Positions 1 to 64,000 of a stretch of DNA of 64,000 nt are shown in pieces. Source of the DNA: Tetrahymena elliotti 4EA. Its lineage: Eukaryota > Ciliophora > Oligohymenophorea > Hymenostomatida > Tetrahymenidae. The stretch lies in contig JH720311.1 in assembly GCA_000231825.2 (NCBI GenBank), positions 308,329 through 372,328 of the forward strand, in the 5' to 3' direction. Each line of letters starts with the position of its first letter. The first letter of the stretch is position 1. The position numbers and the translations under genes were made by a program. The notes beneath the pieces were generated by a model. The model was not told where the DNA came from. It saw only the letters and a program-made list of their open reading frames with translations, and did not search any database.

Positions 1-3000
1 ATATCATTTTAGTGATTTTCACTAGAATTGCTACTAATTACTGGCTGACTCTCAGATTAACTCAAAGAATTAGATTCATCATACTGTTAAAACTAAATCT
101 TTAAGTGTTTATACTCTTTGAGCAGATCATCTTTTATTTCATATTATTCGTCGTCATTATTGCCAAAATCAAAAACTTATTGACTATCTTTCACAAGATC
201 TAAATTTTCTTCTTCTCCTAAAGATCTTCTTTTTGCTTTATGATTTTAAGGATTATTGAAGAACTTAAGGCGTTTCATCAATGTTAAATATCTCTCGTTT
301 TAAATATCTTTTAATTTTTAATACCATTCAGGAAAAGCTTTAGAAATAATTTCAAAATCTTAAAAGCTCAACCTTCCGACTTTGCAAATTTTGCTATTTG
401 AAAAAGAAAATATTTATTTTAAAATATTTTTAACACAATGTGATAGATCTTACGAAGTTTTGACATAGGCTGGCTGTTTGATTCTGCTTGGAATGTTATT
501 TAATATACCTCCAAAGAAATCTCCTGTTTCTAATGACAACATTTTATATAACTCAAAATTATAACATTCAACTTAACCTTCTAAAATAATAAACACATCT
601 TTACACTCTTCTCCAGCTACTATAATAACCTCATTAGGCATAAATATTTCAAATGTCAAAAATCTAAAAATAGACAGCTTCACTTATTCATTTCTCCATT
701 TGGGTCCAATGTTAAAGAATATAGAGTATTTTATAAGTTTAGGATACATATACTCAATAATATCTGCTCTCAAATCAATAGGAAATTCTTTTAGAAATTT
801 ATTTTCATCCATTCCCATCATTGTTTCCCAAATATAACTAAAATAAATCTTTAAAAAATGAAAATTAAAATTTAGAAGGGACAAGAAAGAAGCTTGCTTA
901 CTTCTACAAGTGGCTTAAACTGCTTAAGATCCATTTTCTTGATAAAAGCTACAACTAATCTGTACCTCATGAGAAAATCTCTCTTTAAAGACGAAGAAAT
1001 TATTTTAATGAGAGAAGATATGCTAGCAAAGAAGCTTATTGAAAAGACAATTACGCAAAGGAAAATAATACAAGAATATATTTCTTCTCTGGTGTTGACT
1101 GCTGAAGAATCTCCTGTCGTTGTATGAGTCATTATTTAAAATGACCAACTTAATGCATTCAAATAGAGAGAAAAATCAGATATCTAAAAATCTTGAAGAA
1201 CTGCTTCGTTAACCTATGTCGTAGAGATTCTTACAAACCAGCTCTTTTTCCAATCTGTCTCTTGCTTACCAATAACAATCTATTTAAAGCAATAGTTTTA
1301 TTAATATTTTATTTGATTTTAATTAAATTTACCCATAAGCAAGCGTTCAAGTGGTTTAAGAAGGCAATAATCATAAATTTATTTATGATTTCAATGTAAA
1401 CTTGCTGATTTTAATCATAGTAGCGGATGGAATAATAAATATTATATATGTTTAAAACTCTGTTAAGAGACAGGACTATGAGAAAGAAATTATTTCTTGA
1501 CTCATCGACTGAGGTTAAATCAAAAAGTAAGCTAAAAGGTATGGCGACAAAAATATTAATTAACAATTTTTTCTAAAATACCTTTTTAACAGCTAGATAT
1601 TAGTCATAAATATCAATTATGAGTTTTCCCTGCTTCTTTTTCTTCATTTTTTTAAGCTCTAATTAAAAGTTGAAAAAAATTATATAGATTGACAAGATAT
1701 GAATACAGTTGAATAAATTCTAAAAATAGATGAATAATATGCATTTTAAGAGTAAAGAGCTTTTTAAAAAACAATAAAAAAGAATGCATGGAAGGAGAGT
1801 ACAGATTATTAATAAGCAAGCTATTTAAAATATTTTTTATAAAGAATTCACAAAAATTTTTTAATGATTTCTCTAAGTATTAATTGAAAGATTAAGAGGG
1901 TAGATAGATATTCAGGATTTTTGAGCAAGTAAAGAAAGCTTAAAAAATAATTATTTGGGATTAGTCGTAAATCCAAGCACCTATTATAAGCTTTCATTCA
2001 CTTTTATTTGACAAATATTTCCTCTCCTCTTTCAAAGAATAAATGGAAAATTGGAAATGAAAAAATATTAAAAATTACTTAATGAAAATCTTCTGAATTC
2101 TTGGAAAGTAAAGGAAATGAGTACAAGTGTGCTAAGTATTTCAATAATGAGAAGAGGTATATTTTATTTAAAACAAAAGAAGCTTTCAAATGCGATGTTG
2201 AGAGGAGTGATAAAACTACTATAAACAGATACTAATACCATGATAAAAGAATGTCTTTTTAGTATAAGAAAATTAAAGGATTTTTTGAAGCCATTTCCTG
2301 GAAAGGAGGTGTAAAATATCAGAGAAGATGTTTTTAAGTTGGTTTCCGATTTTCCTATTTTATGTACTTCCCCTTAAACGCTTGATAGTGAAGAGGAGTT
2401 ATCTAAATCAGATGAATCTTCTAAAATTCTATCTTCTTTAATTAATAAAGGCGAAATTTTATCTGATTGGTTCCTGTTATTATTTTTATTTTTTTTACTA
2501 TCTAGCTGCCCATTCTCCAAAACATTATCTTGATTAAAAACTTAAATTATCTCATCAACTGACTAACTTTTCCTTTTGATAAAGAATCTTTTGTTTTGGC
2601 TTTAAGAAATATTTTTCTTAAATATTGAGGGAGAATCGATTTCTCTTTTATCTTAAATAGATAGTTCCTTATCCTTTGACTGCTTTAAAATAACTTCTAA
2701 TTAACTTTCATAATTATCACTGCTAAAAGAATGATTTCTTATTGATTACTATTAGTTAGGTTCTTCATCAGATTTTCTGCATGATTATTAATCCAAACAT
2801 CTCTGTTCAGATTAAATTATTTTAACATTATATTCCTCATTTTTTTTGTAATCTTGATGACATAATTCCTTATTATCATTGAATAATTAAGATTAAATTG
2901 CTTTCTTACCTCCATTGTTAATCTTATAATGATTGATGCAACTCTCAATGGTTTATTAATTAACATCAAATTTACTTTCTTCATTTAATCCTTACAAACG

Positions 3001-6000
3001 TTATGTCACCAATTACAATTTATTCTATTCATCGCAGTCCTATTCAGAATTTTCAACTTCATGATTTTCCTTTCTTTATGACGATTAATCTCCATACCTC
3101 TTTCTCTAATTTTCATTTTTATCAATCAAATTAATCTTCCTCTGAGAATTCATATTTTGCTCCTAAAATCTCAATTACTCCTAATCACTAATTTAGTTAT
3201 CATTCTTTTAAATAATTATTTGTGTTGTCTTTGATTAAGACTCTTCAGCATTAACCTAATTTGTAATACTTTTTGATTAATCTCTAATAATACTATCTTT
3301 CAAATCAAGACTATAATCATCCTAGATATTCTATTAATTATCTCTCTTCCGAGCCATAGTTGTTTTCTATTTTTTTCTTTTCTAGATAAATACATTTTCA
3401 TCTTAATCCTAATTATAATCAGCCATATTATAATCATCTTCTTTTTTATTTTTATTATTACCGTTTGCATCATCATCATCATCATCATGGTTGTTGTTGA
3501 TGCAGCTATTTTTTATTTGTGATTAAGTTTTATCTTAGTCTTGCTCATTAAATATGTTTTTCTTTGAATCTCTTGTGATCAAAAGCTAACTTTATTATTT
3601 TTCATATTAATGCTAAACCGATGAAGACATATGTTAATAAGTCTTTAATTATATTTCATTTTCATTCTCTACATCTTCTTAATCTTTTTCTTAACCAAAT
3701 TATTAATTGCTTTAACCATTTATATTTTCAGTATTTTAATCACTTTTTTTCTTATTTAAATTGAGTGAATCTATTTAGTCTTCAAGAGATGCTATGTTAT
3801 TTTCTTTTTGAGTAGATGATTGAAGGACTAACAAATTTTATTTGGATTATTAAGATAATTAATTTTAATCACCAAATATTTTCTTATTATTTTCATCACT
3901 AAAAATATTTTAATCTTACTGCTAATAGGGAGAAATAATTTCATCCTGATTTGTACCTTAATTTTTATTCTTTGAAAAGTAATTTCTTTTCTAATCTGGT
4001 TTTCTTAAAAAAATTGATTTTTAGTCTTCATTCTTTTTTGATTTAACACTCGGATTCATTTTCTTATCTTCTTCTAATGAACTATCATTTTCTTATTTAA
4101 GCTTTAAACTCTTATGAGATCTCTACTTCATTTTCTCTTTTGTGTTCAATTTCCTTTAATCAGCCAACTATTAAATGATCTAAAAAATTTCAGGATACAT
4201 ATTACAAACATACTTAAAATCTTTGATATCCAAACTCGCTAAATGTAAGTTGGTCTTAGCTACAACTGAAGCCCCTCTGACATTTATTTTCAAATCTATA
4301 ATAGCCATTTCACCAAAATAGTCTCCCTCCTTAAGCTAAGCCAATATAATGGGTGGTTTTATATAAAATTCATCCTCTATCATAACAGTTGCTTAACCCT
4401 CAATAATAAAGTACATCTCTGTAGCGATTTCTCCTTTTTTAAACACATATTCATCTTTTGGAATAATTTTTTATTTCATCATCCTCATCAAAGACAAAAC
4501 CACTCCTGAATCTTTAGCTTGGTTTGTTTGGATCTTCTACAGGACACTAAATTTAATTATCGTAAAAGCTTTAAAATATTTCTATTAAAACAGCATATTT
4601 AGCGCTTTGAATAAAAAAGTTAAATTATTTTTATTTGCATCATTAAATACTTATTATTTTAGTTTCTTTTAAAAAAAAAAATATATAAATTAAGAAATAA
4701 GTTGATTAGCTCGAATAAAAAATTGCATGAATAATTGTTTCATTTTTTTTATTTAAATTTTTAAGTAGAATTCGTTTTACAAATTATTTCACCAACTGAC
4801 TGACTGCTCTTTGATAAGTTGTAGTCGATCTAGTCAGTTGATTTATTTTATCTAAAAAATAGAGCTTTAATTATCAGTCATACATGACAGATAGTTTGTT
4901 CATCAAAAAAAAAATGAATTTTTTATGCAAATTTTTTTAGTTTAACTTTAATCTTCACCAGAAATTCATAATTAGATTTTTTCTTTGGTTTGATTTCATT
5001 AAGCTTCTCAAAAAAGTTTAATGAAAAGAAAAAAAATTGGATTTAAAATTAATAGAACAATAATTACTTTTAGAAAAGCTGCAGAATAATTTCATTTTAG
5101 ACTGTGTTTGGAAGTTCAGATAAAATTTCTTCATCATTAATTCCTTTGAATTTTATGTTTTGAAAATCATAAAATTTATAAATTCTGTTGCTAATTTGGT
5201 GAGGGAATTTCTTGAAATTAAGGAAGCCTCTTATTGATTCTATTTTAGATTTAGCTTCATTAGACAATGTTTTATTCATTTTCTCTGAATTAAGAGCTTG
5301 GGCAATAAAAAAAATTGTAATAATTCTGGAACAAAGTAAAACTAAAGTTTGGACACATCTTTCGACTTGAGACATTCCTTAGATTGTACCAAAGCACCCT
5401 TATGAAGTGAGATTCAAGGAATAATACAAGAATTCAATATATTTAACCCAGAATGACTTTAAATATTATAAAAATAAATGTTTTTTTAGAAATAGAGTAG
5501 AAAATTTACTTATTCAGCAAGAGGAGTTCTTGAAGGAATAGCTTGAGAATCAAAACGGGTAAATAAATTATGAGAAACTCTTCCTAATTCATTGACAGCA
5601 ATTATATAGAAAAGGCAAGCACAGAGATGACTAATATATGCCATAACGAGAAAAAATTTAAGAAATAGAAATGCTTTCTCAAATTATACTCTACTATATA
5701 AAGAATTATAAAATTGACTTACTCTATAGATTCTAGCGAGTCTTAACAATCTTGTTATTCTGCATAAAATAGGATGAACATGAAGTAAAGAGAGCATTAC
5801 ATCTAACGGAAATGTTGATAGCATATCTACTATGAACAAATTTTTTTTAAAGTATTTATCTACTGCTCTTTTGTAACTAAAATTATTTTAATTACTTTAT
5901 GACTTATTTGTATCAACAAAATCTTTATTAGAATGTTTATTTTTAACTTATGAATTCAATTATTTCTTTGCTTAATCAGCATTTTATGAAGGCGCTTCTA

Positions 6001-9000
6001 TAGATTTGTATTAATTAGTTTAAATAAAGCTTTTTTAATATCCTTTTTCTTTCTCATTTAAAGAAGAAGTGTTAGCGAAAAAAATAATATCCAAAAAGTA
6101 TAAAGTAAAACTTAAATATTCAAATGTAATGTATCCTCCTTCAAGATCTACTGAATAAGCTATTGAAAGAGGAACATACATTAAATTATATGCAAGCACA
6201 AAAAACATTATGCCTTTCCATACATTCTAAAATGATCTCTTATTTGCTATATTATAAATCACGTTAAATGCTCCTTATCTCTTCTTATTAGCAATCTCTA
6301 ATCTTTCCAATTAATTTGTTTGCTATTTTTGTTAATTAAAATAATCTGCGTTTCCCTGATTCTTTTCAATATCATTTAAATTGTTGTTGTTGTTGTTGTT
6401 GTTATTGCTATTATTTGGTATAGCGTTATCAGAGTTTTATAACAAAGGTTTACTGTTTAGTGTATGTTCTCCCATTACTTTATTATTGTTATTGATATTA
6501 CTATTAATGTTTTCGTGCATTGATAAGTCAACAATTTATTGTTTATTATTTATATTGACATTAATTTATTATTTATTGACATTCTCAATTTAAATTACAT
6601 TTTATTCTTAGCTGTTATGATTTTTATTATTATGATTATTTTTAATAAATAAGCTCACTCCAGAAATATCATAACTATCTTCTCTTTTTTTCTCTTCAAA
6701 CTCAACTTTTTCAATTATTTTGTCTGAAGGTAAATCTGAAGCTTTTGTAGTAAGCAGCCTTTATTTGCTTACTTTTATTAAATGATTCTTTTAATCAGGA
6801 AACTATTGCATAATTAAATTAAAATGTTCTTTATTAAGGCACATGAAGATGCAATCTTCAATGGCTTATACAATACATGTCCTTTTTCCTGTAATTAATA
6901 AGCCTATTTCTCCAAAATAAGAACCTTCTTCTTATATAGCAATTACCCTAGAGTTGCATTCTGTAATGATTTATACCTTTCCCTTCTTGATAAAATACAT
7001 TTCATTTGCTATTTCACCATACCAAATAACTATATCTCCCTTCATACAAATCTTAGGATAAAAATATTTCATAGTCTCAAGAATAAAATCTGGAGATCCT
7101 AAATTAAGGAGCTTGACATTCTTTATGAGGTCCTAATTTAAATGCAGTTTCAATTCAACCTAAAGACTCATGGGAAGTTAAATTATGTCTAATTAGTTTT
7201 TATCTTTTAAGTTAATTTATTAAAAAAATAAACAAAATAATTATATTATCTTGAGCATTAATATATTTTTCAGCATTATTTTTATTTAATTCAGTAAAAA
7301 AGATGAAATAAAAAATTAGATTTTTGAATGGAAAAAATCTTTTAGTTATAGATTCAAATCTACACTTATTTATGTCTGGATGTTTAGAAATAGATATTAA
7401 AAAAACTTATCTTCCTAATAATCGTGCTTGTTAGTTTGTCAATGATAGTGAATTAATTAATTTAATAAACAAATAAAATTTAACGTAAAACAGTTAATTT
7501 TTGGATGGAAGGGAATAATAAAATTGAAATTATGAATAAAAATCAAATAAATAAGAGTGAAATTAATTAAAGTCTCTAAAATAAAAAAATTAAAGCATCG
7601 ATAATTATTTAATAATAAATTTACAATCATTTTTGCTCTATAGAATTCTATTAAAATAATTGTTGATGTTCTTAAAAATCATTCCTTTTAGGTTTTTATA
7701 TCTACAAAATTTTCTCGTTTTCTCTTGGCTGTTTCTATTTTTTTTAAAATAATATTTATTCATTAATTCTCAACATTTATTTATTTCAAATATTTAAAAA
7801 AAAAAACCGAAAATACTTTCTTAAATATTTAATTTATTTTTATAAAAATATTTCATGCAACTTAATGAATAAAGTTTTTATCAAGCTAGTTCTACTGCGT
7901 AGATTTTCTTTATACCTTTTTTAATTTTTATAGAATATGTATAGCAAAGTATTTTGTTGAAACTAATGTATAACAAGAGGATTGGTAGATATATTTAGAT
8001 AGATCTTAGTGGGGAAATTGATTAAGTAAGATACATAGGGAGGACTTTTTGGAAAGTGTTAAATTAATTTGTATGGAAAGTAGATGTATCTAGATAATTT
8101 ACCTTTATTTGTATTCTTAAAAATTAGAGTAGTAAAGTAATGTGTCGAAATTAGCATAGATTGTACCTAAGACAAATGTGCCTACACCCATCATTAATAC
8201 CGAGAGAGTAATTTCCATTTTAGTACCTGGAACGACTTCATTAGTTGAATTACCACTAATTACTTCAATGGCATATTAAATAGATAAAATATATCTGTTG
8301 GCGATGTTATAATCTCCACTTTCGTCTAAATTTTAAAAATAATAACCATCAATAGCTTATGTGGTTTTTTCTATTTTATTAACAAAAGTCCAAGAGCATG
8401 CTATGTAGTGTATTAACATGAAAAACATTAAACAGGTTTTAATAAATTTAATATAAATGATTTTCCTGAATTATGTATAGATAAAGATAAACTCAAGTTT
8501 CTAAAAGAAATTCCATAGGTCCAAGACCTTAATGATATTTAAGGCAAATAGATAACTGAGATAGTCTTCAAGTTATAAGTTTTATTCATTAATAATATTT
8601 GTGTTGGTCTTGATGATCTTCAAAATAGTTGCTTAGGGAATAGCAGATATGACATATAATACATTAAATAAGGTTTGTACAGTAACTTCATTCAGTATGA
8701 AATTAGTAAAAAAGAATTTATTTTTCCTTGCATACTTTGAAAAAGCGATTCTGAGAATAATATCAACAATTACAAACATTTCAATAACTATTTCAATCGA
8801 CAAGTATGGTCCACTTGGATATCCCAAATTACTCATCCAAAAAACTGATGACAGTAGCATATAAAGATGAAAAATGTTAATCAAAAGACACCAATAAAAT
8901 GAAAAGGTGTTAAAATAATTTAATATGTTTTTTGTCTGATTCCTCTCAATTTGCATCGAAATATGTTCATCTATTTTTATTAAAAAATCTCATTTTTATT

Positions 9001-9228
9001 TATTCACTTGCTTCAAATCTAATTAATTATAATCTCTATTTTGTCTAAATTAATTGTTGATGTAATTAGCATTTATCTTTCAAATAAAAACATACCTAAA
9101 CCACTAAAACCGCTGTCCGTACGAGCATCTTAGACGATAGAGAGCCTAGTTTTTAATGTTTTCTAGAATCTCCCATCTTTTCTTTGCTTAGTTTTCTTGT
9201 TGTAGTTGAAATTAAAAACCTCAATCAT
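1..9228 (-). CDS. Giant tandem-repeat cyclic-nucleotide-gated channel (at least 3 channel/CNBD repeats), 3' end outside window
   Basis: Plasma- or ciliary-membrane cation channel expected to be gated by cAMP or cGMP. Exons (minus): 9228-9096, 8988-8103, 7734-7625, 7203-5510, 5456-5068, 4546-2079, 1658-1333, 1279-902, 848-<1. Every splice phase closes and no TGA occurs in frame. Repeat 1: S1 near residue 72, C-linker in the 7734-7625 exon, CNBD about 415-530. Repeat 2: TM block about 694-970, with an S4 bearing regularly spaced arginines (CRITRLLRLARIYR), CNBD about 1085-1205 with motif KKGEIATEMYFIIEG. An acidic N/Q-rich linker of about 600 residues, including six consecutive Asp, runs uninterrupted into S1 of repeat 3 (about 1823). 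Repeat 3 has the helix motif HLNACLW, a pore near 2048 and a CNBD about 2195-2310. The start is ATG 9228, which opens exon 1. Single-chain tandem CNG repeats are known from CNGK-type channels. The frame is open at base 1, so a fourth repeat may follow. Ligand and ion selectivity are not shown. Confidence 0.9.
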
Positions 9229-10452
9229 ATAATTTAATTAAACGAAATATTAATAAATAAATGATCTTTGGCTATTAATATTATAAGCTTTTCTGATTGA
9301 TTAATTAAATAACTCAATCATTAAATGACTTATTCATTCATTTATTTATGTATTGGCACATTAACTATTCAGTTTACTTTTAATTTATTAAAGAGCCTTT
9401 TAAAAATGAAAAGAATATCTCTATTATTATTACTTTCAGAAACTAACGCTTTTGGAAGAATAACTTTTTACTACTTTTATACAGCCATGCCTAAAGAAAC
9501 AAATATGAAACAATAGATATTCTTTATAAATCTATTATTTTATCAATATATTATTTTTCAACTAAAAATTTTAAAATATCACTTAAAACTAATGAAAAAA
9601 ATAATAATTTGTTTTGAAGGAATATTATTCATTATTGATATTATTTTGGTTTTCTTCTTTCATTAAAGAAACAAAAAAAAGTAAACATGAACAAACAATT
9701 TAAAAAAAGCATTTTTGATTCTAGAAATAAAAAATTTTTGGCCTCCTCACAAATTCTAAAAATAGAAAATTTAATAAAAATTAACAAGCAAACAAAGAAA
9801 TTCTAAAGCATAAATTCTATTCAAAAAACCTTATAAAATTTATTAACCTGAATTAAAGTTTAATAAAAGTAAAATAGTCTGAGAAGTAAGCAAACTCTTC
9901 TCTCTTTTTCTATTTGATCTTTCAATAAGGAACTCTGAATAATTTCAATTTTCAATTATGTTTTTTAATTTCTAGTTTTATTTAAGCAGATGATCAATTA
10001 AACTAAATTTAGCTCAAATAAACAAACAACACCCAAAAATCGTCTAAATAAATGTAATATTCATACTTTCAAACAAACTAAAAATCCTCTCAATTTCTTA
10101 CATCAAACAAAAAGAAAAAAGTAAAAAAGAAATCAATTTTTTTTAATTAAATAAATTTTTGCAAAGAGAACAAACAATAGTAAAATTAACATTACTAATT
10201 GTTAAAATATTTAAACATAAAAAATACTAATTTTAAAGAGAGGAATTTTTAATTTTATTTAAAAATTTAGAAGTATTTACTCCAAAATATTCTAAAAATA
10301 TAGAACAAAAATATTGTTTTTAAATTTATTTCAAGCAAAATAATTAAATCTAAAAAAAATAACAGAAAAATATACTAAACAGTTTAATATTATTAACTAA
10401 ATTTTTTATTTTATAAGTGTTATTAAGTTTAACAAAATCATAAATTAATCAA
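9229..10452. other. Intergenic, A+T rich
   Basis: Lies between the start of the channel gene and the TGA of the oxidase gene, both on the minus strand. It holds homopolymer runs and short poly-A/T tracts. A 63-codon standard-code frame near 9325 has no coding character and no supporting exons. It must contain the channel promoter and the oxidase 3' UTR, but no individual site can be named. Confidence 0.6.
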
Positions 10453-12365
10453 TCAAAGTTTAGGTTGAGCGGTTTTTTCTTTAAAGAATTCCTAAGCATT
10501 TTTAGCTACTACAGAACAAACAGAAAGAGTAGGTCTTTAATCCCAAACATCTCTTTCATGAGTAATACCACAAGCAGTTCCTGTAGAATGAGGATATACT
10601 GTTACTCTGCTACCGTTAGGACCTGGAGCACTCAAGTAATAATCAACACCTTTAGTATGTCTGAAAACAGCCAATTAACCTTTAATAGGATAGACATTTT
10701 TATCATTAAAAAGCTTTCCAGAGTGAATACCAGCACAATTGAAAATATAATCATGAGGTAATTCAGCAACTTCTCCTTCATCATTTAAGTGTTTGCTAAC
10801 AAAATTTACTCCTTATTTTCTACATTCATTAAATAACTCTTTCAAGAAAATATCACCTTCAATCAAAATAGTTGTGAAAGTATAGGCATTGTAGTATTTA
10901 CCATTTCCCCAACTAACTTAAACATCCTTAAAATCATTAAAGATCTCCTTAGGAACAGAGTTCTTAATATATTCAATACCATCTAAATGATAAACCTTCA
11001 TATATCTAACACCATTATATCTATTGAATTAATAATTTAATTTAATTTCAACATTGTCTCTTTAAACTTTCAAAATTAATTAATTATTTTCATCAATATT
11101 TCTGATGAAAGAAATAAACTAAAAAACTATTTACAATATCCTATTCTAATTTTATTTTCACTTTAAAGAAAATGTAATTCATATTTTATTTTAATTTAAA
11201 AATCCAATTAAAAATGTTTTTGCTTTAAAATTAGTCTTTTTAATTAAATTCTCATAATGAAATACCAATCCAATCCATTAACTCAATCAATTAAATTTTA
11301 TAATCTTTAAAGCGAAAAATAAAACTATCATTTTAATATTTTTTTGAATTTTTATTCCTCATTTATTAATTAAACAGTAATTTTTATTCATTTTTTAAAT
11401 GAAATTATTTTTTTACTAACTTTTTTATATTTTAAAATAATTTTGTTTGCTAATTTTTAATTTATGGAAGAAAATTTGTTGATAGAATTTAGCTAAATAT
11501 TTTAATGAGGTGTAGCATGAGTTAAATCAATGAAATTAAATTAAATATAAAAAATTATTCTCTTTATTTGATGCTTTGAACTATTTCTGATGTACTTAAA
11601 ATCTTATCAAAATCTTTAGAATAAAGTACTTTTTCACAAGATTTAACTTGGTAATAAGTTTGGATTATATATTTTTTAATGTTAAAATTAAGAGGAAAAT
11701 GATAAATGTATATATTTATTACGCTTTCTTTTCAATAGTATTTTTGTAATAGTTGAATGAGAAGTTGCATGCTTGGTCATGGATTCTTTGAGTTTCTTCA
11801 TTAATATTGTATTCATAACCATAAGGGAGCCAATATCCTCCAGCAATTTGAGAGGCAGTGGGATGGTTCTTATCAGTTTCAAGAGAGCATAATCCATCTT
11901 CTTTAACAAATTGGTCTGCATAAATAGTTACCTTTTTTTATTAAAAGATTTGTTTATTTCAAAATTTTTTTTGAAAGTTGAGAAAAGCATTATATTTCTA
12001 TCTATTATCAATTAATTTATAAAAGATGCAAAAAATGAATCTACTTTATAACCTAACTTGATCAATTCCAAAGCAGTGAATAATCCCATGTAGCCACTAC
12101 CTATTATACCAACGTGACTGATGTTTTTGAAAGAACTGTATCTTGAGAAGAATTTATTGACTTAGATGTTAGCATATCCAGGAGCTAAGGAAACACCACC
12201 AGCACCATGACCATAGTTATGGAGTATTCTCTTACCTCTAATTACTTACTCACTAAGATTAACACCACCCTTTCTGCAAGGTCTAAGGCCAGCCTTGTAA
12301 CCTAAAAAATTTTCATTGCTGAAGTTGGGAGGGATCAAATCTATCTTTTCTACTTGCTTGCTCAT
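10453..12365 (-). CDS. D-amino-acid oxidase family flavoprotein with circularly permuted motif order
   Basis: FAD-dependent oxidase predicted to deaminate D-amino acids to 2-oxo acids with release of H2O2. Exons 12365-12045, 11931-11723 and 11101-10453 join in phase (107 codons; then phase 2; 392 residues in all). The FAD dinucleotide motif HVGIIGSGYMG lies near residue 83-93, followed by VTIYADQF and the AGGYWLPYG region. NCAGIHSGKLF, GQLAVF and VTVYPH come later, ending with EPTL-like RPTL and the tripeptide PKL. In ordinary DAAO the G-RP-R...HNYGHG segment, which carries the substrate-binding Arg, is the C-terminus. Here AGLRPCRKGG and ILHNYGHGAGGVSL are at residues about 30-65, before the FAD motif. 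The C-terminal PKL resembles a peroxisomal PTS1 signal, as expected for this family. Intron 2 (621 bp) is long and could hide a further exon. Activity is inferred, not shown. Confidence 0.88.
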
Positions 12366-14361
12366 TATTGAAATATGTGTGTTTGTTTATTTATAAATAT
12401 TATTTTTTGTATTTTCTTTATCCTTAAATAATTGAGGAGATTAAATGATTATAAAAATATTATAATTTTATGTGATACACTCTAAAAGATTTAAAGCTAA
12501 TTTAACAATGTATGATATTTTGATCAATTTATTAGCAATAGTTCTATTCATAAATCCTTTTTAATCTTACACATTTATTGACCAATAGATCTAAAAACAA
12601 AAAACAAACAAATAAATGTAAATTAGAAATTAGAAAGATCTTTTAATTGTTCTAATGGCAAATTTAATGATTTTTTATTAATAATCAAATGTTTCACTCT
12701 CACTTAAAAGATTTAATACTCTACAGAATAAAATTAAGTAATTATTTACATGAGCTGCTACCCTTCTAAATTACAAATTTAGTTGATTTTTCTCACTAAA
12801 ATAAGATGGGTTCATACGTTTCTGATAAAATAGCTACAGATTAATGGTGTATTGAATGCCTAATTTTCCTATTTTATGATTGTTCTCGAATATCATTTAT
12901 ATTAAACATTTTATGAACAGATGTTATTCAAATCTATAAATTTAATTAAATCTTTCTTTCCAAATAACTTTTAGTGCGTATCTTTAATTTTATCCCCAAA
13001 ATAACCTTTTATCAACCTGACGAACTTTTTGTCTTTTATTTTCTTTTTAGCTTGAAAATATAAATAAACTAATGAACACTTCACCATAAATATTCTCTTT
13101 TAAAACTCAAATGCTTTGTTATCAAACTAACTTGTCTATCATCGAGATATCATATTTTACTTTCTTCTTAATAAATAATCAGATTTTTTATTAAGCTGGC
13201 CTATTCATATTGATAAATTATATTTTTGATTAAATTGATAAATCTTTTATCAAATATTATAATTATCTATCTATTTATTTATCCTTGACATTATAATTCA
13301 CTAGTAATTATTTTCATTAATGTAACAATTAATTGTTAGGAAAAATTTATAAATAAAACAAATTCGATAAAATTAATGTTAAAAACTATTTTTAAAATCA
13401 TTTGTTATCAAAAAACCCCTTTTAGTTTAAATCTATCAAATGAATGATCAAAATTTTTCCAAGATTTATAAATATTTAATTAGAAATATTTGTTATATTT
13501 AAAATAGAAACTTATTGATAGATTGATGATAACAAGATAAACTATGATTAGAGATAAAATCTTTAATAAAATACTAAAATTTAAAAAGTTAATTGCTACA
13601 AAATTAAAATTTAGATCGGAAATTTATATTTCTAAATAGTAAAGCTTTTTAATTCTTGGGATTTAATAAAATATTTAACATTCTTAATGTTTAATTATGT
13701 TTATTTGCAAAATTTTTTTTTTAGTTTAATTGTTTAAAGGATCAAAAATAGCAAAATGCTAAAAAAATAAAAGTTTTGTTTGTAAGAAAAGAAATACCTA
13801 AGAGTTTACAACTTTACAATTTAATTTTTTATCATAAGATTGCGTTTTTAGGTATATTTCTATTATTTTTTTATATTGAGAACACAGATTTTTAAATTTC
13901 TTGATTCTAGATTAGTTTTTTTGAAGCTAAAAAAAATAAATTTTTTATTTTGAATTAAATATTCAAAGGAATATCTTAAAGATTTACAACTTCACAATTT
14001 AATTATTCACTATAAAGTTATTTATGTATTTATTGCTAATTTTTTTTGTATTGAATAAAAAGATGGATTATCATTTATTTAAATTCAATATTTTTTCTTT
14101 TATTTTGAGGTATGAGGTAGAAGATATTTTAAATTTTGATTTATCATGAAATGAAAAAAGAAATATCAATTCATTTATTTTTGTTACAAAAACGCTCCAT
14201 TTTGTTTTTTTTTTCATTTTTGGCTCAAAATTGATGGTTTTTAAAAATATAAAAATTTGAAAATAATAATTCTATTTGGTTAATTAATTAGATAATTAAA
14301 ATTAACAACATTTTGTTTGATATTGCTTTTTGATAATTAATTAAGTTTATTTTAAGAAGAG
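12366..14361. other. Intergenic spacer between divergent genes
   Basis: About 2 kb separates the oxidase start (minus) from the start of the next plus-strand gene, so it should hold two promoters. The sequence is extremely A+T rich with T-runs. I see no open frame with coding character, tRNA or repeat. Confidence 0.6.
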
Positions 14362-15960
14362 ATGGAGGAAGATATTCAATTTTAAGAAGAAGAATCAGAA
14401 TACATATCAATAAGCTAACTACGGAAATCATTCTTAGAATCTGATTAGAATATTCAAAGTGTTCTCAAAGATATAAGTTAAATTTATTAGAAGAGTTCTG
14501 ATTCTTAGATTAAGTCTGAGATAAGAAGTATTTTAAAATAGTAATTGAGCAAACATTCTGTAAACTTATAATAAAGTTTATCTAATTTATCATTTTCTCT
14601 TGATGAGGAAAAGATTGAAGGATCTCAGGAGGAATAAGAAGAACAAAAATAGAATTATAAAAATGATCAAAATTAAAGATAATCAGTCTTATTATAATAA
14701 AATTTAGTTTAATTTAGAAATAGTAATGATTAATTGAATAATGTCAGTTCTGTACGAATGAGTGACAAAAGCGTAAATAACTTTTAGCCCAATTTTTATA
14801 GAGATTTAAACAACATATAATTCAGTAGAGAACTTAACTATTTTCATAATCCATAAATAAGTAATGAAAGATAAATTTTAGATTTATTTAAAGAGTCTAA
14901 AGTTCAAATAGAAAATGACGTGGATACTTTATAATTTACAGATAAGCCTAGTCAATTAATTATTAATGATGAGGTTTATCAAAGACGCTAATCAGAAAAG
15001 AAAAAAAATAATTTAAATTACAATTAAGATTAATCTAATTGCTCAAGTTTCATTAGAGATGGAGAAGAATAAGATTTAGTTGATTAAGGTTAAATAAATG
15101 TATTAAATAGATAAAATGAAAATCAAATGATAGAAAATATTTCAATTACTGATGATAATAATTAAAATATATCTCTGGTTAAAAATAGCAACAGAAGCAG
15201 CAGCTAACTTTCTTAAAATAACTCGAAAGAAATTTAAATTTAAAATAACAATTAGGATGATTAAGGATAAAATATAGAAGGAAAATAGCTTCTTAAGCAA
15301 AAGAAAAATCTTCAAAGAAAAAATAGAAATAATTTTTTTAATTTTATAATAAATAATAAAAAATCAATATTGATTTTGATCTCTGTAATTGCAATTGCTT
15401 TAGCAGTGTTGATGGCTTTAAAGCCTAACCTTATGCTCTAAAAATATTTTGATCTTTTTAAAGAAAATTTCTAATCAATTTAAATCAGAGAACTAAAAGC
15501 AAGTTTACAAACATAAGTGAATTATTCCTAAAAATTAGAGCAGCAGATAAAAGATATCTCAGAAAAAATGGAATCTTAGGAGAGAGAATTTGATTCAATT
15601 ATTTCAAAATTGAAAGAGGAATTGAAATATTAAAAAGAATTACAATAAATTACATTAACTTAAAAAGAAATTGAATTATAAAATTAAATAAGAAATTTGG
15701 AATAAGAGAAACAACAAATAAAATAGTTATTAAAAATCTAACAAGAACAACATAATCTAAATGTAAATAATCTTTAATAGTCACTGCAAGCCAGCTTGTA
15801 AAAACAAGAAGCACTCTAATAATCAAATAATTTAATCAAATAAGAAAAAAGTAATCTGCAATAGGAATTAAATGAAGTAAATTCTAAATATGACCAACTT
15901 AAAGAATTATATGATAATCTATAACAAGTTCTTGAGCTATTCAAAAAAACATCTTTATGA
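14362..15960 (+). CDS. Single-pass membrane protein with N/Q/S-rich N-terminus and coiled-coil C-terminus, function unknown
   Basis: One uninterrupted 532-codon frame from ATG 14362 to TGA 15958-15960, using TAA/TAG as Gln throughout. Residues 1 to about 330 are acidic and rich in Asn, Gln and Ser. A basic patch (KQKKNLQRKNRNN) precedes one hydrophobic helix at about 335-355 (ILILISVIAIALAVLMAL). The remaining 175 residues are Glu/Gln/Lys rich with heptad-like spacing, predicting a coiled coil. With no signal peptide and positive charge before the helix, an N-in, C-out (type II) orientation is likely. I recognise no catalytic domain. The layout (disordered nucleoplasmic-type head, single helix, coiled coil) resembles nuclear-envelope or ER tethers, but that is only analogy. 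No introns were needed, unusual for this window. Confidence 0.8.
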
Positions 15961-17826
15961 ATTAAATTCAATTAATTAGTTAAACAAATATTTAATAAAA
16001 TACTCTATATAAAACAATGTTCAATTTATTTTCTACTCTTCTATTTACATTTATTATTTCAAAAAATCTATTATTAGTCTCAAATTTATTTTTCTTGCAA
16101 ATAAAAAACTACCAAACAATAATAGGAAAATTTATCTTCATTATCTTTTTTAAAATTTGAAAATTTTATTTCTTCATTTTAAATTAATTTCTTTTCTTTG
16201 AAGAAAGATGTTACAAAATTAAATTATTTTCAATCAAGTTTTATTTAAATTTAAAAAAAGATTTCTTTAAATAGAAGCTGATGAAAATATTTTACTTTCA
16301 TTTTTATTTGATATTTTGATTTACTTTTTAAATAATTAATTATTAAATTTATATCTCATGCTTTTTTACAGTTAAAAATTTTCAATTTTAATCATGATAC
16401 AAGCTTAATATTTCTAGACTATGAATAAAGCTGATTATTTTTTCTTCACAAAATAGTTCAAAATTAATAAATAAAAAATGTTTACATTATTTGCTCATGA
16501 CAAAATTTAATTAAGAGAGAATTGTAAAAATGTTAATTTTGAATTGTAAAATATCTATAAAATTAATCAATATTCCACTCCCCATAATAAATCTTTTAAT
16601 TTTTATTTATTCAATTTCTTTTTAAATTTCTATGAATTTAACTTTACGAGAATGATCAAAGTTAACTTTTAAAATTGGTTGGGGGGGAGTTTAGTAAGTG
16701 AGTGAAATTTAGTTATGTATTGCTTATGCTTGGGTAATATTATGTTTATTGTGCTTTTTTGCTTTATTTTGTTTTTAATTTTTTTGCTTTTTGGTTTGTT
16801 TATTTATTTGCTTTTATTAATTGAATATCTTTTTAATTCTTTTATAATTCTTTTGTTAATTTTCTTTTTTTCTTCTTTCTTTTTTTAAATCTTTATTTTT
16901 TCTTTTTGGTTATCTTTTTATTTAAAAATCAATGATCTGAACTGAGAGTTATCGTTATCAAGTTATCACCATCATTAGAATATGTGTCATCTTCTTATTT
17001 ATTGCTAATTTGGTTTTAAAAAATACTAATTATATATTAAGAAGGCTAAGAGAGAGTTTTTCTTTTTCAGAATTGTATTGGTGTTTTTTTGTTTTGACAG
17101 GCTTGGACAAGCAATGAATACTTGCTATTTATAAAAAAATAGGAAGTAACCATTCTTGGGGGCTCAGTTTTCTTCTATTTAATAGCTTTTCTGCAGTTTG
17201 AAATGAATTTTCTTTGGATTTTAAAAACTTATTTGTTTATTAAGGGAAATAATTAGTCTCTGATCTGAATTGTCAAATAGCCTTTAAATCAATTCTAGAA
17301 AATGAGTCTAAAATATTTCATTAGTGGATTTAAAAACTTAATTTGTTCATTCTATTAGTATTGAATAGCATGAACAGTAACTGCTCATATGCTTTAAATA
17401 GCTGAAACGAGTTGTCCCATCAAACAGAATTGAACATATGTCAATTCTTTTGATTCCATATCCTTTTTTTTAATTTTAAAGGATATTTTTTCTTTGTATT
17501 TAATTTGATTTCAATTAATTATATTTTTCCCCTCTCTTTTGGAATCATTAAAAAAAATAAAAAACAAACAAATTTAAAGTTGCTTGATTGATTAATATAT
17601 TAATTAATAGTTGAATTTCTCAAATAAATAAATAACCAGAAAACAAATAGCATAAGATTATATTAAAGTAAACAAACATATTTATTAAGCAAATACATTT
17701 TATAATGAACTGATTAATTATTAAAATAATTTCTTTTTTGAGATTTATTTGCAAAGATTTATTGAGAAATAGAATGGATGTTTATATACAAATTCAATAG
17801 TTATTTATATTCATTTTTTTATAATT
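15961..17826. other. Convergent intergenic region with a more complex patch
   Basis: Lies between the 3' ends of two convergent genes. Most is A+T rich. From about 16675 to 17460 the base composition is less biased, with a run of eight G near 16681. It includes two related stretches, one near 17217 and one near 17325, sharing GGATTT-T-AAAAACTTA. No frame with coding character is seen on either strand. It could be a non-coding RNA or a decayed gene; I cannot decide. Confidence 0.4.
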
Positions 17827-18199
17827 TCATTGCTTTTAAAATTTTTAAAACTCTGAGTTCAATGTGCTAAGAAGCTTTTCTGTGTTATTTTTAAGCTATT
17901 TATTGATATTATTTTAAACAACCTAAAAAAATCTTTTATAAGTAAGTAGTAATTACCTTATCATAGGCTTGCTCTGAATGCGATATCATTTAATCATACT
18001 TATCTACTGCTTATTATTTCTCATTGACAAGCTTTGTTAAATAATCTCTTTCCTTTTACATATTCATTAATTCCATTTCCATCTCATTTAGTTCTCTTTC
18101 TTCATTAAATATTTCATTTTATAAGGCATCTCTTTATTGCTAAATAACTATTATATTATCTTCTAGCTTTTTTAATGTAATATCTTCTAAGTTAGCCAT
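17827..18199 (-). CDS. SSNA1/NA14/DIP13-like microtubule coiled-coil protein
   Basis: Short coiled-coil protein of the SSNA1 (NA14) / DIP13 family, which binds microtubules at basal bodies, axonemes and centrosomes and can promote microtubule branching or nucleation. Two exons (18199-17957 and 17895-17827) separated by a 61-bp GT..AG intron give 103 residues, close to the roughly 110-120 residues usual for the family. Residues 1 to about 85 are a continuous Glu/Lys/Leu coiled coil. The conserved C-terminal signature appears as SEQAYDK, then across the splice junction KNNTEKLLSTL, matching the family's ENSQ-LL pattern. An alternative acceptor at 17923 would leave a 34-bp intron and break that match, so I prefer the downstream acceptor. 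Identification rests on this motif and on length; a generic coiled coil is the alternative. Confidence 0.7.
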
Positions 18200-18924
18200 T
18201 TATCAATTAAATTCTCAGATTAACCTTGATATTTTTATTATAGCTTTTGTGTTTAAATTAATTAATAAATATTTCTAAAATTCAAATTATCTAACTAATC
18301 AACTAACAAGCAAAATAACAAGCAAACAAATAAATAAATAACTTTTTATTTATCAAATATCAAATGTTATCTTTTCAAATTAATTAATCATCTACAGAAA
18401 TCTTATTCTATCTTTTCAAAAATAATTTATACAAAATCATTCTTTTTAAAATTTATATAGGGGGAAATAATTCTATAAAAACTTAATATTTCAGAATAAA
18501 ATTATTTAAAAAAATATTTTTTATTATCAAATTTCATTTAATATTTTTAAAAAACTCCCCCCTGCTAAATAAAATAAAGTGACTATTTAACATTGAACAT
18601 AATCTTAAGAGAATAATTTTTATTTTTGATAGAAATTTAATAATATCCTACTAATTTAGAATATGGGTACATACATAATCTTTTTAATAATGTTAGATTG
18701 TTTGAATCTTTCAAAAAGTTCTATACTTTGAAATAAAAAGCAACGAGGAATAAATTTGTAAAAATCATGATATTTTAAAAGAAAAACAAGAGAAAAATAT
18801 ATATTATATTATATTATACATGATGAAAGGTGGAAATTATGATTTACAAGATATTTTATAATAATTATGTTTAATTATGGAGCAGCAGCAGATAGGTAAT
18901 AATTATAAGCTAATTAATTTAATT
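18200..18924. other. Intergenic spacer
   Basis: A 725-bp spacer between the SSNA1-like start and the TGA of the next minus-strand gene. It includes a short run of AACAAGCAAA-type repeats near 18305. A small standard-code frame from 18877 on the plus strand overlaps the antisense end of the neighbouring gene and is a shadow. Confidence 0.55.
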
Positions 18925-20386
18925 TCAATCATCAAAGTCATTGTGTACTTCTTCATCGAAGATATTATTTACTCTTTTTTTTGTTTCGTTATTTCCTTTG
19001 ATATTGTTGAAACTCTATTGAGATCCTTAAGTGTTCTAATTAGGATTCTTTTATGTAAAGTTAGGATTAGCTGATGGTCTGTTCATATCAGAAGCATATT
19101 AATTGTGTTTATTTTTTTAAGTTGCATAGTTGTCTTCCATATCATCCATAGAGTCATCTTGATCAAATCTTTGAAGTTCGTCATCTTCTTTAATTTATTC
19201 TTTATGCTTATACAATTGTTATTAGGTTGGTTGGTTTATCTTTTAAGTGGCAGCTAATTCTCTATTTTCGGAAGGTTAGCTAGAGTTTAATGATTAGTTT
19301 GGTTTATTGTAAATATCTTATTTAGCATATTATGGGGCAACTAATTATTAAGCAATATCTTATTTGACATGTTGCTATTGAATATTTTATTTAGCCTAAA
19401 CAATGTCTTATTTAAGTTCCTCTTTAGTGATTTCTTCCTCTAATTCTCTTTGCTTTTATTCCAATCTGATCAATTCGTTATTTTTGCTCAAAATAATAGG
19501 AGCATGATTCTTAACATTGAAAATCTTAGCTTCCAAAGAATAATTGTTATTTGACAAAACATTTTTAAGTTGAACAGCGCTTTTTATTAAAATAAATCAT
19601 ATTTTGAATGAAGAAACAAAGAAGTTAATGAATTAATTACACTTAAGGTCTGAAATTTCTAAGATAATTATCAATTACTGTCTTTGTTTGTCTCAAGTTT
19701 TCATCAGCAACGTAAACCTTAGCAATCCTATTTAAATAAATATTATTTTTAGAAATTATTTTAGATTCAAAAAGAAGAATAAAGATCTCTCTTTCTTTCT
19801 TTATACATGAATGAAAATTTGATAAAAATTTTTACAAACAACAAACTTAGATAAAAATAAATTTATTTATGAATGAAAGAAAGAAATTTGATTATTACTC
19901 TCTATGGAACCTTTCGACATGGCTTCTCATATCGTTTTAGAAGACGGCATTTCTTTTTTGCATATCCTTTCTATATAATAAATAGATTTTTTGAATTCTA
20001 GTTGCTTAAAAAAGAAGCTTTTGATTACTTGTGGTTTGTTAAGTATTCTAATGTTTTTGTTGCTTTCCTATTAATTAATTCCATAATTATTTAATTATTT
20101 CCACTTTTAACATCAATTTTATTTACTGAATCACCAAATGACGCTCTTCTTCCTACAATTTGTTTCTTTTTTCTATTCTTTCTCTGACAATCCTATCCTT
20201 CTCCTACCTTTTTTAATTATTTAAGTTAATTTGAAAGCCATAATTTGAATTGATAATCTTTGTTGCTGTTAGTTATGCTTTCAAAAAACTAAAAACTAAA
20301 TCAAAAATATTTTACAAATCTTAGATATATCTCTGATCAATCTCAGGCACATTCTTATATGAATTAATGAGAGGTTTTTTATACAT
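18925..20386 (-). CDS. Uncharacterised coiled-coil protein with glutamine-rich, acidic C-terminus
   Basis: Exons 20386-19899, 19727-19641 and 19579-18925 total 410 codons including TGA, with phases closing at both introns (171 and 61 bp). The N-terminus begins MYKKPLINSYKNVPEIDQRY. Residues about 60-165 are a basic/acidic helix (EKDRIVRERIEKRNKL) continuing through RKDMQKRNAVFQ and MRSHVERF into exon 2 (IAKVYVADENLRQ). Exon 3 has a helix around ELIRLEQKQRELEEEI and then a Gln/Asn-rich, acidic tail ending IFDEEVHNDFDD. No catalytic motif is visible. The coiled-coil build suggests a structural or ciliary role, but nothing in the sequence proves it. The start is the only ATG that keeps the long first exon. 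Confidence 0.75.
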
Positions 20387-21305
20387 TTTTGCTTTAATCT
20401 TAATTATTAACTTGTCTGAAACTATTAATCTCCCTTTACTTAATATGGTTTATTTGTATTTGTTTGATAGGATTTTATTTAATATCAAATACTGCAGAAA
20501 TTTAAAATAAAAATATTTGAAACAAAAGCAATCAATCAATCAAATAAACAAGCAAAAAAATCAATCAAACCAACAAACAAACAAGGCATTCAGATTTGCA
20601 TGCAATTTTAAATTTTACTTCAAAATTCTTTCATTTTAATTTCATAAAGCTCAAATTTAATTATTTTACTGTCATTCATTAATTGATTAACATTATTCAT
20701 CAATTGTAAACACATATTGACTGCTAGCTATTCTGTTTGTTTTATTGATTTTGATTCTCACTTGACAAATCTTTTTCAATGCTGATTTTTTTAAGCCATT
20801 CTGATAAATTAAAACAAAAAACCAAAAATTAAAGAAAATCAAAATATAAAAATATTGAATTTCTACTAACTAACTGTGGAAATCAATTAAGAAAAATGTA
20901 ATTAATTACATTTTCGAATTGAATTGAATTTGATGTGACTTGGAAATCTTTGTTAAATTAACGAATATAAATTATAAAATTCATTTTTAATTCAAACATT
21001 TTTTGAATTTAAAACAAAAAATGTAGATTTTTTTAGTTTAATATTTCTTAATAAAAATTAAATTTATTTTATGAAAGGAAGAGAAAGAGTAATGAAAGAA
21101 AGGGTGCAAAAAAATAATAATTTTTTAATTAAAGGTATAATTCATATTTAATTTTCTAGACCAACCACATTCTTGTTTGTTTCTTTCTAAAAATTCTAAT
21201 CAATATTGTGCGGAAAAATATTAATTAAATATAAATTTGAAAAGAAAAGTTAAAAGAATCAAAAATAGATATTATATTATATTTATTACATTAATTATAA
21301 ATATT
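20387..21305. other. Intergenic spacer between divergent genes
   Basis: Should contain the promoters of both flanking genes. It is A+T rich with AATCAATC/AAACAAAC-type simple repeats near 20530-20590. No coding frame or RNA gene is seen. Confidence 0.55.
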
Positions 21306-23428
21306 ATGTCCTTTCAAAAATAGCTAAGCACGCCCAGACTTTAGATTGACACATTTATGGGCAGATAAAAATTTTCAAAGGAAGATAACTTTTCTCCGAG
21401 ACATTTAATTTTTAAGGATGTTAAGCAATAAAGTTAGGCAACCTCTTTATATTAAACTCCTAGAACTGATTTATTGGTTGGATTATTTTCATCATTTTAG
21501 GTTCATTAAAACTAACAAATAAAATTATTTAGATTGACGAAATGGAAGCACATGAATATCCTTCATCATATAGATTAGACTTCAAATTAAAAGCATAAAA
21601 AATTCCTAATAAGGAATTTGCTAAGATAGACAATATAATATTTGATAATCAGAAGATTTCAAGCGAAGTAGCTTCTTGCAAGATTTAGATTACCAAAATA
21701 GATTCAATGAAAGTTGATTTTTCCATCAAAATTGCTTTGATAAAAGGAATTAAGTAATTTAGAAATTTTTAAAAAGATTTTGTTGAAAAATAATCTAAAA
21801 TATAAAGGGAGAAACTATAAAATGTCCTTGAAGAGCAATAAAAAATGAAAGGAAATAGCAAGAAATAATAATAGCAGGAACCAAAACAAAAGGTTACTTT
21901 TTCTTTTAGTTGATTATTTTTATCAAAAATAATTAAAAATACATAAAATAATTATTTATTTTGATGATAAGATAAGTAAGATTATTTATTTTTAATAGAT
22001 TACTAAAATGTAAAAAACAAATAGAAACTCTGTAGTAATCCAGCACAACAGCTTTCATAGTGAGAGAAACGAAAACGTAAATAATGAATTAAAAAATTAG
22101 TTTATGATAATATACATGATTATAAAATTAATGACTTTTATATTGAGTCAGTAGACTTTTTAATAATTCTATTTAGCAAATATATTTTTATTAAAATAAA
22201 GTATAGCTTTTCAAACATTTTATACTCTAAAAAAACACCAGTTTCATAAATTCCTTATTGCTCTAATGAAAAAAGTGGATTAAAGTTTGGGTTTAATGAC
22301 GGTTAGTTTACATGTTTCAACTCAAAAGGATTCAGACTATCAACTATTAATAATTTAATTTAAGATTATTTAAAATATAGATAAAACTACAATTCAAGTA
22401 AGAAAATCTCTTTATAATTGATACATTTTTAATTTCTTATTTTAAATTTAATAGAAAAAATGGTTAGCTATGACAAATTTGAAGAAACAGAAGCTTATTA
22501 GCATATAAACAAAAAACATTATTAAAATAGCTTTATTACAATTACTCCCTTCTCATATAACGATGGAGAAGAGGAAGAAATAGACAGCAGATAAGACAGT
22601 CTGCATTGTAGTGAAAACATCCTTGAATCTCCATATACTTCTTATAATAAAAAATAAAAAGATTTCAAATTAGATAGATACAGATAATTTATAATACAAT
22701 TCCATTCAGATACAAAAGAGATGATTAGTATATTCAACTAGCTCAAATCAATTCAAAGCTTTATTGAATCATAAATCATCTTCTCTGAAAAAGAGCTTTC
22801 TAATAACTAAAAAATACTTTAAGTAAAATAATATTTATTAGGATATTTCATTTATTTATTTATAATGAACTAATAGGATCTTTTGTATGAAGATAACTAG
22901 AAATAAGCATATGTCTTGTAACTTTAAATAGTCAACTAGCAGATTTAAGAAAAAGAAAAGATATAAAAATATCTTATTAAAAAATAAAGATAGGTCAGCT
23001 TTATGGATTTACCTGAGAGTCCAAAAGATGAACCAAGACTTAAAAACTAGTATTATTAATAGCCAACTTCTACATCTATGTCAACATAAATCTCTTATTA
23101 ACATTAAATGACATAAAGTGCTAGATTACATTAATAAGATAAAATTCATAACCAAAATAAATATTTTAATCAAAGTTTCAATATCAATAACTACCCTAGC
23201 TAAGAAAATGTTTATAATCTGGCCAGGCTGTCTCCTAAAAATGGGTTTATATCCTAAGCATCATATCATAAATAATTAAAAAGTAAATCTAAAAGCGAGA
23301 CTGTCAACTTACTTTAAAATAAATTTGGCAGTGCTCCATTCAAAATGCAAATAAATAATAATTAATACAGTTAAAATGGTTAATACTACTAACACAGACA
23401 TTATCCTTTAGTTTCTTAGTTTAATTGA
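21306..23428 (+). CDS. Uncharacterised Q/N-rich multi-exon protein
   Basis: Exons: 21306 to about 21476 (or 21500), 21533-21892, 21999-22076, 22202-22397, 22455-22822, 22877-23428 (TGA). All junctions from exon 2 onward close in phase. Exon 1 starts MSFQKQLSTPRLQID, and its donor is the uncertain point; both candidates are phase 0. The protein is about 575-582 residues. Exon 2 contains a charged helical stretch with many Gln encoded by TAA/TAG. Exon 4 carries a more globular segment (SGLKFGFNDGQFTCFNSKGF), exon 5 is mixed, and the last exon is a Gln/Asn/Ser/Tyr-rich tail. I recognise no family and see no membrane helix or signal peptide. The globular part spanning exons 4-5 is the best place to look for homology. 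Confidence 0.75.
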
Positions 23429-24508
23429 AATTTTAACCAAGCTTTCTATTTATTTAAATAAAACTTAAAATCATAGCCAAATAAATAAACAAACAAACAA
23501 AAAATATTTCAAAAAACAACCAAAAGATCAATGAGCTTTTTGGTATTTCAAATCAATGTAAATAATAATCAAATAAAATTATCAAAAATTTTAATTAAAA
23601 AATAATATACTAAAATTTTTAGTTCATAAATGTTATTTTTACATAAAATTTTATGTATTCAATAATAAATACTTTAACTGTTCTTTAAATATCTACATTA
23701 AATTATATTTTTTTTATTTTTATCTTGAAATTTATAAAACTTTATTATTATTTGTTTCTAAAAAATTCACCTCTAATTCATCCCTCCCGAAAAAAGAAAT
23801 AAATATTTAAAAGAGCTCAAAATAAAATAAATTCTAAAATAAAATACATTTGCAAGAATATTTAAAAATATTCTAAAAATTTGATAAATTATTATGAATT
23901 TAATCAATTTATTTTCAATAATTTATGACTGATATTGGCATAAATTTAATTGTGCTCTACTTTAAATTAAGAATGTTTTTTTTTTTCAATTTTAAATTTA
24001 AGATAAGTTGATAAATTTTGATTTATGTTCATAATTTTATTAATGCTTTCTAATAAATATCAAAATATTAATTAAAATATTTAGAATATATTCTTAAAAA
24101 TGATCTCTCAAAATGTTGAAAAATATTTTTTTAGAAATTCGTATTTTATCATATTGAAGCTATTTTAGTTCTTTATGAAATATATTGCATCAACAAAAGG
24201 TAAAAGTAGATCTTATAAATTTTATTTTTTTGGTCTTTATCAAATGAATAAGAAAGATTTTAAAAATTAAATGAGTAAGATTCATTACAATAGAATGCAT
24301 TGATAATAATATATATAAACAAATAAATTTAATTTTAGTAGTAGTAGTAGAAATTTTACTGTTAGTTTTCTTATTATTGCTATTTTTTAATAATTTTTGT
24401 ATGGAGAAGAATTATTGTGAATTGTTTGTTTGTTTTATGCAATCAAAATAAAAACAAACAATATTGATTAACCTTTTAAATGTTTAGTGAATTTTTGTAG
24501 TTTTACTC
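23429..24508. other. Convergent intergenic spacer
   Basis: Between two convergent gene ends. A+T rich, with a short AGT microsatellite near 24338. No gene or RNA is recognised. Confidence 0.55.
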
Positions 24509-26661
24509 TCAATTTTCTATGTAAATAGAATCAAGGTCTTTCTCATTCAAATCTTTATCGGCATAAATTTCTCTGATATTATAAAACAATAAGAGAGCAT
24601 CAACAGCAAGAAGAGTAGAGAAAATTGCTTTGCCCGAAGTGCAGTCATTTTAGCAAGAAATAATGAGTCCAATTATATCTAAAACAAGCCCTATCAGAAA
24701 GAATAATGTTTCTAAGTACATTCTATTATAATTTCTCTTCTTTTAATCTTCAATATAAAAGAGAAATATGTAACCCAAGAATATTAAGAAACCTATTATT
24801 ATTATTTTTATTAGGGATATAGCTATTAGTCCAGCATTAGAACTAGAATAAATTACATAAGTAAGCATATTATTAAGTAGAAAGACCATTCTAGGTATGA
24901 ATTGGTATGAATTACTTACATCCTTTTTTATTTAAATATTCAGGGATAAAATAGAGCTTAAGAAAATACTAATAATATTTAGTATGAAACCAGCACAGAA
25001 ATCTTCTTTTCTTTCTAAGTCTAGACTGAAGAAAATGCATATAAAAATGTTTGTTAATAAGTTTAAGGCTGATTTAGCTATAAAAATACCTTAGAGATGA
25101 ATTTTATTGTCCATTGCCCACAGATGTAGCATTACGCTTATTAAGGTAAAATTAAAAGTAAAAATTAGAATTACTAGCATCGAAATTGAGTTATATTAAA
25201 GCTGTAAGAAGATTGGATAAACTAAAACAAAGTAACAGAAAGGCTATTCAACATCTTTAAATGGAATAGAAAGAAAATAAAGCAAAATAATAATGCTGAA
25301 TATTTGGTAACCTGCAAAAAATACATTAAATAATGTAGAATCTTCTTCATTTAGTGCTAGATTTAAGAAAGAGTTTATCATGCATTGTAAGAAAATGTAC
25401 CGCAATGCAATCTTTTTTTAATTAATTTAGATTAAATTATTAACAGCAATATATCCAAAATGAAGCCACAACAGAACTACAAATTTCACATTTTAAGCTT
25501 TCGTGAGAATGGTGTAAAGTAATGTCAATAAAAAGATAAACAACATATTAGCTAAAAAAATTAGCCAAATGTATCCACTTTTATTAGGAAAATTTTAGTC
25601 ATTTATTTCACAAGTTTAATCAGAGTTATCATATATTCTTTTCAATAGTTCAAAAAAGGGATCAAAAATCTGATTTTTAGGTAATTAATAAAATCATTTT
25701 AATCCTAAATAGCTTTTTCTGGCCCTACTGCAGGTTATATAAGACCGTTTTAGCCATCAACAGGAAGAATTGAGTTTGTCTTTAATTTTTTTTTAATTTA
25801 AAGTTAATTAAATTCTTCTGCAAAAAGAGTATTTAGTTATTATCTGATTTCTTTTAATCCTGGACGTTTAGCAAGATTTAGAATGAGAATGAATTTTACA
25901 AATTTTTAGGCTTATGGTGTTAAAAGAGGAGAATTTGGCAATACCCAATTTGGTTTGTTGTAGTCATAAATATTTAACTCTGATTTTCCAATTATTGATA
26001 AGCATATACCATAAGCCCAAATATCTCCTTATTTTGATTGCATAATATTCTCTTTTTATTAAAATAATGAAATTAGTACCTCAGGAGGTGTATAAAGAAG
26101 AGATCCGCAGTATTCAGTAGATTTTGGTTTAATTAGTTTAGGGTAGCATCTTGCTGCTCCAAAATCACAAAGTTTAATAATCAGTTTATTATCTTTCTCA
26201 TTTACAAGAACATTCTAAGGTTTTAAATCTCTCAGAATCCAGTCTTTATCATGAATGAACTCTAGCCCATCAAGGATTTGTAAGGCTATGCTATAAAATA
26301 AGCTATTTGGAATTTCATTTTAATTATTTTATGCCCACACATTTAGAGAGCTTTAACATCTTTTCATTTAAATAAAGTAAAACAATTCTAACTAGTAGTC
26401 CGAATAATACTTCACTACATTTTTGTGAAAGAAACATTTCATGGCTGTTGCTTCTTTTTAGCACTCTTTTACTTTTGCCTCACTAATTTTACTTTTTGAG
26501 TCATCGCTTACATCAAAGACTTTAATAGCAAACTAAAAATCCTCATTCTCTTTTAAATGAGTAAAAATGATACAGCCAAAGCTACCCTGCTCTTGTGAAC
26601 AAGACTCAAAAACATGACCATGCTTTTCAATCAGGCTTTAAATTTTTTATTAATCAAGCAT
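24509..26661 (-). CDS. Protein kinase fused to a polytopic membrane domain
   Basis: Ser/Thr-type kinase joined to a C-terminal multi-spanning domain, 697 residues. Exon 1 (26661-25729, 311 codons) holds the kinase: glycine loop QGSFGC at 25-30, lysine K47 in FAIKVFD, catalytic loop ILRDLKPQN at 142-150 with L in place of the usual H of HRD, DFG at 166-168, and PPE at 192-194 in place of APE. Exon 2 (25669-24509) encodes about eight hydrophobic helices, beginning after IFDPFFELL, and a short charged tail. The 59-bp intron (25728-25670) removes an in-frame TGA and its length exactly restores frame. A decayed copy just upstream has a CAG acceptor at the same place, which supports the junction. 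Key catalytic residues K, D, N and DFG are present, so activity is plausible. The membrane domain is of no family I know; a receptor-like or membrane-tethered kinase is the natural reading. Confidence 0.85.
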
Positions 26662-27700
26662 CTCTTTAATTAAAATAATCTAATATTCTTCTTCCAAATT
26701 TTTTATTTGATATTTTTTTATGATTAATAATTATTTAGTTTTGATTAATAAGATTGATTTTTCTTTTCTTTTGAATTATCTCTCTTTTTTCCAAAACAAG
26801 CAAATATATTTCAGATATTATTAAAAAATTTCAAGACTTCTCTATCTTTAGATATCTTGAAGAAAAAGAGAAATTAATTATAATACTTTTTCCATGTAGA
26901 AATCTAGAATAGATAAATTAATTATCCACACAAAAAAATTGATGAGCAATCATTCTAATACCAATTAGTGTTTTTTGACATCTTTAATTTCTTCTTTTAG
27001 AAGGAAGAATTTTATTTATTTCCTTTGTCAAACAAAATTCAAAATTGATTTTAGTACTCCAAAACGTTTTTATGATGTAATTGTTTATCCAGTCTAAGCA
27101 GAATTCAAGCATTTAATTATAAATTTTCATAAAATTTTGAATTAATAAAAATACAAAATCAGCTTTTAATTCTAGAAGAATAATAATATTGAATATCAAT
27201 CATCTTTCAAGAATTTATTGCTTAACAAATTTTAACATGAATGAATTTATTAAATATTTTAATTTATTAATTAAAAACAAAAAATTAAATAAAAGAATGT
27301 ATGTTTACAGTTTACAGATTTGAAAATAAAAATTGCTAATTGAATTTAGGAAAATAATATGAATATAAAAGAATAAGGAGGGTATGTATGAAATGTAATA
27401 TTTTTAGGAAATACTGTGAATGTAAAAACTTATTTACAAAATTTAATATCAAAAATAATAATGATTTTACCTAAAGATAAATAAAATAATAAAAACAAAA
27501 ATAAGTGTTAATCAATCTAATAACTAGAAATAATTTTTTCAATATAAAGTTTTAGCCAAAAAGAGGATTTAAATAGTTAAATGTAGTTCAAATTATTTTA
27601 CAACATATTTTTGAAACATAAAAAGTAAATATATTTTAAATATTGCTTTTAGTTTTTATAAATTATTATCAAAATAAGCTTTGATTTTATTGAAGTTTTT
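26662..27700. other. Intergenic spacer upstream of the kinase gene
   Basis: A+T-rich spacer between the kinase start and the decayed copy. The open frame extends some codons upstream of ATG 26661 without a better initiator. Nothing else is recognised. Confidence 0.5.
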
Positions 27701-27709
27701 TATGTTTAG

Positions 27710-28440
27710 GGATTTTTATAGCATTAATACACCTTATAAATGAATTACAAAATATCTAAAGATAAAAGAGTAGTGAAAATTCCATTTCCTACAGATAATT
27801 CAATTTTCTAAGAAACAGCAAGACCAGCGATATCTAAAACTAGGGCAATAAAAATGAATATTATTTCTTTTTTCTAATTCTTCAACCTTAGAATTATGAG
27901 CATTTATTTAGTAATCTGCAAAAAATACATTAAATATTGTAGAATCTTATTCATTTAGTGCTAAATTTAAAAAAGAGATTATCATACATTAAAAGAAAAT
28001 ACAATAAGGCGAGACCTTTTTTTTTTCTCCATGATATTGTATTATATGTATAATGTATGCTAATGAAGGAAGCCACAATAGAACTACCAAAATTAAATTC
28101 TTAGCATATGAAAGAATGGTGTAAAGTAATACCAAGAGAAAACTCAAAATAATATTTGTTAAAAATATCACCCAAATGTAATCACTTTTTTCAGAAAAGT
28201 TTTCATAATTTATTTGATAAGCAAAGTTGTAATTTTTAACTACATTTTTGAATAATTCAAATAAAGGATTAAATATCTGATTTATAAAATAAATCAAGGT
28301 ATTTTCATAATATCATTAAAGGGATTCAACATATTCTCTTTTTTTATAAACTCTTAATTTTAAAAGTAATTAATCTTTCTTAGATCAAAAAGTCTAAATA
28401 ATTATTCCTCACCTAGTAAGCTAAGACTAGAACTGTAATA
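27710..28440 (-). pseudogene. Decayed, internally deleted copy of the kinase gene's membrane domain
   Basis: Reading on the minus strand, 28297-27989 encodes a segment clearly related to the neighbour: IFNPLFELF versus IFDPFFELL, then WVIFLTNIILSFLLVLLYTI versus WLIFLANMLFIFLLTLLYTI. DNA similarity is close at 27915-28000 against 25313-25400 of the functional gene. After the ALNE-DST-FNVFFA segment the copy jumps directly to sequence matching the functional gene near 24580-24740. The central helices, roughly 0.6 kb, are therefore missing. In that last part the frame is shifted: the LVLDIAGLAVS helix is readable only in another frame, before a TGA. No kinase domain lies upstream; a short frame starting MINNYYY near 28440 is all that remains. 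Best read as an inactive partial tandem duplicate. Confidence 0.75.
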
Positions 28441-29101
28441 ATAATTATTTATCATAAGTTAACATTCTTTTAGAAATTAATATTTTTATTATCAATGTTT
28501 TTTCTTTTATCTGAATTTTTAATAAATTTAAATATTTCAAATTTATTCGTGTTTAGTAGAAAATGTGAAGAAGATCAAATTTTATCTAAAACATAAATCA
28601 GTTGCTGTACTTCTCTTATTTAAAAATTTCATGGTATTATTATTTTTTAGAATTTCAGACTTTCGTTTAGCACTAAATTAAACTTTAAATATATGATACT
28701 TAAATTAAAAATTTTGTAATCATCTAAATATTTTGGGTAAAAGCTAAATTCAGATCATAAATAAATATTTGTTTAATTATTAACTTGATCTTAAGATAGG
28801 TTCAATATGTTTAAAATAATAAGAATTAATTAGTATAATTAAATTTTTTATGATTTACCTCTTTATTAGTATAGATTTTTTTTACTTTAATTATTTTTAA
28901 ATTTTCTAAGATGGAAATTCTAACAAAAGTAAAAAAATTAAAGGAATTTTAAAATATTTTTCTAAGATTTATTTACATTTGTCTTAATGAAAAATTACAT
29001 GAAATTTGGAATATTTTATATTGTTAAGATTTTTCTGTGTGTTTAAAACTGTCTTTATCTTTTTTAATTTTTTAACTTGATATTTTTTAAAAAAAGTAGA
29101 A
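28441..29101. other. Intergenic spacer
   Basis: A+T-rich spacer between the decayed copy and the mitochondrial-protein gene, which face away from each other. No coding frame is seen. Confidence 0.5.
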
Positions 29102-30304
29102 ATGTTTAATAAAGCCATTTACAGATTTTGTTCTTAATCCATTTTATCAAATCTTCCCAAAAAGGTAAAAGTACATTTATGTACATATTTAAAGAAATAA
29201 ATTAATTATATTTTTTGGTATTAAATATCAATTTAATCTTGATCAAGATATTATTTTAAGTTGCTTTTAAAATAAAAATGTTAGGTTTATGCTAAAAAAT
29301 CATCAGGGCTTTTGAGTTCTCTTTTTAAAAATCAATATTTATCGTAATCATGAATTACTAAAGATACTTTATTATTGAATTTTTTATTTAACTAGAGAAA
29401 CGTCTTATAATTTATCTCATGAGCTCTTTGAATTTTTGCTTGAAACTTAATACATTTAAGAAAACTTTCCATTTGTATAAGAGAGTGCCGAAATCCATGC
29501 AAATGTGATGGCTCTTCATGTCACTCTTTTAAGAGAAAGAATGGTATAATAAATGATAAATAAATAGAAATTATATAAATGTTATTTTAGAAATCAGAAG
29601 GAACTAAAATGGCAATTGAAGAAGCTGACAATTTCTTCTACTATTGCAAAACAAAACACTTTGTAGAATTCGCAGAAAGTGTGAATTCTGAAATTCCAGC
29701 AGAAGGTAAATTATTAATTTATATCAAAAAGCTTTTGATGTAGAAATTAACATATCTAAAATTAATAGATTTTAGAGATTACTATTAAGAAACTTACTCA
29801 AACAGGGTAAATGTAATAGAAAATTCTTTACAAGAACATTTTAGCACCCTTTCTGTGAACAAAAAAGAAAATGAAGATCATCTTAACAAGTTACTCAGAA
29901 AGTAAATAAATTTATAAGAAATTCTAAATAATTTTATCATGCATACATTTATTTAAAAATAAAAAGGATCATCTTAATGAATTTCTTTAAAATTGAGCAT
30001 CCCTTTACTCTAAAGATATCAAAATACTATTTAGCTCATGTAAATTGTATTTCAATTTTCAATTTATAAAAAATATTCAATTATTAAAACGAATTTTGTA
30101 GTTATTTCATCTTCAATTATTTTAATTTTCTTTAACTTATTAAAATATCTTATTGCAGGTGTATGTGGGAAAAAAATAAATTATTTAAATAAATAAAATT
30201 AGAGACAATATCTCCATAAGATGAGCTACTTAGATTTAGTCACTAAAAAAATAAATTGGGGTTTATAAGAAGATCCTAGATTAATAGCAGAGAGAGAACA
30301 ATGA
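29102..30304 (+). CDS. Mitochondrial ubiquinol-cytochrome c chaperone (CBP3/UQCC1) family protein
   Basis: Predicted assembly factor for respiratory complex III; CBP3/UQCC1 binds newly made cytochrome b. Six exons (29102-29164, 29285-29343, 29396-29543, 29591-29705, 29778-29901, 30205-30304) close in phase at every junction and give 202 residues. The first 40 residues (MFNKAIYRFCSQSILSNL, then KKVYAKKSSGLL) are basic, Ser/Leu rich and free of acidic residues, a typical mitochondrial presequence. The family's core motif, Leu-His-Val with a following R-M-K-x-E-G, is seen as MALHVTLLRERMKSEG, spanning an exon junction. The C-terminal pattern R-K-Q...Y-L...W is seen as LRKQYLHKMSYLDLV then NWGL. 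Two acceptors follow TTAGAG, which was needed to keep frame. A longer in-frame ORF from 29278 is an artefact of low stop density. Identification is by motif, not alignment. Confidence 0.72.
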
Positions 30305-31241
30305 ATTCATAATATAAAAATAATTTATTTACAAAACGCTTTAATTCAAATCAATTTTTAGAAGAATAATAAAAAATGAATTTATTTTTCCTCATCAAAT
30401 TACAATAAAACATAAAATTTTACTCTATTCATAGTTATTTATTTGTTGGCTTTTTTTAAAGATTTGATTTAATAATATAATAAAGAATTTTAAAAAAATT
30501 GTTATTATTAAAATAATATTAAGCTTTGATAAAACAATCAAATAATCTTTTAATTTTTTCTATTTTTTTGATGAAATTATGATTTGAATTTTTTTGAGAA
30601 TTTTCAGGAAAATAATTAATTTTTGAAATCTAGGGTATTTGTTTGCTTTTTTGTAGGTTTTTTTAATAATATTATATTTACTTGCTTATAATACACAACT
30701 TAAAAAGAATTGTTATTATTAAAATAATATTATCCTTTGATAAAATGATAAAATAATCTTTTTATTTTTATACTTTTTTTGATGGGATATTATGATTTGA
30801 ATTTTTTTGAGGATTTAGGATAAATAATTAATTTATTTTAATTTTGGTAGTGAATTTTTTACGTTTTTTTTTTAGTTTAAAAAAAATATCTTTAATTAGA
30901 TTTTGATTAAGATTTAGTTTATCCATATCCTATCCCATCCTGTCAAATTTTTATATAGAAATCAAATAGTTATTCTATTTTCAAATGAGCATAAAAGTGG
31001 TTGAAATAGTATTGAAAAATAAATTTAGTTAAGCACTACAAAAACACACAAATTCATATACATAAAGTGCAAAATATCTGATAATAAATTTAATTAGATG
31101 CGGATATTTATGCACATTTTTTTATGTTTTGTGTTTTACATTTATGATGATGTTTGCTTGCTTAATAATTGACTGATTGCTTGTTTTTGATTTAATGCTA
31201 TTTTTAATTATGCGGCTAGATTGGCTAATTTAGAACTGTAA
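30305..31241. other. Convergent intergenic spacer
   Basis: Between two convergent gene ends. It contains two similar stretches, about 30490-30600 and 30705-30815, each with TTGTTATTATTAAAATAATATTA and a following TTTTTGATG-rich part, so a short imperfect direct duplication. No gene is seen. Confidence 0.5.
30490..30815. repeat. Imperfect direct duplication of about 110 bp
   Basis: The stretches starting near 30497 and 30710 share an identical TTGTTATTATTAAAATAAT core. Similar flanks follow: CTTTGATAAAA, ATAATCTTTT and GATTTGAATTTTTTTGA. The copies are about 213 bp apart and lie in non-coding sequence. Purpose unknown; slippage or a small local duplication would explain it. Confidence 0.6.
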
Positions 31242-32072
31242 TCAAATAACATATGAAGGTAAAGTGAGAGGGATACCTTACTAAATGGAGGTAATGTAGA
31301 AGTAGAGGAAATCTCCAGTGAGAGCAATTTAGATAATTTATGCAATTAAGACAAAGAAACCAACATAGGAAGGCAAGAAGGAAGAGCTGTGAACAGTTTC
31401 GTTTAACTCCTTGAATGAGAAGATCCAGAAAATAAATTGCATAATTCTTGATAAAGTTTATGAAGCTACATAATGAGAGGTATAGCTTTCAATTTCACCA
31501 CCTTTCTTTCTGAAGACATCGAGTTGAGGGAACATTGCAAAACTTTCCAAGTATAAACCGAAAGTCCAGGCAACATCAGCATAGAATCTAAGATTGAGGG
31601 AAGGATGAATGGCGAGAGCAAGGAGGAAAGAGGGAATAACAAAGTAATACCACTTAAAGGTGTCATAGTCCCAGTTGTAAGTATCTTTATACAAAACAAA
31701 GCTAAAGTAAAGTAAAATAGAGCAGCAGATGAAGGTAACAATTTCAGTAATTCTGTATACATAATCACCAGTTGAATCATAAGGAAGATATCCTTCGTAT
31801 CTCATGATTGAAAATAAACGAGATAATATGCAAATAAAGTAACAGACAAGTGTATTTCTAGATAAACCGCTAATGGAACGAGATCTGTATACCTTCCAAA
31901 CAAGTAAAACGAAACCAAATGTCTAAACGAGAGAGCTGAGAGTGAGAATGAATGAGAAGTCACCGCTACTGAAGAACAAAAATACAAAAACTGAAATGAA
32001 AACAAAAGAGCCCCATTATAATAATTCTTTCTATTTATTTTAAATTAAAAAAATCATTTATTTTTATTTCAT
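31242..32072 (-). CDS. ERD2: ERD2-type (KDEL/HDEL) ER-retention receptor or ERD2-like protein
   Basis: Seven-helix Golgi receptor that returns C-terminal KDEL/HDEL-tagged proteins to the ER. A single exon, ATG 32072 to TGA 31244-31242, encodes 276 residues. Family signatures are clear: SISGLSRNTL after helix 1, the YNWDYDTFKWYYFVIPSFLL segment, WTFGLYLESFAMFPQL, and ESYTSHYVAS matching the conserved E-x-x-T-x-H-Y. The C-terminus ends PLTLPSYVI. The usual length is about 212 residues; the excess is an N-terminal extension of about 50 residues. Methionine at 32057-32055 or an unseen upstream intron are alternatives for the true start. DYDTFKWYY-type wording is closer to the ERD2-like subgroup of plants and protists than to the canonical animal KDEL receptors, so ligand specificity is uncertain. 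Confidence 0.88.
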
Positions 32073-33051
32073 AAAAACAATTTTTCTAGCAGAAGTTTGC
32101 CTTTCTTCAAAAACTATTGTGCCACATTTTTATTATCAATTTAATGCAATAATCGCAGATGCTTGTTTAGTAAAAGTGGGCTAACTTCCTTGCTATTGCA
32201 TATTTATGCTGCTTAAAATAGCTGAATTAAAAGCTTACTTTATTGTTCTTCAAAAATAGCTTGAATTTTCTGGGATCCTTAATGGATTCTAAAAATGACT
32301 TTGAGTTTAGGGAGTTGAAAGATTCCATTTACTTACTTACTTATTTATTGTATTGCACTATTTAATCAATATTATTAATATTAATATCAATTTTTATCTT
32401 TTATTTATGCTTATCTTGATTTCTAAATAATTATTTAATTTTTTTTAAACTTTATAACAAGATTCGTGTAATCACTAAATTTTTTGTTTTACTAATTATT
32501 TTTTATCCGAACAAATATTTCCTTTTTCCTTTTCATTTTACTTATCATTTTGTTAAAATGTTTGATCACTTTTAATTCGATATCAAGCAAACACTAAATA
32601 AATGAATGAATGAATGAAAAAATAAATTCCAAAATTCAACTTGTCAAGTGAATTAAATTTTATCTTTCTTTTTATCTATCTATCAATTAATTTATCATCA
32701 AATTTAATGTAGAATTTGTTTTCTATATTTTTCATCTATGTTTGAACTCTTAAAATTTAGATACGTGCTTTCACTGAAAAAAAAGTTTCTTTGCTAACCC
32801 GATGCCTACCTAATAACTTTTACCTGACTGATATCATATTTATTTTTATGTTTAAATTCAATATATTAAAATAAAATTTACTAAATAAAATTTACTATTC
32901 TAATTTGTTCATTACTCAGAAGAAACAGAAGAATAACTTAAAAACAACAAATAACACAAATCAGTAAAATTTAAAATTATCATTCAATTAAAATCTATTT
33001 ATTTATTTCTTTAGTAATATTTGAATTAAACTACAATCAACAAAAAAAACT
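32073..33051. other. Intergenic spacer between divergent genes
   Basis: About 1 kb upstream of the ERD2 gene. The 230 bp nearest the ERD2 start (32080-32320) are less A+T biased than the rest and probably hold its promoter and 5' UTR. No gene is recognised. Confidence 0.5.
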
Positions 33052-35678
33052 ATGCTTGGTTTTAATTTTAGATAAGTAAGAGTAGGTGAACAAATTATCA
33101 AGGACAAAGTGATTTTATTTATCAAAATTTGCATTAAGGTCAAACATAAATTTAAATAATTAAAATTTAAATATGAATAATATAAGAATTAAAGTAAGTG
33201 AGTTTGTTTGCTTGTTAGAATAATTTAATAAAATAAATTAAAATAAGGGATATTCAAATTTATTTAATAAGTTTGTTATATTTTTTAGTAAAATTATATT
33301 CACCAAATTATAAGAATAGAAAGAAGTATTTTTTATGATAAAAGAGAAAATTTATTTATATTAGAGGAAATTTATTTATTATCAAGTAATATTTATTATC
33401 ATGCTGTTAATCTATCATTTGAACTATTTGCTTACTATACTATTCTGTATAAATTAGTGAATTAAATTTCTATTTTAATGGTTTTTTTATTATCTTCGAA
33501 ATACAATTTTAAAAAGTTTTTGATAGAATGATAAAATGTTTGATTGAATTAATTGTTAAATCATTTATTGAATTTTTAAATTAGTAAATAAGAAGATTCA
33601 AAATAATAGTATTAAATTCTAAGATTGTTGGTTGGTTGGTATTAGTCTAAATAAAATTTGTTTAGAATTTATTTTTTCTGAATATAATTAGAAAATTAAT
33701 TGTTTAGTTCTTTTGAGTTTGTGAAATGTAATCTGTATCCATCAAATATTATCAAGTAAATATTGGTTGCGAACAAATAATTCATAAAAAAGTGTAAAAT
33801 AAGAATTTTTATTATTATCTTAACAAAAATAATCTTTTTTTACTTAATTAATTTATAAAGCTAAGCTACTTATTTTGATTCAGGTTTTGGTAATATAAAC
33901 AAACAGATAACCAAATAATAAGCAAAATAAATCTTTTTAGGAATACAAGCTTTTTTATTAACAAGTAGCAGCTGACTTTGTTTAAGCAATGTCAATCTAT
34001 GGAGGATTTGGTTTAAGAAGAACTGAATCTAAATACAATTGGTGCTTGGAGCAAATGCTTTAAGTCTTATCAACAAAAATGATGAGTTTATTAGAAAAAG
34101 GTAAAATAAATTAAACATAAAAGCAATATCAAAATAGAACAAAAGGAAGAAATTTAAATTTAGCTTAAATGAAAAAAGAAAATAATTTTATGGAGGCAGA
34201 TTGAATTTATTTGAAAATAATATAAATAGAGTCAGAATAAGTAGTAGTTACTAGTTTTAAATTCAAATTTGGTAAAATTTATTGCATGATGAAAGGCATG
34301 GAAGAGCACAAATATTTGCCTCCTAAATTCTCTGAATCTGTAAAAAAGTTAGCAGATTTTGTTGGAATAGATTTTGAGTTTTATGAGCAATAGTAAATTC
34401 ATAAATTATTTTATTTTAAGTGAAAATATAATTTGTAAATAAAAGCATGCCAATAACTACAATAAAAGGTGATTCAATTATGGAACACTCAAATGAAAAG
34501 CAAAACACAGTAGGAAATATAATAATAAAATAGTTTTTTTATTAAGAATATGTTAATTAAATATATTAGAGATTAGATAGTCAACAAACTCCACCGAAGT
34601 TATAGAAGTCGAAGATGAATGGAACATAAAATAATAGTTTAAATAATAGCCAAGTAAAATCTTTAAGAACCCCAAATTCTTCAAGTTAAAGGAAAAGATA
34701 ATTTTCAAGCGGAAATTATAATCAAATAACATAAAATATTATAATTAATCCTTTGGAGAGATTTAGTGAGGCAGCATCATAAATACAAAGAAACTAGGAA
34801 GATGTAATCAATTTAGATAAGTAAAAAGAAATATTAATTAAATAAATTAGAATAATATAGATGAAGGGATTAATCATAACAATTACAAGTTAAATTTAAG
34901 TTAGTAGTAATAGCAGATTCTTTAGCACAAATAAATACATTCAATTGATAATTCTAAGTTGATTACTTCAGATAAAAGTTATGATGGAAAACATAAAGAA
35001 TTGATCAATAGAGTTTTGAATAATATTTAAGCAGTACATTCACTTTAATACACTGAGTAATCGAAACTCAATTATAATTCTCATAATCCTTATTCATATA
35101 CTAGAAATGTGAGTCCAACTCCTGATATTTTAAATAGAAGAGAAAGCAGACCTAATTCAAATGATAAATCTACTATCTTCTAAAAAAGCATTGGAACAAA
35201 AAACTTTAACAGCCAAGCACCTTCTAATAACAACACATTCTACACTTCTAATCAATATCACATGTATGACAACAATAAAAATTAACAATAAAAAAATAAA
35301 TCAAAGTGCAGTCCTCTATACAGTCCAAATATATAAAGCATTCAAGATGATAGTCTTAAAGCTATGAAAAAACCGAGCACAAGATAAAGCTCAGAAAGAA
35401 ACCAAAGTGTCGGCCCTTCCTTCCTCTCAAAAAATAACAGTCATAATTTTAGTTAAGAATAATCTCATTTGCACAATTCAGACAAAAAAAATATAAAAAA
35501 TATCAGATTAAAGAAAACAAAAATCAGCAAAACTCAGTATTTTCATTTCACTAAATTTGATTTAAAAACAATCTAAAATCTAATGTGGATTCTCATATTG
35601 CTAGCTTTTGAATATTTTTTAATAGTTGAGCATACATATTAAAAACAATTTTTTGGTCGAAATTCATAATTTTTTTGA
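33052..35678 (+). CDS. Uncharacterised protein with short conserved-looking N-terminal domain and Ser/Asn/Gln-rich tail
   Basis: Exons 33941-34100, 34230-34392, 34446-34803 and 34851-35678 close in phase and give 503 codons including TGA. A candidate first exon, 33052-33108 (MLGFNFRQVRVGEQ), is in the right phase but is separated by an 832-bp intron. The in-frame ATG at 33989 is the alternative start. The N-terminal part looks globular: LFYQQVAADFVQAMSIYGGF, SKYNWCLEQMLQVL, SFKFKFGKIYCMMKGMEE, KLADFVGIDFEFYEQ. After residue about 130 the protein is low-complexity Ser/Asn/Gln/Lys, typical of disordered regions. A short intron (34804-34850) is needed because the frame otherwise meets a TGA near 34960. 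The last 45 residues include one hydrophobic stretch and may be run-through beyond the true end. No family recognised. Confidence 0.62.
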
Positions 35679-35706
35679 AAATAGTCCTTAATTTATGAGA
35701 ATCCAC
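35585..35706. repeat. 12-bp perfect inverted repeat, 98-base loop
   Basis: GTGGATTCTCAT at 35585-35596 and its exact reverse complement ATGAGAATCCAC at 35695-35706. It sits across the predicted 3' end of the preceding gene. It could form a hairpin in the transcript 3' end or be the remnant ends of a small element; no target-site duplication is obvious. Confidence 0.65.
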
Positions 35707-35809
35707 TGTATTTTATTTAGATGAAATTTTCCAAAAGAAATTGAAATTTTTACAAGAAAGAAGAATTGGAAATAAAACATTTTTTTGAATTGAACAATAT
35801 AAATATTTT

Positions 35810-36234
35810 ATGAATAGTACAAAAGAAGATTAAGTTAACATTGTCATGAATTTATAAGAATTTAATGGAGAAGACAATACTGGCTAAACGATTTTTAACT
35901 AAAATGCTTCTCAAGGATAGCATTAGCAAAGATTGCCATCTCTTTCGCCTATGGGGTAAAAATTTGCAATTTATTCATTCATTTTTTTTAGTTCAAATTG
36001 ATTTCCAAATATTTTGAAAACTTTTAACTAAATAAAAGCAGAAATTATGATGGCAGCAGCAGCAACAATGAAGATCTTTAAGGATTTTTAGAAGGAAATT
36101 TTGTATATAGGGAAAAAGAAACTCTGTAAATAGCTGGATTTGATTAAAAGGAATAAGAACCTCAAAAGATGAAAGTAAGGGATGTTCTTCTCATTGAAGA
36201 TTAAGTAAAGAATGAAGATACCTAGATTTTATGA
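35810..36234 (+). CDS. Small acidic protein, function unknown
   Basis: Two exons, 35810-35955 and 36042-36234, joined across an 86-bp GT..AG intron in phase, encode 112 residues ending at TGA 36232-36234. The sequence is Asn/Gln/Glu rich (MNSTKEDQVNIVMNLQEF), with a SPM-G-NYDGSSSNNEDL middle and a more regular C-terminal third (FVYREKETLQIAGF, KMKVRDVLLIEDQV). No membrane helix, cysteine motif or signal peptide. The last third could be a short conserved domain or peptide motif. It lies only 130 bp from the preceding gene end, on the same strand, but has its own ATG. Confidence 0.68.
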
Positions 36235-36630
36235 TTTAATAAATTTCATTTTGATGTGCTTTCAAGTTGTTAAATAAGTAAGACAATTCAGATAGATTCT
36301 TATCAAATTTCTGCTTGAGCTAATCAAATTGCTTTTTTCAAATAAATTTACTAGTGTTTGCTAAGTTAGTTCATTGACATTTTTGGTTAGTTTTTTAAAG
36401 GGTTCTTAAGCTTGATACTAAATGATTGATTATTTATGGGTAGATGTAAAAAAAATTAAATTATTTATAAATTATTATTAATTTCTTAGATTGTATTAAA
36501 AAGTAAATGTATATTATTTTATCAATTCTTATTATAAGTATTCCATTTCCTCTCTTCATTATTATTAGAAAATACATTTTTCAATCGTCTCTCTATTTAT
36601 TATTTATTTTAATTTATTTATTTTTTGCTT
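36235..36630. other. Convergent intergenic spacer
   Basis: About 400 bp between the small acidic-protein gene and the 3' end of the GPCR gene. A+T rich; nothing recognised. Confidence 0.5.
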
Positions 36631-37768
36631 TCATTATTGGTTAAGTTATTCCATTTCTACTTGGCCTTCACCAGAAGATATTGAGGCAGTTTTTTTACTA
36701 TCTTATTGATGATCCTCAGCTTCATTTAAGTTTTATTCTTCATATGTATATGAACTTGCAAAGCAAGGAAAGCTTGAGCATAAATTCTCTTTAATGACTT
36801 TACGGACATTAGAATTGAGGCCATAAACACAAGCATTAAAAAATCCTTACAATCCACCAAAAAAGATGTGCAAATCTAAAATAAAATAAAAAAATTATTT
36901 CTATTTTAAATAATATGTCTAATAATAATTTACATGAGAGAATCTCAGAAGACAAACCTAAGAAATCGAAGACCCTTTCTACGGTACCTGCACTCCAGCA
37001 AACTAAAAGAATAAGTGGATAGAGGAGTAATCTATTGATGAGTTTCAGTTAATTTTTATCCTGAGTTATACTCTTAACATACTTAATTACTCTATATATT
37101 GTTATACCATTAAACAAGAATGCTATCCAAAGAGGAATGTAAAATTCTATTCCTACTAAAATAAATGTTAGCAATTTATTTTCATTATTATTTTTAATCC
37201 AGCACCAACCTCCTTAAGGTCCGTATTCATTTAAAATCAAAGGTCTATTTAAATAGAATAATTGATCAAACAAACAAAATAAATATTAAAGATACTTTAA
37301 TTCTTATTATCAAAAACGTAATTTTTAAAAAATTCTTTTTTACATAAGCGACATTATTAAAGGAAAGCCAAATGCTAGAGCTACCATTTTAGCTTCTGTT
37401 TTCTACTGCAAATTAGTAACCACCTTTACCGTAGAATTGTATAGGGTCCATGCAATGACAGCTGTCCAACAAATAGAAGCAAGCTATCCAAAATTAATCA
37501 TTAAAGCCTATGTTTTGCATGTAAAGTTAGCCTCTTGAAGCTATTCAGGAGAATCTCCAATAGAATCAGTAACAAGAAGATATCCTATTGAAGAAATCAA
37601 GTCACTTACACTGAGCCAAAAAATATAAATAAATGGAAAAACCCTAAGTTTTTTAAAACTCAAAAATATTCCAATGATAAATATGGCTCCTAAAAGAGAA
37701 AATGAGCTGACAACAATAGCTATGATCTAAATAATATTGACCTAATTATGGTTAGAAACAATAGTCAT
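36631..37768 (-). CDS. cAMP-receptor-like (class E / Dicty_CAR) seven-transmembrane GPCR
   Basis: G-protein-coupled receptor of the Dictyostelium cAMP-receptor-like group, expected at the cell or ciliary membrane. Exons 37768-37344, 37244-36958 and 36875-36631 join in phase and give 318 residues. Helices 1-4 are in exon 1. The hallmark extracellular-loop motif YG-x-G-x-WCWI appears as YGPQGGWCWIKN at the start of exon 2, followed by EFYIPLWIAFLFNG (helix 5). Helix 6 has the pattern RLLLYPLILLVCWSAGTVER. Helix 7 reads GGLQGFFNACVYGLNS, the family's version of NPxxY. A Cys in ANFTCKTQ before helix 3 probably pairs with the WCW cysteine. The Glu/Ser-rich tail is a likely phosphorylation region. 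The start ATG 37768 immediately precedes helix 1. The ligand cannot be read from sequence. Confidence 0.88.
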
Positions 37769-40700
37769 AACCTTACTCTACTCTCTTAATTTGATATTAT
37801 AACCTAAAATTTTGCTGCTATATAATGCTAGTTAGTATTTATGTTTGGCAAAATATAATATTATTATTTGCTTTTGAAGTATTTTCTAAAAAATAATAAT
37901 TAATTAATTTTTGATTATTTTTTCTGAGCTATTTACTTATTCATTCAATATTTTAATATATTATTCATATTACTCAATCTTAATCTATTGCTTATGTCTT
38001 GTTTATAAGACATGAGATTTTATGTTAGAACTATGTTACTAATTATAAATCATTCTATCTCTCTTCCAATATTTATTTTCATTTGCTCTTTTTAATTTTC
38101 ATTCAAAAAATTACCATTTCTCATCAATTTTATGCATAGAAACCTTATAATTTATTCATTCTTATGAATCTATTTGAAAAGTTAGCAATCTATCACTTTT
38201 TTCTGATACCTTTATTAAATCTTATTATTTAAAAATTGTATTAAAAAGTCTAACTTGATTCAATAGCACTCGCTATCAATTAAAGCTCTTGAATTTAGTT
38301 TCTCATCAAACCAGTAAATTTCTTCTATATTTTAAAAGGCATTTATTTAAAAGCAATTCTTTAATTCTACTTACTTACTCTTTCTTACTTTGAATACTTA
38401 AATCAGCCAAAACAAATTTTAATTAAATTTATCATAAAAAACAAGATAGAAAATTTTGAATAATAAATAATTATATTTACTTATTTAATAGCATTTGGAA
38501 AATATACCATAATAATTTAAAATAGTTCCTATGTAATACAACTTTTTTGCTATCATATTTGGATTTTTTTTAGAGGATGAATATAAAATTTTTATTATTA
38601 GATTAATTTGTTAACAGTTTTAAATAATAAATTCGATTATAAATTTTATGAATATGTTTATTCTACATAAATATAATAAAGAAAGATATTATTTTTATTT
38701 TCTTTTTAGAATGACATTTATGCCAATACAATTTTTTTGCAATCACATCTCGAGTTTATTTTGTTTTTTTCGTTAGAAAATAATATTTTTATTATTGATA
38801 TTGATTTATATATAACCGTTTTAAATCATAAATTCAATGAGAAATTTTATGAATATGCTTATTCTACATATAAATTTCATTTAAATTATAGAAGGATGTT
38901 ATAATTTATTTTCTTCAAAAAAGAATTAATTAAAAAAGATAAAATTGAATAAATAAAAGCTGAAAATGAGAGAAAAGAAGAAATAATTTTTGTGGATGTT
39001 TTTAATTAATATATGTTACTATAAGGTATATATAAGTATATATGTATATATAATATTTATATATGGTATATAAAAATAGTTATAAATAATAATGATCTAC
39101 AATCTTTAATATATAGTATGAATAGAAAGAATTTAAATACATGATTTAAATGGAATTTATCTCAGCTACTAATTAACTAACTTTTCAACGAATCAAGATA
39201 GCTGGGTGCTTTATCAATTAGCAGCTGAATTTCTTATTTTGTGTTTAAAACTCTAATTAGTCATTCATTTATTAGTATTGTCAAATTTACAAACATTTAT
39301 TATGTTTATGAATATTATAAGTAAGTAAGTGAGTTATTTAGTTTTTTAGGTAGTTAGTTAGTTAGTTATAAAATGATATGCAACAGAGTTTTTTTGTTGG
39401 TAAATTTGACAATTTTGTTTTAACGATTAAATGATTGATTAATAGTTAAGAAGTATTCTACCAAAGAAGTGTTGGTTACTATTTAGTTTTGATTATTCTG
39501 CTCTTAAGCTATTATGAAAAATCCTCCATTAAAAAATTTAAAAATTATAAAAATGATTTTGTAAAATTTGTAAAAATTCATGAATGAATTTTACTTAATA
39601 GTTAGTTATAAAGTATTTGAATTATTATTAATTAATTAGTTAGTTTATAAAAAATAAGTCAAAAGGTATTTATTTATTTCACTTTTCTCCAAAGTTATTA
39701 AAATTATCAAATCAGTTTATTAATTTGATTTAATAGTTATAAATATTACTAAAATAACCAAAAAAATCCTCTCATAATTTATTTTGAGATCTAATAAAGA
39801 AGGAGCAACCTACTAGATATATTAGAATATCAATTGAAAGAACAGTCAGTCTATTTTGGCTTATTTTTGGTTAAGGCTTGCAATTAATTATAAAGAAAAG
39901 AATATATACACCTTGACCATATTTTATAGTCTTATCATGATATAAAATTAATAGTTGAGAGCTTTATCCTTTTTTGTTTTATGCATAACCTTTGCAGCTC
40001 TTAATAGGTAATAAATTATTTAAGGAAAATTCTGAATCAATCTAAAATATAACTTAGTTTAGTAGTTCTAATTTTTAAAACTTTCTTAAAAACGAAAGCA
40101 TTACCATTAGGATCTGGTTAATTGTTTTATGAAATTTGATTTTTAGCTAGTCATTAAATTAAGTATTCTTGAGGATATCACTATAGACTCTAGACTGGCT
40201 CTTATTTTTTAGTTATTAGAAAGCATCTAATTCATTTAAAAATTAATTAATATTTAATGACCTAATTCACATAATTAACCCTAAATTTTGATAAAGTATC
40301 CTTCTGTATTCCCTAATAAAGACATTTATTAGCTATTAAAATAAAATAATTCAGGTTTTTTGTTTCAGTCAGTTATCTTTATAAATTCTTCGTAATTGAT
40401 ACTGAATTGCTTATTATCTCTATTTAATGATTGAAAGAGAGATACTAATTTATTTATTCGTTGCCTCTTTAGGTTGACCTGATAAATATGTGAAATGTAT
40501 CATGTATGTAGAAGTATATTTAGATCTTTTAAATTGAAATGTATGCAAGTAATTTATTTTAAAGAAGTATTTATTTATTGTTAGCAGTTATGGAGATTTT
40601 GAAATGGTAAGTAGTACTTTAATATAAGAAGTAGTGAGTGTTATTGGTATTAGTAAAATTAGCAGTAAAAGTTAAATTTAATACCAAAATTACTAATAAT

Positions 40701-41107
40701 GCTTAATTGATTGTTTATACTCGTTTTTAAATTAATTATTATTATTTTTTATTGGTTGAACTCAAACTCAGTAAGTAAGAAAGTATCTATCTTTGCTTAT
40801 TTGTTATTTATTTGATGTAAATTTATATAGAATTAAGTATTTGTTGATTGTGAGGAGGACATTGAATACTTTTACCAATCTAGCAGTTAGAAGCTAGCTG
40901 AAAAAAGAAAACAACTTTAGAGAGAGAATAATCTCAAAGTTTTTAAATAGTATCTTATAAGTATTTAAGTGTTAAAGAATGCTAAGTATGAGAGGGCTCA
41001 TTCTTTCATTCTCAAGGGGTTTTAGTTTAGTTTGGTAGAATTTTATATAGAAGTAGAGTTAAAATAAAAGTAATTTAAGAGATGGTTGCTTTGCCTGCTT
41101 ACTATTT
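37769..41107. other. Long intergenic region, 3.3 kb
   Basis: Upstream of the GPCR start and downstream of the zinc-finger gene, both on the minus strand. A+T rich with TATA-type dinucleotide runs at 39025-39075, AAGTAAGT/TTAGTTAG runs near 39320-39370, and a pair of related stretches near 38560-38700 and 38740-38890 (TTTTTTGC-ATCA, ATATGCTTATTCTACAT-type wording). No coding frame, tRNA or rRNA is recognised. Confidence 0.55.
38560..38910. repeat. Degenerate tandem duplication in spacer
   Basis: Two adjacent stretches share several blocks in the same order: TTTTTTGC-ATCA near 38545 and 38738, TTTTTATTAT with a following TTGAT/TTAATTTG, GTTTTAAAT-ATAAATTC, and TTTTATGAATATG-TTATTCTACAT followed by AAAT-TA-AAAGA/GAAGGA. 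Period is roughly 200 bp. Non-coding, origin unknown. Confidence 0.55.
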
Positions 41108-43422
41108 TCAAATGTTTGAGTACTCAGTGGTGAAATCTTTGATTTCGTTTCTCGGGTAGTAGAGCAGTTCAGATTAGGTCGGATTTGAGTTCACTTTCTA
41201 ACGAATTCCAATTGAAGAGAAATCTTCGCTTGTTAATTCATCTTAGGAACTTGAATCATCAGTTGAAGGTTGCTGACTTGAAATTTAAAAGAATATAGGT
41301 AGCCTAAATAAAAATTAAATGATAAGTTAAATAGAATTTTTCCAAAAGGTGAATTAAAAGTTGAGTAAAACTGTAAAATTTGTTTATTTATTAAAAGACT
41401 TTCTTTTTAGCTGTTAATTTTAAATTTCAAATGAAGTTTTAACAACAAATTGAATTTATTCTTTTGTTTCAAATTTTCACTTTATTTTTAAAAAAATCAT
41501 AAACAAAATACTTTTTTATGTTTAAAAAGCAAAAATACCCGATTTAATTTTAATTAATTCAAACAAAAAATAATTCAAATTAATTTTAAACGATTCATGC
41601 TGATTTCAAAAACTAGCAAGGAATTTTTTATTTGTATCCATGCAAAGCATCTTTGATGTTTAAAGGAAAAATAATTAAAAATGTTTATGTTGGTCGATAA
41701 AAGACAAATAATATGAGTAAATAGATAGATAATAGATTTATAAACTAGTTGATGTATTTTTAATCAACAAATAATAATTTCTATCTAGGTTTTTAGTTAA
41801 GAAATACAATTAAATGTATTTATTTTTCTAATTGTAATTATGGGTGGGGAACAAATTTGAAAAAATTTCATTTTTGTTTTGTTTTTTGCCAATTAAAAAT
41901 CAAAAATTCTATACAATGATGTTTGAATGATGATGATGATGATGTTAATTTACTTTTTATTCTGATTTACACTTGTTAGTGATTAAAATTTACTTAGCTA
42001 ATTATTTTCTATTTTTATTAATGATGTTGGTATTATGCAGTATGTACATTTATAATATTGATGAAATATCACTTGATTGGATTTCATTTGATTTTACGCA
42101 AATTTGATTTGAAATTAAGAAAGAGGAGTTTTTTTTAAATTAGTGAATGAAAAAAATAGATAGTTTGTTTGATTGAATGATTGATTGATTGATAGCTGAT
42201 TTATTATTTAATTAATAAGTAGAGTCTAAGGTATTTAAATTTGTATTAAAAGTAATAATTCTATTTACTTTATTTATAATATTATCAGATTTGCTTGTTA
42301 ATTTCAATTATTTCTTATACTTTTTAATGATTTTGCAAGCAACTTACGTCACTCCTCTTTATCTATTATTTGACTGACACTATTCTCGATTTTATCAGAT
42401 CATGCTATATTTTTTGTTTGTTTATTTTCTTCTTTGTTAAGTTGAGAATAGTAAAGTCAACATAAAATCATTGTTTATTAAAATTATTTTCATCTTTGTT
42501 CATTTATTCAACCAAGTTTCATATTTTGGGACAAAAAATTTTTTAAATCTTGTTGGTTTTGAAATTTTTTCATATTTATTTATTTATCATATTTACCTGC
42601 TAGGTATGTTGAAGTTTTTGCGCAATAATTCGAGTCTCTCTGGGACTTAAAATTGCTTTCTGCTAGGATAAACTTATCTCAAGAAATCTTCATGGCCTTT
42701 TTCGATAAGTTGAGAGATTGAATGGATGTATTAACACCTGTTTCCATAAGAACAGATTCCTTTAATAAAGAACTTTTTGCAAGGTTTAGTTTTGTAGTTA
42801 GGATGGAGATGAATTTTGCCCTAAAGTTGATCCTTGCCATGCGCAAATGAACACTTGTGTTAAAATGAAAACGAGTAAAGATAAAATATAAAAGGAGTTA
42901 AAAGATAACAAGTATGAATTCATTCTTAAGTTCAAAAAAAGGTAGTAAAAGTTAAGGAAATTAGATTTCTGATCAAACATAATTTGAAATACAAAAAAAG
43001 AGTGTGTGTGTGTGAGAGAGCTCCTTAATATAAAAGAAATTTCTGCCAATCTTAAAATTTATAAATTTTTGAAATAGAAGAAGCAGAAGCAGAAAATAAA
43101 TTGAAAGATTAATTGCAGATGATATGGAATGTTTGTTTATATATTATGTTTATGTGTGTGCTTATTCTTGATGGAACAATTGTTCACTTAGCATTCATTT
43201 GTAATTAAAATATCAATTTGAATTTATCAAATAATTTAGCACTCTTTTAAAATTTATGATTTAGATGATAGATTTAATTCTTTTATTTAATTAAAACACC
43301 CATTTTACCTTATCTCCGAATTTGCAAGTTCCAGTTGCAGTCCAGTTTTTGCACATTTCGGTCTTCAATTTTTTAGTGTAATCATCAATAAATTTTTTTT
43401 TTTCTTCGGGAGAGCAAAACAT
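41108..43422 (-). CDS. Tandem CCCH zinc-finger protein, TTP/Tis11-like RNA-binding type
   Basis: Predicted RNA-binding regulator; TTP/Tis11 proteins bind AU-rich 3' UTR elements and promote mRNA decay. Exons 43422-43309, 42853-42597 and 41276-41108 join in phase and give 179 residues. Finger 1: C24-x8-C33-x5-C39-x3-H43, with lead-in YTKKLKTEM; the third Cys falls just after the intron. Finger 2: C63-x8-C72-x5-C78-x3-H82, with lead-in YKTKP and ending RCQYIH. The 19-residue inter-finger linker is almost the 18 of TTP. The C-terminus is Ser/Glu rich (SSQDELTSEDFSS, YYPRNEIKDFTTEY). A splice acceptor just upstream of ATG 43422 and coding-looking sequence at 43.9-45.4 kb mean that N-terminal exons may be missing from this model. 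In a genome this A+T rich, target specificity cannot be assumed. Confidence 0.82.
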
Positions 43423-43969
43423 TTTTCTTTTAGGTTTCACACTTATTTGTTTTTAATAAATTAAAATGAGTTTAATTCATGTAAAAAACAGTCTTGATTG
43501 AATTCACTTTTTTCTCATTGAAAAAGTTATAAAAAGCTTTATTAAATTTTTAAAATTCCTTTTTTCATTTCTTTGTTTTTTGCTTGGTGGCTTAAAGAAA
43601 ATGTAATGAGGAGTTTTAATTTGCTCCAAGAATAGCTTGATTGAATTTGTGTTGTGATTTGAATGAATATTTGGAAGGAAATTTATTTATTGATGAAAAT
43701 TTATAGTCGTTTGCTACTATGTTAATAATTGCTTATAAACTGATAAGGGAAAATTATAATTTATTTATTCATCATTCACTTAAAAAGAATGCATTTCTTT
43801 GCTAGTTCTTAGGAGAGTTAAACAAATTTTTTAATAATTCAATGGAAACGATTAAATAATATTTGACTGTTTCTTTGATATTTTAATTGATTTTTGATTA
43901 TTTTTGTTTGTATTTTTGCTTGCTTGCTTGATTGATTGATTTTGGTTAGTTATTTATTTTAATTTATTA

Positions 43970-44590
43970 CTCAATATGGAATTCCTCAGTAGAGCTAACA
44001 TCGGTAGAATATTTCTTGGGTGGATTGAAATTCTATCCAAGAAGCAAACTGTTTGTGGAGTTGTATGCCTAATAAGCGTCTTCAGATTCAGAGTGATTGG
44101 GTGTTGAAGCTTTAGTTGAAGAATTGCAGCCTATCTAATTGAATTACAAGCAGTTTGCATTCTGTTTTCGCGCAACAAATTTATAGGAAAAAAAAGAGGT
44201 TAATCAATTGAAAAAATTATAGTAAATATTCAAAAAAAATTCATAAAACGAATTGAAATAAAGGCAAAGGCAAAAAAGATTTAATCAAATAAATGGAAAA
44301 TTGTTTAATTTATGAAATGTACTCAAGAGGAAATAGAATATTTGATTGAGTTTTTGATAAAATTTGTTAATGAATTTAATACATTTTATTATTATTAAGA
44401 AGATGAGATGCCATAGTAAAGTTCTTTGCTTTCGTCTATGAAAGTTTTCTCGATGCTCCTGTAGCTACCGTTTTACTATTGCTTCATTTAAGTTATTTGT
44501 TAACTTCCTTGATTGACAGTTCTTTAATCTATTAGATTATAGCAAGTATTACTGCCTTCTCCCTTTGTGTTCAAATACGCGATTATTTAT
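43970..44590 (-). CDS. Probable exons of unknown gene, or upstream exons of the CCCH gene
   Basis: Two minus-strand blocks look coding. One, starting at 44161 after a CAG acceptor, reads NANCLQFNQIGCNSSTKAST and later NSLLLGQNFNPPKKYSTDV. The other, about 44585-44395, reads GEGSNTCYNL and SYRSIEKTFIDESKELYYG. Both have ordered codon use unlike the flanks. I could not find a convincing donor from the first block to the first zinc finger, and its frame meets no TGA until about 43780. A possible start, MSQQILSLS with a following donor, lies near 45358. Either these are 5' exons of the CCCH gene or they belong to a separate Ser/Asn-rich gene. Confidence 0.4.
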
Positions 44591-45359
44591 TTAGCAATTG
44601 ATCGATTGATCTCCTTTACTGGAATTTAGTATAAACTGATTTGATTGATTTTGATTTTATTATGATTTTGTTTCTTTTACTTTGCTTATTATTTAATTAA
44701 TTAACTAAACGATTGATTGATTGTTTGTTTCTTAAATTTTTGTTTGCTTTCTCACTTTTCAATTTATTTTTTTGTAGGATTTTTGATATTATTAATATTT
44801 CTTTCTCTTATTTTTTTTTAATAATTATAACAAGCAATCCGAAATCTAACAAGTAAGATAATTCATCATCCATGCAAAAACCAAACAAATATTATATATA
44901 CAAAATCTATAAAAAATATTACAAAAAAACTAAGTGAAATCAAAAAGCAGAAAGGAATTTATCAAAAAAGGAGCAACTAAGCAAATTAAAGAGGCGATCA
45001 TATAAAAGCAAGTAAATATACATAAAAAAATAGATAATACTACTACTAATTATCATATCAATAAATCAATCATTAATCAAATACTATTAACAATGATCAA
45101 TTAATTATTCAATCAATCAATTAAATAAATTTATAATTTCTGCTTTTTTTAATGAATTTTCATTATTACTTGCATGTATACATACATAGAAACATAATTA
45201 CATATATAAACACATTAAAATATAAAGTAGACTCATTTACGTTGGCTGATAATAGAAAAGTTGAAAGAACAATTTCTCTCAATCAAACTGATAAGAAGAA
45301 TATAAATAAATAAATAAATCAACTCACTGAGGCTCAGGATTTATTGACTCATATTTCTT

Positions 45360-47696
45360 TTGTAAAAATTTAATTTTTTGTTAGACTTAAACTGCTTCCA
45401 TTCATTGAACACTAATAAAATCTTTACTTTTCACAAACTTGCTGGCTGGGTGCTTTAGTTAAAGCAAAATACTTAATACTATCTACAATCAATTTTAGAA
45501 GTGATAATCTAAGTAGATTTAAAATTATTTGAAAGTATTTTCAAGGATCAGTGAGCAATAATTTTGTTAAAACTTAATAGAATTTTTGTGACTTGTTATA
45601 TAATTTAATTAATTAATTTTTAAAAGTATTCTTCATCATCTAATATCAAAATTATATCATTTATTATTAAACCTTCTTTATTATTTTTCAATATTATTAG
45701 CCAAACAATTATTCTAACAATTAAACACATTTTCATTTCATCTGAAATTGTTGGCTTATTTCTCTTAAAATTTTAACTTTTTTTAAACTTAAATTATTGA
45801 TAACCATAATTTTTTATCAAATTTTCCAGATATCTAAATGGACATATTTATTTGGATTATTTATCTCACAAATAATCAATAGTGAGATAGATGCAAATTT
45901 TTTGTTTTTATTTATCAGTGAAATCGAAAGCTTATATTAAATTAAGCATATTGATTATTTTAAATAATCTCAATCAATTATTTCAAGCATCTACAAAAAA
46001 ATGATTATTTATTTGTTTGTTTAAACTTCTTCAATAATATTTGAAATGATAAATGATCTTTAAAATTTAAGTTTATTTTTGGATTAAATAGTAAATTTAT
46101 CTTGTTTTAAATTTATAAACTACTTAAATTAACTAAATATTTCATATAAAAATAATGGTTACTTACTTACCAAAGTGATATTTAAAACATGTTCCTTAAT
46201 ATTTGTAAATTTATTAAAATATTAATGAAAAAAATTAATAAAAAAACCTTTGTTCAAGTAAATGGTAGAAGCTTTGAAAAAATAAAATTTTAAGGTTTAT
46301 TTTTTTAATTAAATAAAATTAATAGAGTGTTTAAATATTAAAAATATTTTTTATAAATTTTTTGATCTATTCTTTGATGAAAATGACTAAATAAATAAAG
46401 ATATTACACATAATTTGATATTATTTTGGATTCATTAATTATTTTTTTAATGAAATAAGTATTTTTACAATTATTTTATTAAATATTCATTTTAGCTCTG
46501 AAATAGTGTAATTTTGATACTATTCAATACAATATTATCATAACCAATCAAAAACTAAAAATGAAAATTAGTTAACAAATAATAATTAAATTTGTTGTTT
46601 ATTAAGTTATTTTTCAAGATTATTTATTTTACCATTGCGTTTAAAAGTGAATGTTAATATTTATTATTATTCTTATTATTTGTTTGCAATCAGTATTTTG
46701 TTTTTGTATTTAAGAGATAAAAACTAACATATCTTATTAAGAAATTAAATTAAAATAAAAATAAAAAAATTTTTTGTTAAATTGTAATAAAGATTAAAGG
46801 GATGGTTTTAAATTCAAATTTAATTAAGTATCTACTAAAAAATTGAATAAAATAAATTATTAATTAAAAATCATTTTATCTTAAAAAAATAATTAATTAA
46901 GAAATTAAAATTATAATTGAAATAAAATAGAATATTTCGCACAAAACAATAAACAACAAACTAACTCATCTAAAATCTTAAAATTTCTTATTTATTTGTA
47001 TCAAAATATCTCTTTAATAGATAAAAGATTCAAATATTTATAGGCTTTTATAGCTATCGGAAGTGTTTTATGCTAATAAATTATTTTTTGAATAATAATC
47101 ATTTTACATCTACATAAAAAATAAAAGAATATTTTTATTGGTAAGATTTCAGACATTTATTAACATATAAATAAGAATTATTTATAAACCATCTTTATCT
47201 TAACAATAGTAGATGAAAAATTTTAGCTTATATCATTATGCATGTTAAAAGCATTGAAAATATCATTATTGGATTGGTAGATTGAAGTTAAATTAAGTTA
47301 ATATTTATTTATAATAGAATATAATGAAATACAGAGTGAAATTGAAAAGAAAAATGAAGGAATACTTAAAAAGATAAGGAAATTAGGGAAGTGATTGGTA
47401 GATGAGTATGTAAGAAATATTATATTAGATTTAATGATAAAGAATTAGTTATAATATAAAATGAGTTTGTAACAAGGAAAGATAGATTCAGATTAAAAGA
47501 TAAAAAGTATAAAAGGAGAGCAAATTGGTCCTGGGTGATACAAATTTTGCTTTGAAAGAGGATAAAGGAAAATAGAGAGAAAATAGTCATTGTGATCGAT
47601 TTATGCTTTAAAGAGACTCAAAGGAACAAAATAAAGAAAAACAAATTAACAAATATAAAAGTAAAGAAAAAAAATATCAATTTTCACTTAATTAAA
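45360..47696. other. Long intergenic region, 2.3 kb
   Basis: Extremely A+T-rich spacer upstream of the eL42 gene. The last 350 bp (47290-47640) are noticeably purine rich on the plus strand (AAGAAAAATGAAGGAATAC-type), probably promoter and 5' leader of eL42. No coding frame is accepted. Confidence 0.5.
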
Positions 47697-49401
47697 ATGG
47701 TAATAAATACACTTTTTCTTTTATTTTGCATGGACTGCAGCCTTTGAGGCTTACTGCAAATAGCTTGTTTCAGTAGGCCTGAGAGGGCGCTGCTTAGCCA
47801 CTATTTAACAATCCATGCTCCTCATCTTTTTAAATAAATTCACTTTCTTAATCATTTTATTTTTATCAATTCATCATTTAGGTCCAAGTTCCCAAGACTA
47901 GAAAGACTTACTGCAAGAAGTGCAATTCCCACACTAACCACAAGGTCTCCTAATACAAGAAGTCTAAGGAATCTACCCACGCTCAAGGTAAACAAAAATT
48001 CTCAAAAATTGAATGCAGCAGGAAAGACTTTTATAAAACATCATTATTTATAGCTAATTGGATAATTAATGATGCTATCCATCATCTACCTCGAATTGAT
48101 TAATTCAGAGTTCCTAAAAAATTTAAAAACCAAAATAGATGTTTTTAGCACATAAAAATGCTTCTTTCTCATAGAGAACTATTTCCTTTTGAGAATTGTT
48201 GGAATAAAAATAAGATTTAAATTTTGAATAAAAAAAATAACAAGTTTTCCTGCTTTATTTGTTTGTTTTATTTGATTGATCAATAATTACATTGCTAATC
48301 ATGCTTATTAATTTCAAATTACAGGTAGAAGACGTTACGACATGAAGCAAGCAGGTTTTGGTGGTTAATCCAAGCCTATCTTCAGAAAGAAAGCCAAGAC
48401 TACCAAGAAGGTCGCCCTCAAGTAATTTAATATAAATAAAAGTCAATCAACACAAAGAAACTCAAGGAATTTCAAACAAAAAATAAATAGCTCAAGTATA
48501 AATAAAGTGCATATCTTACAGAAAAAAGTTATAATAAAAAAACAAAAAAAATCGCACCCAAAACATCTATTAAATATTGATATTAACCAAGTTAGTAAAA
48601 GAGCCGGGGTTATTAGGGAAACGATGCATCAGTCAGTTAGTTGTTAACAGAAAAGATATCTTCAAAGATAAAGCTCTTCATAAAGATCAACAAAATTAAA
48701 TATTTAGACTGAATCAGTCACTAGAGTGATGAGAGATAAAAATTTAGGAATTAAAATTAAATAAAGTTTCCAAAGGGATAAAAAAAATGAATGGTTCTTA
48801 AAATGAAATTTGAATTTGATCTTTTTATACACACTTCTTAAGGCTGCTTATTTTTAATTCTACCTGCAAAGTTCTTATCAATTATTTCTTTAACAAGCAT
48901 TATGCTAAAAAAATAAATCTAAAGCTAACAACCAAGCCAAAAAACAGCAATCACTTTTAGAATCCAGATAGATAATTAAATTTAAAGATTCAAAAATATT
49001 CAAGATAATTCAGTCTAGGTTAATATCAGCAAGAGAGATCGTTTCCCTATTTATAACTCATATTCATGTCAAGCAAAAAAAAAAATTGGCTCTGTTTGAT
49101 AAAAAGTTTTTGAATTTAAAGTGGCCAAAATTTGAATAAAGAAGATATGCAGGCAGAATGAATAAATAAATAAATAGATATTGAGCATTTAAAACTATGA
49201 AATTCCAAGATGAAAGAAAGAGATTGATTGATAGATTTTGAAAAAATAAATTAAATAATTATTTTATTAATGAATAGGTTCGATTGTACCACCTGCAAGA
49301 CCAAGAGAGTTATTCCCATTAAGAGATGTAAGACTATTGTTTTCATGGATATCGCTCAAATCAGAAAGGCTAAGGTTAACAAAAAGGACCCTAACTGGTG
49401 A
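47697..49401 (+). CDS. RPL42: 60S ribosomal protein eL42 (L36a/L44 family)
   Basis: Component of the large ribosomal subunit near the E site. Four coding exons: 47697-47699 (the ATG alone), 47882-47987, 48325-48421 and 49278-49401, phases 0/1/2, giving 109 residues. Family hallmarks: VPKTRKTYCKKC at the start, GRRRYDMKQAGFGGQSKPIF and RKKAKTTKKVAL in exons 2-3, FDCTTCKTRR and IKRCK in exon 4. Zinc-ligand cysteines are C12, C15, C72 and C75. Pro54 in QSKPIF is the residue whose replacement by Gln gives cycloheximide resistance in some yeasts, so a sensitive form is predicted. G+C-richer codons (AAG, ACC, GTC) mark a highly expressed gene, unlike its neighbours. The introns are 182, 337 and 856 bp, unusually long for this window; the first and third contain the structured elements listed separately. 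Confidence 0.95.
47728..47818 (+). ncRNA. Candidate structured RNA inside eL42 intron 1
   Basis: A 91-bp island that is far less A+T rich than the rest of the intron. Its ends are perfectly complementary (GCATGGA at 47728-47734, TCCATGC at 47812-47818). Inside are further pairings: GCAG 47737-47740 with CTGC 47754-47757, GGCT with AGCC at 47796-47799, or alternatively TACTG with CAGTA at 47771-47775. Introns of ribosomal-protein genes commonly host snoRNAs. A TTTAACA lies near the 3' end, but I see no clear C box, nor the two-hairpin H/ACA layout, so the class is open. It lacks a T-arm and is not a tRNA. Confidence 0.5.
48614..49049 (+). repeat. 12-bp inverted repeat bracketing 412 bases of eL42 intron 3
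   Basis: TAGGGAAACGAT at 48614-48625 and ATCGTTTCCCTA at 49038-49049 are exact reverse complements. The bracketed sequence contains a GTGATGAGAG (C-box-like RUGAUGA) at about 48727 and a GAATCAGTCACTAGAG stretch, in an otherwise A+T-rich intron. A closed terminal stem around a large structured RNA, or the ends of an inserted element, would both fit. Confidence 0.5.
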
Positions 49402-50334
49402 TCTGCTTGGATTTAATTCTATCATCATCATTACCATTTATAAATAATATATATTATTAAGATATAAAATAAGTTATTTTAGAAATGTTAATGCTTTATG
49501 TATATTTCTAAACACATATTTAAACTACTCTTAAATTGTCTACTTAAAAAAAATGCCACTTCTTCAAAACAAATATAATATATATAAATCCATGTATCAT
49601 ACTAATTAATTACTCATCGTATCTAATTTATTTCATCTATTTTCAATTAATATTGTATTTATTTATTTGATTGATTGCTTGCTTGCTTTCAATCTAATTT
49701 ATCTCTGTCTATACATGACAAGTAAATTATTGGATTTATATCAAAAAACTAAATCAAATCATTTAAAAAGAAACTTCGCTCTTTTAATTTTAAACTATTT
49801 CCTTCTATTAATTATTTTTAGCTCCTTTGATTTTTCTTCTCTAAGCGCTATTGCGTTATCATTTTAATTCTAAAATACTTGCCTTGGTCTATTTATGTTG
49901 AAGTTGATTATTCTACTTTATTCTATTTCATTCAAAAAAAAATTTAAAAAATTAAAATTATTTTTATGAAAAATTAAATAAAAAGATTTAACGACAAAAA
50001 TATATTGAAAAATTTATTAATTTATATAATTTTGCATGATTCTAAGAAGTAAGTAAATTAAATTTTGTTTAATGGTTTAAATACATTTTTGATGATTATT
50101 TTAGATACATTTTATCCAATAAAAAGTGTTTATCTATCTATCAATCAAATAAACAAACAAACAAACTATCAAATTATCTTTAAAAATTTGCATAAAGAAT
50201 TTATAAATATCAATAAAATTTATCGATTTAGTTATTGGTTGTAGAAGAAAGTTAGTAAAAATAACCAACTTAAAATAAAATATTTATAAAGCTTTAAATA
50301 GAAATTAAATAGGTTAAATTAAATACAATTTGAA
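49402..50334. other. Intergenic spacer
   Basis: Between eL42 and the coiled-coil gene, both plus strand. A 66-codon standard-code frame at 49667 is rich in Leu/Phe with no partner exons and is rejected. A short run of AAACAAACAAAC lies near 50152. Confidence 0.5.
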
Positions 50335-53300
50335 ATGAAATAAACTAGCAATTTGTCTCCAACTGGTAGAGTTAAATTTTAATAGGACAGCAACTCTAAA
50401 GATCAATCATCTTCTAATTATTATTATAAAGATGATTAATAATAATAATAATCAAATTAAAAGAAAAATACGTCACCAATACGTTAGCATTTGAGTTAAA
50501 GTTCAAGCAAGCTACTTTCTAATTCTACTGCAAGTATTTTAGAAAGGTTAAAGGAAAAATAATCTTAGCCACCTAGAGTTGTTATTAGTGGTAATAATTC
50601 TAATTAGAACGGAAATAGTAATTAATATCTCAATAGCCCTTTCAACAAATCTAGCAGCATCTAAAGCTAAAGATAGAATGGAAAAAGCCCAAAGAGTTTT
50701 TCTAAGTATTAGCAATTACCTGAAACAGAAAGCCAAGTTATTGAAAGAATTAACCAAAGCCCTGAAAAATTATAAGTTCATGAATCATATTTGAAATATT
50801 CTCAAGAGCATGGAAATGGCAGATCATCAAATTTGTCAATTAGAACACCAACAAGCCCTTAAAAATAATAAAATAATTAATTTTCTTATAGCCAAAATTT
50901 TAGCAATTCTGCAATTAAAAAAATGTCTTCAGAAAATAAAAGTTTGAATTTTATACCTGAAAGTTAAGACTAATACGGAAGACATTTAAGCAAGAGTAAC
51001 AGCGAAATGATTGCTTCTAACGTTCTTGAAAAAATAGTTGATTTAGAAATCAAACTCAAGAAAGAACTCATTAAAAATTAGCATTTAGAAACTTAAGTTG
51101 AATCCCTCAACAAACAAAATGACAAGCTATCAAAGCTAAATCATGATTTAACCATGCAAAATTCTAATCTTGTTAATTAAATTACAATAAACAGTTCAGA
51201 CAATATAACTCCTTCAAAAAGTACAAGTAAAAAGTCAAAAAATATGCATGACAACTAAGAAACAATCGATTCTAATAACAGTTCTCTGTCAGACATCAAT
51301 GCAAAGGATGCTAATTATATTAAAAGTCTTGAAAGTGAATGCAACAAGCTCTAAGTTTTACTTGAGCAAAAAAGCAAAGAACTTTAAAACTGGATGCAAA
51401 GGTATTTTTTTATGATAATAATGATTTTTTTAGGGATTTGTTGTTGAAAATGAATGGAAAAAATAAAATAAAGCTTTTATTTATTTATTTTTAAAGAAGA
51501 AATAAATTAAAATGATGAATAAGATTAAATAAAAAAATATATATTTTAGGTATATTGAAATGCAGAAGAAAAAGGAATCAAGATTTGAAGAAAGTGAAAC
51601 TTTTGGTATAATGAAAAAGTAGATAGAAAAATATGAAGAGTCCACTAAGAAATAGAGTGAATTAGCTAGAATAGTTGAGACATAGAAGGCTTCAAATGAA
51701 AGATTAATTGAGAATTTAAGGGAAGAAGTATCTATGCTTAAAAGCGAAAGAGATGCTTGGATGAATAAATATTAAGAAGCCATGAAGTAAAATAATAAGA
51801 GAGATTAAGATGATGACTATGAATTAATGATGGTTAAATAGCAAAAAGATGAAATTTAATTGAAATTAGCATAGTTAACTGATTAATATAATGAGCAAAA
51901 CTAGTTCCTTTAAGAACAGAAGTAATGGACTGAACACTGGAAGAATAAGGCTGTTTAATTTGAAACAAAAGTTTAAGAAACATAAAAGCAAGATAATTCT
52001 AAATATTTGCAAAAAATTGATGAATTAGAAAATAACATTTAAAGATTGTAGTTAGAAAATTAGAGTGTTAAAGCCAACACTATTCTAGAAAATTAAATTT
52101 AGGAAAGCGAAAGATATGCAAAAGTTAATGCAGAAAAACAAGAAATATCAAGTTAACACAAGCAGTTGTAGAGCAAGTTAGAATTATTAGCTATGGAAGT
52201 AAAAATTTATTAATACATTTTGAAGAATTTTAAAAGATTTTTATTAGTTTTAAAAAGAAAGAGAAGAAAAGAATTAATTGGCTAATCAGCTAGATTAATT
52301 TAAGAATGATAATACAGAAATGAGAATCAATTATGAAAAAAAAATTACAGATTTAGAAAATGCAGTTAAAGAAAAAGTTAATATCATTGAGTCTATGAAA
52401 AAGTAAGAAAAAGAAGAGTAAATTAAGGAGATAAATAATCGCTAATAATAGGAAATAGAAGCTCTTAAAATGAGAAATAAGTTAGTTCAAATAGAAACAG
52501 AATTAGGCAATACTAAAATTGAACTAGAAAAGTAACAGTCTAAGATCAAAGATTACCAAAGAGAATTAGACACTTGGTCTAAAAAATGTGAGGCTCAAGA
52601 AAGATAACATAAATAATAAATTGAAGAACTTAATCAGCACCACAGCTAGCTCAAATAATCTAATATTGTAAATTAATTTTATTATTGAATTTATCCATAA
52701 TTATTTTTTTACAGGAAAAAGAAGTTAAAGCTACTAAACTTGAATCAGAAGGAAAAATATTTTATCTTGATAACCAAGTTAAGATTTTGACCAAAGAAGT
52801 CTAAATTTGGAAAGAAAAGTGTCAATCTATTGAGCTTGAATATGAAGAAAGCATAAAGATCAAAAACACAGAAATCACAGAAAGCCAAAACAAAATATAA
52901 CTTCTTAACTAAAAGAATGTAAAAAAATCTATTCAAATTACTTCAAATAAATTCCTAAAAGACTTTAGAAAACTTCATCTATTTTATTGCAAAATATCAA
53001 GGCTATTTAAAAAAATATATTAAATTTTTTAAATAAATTGATGGATTTCAATATTTATTTGGAATTTATTCTATTTACATTTTAAAATACTTTCAATAAG
53101 TTTTTATAAAAAAAAAAATAGCAAAATAATAACAATAATATTGTTTTCTATTTTCAACATTTTTAAATCAATCATGTCATGGAGATTAAAACAAACATTC
53201 ATTCAATTATTATGCTTTATTTTTTAATTTTAAAAATTATTTAAAAAGTACAAATTACCAACCATTACCATTTTATAAGCTTATAAATTAAAAATCTAAA

Positions 53301-54854
53301 ATAAGTAAATTTTCACAGTTTTGAAAATAAAATAAATATTTTGATTGTTTAATTTCATTTTTTAAAGGGATTGAATTCCATTTTTATTAATCTTCTTTTC
53401 TAAAATAAAGTGCTGATTAAAAATAACCTAATCTTTTTTTAATTTATCATATTAAACTTTAAATAAGCCATAATATTTTTGCCAAAAATTGAGCTACCCT
53501 ATCCCCTTGGATAATAGCGCCTCATTAATATTAATTAGCCCCTTTTTTAAAAAGAATACAAAAATTTTGATTTTAAAATACCTATCCGTTTATCCCATGG
53601 CTTTTTCATAGGGAGTAGAGTAATTAAATATTTACTTGTAATAAAAATTAAAAAAGCCAATTTAACTTGAAAAATATTTATTGAATCATTTAATTATTGG
53701 AAATTTCTTTTCTTTTCTAATTTTCGAATAAATCCTCTTTACTCATCAATCATTCTAGAATAAAATTAGAAAAACTAATTTTGCTATGAAAATAGAAAGT
53801 TTTTATTGGTTGAAATTTAATTAATATTTGTTAAAAAATTTAGCTGACTGCTTTGAATGAGTTGAATGAGAAATATGATAAAGAGCAAAAAGTACAACAA
53901 GAGAAAATTGCTGAATAGAAGCATCAAATAAAGATGATGCAGCAATAAATCGAATAAATCTAATTAGAAAATCAATCTTTGTAGGAAAATAGCATAAAGA
54001 GAATAAGAGAATTGCAAGATATAGCTTAGAAAGCTTAGTAAGATATCCAAGGAAATAGTTACTCATAGTTAGATACAAAAATAAAGCAGCTCTAAAGATA
54101 GTTGTTATAATTAGAAATTGAAAAAAATCAAGAAATAGATGAAAAGAGTTAATAAATCACCCAGTTAGAGGGAGATAAATCTTAATAGAAAGAAAAAATC
54201 TAATTATATAGTCAAGAAATTAAAAACTTAGTTTCTTACTTAGAAAAGGAGAAGCAAAATGTAGAAGATCTTTAGAAATAAGTACTTAAATTATTAATTC
54301 TTTTTATTCACTCATTTTATTATAATAGATATAGAATATTTAAAGAGAGAAAGATGATTTAGATAATTAAATGAATGATATCAAAGATCAGTTGGAACAT
54401 AAATCTACAAACTGCGATTTTCTACTTTCTGAAAATGAACAATTGTAATTTATCTATCTACTTTTTTTATGAATTGAATTGAATTTAATAATTAATAGCA
54501 TTATGTATATGCATTAAAAGTAAACAAATTAATTAACCTGTTTATTAATTATTAATTTTGTAAAGAAATAAATAGATAACCAACTTGAAGATCAAATTAA
54601 ATCACTCTCAGAATTTTTAATAATCAAGAATTTCATAATAGTAATAATAATAGTCTTAGTAATAGTAGTCAGACATTAAGTAAAATTAATCGCTTTAGCA
54701 AACAACTAATCGCTAGAGCCAGTCTAATTAGCAGTAAATTTAGAAAAAATATAACAACTATAATGAGCAACAATAGTATTAATAACTTATAAATAAGTAA
54801 GATTACCATTAATTTGGTAACACTTATCAAGAAGATAGTAATAATAATGAATGA
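50335..54854 (+). CDS. Long coiled-coil protein with Ser/Gln-rich head, function unknown
   Basis: Seven exons (50335-51401, 51550-52198, 52272-52667, 52715-52918, 53844-54281, 54329-54444, 54566-54854) close in phase throughout and give 1,052 residues. The first 270 residues are disordered Ser/Asn/Gln (MKQTSNLSPTGRVKFQQDS). From about 245 to 960 the chain is an almost uninterrupted Glu/Lys/Gln/Leu coiled coil (for example VLEKIVDLEIKLKKELIKN), with few Pro. The C-terminus is a Gln-rich tail (runs of QQQQQQ, TAA/TAG encoded) ending DSNNNE. No motor, ATPase or membrane segment is visible. Such proteins in ciliates are often basal-body, axonemal or cortical scaffold components, but that is inference from shape. 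The acceptor of exon 3 (52272) was chosen as the only nearby AG that keeps frame. Intron 4 is 925 bp, with a locally C-rich patch near 53490-53620. Confidence 0.82.
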
Positions 54855-55613
54855 ACTAGTGATTAAATGAGTAAATTCATGAATAAAATATCTATCTATT
54901 ATTAAGAAAAGGAGTAATGCTTTCTTAAATTAGGAGAAAACCACTGAATTCATAATTTGTCTATTTTATTAAATTTATTTGTAAATATGTATTTTTTGTG
55001 GAAATATCTTTCTTTGTCTCCCTTTCTTCATTGTGGAATAAAAGATTCCTGTGTTTATGAAAATTAGTTTTCATTTTTAAATATTTTATTTGATAAATTG
55101 CAAGTAATAGGAGTAATCTATTAACCAAAATTTACTCGCCAAATTTTTTTTAAGATTATCGAAATCTCTTGGATTATTTTTTGGTAAAATTTAAAGTAAT
55201 TTAACTTTCATAAGGATTTATGAAGAAATTCTGTGGATGGTATTGTGTTTTTTATCCCCTCTTTTAAGATAGAAATTGCATGTTAAAACCTGCCTGATTT
55301 GAATGGAAATCTAAAATTGAAAAAAAGTCTATTTTGAGTGAAGAAATAAGAATCTAATTATTTTTTAGATTTCTTTTAAATTAAATTTGATGGTGTAATG
55401 TTAAAGAAAAACAACTAAACAACCAAACAAAAAAACTAAAAAAAATTAATTTGTGAATAATTAAATTAGTAGCTGAATTCTAAAGAAATTTAATAGAAGC
55501 TACAAAAGAACATAAAACAATATTAGAAATACAACCAAAGAAATAACAGACGGCTGAAAATAATTACAAAGAACAAGCAAACAAAGAATTAATATAAAAA
55601 TTAGAAAAAAGAA
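54855..55613. other. Intergenic spacer
   Basis: Between two plus-strand genes. The frame of the next gene remains open upstream of its chosen ATG to about 55470, but that part is low-complexity Lys/Asn/Gln. A longer N-terminus is possible but not supported. Confidence 0.45.
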
Positions 55614-58600
55614 ATGAAAACATTTAAGGAAAATTTAAAACAGTATTATATTTAGGAGTTTGGTCGTTAGCAGACAGCCTATTTGAGAGGATACATATTA
55701 TCTTTAGTATTGATAGTTACTAGCAATATTTAGTCAATATCTATTTAGCTCAATGAAACTCTACTTGAATATTTAGAAAAAAACCATATCCATAAAGTCT
55801 CAGATTCATAATTAGTTGACACCTATGCTGAGATAACCCATTATTTTAGAATTTATCCATTAATAAATGATATATCTAGATAATTCACTGAATAACAAAT
55901 CTTGTAGATGTTTATAATATTCGCTACTTCATTAAACACGTATATAATAATAAATTAAATTCTTAGATTCTTCTTATATAAATACTAGCTTATAAACACA
56001 AATTTTGTAAAGGTTTCTGATGTCATTAATAGCTTCATTCTAAAAATGTATATTTATATTTTCTACTTTCCATTTACTTCTGCTAGTTTTAGCATTCTCT
56101 TTGACAGCAATTTTGATTCTACTTATATTGCTCTTGCTGTATTTAGTTTAATTCTCACTTTATTTATTGCATTTATGCAGACTTTTCATGATTTTAGCTT
56201 TAGCTTCGTCTTAGAAGATTATATGGCTTCAACAGATACACATTCAAAATAACTCGAACTAATTTTTAATCTGATTCTAGTGATCCTATTTTCAAATTCA
56301 AATTCTATTAATTAAAATGTAATCGCTGCCTTTCATATAATATTTGTACTCACTAAGATCTCTCTGCAGCTTTATGAATTAGTTTACTATGATACTTTCA
56401 TCATTTAGACTAATTTAATATTTAAGTTTCTTCATATCTTTAATTCTATTGTTTTTTGTCTTTCTTATAATATCCCTCGCACATTTAATGGCTCACAATT
56501 GATTTTTATTCTGCTAATTCTACTGCCTTTTTCATTTATTATCTCCAAGTATCTTCTCTTCACTCGCATAAGTCAGTTATCTCTCAAGCAACCAGGTAAG
56601 TATTGTTTTATGTTCTATACGAACAGAAGTTATTTTAGCGTATTTTAAATTCCCAACAACCTTTCATTATTCTTAGTTACACTTTTGAAAATTTTAGACT
56701 GAATAACATAATCATTTTTAAAATATTAGCCTATAACAGTTTACAATAAATTAATTTACATATCAGGACAGCATATTACATGGTAAAGCATCTTGACATG
56801 TAAGAATATTCTAACCTTAAAAGATCAGTCCTTTATGAAAGTATTTATGAAAATCATTATGATACTTGTACAAGAAAAGATTGTTTTTGTGAATAAATGT
56901 TAAGAGAAACATTCTCTTGGGAAGAACTTTAAGGACATAAGTATAGAGATAAATTTATAGGTCTATATTTTACTTAAATGTACTCTGAATACCTGAACCA
57001 AATTTCAAAATCAAGATCATTAAAAGTATATTAATAAATATATTCTCATCAATTTCGATAAAAAAATTCTAGTGATTACTTGAATCATAATTCCAACATT
57101 ACATTACAACTTTGTTTTAATTGAAAAATTTTACTTTTAAACGCACATCAAAAGTTCTTTATTATATAAAAAAATACAATTTCAAAATTTTTGTTTTGGA
57201 ATTAAGCTTTTTATGTTGCTTAATCATGCAAATTTAACAAAGAAATTAAAAGTTTTGTTTATGACAATAGTGGTTTGATGTAAGCCAAAAACAAGCAAAA
57301 TACTAATTAAAAACTAGAAAATACAACATTTGATTAAAATTTAAGATAAAAATTCTTTAAACAGATAATTTTATTAAAATAGAAAAAAGAGTTCAATAAT
57401 GTATGCTTCAACTACCTGACATTCTTAATAGAAGTAGTTAATGTTCCTACAAGTGCACTAGTAGAGGTAGTTTAAATAGAGAATCAGCAGAAGAAACAAT
57501 CTTCTATTAAAGATTAAATGATATATTAATAAATTTATGATCATGGAGAGAAAATATTTTATAATTTCTTTCATAATCCTACTATATATAATCAAAAGCT
57601 GTAATTAAATTAAGTGATAGAATTTGATCAGCTCTTTCTTTCCACACAAAAGAATTTGAAAAATTGTCTATTATAGCTTAGAGATATGCTAATAAGTCTT
57701 TGTTAAGAATTTGTAGACATAATCAAGTTAAATTTATTAGTTTAAAAGATCTCTAAACTCAAGCAACAAACTTATCTTCAAATTAAAAAAATGTATTACT
57801 ATCATCCATACAGCAAAAGATGTCGCTAATTAGCCCATATTTATTCTGAATGTCTTGATCTTTCTAAAAGGACGCCCCAAAATTATTAAAAACAAGTACA
57901 ACAAATTTTATTAAAAACATGAAGTAATTATTCAAATTAAATAAATAGGCTCTTTTAATGAGGAGAAAATTTACAAATGGATATTCAAATATGGATAGCA
58001 GTATTCCTATTTTCTCTTAAGACGCATGTGTGATTTACATTTCTTTGCTTCAGCCAATAGGAATCATTAAAAATGCAAGCTTTACTACAAAATAAATATT
58101 TGGGTATACACCATCTGAATTAATAAACAAAGTAATATTTTTAAGCTAACAAATTCAATTTAAATCCATCTTTTTCTATTTTTTTAGAATTGCAACATTT
58201 TGATTCCTGACCAGCTCAAACAAATCCATGATAACATCTTAAATAAATTTGTTACAAGCGGTTAACTGAATGGTATAAATGCAGGGTAATTACAAATATT
58301 TGGAATTAAATAAAATGGTTTCGCCATCCCATTAAATATGAGATTGAAGTTAGACTAAACAGTTGCAAATGATTTTGGTGCAAGTGCCTTTTTTACCTAC
58401 TAGAACAATGTAAATTTATTTATTTTTTGCAAGAATTTATTTTAATTATCTTTATCTAAAGCAAAGCTCTGAATTTATAATTTTTTCAACTGGTGGGAAA
58501 CTGTGCAATTTAACTAAAAAAATCTATTTAAAGCTTTTCTAAAATATAATTCCAGAAAGTAATCTCAAATAATCATAAAAATTGGATTTATTCAAAGTAA

Positions 58601-61600
58601 TGCCTATTCTAGATGTCTATCTCTAGTAACTATTATAAAAAGATTAAACACTTAGTTTAGAACATAACTCTATTTTAATATGCCCTTCCAATGAAAAAGC
58701 TCATAAGATTATGTACTATTTTGCAGATTCAACTTTTAACTGTGTTAATGATTTTTTCAGCTTAGCCCAAAGACTCAATTCTCATGATTTCAAATTCTAT
58801 TCAGTTACTTATAGAGTAGGAAAATTGCAAACATCTTACAAAAAATTTGCTTTAGGATTTGTTTAAATTGAGAAATTTTAATTATTGAAACATAAATCAG
58901 AAATAAAAGAACATCTTAAGAATGTAAGCAAAGAAATAGAAAAAATAAGATAATATTTTGAAGTAGAATAAGATTTTTAAAACTAAACAAGTACAAACGT
59001 TAATGAATTACCAAAATAACGAACCACTAAAATGCTTAATTCTTTAGATTTTTTCATCAACAACAAATAACAAAACAAAGTAAAACTATTCTTTTTTTTG
59101 TTAAAATATTTATTAATAATTTTAAATAGGAAATAAAAACAAAACCAAGAACTTAAAAATAAAATCAAATAAGACATCCTAGTTATTTATCACATAAATC
59201 AATATTTAAGAATAATGAGAATTAAATAATTGAAAATAATGGTAGTGATGAAAACCATAATGAAGCAGCTAATCTGACAAAGTTAACTGAATCAAATTAA
59301 AATGAAATTACTATGGCTTAATACTAAAATACAAATAGAAAGCTTTTAAATAACTTGTAAGAAAAGCTGCATGTTAATCTTGACATTAAATCTGATTAAT
59401 CTTTTGATTAAAATTTGAATGGAGCAATCACTCCAGTTACTTCAACAAAGCACATTCATAATTTCTTTATTGAATCTAAAGGTCTTATGTCTAATGAAGC
59501 AATATTAGAAACAAAAGAATAAGATGAAATATAAATAGGACATTCAGATTTATTTGAATACATTTTCAACTCTAAAAGCGATTAGGATGATTCAATTTAA
59601 GATACCCGTAAAGAATAAGAATTAGATATTTACAATAGCAATTAACAAAAAATGATTTAATCAAACTAAATTATCTCAAACAATATTGAACCCATTTATG
59701 CAAAAAATAATCAATTTTGTCGTGTTAAACCTGATCAATAAACACTTTCAAATACCCCTCAAGATTAAAACAGTGAATTCCTAAGATCTAAAAAAGACTC
59801 TAATAGACTAAGTAAAACTATGTTTGGGACTAAAAAAGGGTCAAACCATTAATTTAACTAATCAAGTTCAGTATCAAGCGGAATGAGCGAATATCATACC
59901 CTCAAATCCATACTCTTAACAGCCATCTCAAAAGATCACTAAACAAAAACCATGAAAATCCTTTATCTTACAGGATATTTAAAAATAAGTCTACTTATAA
60001 TATTTGCTTCCTTCTTGTATGCACATTAATACTCAGAATTCAAGCAAACAAAAATCTTGAATTAAAATCTCGTTAAAGGTAATTTATTTTAAAAATATTT
60101 AAATTTTTATCATTTTTAGCTTTTTCTCTAAAACCAAAAACCAAGACAAACTTTAAATAATTATTAAATCGAGAAATAGAACTTCTTCTTAATCTTAAAA
60201 ATGAAATAAAAAAATAATGGCATTAATTTTAGGAGATAATTAACATACGAGGGAAAATTTGAAAAAAAATAGTTTTTTTTCCTTAATAATGGAAAAGATT
60301 TTATATTAGATAAGGAGGAATTTTTAAAAATTGATTATTTTTTTTATCCTCCTTAAATTCAAGTATCTAAGGTGGCTAAATTATCAATAATGAAATATAA
60401 TAAACAAAATCTAAAAATAATTGAATTAAGTTTTACAGAACGGTTTAAAAAAATTTTTTTACAATTGATTTTTAATTTCTAGAAATTTAAAACTTGTTTT
60501 AGTTTGAAAACAAGTCAAATAAATAAATGAAGAGTGATTTATTTGTTAAAGAGTTTTTTTGTTAAAAATATGATTTGATATTGGTTAATATTTAACTTAT
60601 TTTAAAAAATAAATATATTAAAAGGATATGAAGTAATGAGTACCTTTGTTTCTATAATAGCCCATACAGAATATATTAAAATGTATAATAACAAAATTAT
60701 TGATAATTCTTTGACTAGTTAGGAGTATGAAACTGTGAAATAACAGCCTCTGACTCTTTAGCAATAATTTAAAAACTCAGTTCATAATTTTGAAGATGAA
60801 GATAAAGATACTCTTTATGGGTAATATTTGAGAACCCAAATATAGAATTTAATTATATTTAATGAGAGGAAAATATCCTCAGTTCTTAAATAGAAAAAAA
60901 TTTACAGCTTGGTAGCTATGGCCTAGAATTTATACATGTACTCTTAGAGAATGACTGAAGTATTTTTGCTTTACATGTAAATAATATTTTTAGATTAAAA
61001 AACTATTTATTAATGAATTTTTTTGAATATTTTAGACACTACAATTAGAAAAACATTCTCTAAACTTTTTAAGACTTAGCTGATTTATAGGTGCAGGAAA
61101 TGAATGAGTAAATTGATAAAATGAATACATTTTTGATTACTCAAACTGTGCTTTTAGAGATTTTTACATTTTTAATGGCTTTATAAGCTATTCCTATATA
61201 TTATTACATACAATACAAAAAAGAACAAATATTAAAGCTATTCTGCACTTTTTAGCCCAATATACTTAAAGAGAGGATTAAATAATGTGAGTATTTTGTG
61301 AGTGAAGATATCCTCTAAGGGCATACAACTTAGACAATTGTTCATAAAGAAATGACTTAAATTAAAAAGAGAACAACTTCTTCTACCAATGATCTTTAGA
61401 AGATTAATATTGGCTTGATTGTTATAGTTTCTTTGTTTTTTGGTTTCTTTTCACTCTATCCAATTACTAATTTTGTTATAACTGATAATTTTGTCAACAC
61501 ATTTGAGTAAACATCTAAAGAACTAAGTGAAATATATTCATTAAGAGGTAGAGCTCCACTAATATTAGCTTTTAATTTCTTGAGACAAACAGCTACCTAT

Positions 61601-62299
61601 GAATAACGTCCTCAAGAACTTTTAAGTGGACTTGATGAATAGTTGAATAGTACTTATTCATATATCTAAGTTACTACAAATGAAATTATCACCTTGCTTA
61701 AAGACTAATCTAAATAAAGCAACGTTCAAAATAAACAACTACATCAATAAATAGTTGAAACTACCATGAATGATAACCTTTGCTAACCTCTTTAAAAGTA
61801 CTCTTCTACGTATGTAGATGAGACTAATTAAATTGATTTATCTGATTGCAGTACAATTTTAAATGGAATTTGGAATAATGGATATCTGCTAGGTTTGTAA
61901 TCAATGATGAGTATTTTATCAGATTTTTAACAACTATATTAAGTTTAGCAAACAAGCAATTAATTTATCGATTCTTTAACTGACCTTTACAAGAAAGTTA
62001 GTGGAACTTAATTTATCAAAATGCTATAATATATAAAGGTTGTCCCTTTGATGATGGGAAATTTTTTCATCAGCCAAGCTAATATTTACTATGATGAATA
62101 CATTATCTATTTTCTAGGAATATTTATTTTTATATTAGTTATGGCATCAATTACTTTCTTTATTTTATGGAACAGGTATTATAACTACTTAGCTAACCAT
62201 ATCTACGAAACAAGGTAAATTTATGGTTTGTTCTCTTATGAATTCATCCACGAAAATCCATTCATTTCTAACTTTGTAAAAAAAGAATATTCACTATGA
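55614..62299 (+). CDS. TmcB-like polytopic membrane protein with PAS domain
   Basis: Large protein of the ciliate TmcB/TmcC-like family: N-terminal multi-spanning region, PAS sensory domain, further C-terminal helices. Exons 55614-56595, 56772-57113 (or 57071), 57207-57895, 57949-58131, 58188-58409, 58462-59079, 59130-60078, 60661-60976 and 61036-62299 close in phase (about 1,854 residues). At least six helices lie in exon 1. Exon 2 has the family's spaced cysteines (DTCTRKDCFCEQ). PAS begins in exon 4 (SQDACVIYISL, KQIFGYTPSELINK) and continues in exon 5 (LIPDQLKQIHDN, NGFAIPLNMRLKL). Exon 6 may fold as a second PAS-like unit. Exon 7 is a disordered linker, then a helix (ILYLTGYLKISLLIIFASFL). 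Exon 9 has helices near FFGFFSLYPITNF and FLGIFIFILVMASI flanking a large extracytosolic domain. The exon 2-3 donor and the exact ATG are the uncertain points. The ligand or cofactor of the PAS domain is unknown. Confidence 0.82.
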
Positions 62300-63325
62300 G
62301 CTAATCCAAATTGTAAATAAATAATTTAACAAATAAAATCTTATAATATATTGACACTAAATTAATATTTAACTTGTATCCTTCATTTTATAAATGGAAA
62401 AATTTTTAAATCGTTCTTGACTAAATCACTTTTTGCATTTTAAAATCCTTGATTTTAGATATTCTTTTGCTTTTAAATATACCTCTTCTTGATATTTTAC
62501 TTCTTTGATAATCCCCATAAAATTAAAAAATTAAAAATGAATAGTTGTGATGAAAATAAATACCTTTATTAGACTAAAACTAGAACATTATTTTAAGTTA
62601 ACTAATTATTTCCTACAAAATTTTAAAGAAACATCTTTATTTTAATTCCAAAAAAAAAAAATTGAGTAAAAAAAAAAAATTTTAATTAATTTGTTAAAAA
62701 AACCGAAAAATTCGAAACAATAAATATTATTACTGCTAATTCCATAAAAAATTATGAAAATTTAATAAAAGTTCAATTTTAAGCTGTAGTTAACTTTTAA
62801 GTAGCAACCAGATTAATTCAATTTGTTTTATATTTTGCATAATTCTGTTTGAAAAAGTTTATCTAATTTTTCATATAAATTATTAATTAATTCTTATTCA
62901 ATTTAATATCTAAAAAAATTCATCAAAAGAAATAAATGTTGATATAGAATATAAAATATTTTAAACGTCTTAGTGATGTACTTCAATTTCTTTAGAGATA
63001 CAAATATATTTTAATTTTTCTCTATTTAAAGTTATAAAGGTCTAATTTAACTTCTAACCTAAACCTTCATATTGATTTCAAGTATTTATTAATTTTTCTT
63101 TAAAATAATCATATCTAAACTTTGATTTTTAACTCATGTAAAAATAGTGTTTAACCATTAATTATACAATTTTAATTTTATGAGAAACTGACTAATTTGG
63201 TTTGGTTGATATCTTTTAGGCCTGCTCATTTATTACTTTTGATTTTTTGTTTCAGAATTCATTCAAATTTTCATGCTTTTCTTATTCTAAAAAAATATTT
63301 ATTTATTTTTCTTATATTTTAATAG
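62300..63325. other. Spacer and 5' region of the LRR gene
   Basis: A+T rich. From about 63130 it is recognisable as a copy of the LRR gene's repeated intron. Sequence near 63035-63080 (SNL-SNLNLHIDFK when translated) resembles the end of an LRR unit, so a further degenerate exon may lie there. Nothing else is recognised. Confidence 0.45.
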
Positions 63326-63929
63326 TGGGAATAACATTGGTGATATGGGAGCATAAGAATTAGGATCTAAGTTAACAGAATGCTCTAATCTCTAAACTTT
63401 GACTCTTCTCCTCTAGTAAAAATAGTTTTTCATTATAAATTATGCATTTTTGAAACAACAAATAAAAGATTTAATTTATGAAAAACTGGCTGACCTACTT
63501 GATTTGGTTTACTTGATATTTACTTGGCTAGTTCATCCAATACTTTTGATTTTTTGTTTCAGAATTCATTAAATTTTTTTTTTCTTATTCTTAAAAATAT
63601 TAATTTATTTTTATAATTTTTTAATAGAAGGAATGATATTGGTGAAATGGGATCATAAGAATTAGGCTCTAGCTTAGCAAAATGCTCTAATCTCTAAACT
63701 TTGGCTCTTGACCTTAGGTAATCATAGCGTGTCATTATAAATTATGTATCTTTGAATGAAAAAATAAAGGCTTTAATTTATGACAAACTGGCTGACCTAC
63801 TTGGTTTGGTTTACTTGTTATTTGTTTAGAATACTTAATTCATTTAGATTTGTTGTTTCAGAATTCATTCAAATCTTCATGCTTTTCTCAATCTTTAAAA
63901 AATTATTTATTTTTATAATTTTTTAATAG
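63130..63929 (+). repeat. 302-bp tandem exon-intron repeat unit
   Basis: Each unit is a 90-bp LRR exon plus a 212-bp intron. Intron copies share wording such as ACTGGCTGACCTACTTG, TTTGGTTTACTTG, TTTTGTTTCAGAATTCATT and TTTTTTAATAG. The copy before 63326 is recognisable but more diverged. High intron identity indicates recent unequal crossing-over or gene conversion. Confidence 0.85.
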
Positions 63930-64000
63930 AAACAATAAGATTGGTGAAATGGGAGCAGAAAGATTCGGATCTGAGTTTGCAAAATGCTCTAATCTCAAAA
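63326..64000 (+). CDS. Leucine-rich-repeat (ribonuclease-inhibitor-like) protein, partial, one repeat per exon
   Basis: Three exons, 63326-63415, 63628-63717 and 63930->64000, each 90 bp where complete, encode one LRR each: roughly NxIGxMGxxxxGSxLxxCSNLxxLxLxL (examples NNIGDMGAQELGSKL and KIGEMGAERFGSEFAKCSN). Splice phase is 2 at every junction, so units can be added or lost without frame change. The start-to-start distance is exactly 302 bp both times, and the introns are nearly identical. RNI-type LRR arrays are protein-protein interaction surfaces; in Tetrahymena some are attached to kinase domains. Both gene ends are outside or unidentified. The visible units could also be part of a pseudogene, but each retains an open frame. 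Confidence 0.75.

What the first reader, a model, noticed from the sequence alone, without database searches (positions are those of the whole stretch)
1..9228. Single-chain channel with three (perhaps four) tandem CNG repeats
Seen: nine phase-consistent exons join three complete six-helix + C-linker + CNBD modules in one TGA-free frame, which is still open at base 1. The 2,468-bp exon runs from CNBD 2 through the linker into S1 of repeat 3, so repeats 2 and 3 cannot be separate genes. Known: CNGK-type channels, first described from sea-urchin sperm, carry four CNG repeats in one polypeptide. Inference: this is a ciliate counterpart, and the fourth repeat lies beyond the window.
Basis: partly seen in the sequence, partly recalled or inferred. 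Interest (0 to 1): 0.9.

Follow-up and report, generated by a model that had tools for sequence, protein, structure and literature searches.

The report
Four-repeat cyclic-nucleotide-binding channel in Tetrahymena
A Tetrahymena gene encodes one giant membrane protein made of four linked channel units, each with a cyclic-nucleotide-binding domain, resembling the animal sperm channel CNGK in layout but with four different, non-standard pore filters.

Summary
The gene runs on the minus strand from window base 9228 to C19:304207, with 15 exons, 14 GT-AG introns and 3,352 aa. It is collinear and about 66% identical with annotated proteins of T. thermophila, T. utriculariae and T. malaccensis. Three more four-repeat genes lie in tandem on contig C97 of the same genome, and eight unnamed relatives of 2,025-2,136 aa carry the same four repeats. 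In the tree each repeat number forms its own clade, so the layout is ancestral to this family. It looks like a single-chain, pseudo-tetrameric CNBD channel but fails a CNGK feature: the K+ filter G[YF]G is present in 0 of 64 repeats of 16 proteins, against 8 of 9 single-repeat channel models of the same genome. Each repeat has its own filter. CNBD 1 keeps its ligand-contact Glu and Arg in 16 of 16 proteins; CNBD 3 lost both in all 8 Tetrahymena copies. Shared ancestry with CNGK could not be tested: no CNGK sequence was retrieved. Conduction and ligand are inferred.

The parts
9096..9228 (-). exon 1, start ATG at 9228; N-terminus
   Evidence: gene model; first residues aligned to P0001-P0003
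8103..8970 (-). exon 2: repeat 1 S1-S6
   Evidence: predicted fold of 288 aa (pLDDT 71) matches CNBD-type channels in the PDB
8240..8248 (-). repeat 1 filter triple S-T-N in place of G-Y-G
7625..7734 (-). exon 3 (110 bp): C-linker of repeat 1
   Evidence: exon of the same length in two of three C97 paralogues
5510..7203 (-). exon 4: end of C-linker 1, CNBD 1, linker, S1-S5 of repeat 2 (joins repeats 1 and 2 without an intron)
6803..7045 (-). CNBD 1 (cNMP_binding), Glu and Arg of the phosphate-binding cassette kept
   Evidence: Pfam E 6.9e-16
5068..5456 (-). exon 5: pore, S6 and C-linker of repeat 2
5388..5396 (-). repeat 2 filter triple C-F-G
2079..4546 (-). exon 6 (2,468 bp): CNBD 2, linker of about 610 aa, S1-S2 of repeat 3 (joins repeats 2 and 3 without an intron)
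4201..4464 (-). CNBD 2
   Evidence: Pfam E 4.2e-13
1333..1658 (-). exon 7: repeat 3 S3-S5
902..1279 (-). exon 8: end of S5, pore, S6 and start of C-linker of repeat 3
   Evidence: Ion_trans E 1.4e-6 in the frame 818-1390
1112..1120 (-). repeat 3 filter triple T-T-G
454..848 (-). exon 9: C-linker and first part of CNBD 3 (Glu and Arg of the ligand cassette replaced by G and Q)
   Evidence: Pfam E 1.5e-4
1..393 (-). exon 10, in-window part: end of CNBD 3 and start of the repeat 3-4 linker; the exon goes on to -444 (C19:307884)
   Evidence: Left of the window: exons 11-15 at C19:306093-307006, 305875-306019, 305408-305807, 304655-305278, 304207-304583 carry repeat 4 and the C-terminus

Best explanation
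The locus encodes one 3,352-aa polypeptide with four 6TM + C-linker + CNBD repeats: a single-chain, pseudo-tetrameric channel of the cyclic-nucleotide-binding-domain (CNBD) superfamily, in a four-repeat family found in Tetrahymena and in unnamed relatives. Shown by sequence: the four repeats in one coding frame, orthologues in three named Tetrahymena species, three paralogues in this genome, and repeat-specific filters without G[YF]G. Inferred: the four repeats fold round one pore whose filter is asymmetric and not of the standard K+ type, so it is probably a weakly selective cation (perhaps Ca2+/Na+) pore. Cyclic nucleotide binding, at CNBD 1 and in this paralogue also at CNBDs 2 and 4, opens it. 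Repeat 2 carries the most regular S4 and supplies any voltage dependence; CNBD 3 is structural.
For: Complete gene model, 15 exons and 14 GT-AG introns, ending in the same residues as the orthologues. T. thermophila 3,389 aa, T. utriculariae 3,380 aa and T. malaccensis 3,398 aa homologues; four cNMP_binding stretches in both of the two scanned. Four repeat regions in each of the 16 proteins counted as family members (some stretches partial or split). In the C97 paralogue at 230514-241629, repeats 3 and 4 are separated only by a 67-bp GT-AG intron of the model, too short to be intergenic. The tree has four repeat-number clades, 100/99 to 100/100, with the same inner order. Filters and ligand residues. 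The repeat 1 fold matches AKT1, GORK, HCN and CNG chains; repeat 2 is closest by sequence to CNGA3/CNGA1 in the PDB.
Against: No transcript or protein data were seen. The repeat 3-4 join in this gene rests on an 877-bp, 20% GC intron, supported only by orthologue annotation and the paralogue models. The unconstrained gene finder broke repeat 1, and Pfam saw no Ion_trans in the repeat 1 and 2 frames of this gene. Conduction, selectivity and ligand are inferred from motifs. The S4 count is no clear signal: the six single-repeat Tetrahymena channels counted also have only 2-5 K/R there. The organisms of the eight full-length unnamed relatives are unknown. The repeat 1 model is of modest confidence (pLDDT 71; TM-score to the query at most 0.58, rmsd 7-12). 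One single-repeat Tetrahymena channel model (L062) also lacks G[YF]G, so loss of that motif is not unique to the four-repeat family.
Confidence: 0.6

Rival explanations
1. A true CNGK orthologue: a K+-selective, cGMP-gated four-repeat channel inherited from a common ancestor with the animal and choanoflagellate CNGK.
For: Same count and order of 6TM-CNBD repeats. In the best tree repeats 1 and 3 fall together, as reported for CNGK, but with support of only 57/37. The unnamed relatives have short, even linkers (P0004: 49, 48, 46 aa), as CNGK does.
Against: G[YF]G in 0 of 64 repeats, whereas CNGK pores carry GYG or GFG (PMC4749565, passages). CNBD 3, the gating site of sea-urchin CNGK, has lost Glu and Arg here. 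PMC7576140 describes CNGK as a clade of metazoans and choanoflagellates (passages).
Confidence: 0.12
2. A non-conducting pseudochannel: a four-CNBD membrane sensor or scaffold whose pores have decayed, signalling through CNBD 1.
For: No canonical filter in any of the 64 repeats; very long charged or N/Q-rich linkers and tail; the 60-aa block with most of CNBD 1 has 98% of columns identical in four species, the highest of the chain.
Against: The filters are conserved per repeat between species (GYP in repeat 4 of all 8 Tetrahymena copies), and the 60-aa blocks with S5-pore-S6 have 0.68-0.87 identical columns, which decay would not give.
Confidence: 0.2
3. Adjacent separate genes joined by gene prediction (three-repeat plus one-repeat, or four single channels).
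For: Low-GC gap of 877 bp between repeats 3 and 4; my gene finder split the gene at 7852-7172; the orthologue models are predictions as well.
Against: Exons 4 and 6 each run from one CNBD into the next repeat. Three orthologue models agree end to end. In the three C97 paralogues the repeat 3-4 linker is interrupted by a phase-0 intron of only 174, 147 and 67 bp. Eight full-length homologues of 2,025-2,136 aa hold all four repeats.
Confidence: 0.03

Closest known systems
CNGK (cyclic-nucleotide-gated K+ channel of animal sperm and choanoflagellates)
   Same: One polypeptide with four 6TM + C-linker + CNBD repeats
   Different: CNGK has GYG/GFG filters, near-identical repeats and short equal linkers (PMC4749565, PMC6259924, passages). 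Here there are four different non-GYG filters, linkers of about 156, 610 and 278 aa, and a degenerate CNBD 3
[quoted passage not shown]
   Same: Tandem 6TM-CNBD repeats in an SAR lineage
   Different: Two repeats rather than four; PMC7576140 states that no tandem channels were identified in ciliates
Single-repeat CNBD channels of the same genome (nine modelled, six used in the tree)
   Same: 6TM + C-linker + CNBD, same genome
   Different: One repeat; GYG in 6 of 6 in the alignment and in 8 of 9 models as printed (L062 has G-N-Q); the six form a separate clade, 100/99
CNGA1/CNGA3 vertebrate CNG channels
   Same: Best PDB sequence match of repeat 2 (CNGA3, E 8e-29)
   Different: Tetramers of separate subunits (recalled)
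Four-domain Cav/Nav/NALCN channels
   Same: Four 6TM repeats, asymmetric pore
   Different: No CNBD or C-linker; a different superfamily branch (recalled)

Membership tests
CNGK | four 6TM-CNBD repeats in one polypeptide | tested here: met
   gene model and profile search; orthologues
CNGK | canonical GYG or GFG filter in the pore (PMC4749565) | tested here: not met
   0 of 4 repeats here; 0 of 64 in 16 family members. Control: 6 of 6 single-repeat Tetrahymena channels in the same alignment; 8 of 9 if the three models left out of the alignment are counted by eye
CNGK | pseudo-symmetry with equally short linkers (PMC6259924) | tested here: not met
   Linkers about 156, 610 and 278 aa by the boundaries set. 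The unnamed relatives do have short ones (P0004: 49, 48 and 46 aa)
CNGK | repeat 1 closest to 3, repeat 2 closest to 4 (PMC7576140) | tested here: inconclusive
   r1+r3 support 57/37; r2+r4 not in the best tree, AU p 0.24
CNGK | repeats group with metazoan and choanoflagellate CNGK | not tested
   no hit named CNGK in the three protein searches
CNGK | K+ selectivity and cGMP (or pH) gating | not testable with these tools
   needs electrophysiology
CNBD-channel superfamily (CNG/HCN/KCNH/AKT) | 6TM domain followed by C-linker and CNBD | tested here: met
   Pfam; PDB sequence match; fold match of repeat 1
two-repeat tandem CNBD channels | two 6TM-CNBD repeats | tested here: not met
   four repeats

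The most novel reading that the evidence does not exclude
A ciliate family of single-chain four-repeat CNBD channels that arose separately from CNGK and from Cav/Nav. Its four filters have each settled on a conserved non-GYG signature (C97 type: SFG or CFG / AYG or SYG / GVG / GYP), making one asymmetric, non-K+ pore, while ligand gating has been reduced stepwise (four intact CNBDs, then 1+2+4, then CNBD 1 alone) to the first domain.
Probability: 0.45. Interest if true: 0.75.

Novelty: new variant of a known kind. Interest (0 to 1): 0.6.

Why it matters
The survey whose passages I read (PMC7576140) reported no tandem CNBD channels in ciliates, and a review (PMC6259924, passages) held that CNGK repeats show no obvious specialisation, unlike Cav/Nav repeats. 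This family shows four-repeat CNBD channels outside animals and choanoflagellates with strong repeat-by-repeat specialisation of filter and ligand site. Because T. thermophila is genetically tractable (recalled), it would let one ask directly what one intact CNBD does in a fixed four-repeat pore, and whether an asymmetric filter built from broken GYG motifs conducts.

Tried and rejected
Euplotid code (table 10) gave no long frame on the coding strand and was dropped for table 6. The unconstrained gene finder split the gene at 7852-7172, and the forced model put spurious small exons into several introns and a TGA across a junction; orthologues corrected these. The three-repeat reading was rejected: the frame open at base 1 has its next TGA only at -603, after the donor at -445, and a fourth repeat follows. 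Scans of viral and prokaryote genome collections for DNA of the unnamed relatives (queries P0007 and P0012) found no relative, so I could not see their reading frames in DNA, their genetic code or their organisms. P0015 was searched in the hope that it was CNGK; besides itself it brought only P0020 (Saprolegnia), P0021 and P0022. Order among the four repeats is unresolved. Long-branch outgroups (P0015, P0020, P0021, P0016) are placed unreliably, by the tree program's own warning.

Rows dropped: of ten regions fetched for single-repeat channels, six models entered the tree and the filter count; L061, L062 and L064 (channels with partial or weak profile matches) and L063 (CNBDs without a channel) were left out. 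L061 and L064 show GYG as printed, L062 shows G-N-Q. The tree used 9 of the 16 four-repeat proteins; P0009 (truncated in repeat 4) was left out of all counts.

Literature searches behind the statement that I found no description of this family in print. They cover open-licence PMC only. Papers: passages only of PMC7576140, PMC4749565, PMC6259924, PMC10120453, PMC3283738 and PMC6564038; all others seen as search listings.

Full report
Check of the observation. The window is C19:308329-372328 of an unnamed 89.95-Mb genome in 134 contigs. Pfam finds a CNBD in each of the three modules (the third below its cut-off) and Ion_trans in repeat 3, but none in the repeat 1 and 2 frames. Orthologues add one correction: a 60-nt in-frame intron at 453-394, so ten exons rather than nine touch the window.

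The fourth repeat. I fetched 20 kb to the left. The frame runs on to a donor at -445, and an 877-bp intron leads to a fourth S1-S6 + C-linker + CNBD and a TGA at C19:304207. The final model has 15 exons, 14 GT-AG introns and 3,352 aa, with one stop at its end. A protein search with a region-restricted query returned T. thermophila (3,389 aa, named only 'cation channel family protein'), T. utriculariae (3,380 aa) and T. malaccensis (3,398 aa) at 61-63% identity to the region searched. Over the whole chain this protein is 66% identical to each of the three, which are 82% identical to each other, so the organism is probably a Tetrahymena outside that trio; the genome size lies within the 84.9-114.8 Mb that PMC6564038 gives for ten Tetrahymena species (passages). 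Pfam sees four CNBDs in both orthologues scanned, with three (P0001) and four (P0002) Ion_trans stretches.

Is it one chain? Exon 4 runs from CNBD 1 into repeat 2 and exon 6 from CNBD 2 into repeat 3, so only the repeat 3-4 join depends on an intron. My unconstrained gene finder joined repeats 3 and 4, with spurious small exons in the intron, but broke repeat 1. Independent support comes from contig C97 of the same genome, where three tandem genes (205618-217725, 218630-229530, 230514-241629; 3,417, 3,057 and 3,127 aa by my models) each hold four repeats. There the repeat 3-4 linker is interrupted by a phase-0 GT-AG intron of 174, 147 and 67 bp; 67 bp is too short for an intergenic space. A second protein search brought eight full-length relatives of 2,025-2,136 aa without organism names (P0004, P0006-P0008, P0010-P0013), one truncated one (P0009) and a T. 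malaccensis paralogue (P0014, 3,045 aa). Four repeats are found in each of the eight and in P0014. Pfam counted four CNBDs and four Ion_trans in the three of the eight that were scanned, and three CNBDs and four Ion_trans in P0014. I could not see the DNA of the unnamed ones. Two bear names given by JGI; that this implies uninterrupted frames in the standard code is my inference.

Evolution of the repeats. A tree of 57 repeats used 9 of the 16 four-repeat family members (36 repeats), three other four-repeat proteins, one two-repeat oomycete protein, one KCNH and six single-repeat channels that I modelled from the same genome. Repeats 1, 2, 3 and 4 each form their own clade (100/99, 100/99, 100/100, 100/100). 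Inside each the order is the same: the unnamed lineage against Tetrahymena, then C19 type against C97 type. The four-repeat layout is therefore older than all these splits and has been inherited as a unit. The six single-repeat channels form a separate clade (100/99). The relation among repeats 1-4 is unresolved: all four together 65/12; 1+3 57/37; 2+4 AU p 0.24; 1+2 AU p 0.405. The drawing root (midpoint) puts repeat 4 with the outgroups, weakly (71/92). A shared or separate origin with CNGK could not be tested.

Pore. At the GYG position none of 64 repeats (16 proteins) has G[YF]G; all six single-repeat channels in the alignment do. Of the three further single-repeat models left out of the alignment, two show GYG and one (L062) G-N-Q. 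Each repeat of the family has its own pattern. Repeat 1: STN (C19 type), SFG or CFG (C97 type), various in the unnamed group. Repeat 2: CFG or SFG (C19 type), AYG or SYG (C97 type), SYG, SFG, SYN or TYN (unnamed). Repeat 3: TTG (C19 type), GVG (C97 type), xLG or xQG (unnamed). Repeat 4: GYP in all 8 Tetrahymena copies, GYS, GFS, GHT or GNT (unnamed). In the C97 type each repeat keeps two of the three canonical letters: repeats 1 and 2 lose the first, repeat 3 the second, repeat 4 the third. Acidic residues follow the filter in repeats 1 and 3 of the C19 type but not in 2 and 4. I infer a weakly selective cation pore; this is not shown.

Ligand sites. The Glu and Arg of the phosphate-binding cassette (their role is recalled; PMC4749565 also calls such an Arg crucial) are both present in CNBD 1 of 16 of 16 proteins. 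In the C19 type (4 of 4) CNBDs 1, 2 and 4 keep both and CNBD 3 has lost both. In the C97 type (4 of 4, counting P0014) only CNBD 1 keeps both. In the unnamed group all four keep both in 7 of 8; in P0007 CNBD 3 has Lys for Arg. Sea-urchin CNGK is gated through its third CNBD (PMC4749565, passages), so this family reduces ligand sites towards a different repeat.

Voltage sensor. By alignment with the repeat 2 S4, K/R counts in this protein are 2, 5, 1 and 4 for repeats 1-4. The six single-repeat channels show 2-5 and the KCNH 7, so low counts alone mean little.

Structure. The first six-helix unit (288 aa) was predicted with 13 sequences at mean pLDDT 71.3 and pTM 0.69. The 50 PDB matches listed (of 276 with E up to 10) are CNBD-type channels (AKT1, AKT1-AtKC1, GORK, SKOR, HCN, hERG, CNGA), with TM-scores to the query up to 0.58, rmsd 7-12, and five matches at E 0.001 or better. 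By sequence, repeat 2 is closest to CNGA3 (E 8e-29) and a whole unnamed relative, P0007, to SthK-type chains (E 1e-35).

Comparison with what is known. CNGK is described as four near-identical repeats with short equal linkers, GYG/GFG filters and no obvious specialisation (PMC4749565 and PMC6259924, passages). PMC7576140 (passages) reports CNGK in metazoans and choanoflagellates, two-repeat CNBD channels in oomycetes and dinoflagellates, and states that no tandem channels were identified in ciliates. The present family shares the layout of CNGK but fails the filter test and, in this protein, the linker test. It looks like a CNGK-style pseudo-tetramer; it should not be filed as CNGK.

Verdict. 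The better description is a four-repeat CNBD channel family of Tetrahymena and unnamed relatives, with an asymmetric non-GYG filter and a ligand site conserved in repeat 1.

Noticed in passing
C97:205618-241629 (loci L049-L053): Three tandem four-repeat CNBD channel genes of about 3,060-3,420 aa, a second subfamily of the same kind (T. malaccensis relative P0014).
   Followed up: yes
C95:203056-245619, C23:1126974-1135875, C2:2480149-2487659, C70:178205-203173, C39:329104-339731: Dense clusters of Ion_trans matches (best E 2e-46) that may be four-domain Cav/Nav-type genes or channel gene arrays.
   Followed up: no
protein P0020 (Saprolegnia diclina, 2,528 aa); also P0015 and P0021: Four 6TM-CNBD repeats by profile search, whereas the survey PMC7576140 describes two-repeat CNBD tandem channels in oomycetes. 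By eye the filters differ between repeats here too.
   Followed up: partly
contigs C12, C18, C37, C34, C2 and others of the window's genome: Arrays of CNBD matches that are single-repeat channel genes where modelled; several models carry a Cys/His-rich motif (CxxC...H...C) after the CNBD, and one (L062) has G-N-Q in place of GYG.
   Followed up: partly
PDB 9ya0, Toxoplasma chain TGME49_219070 (2,736 aa): A very long apicomplexan protein with three CNBD-like stretches matching P0007 (one with repeat 2); whether it has channel domains was not checked.
   Followed up: no
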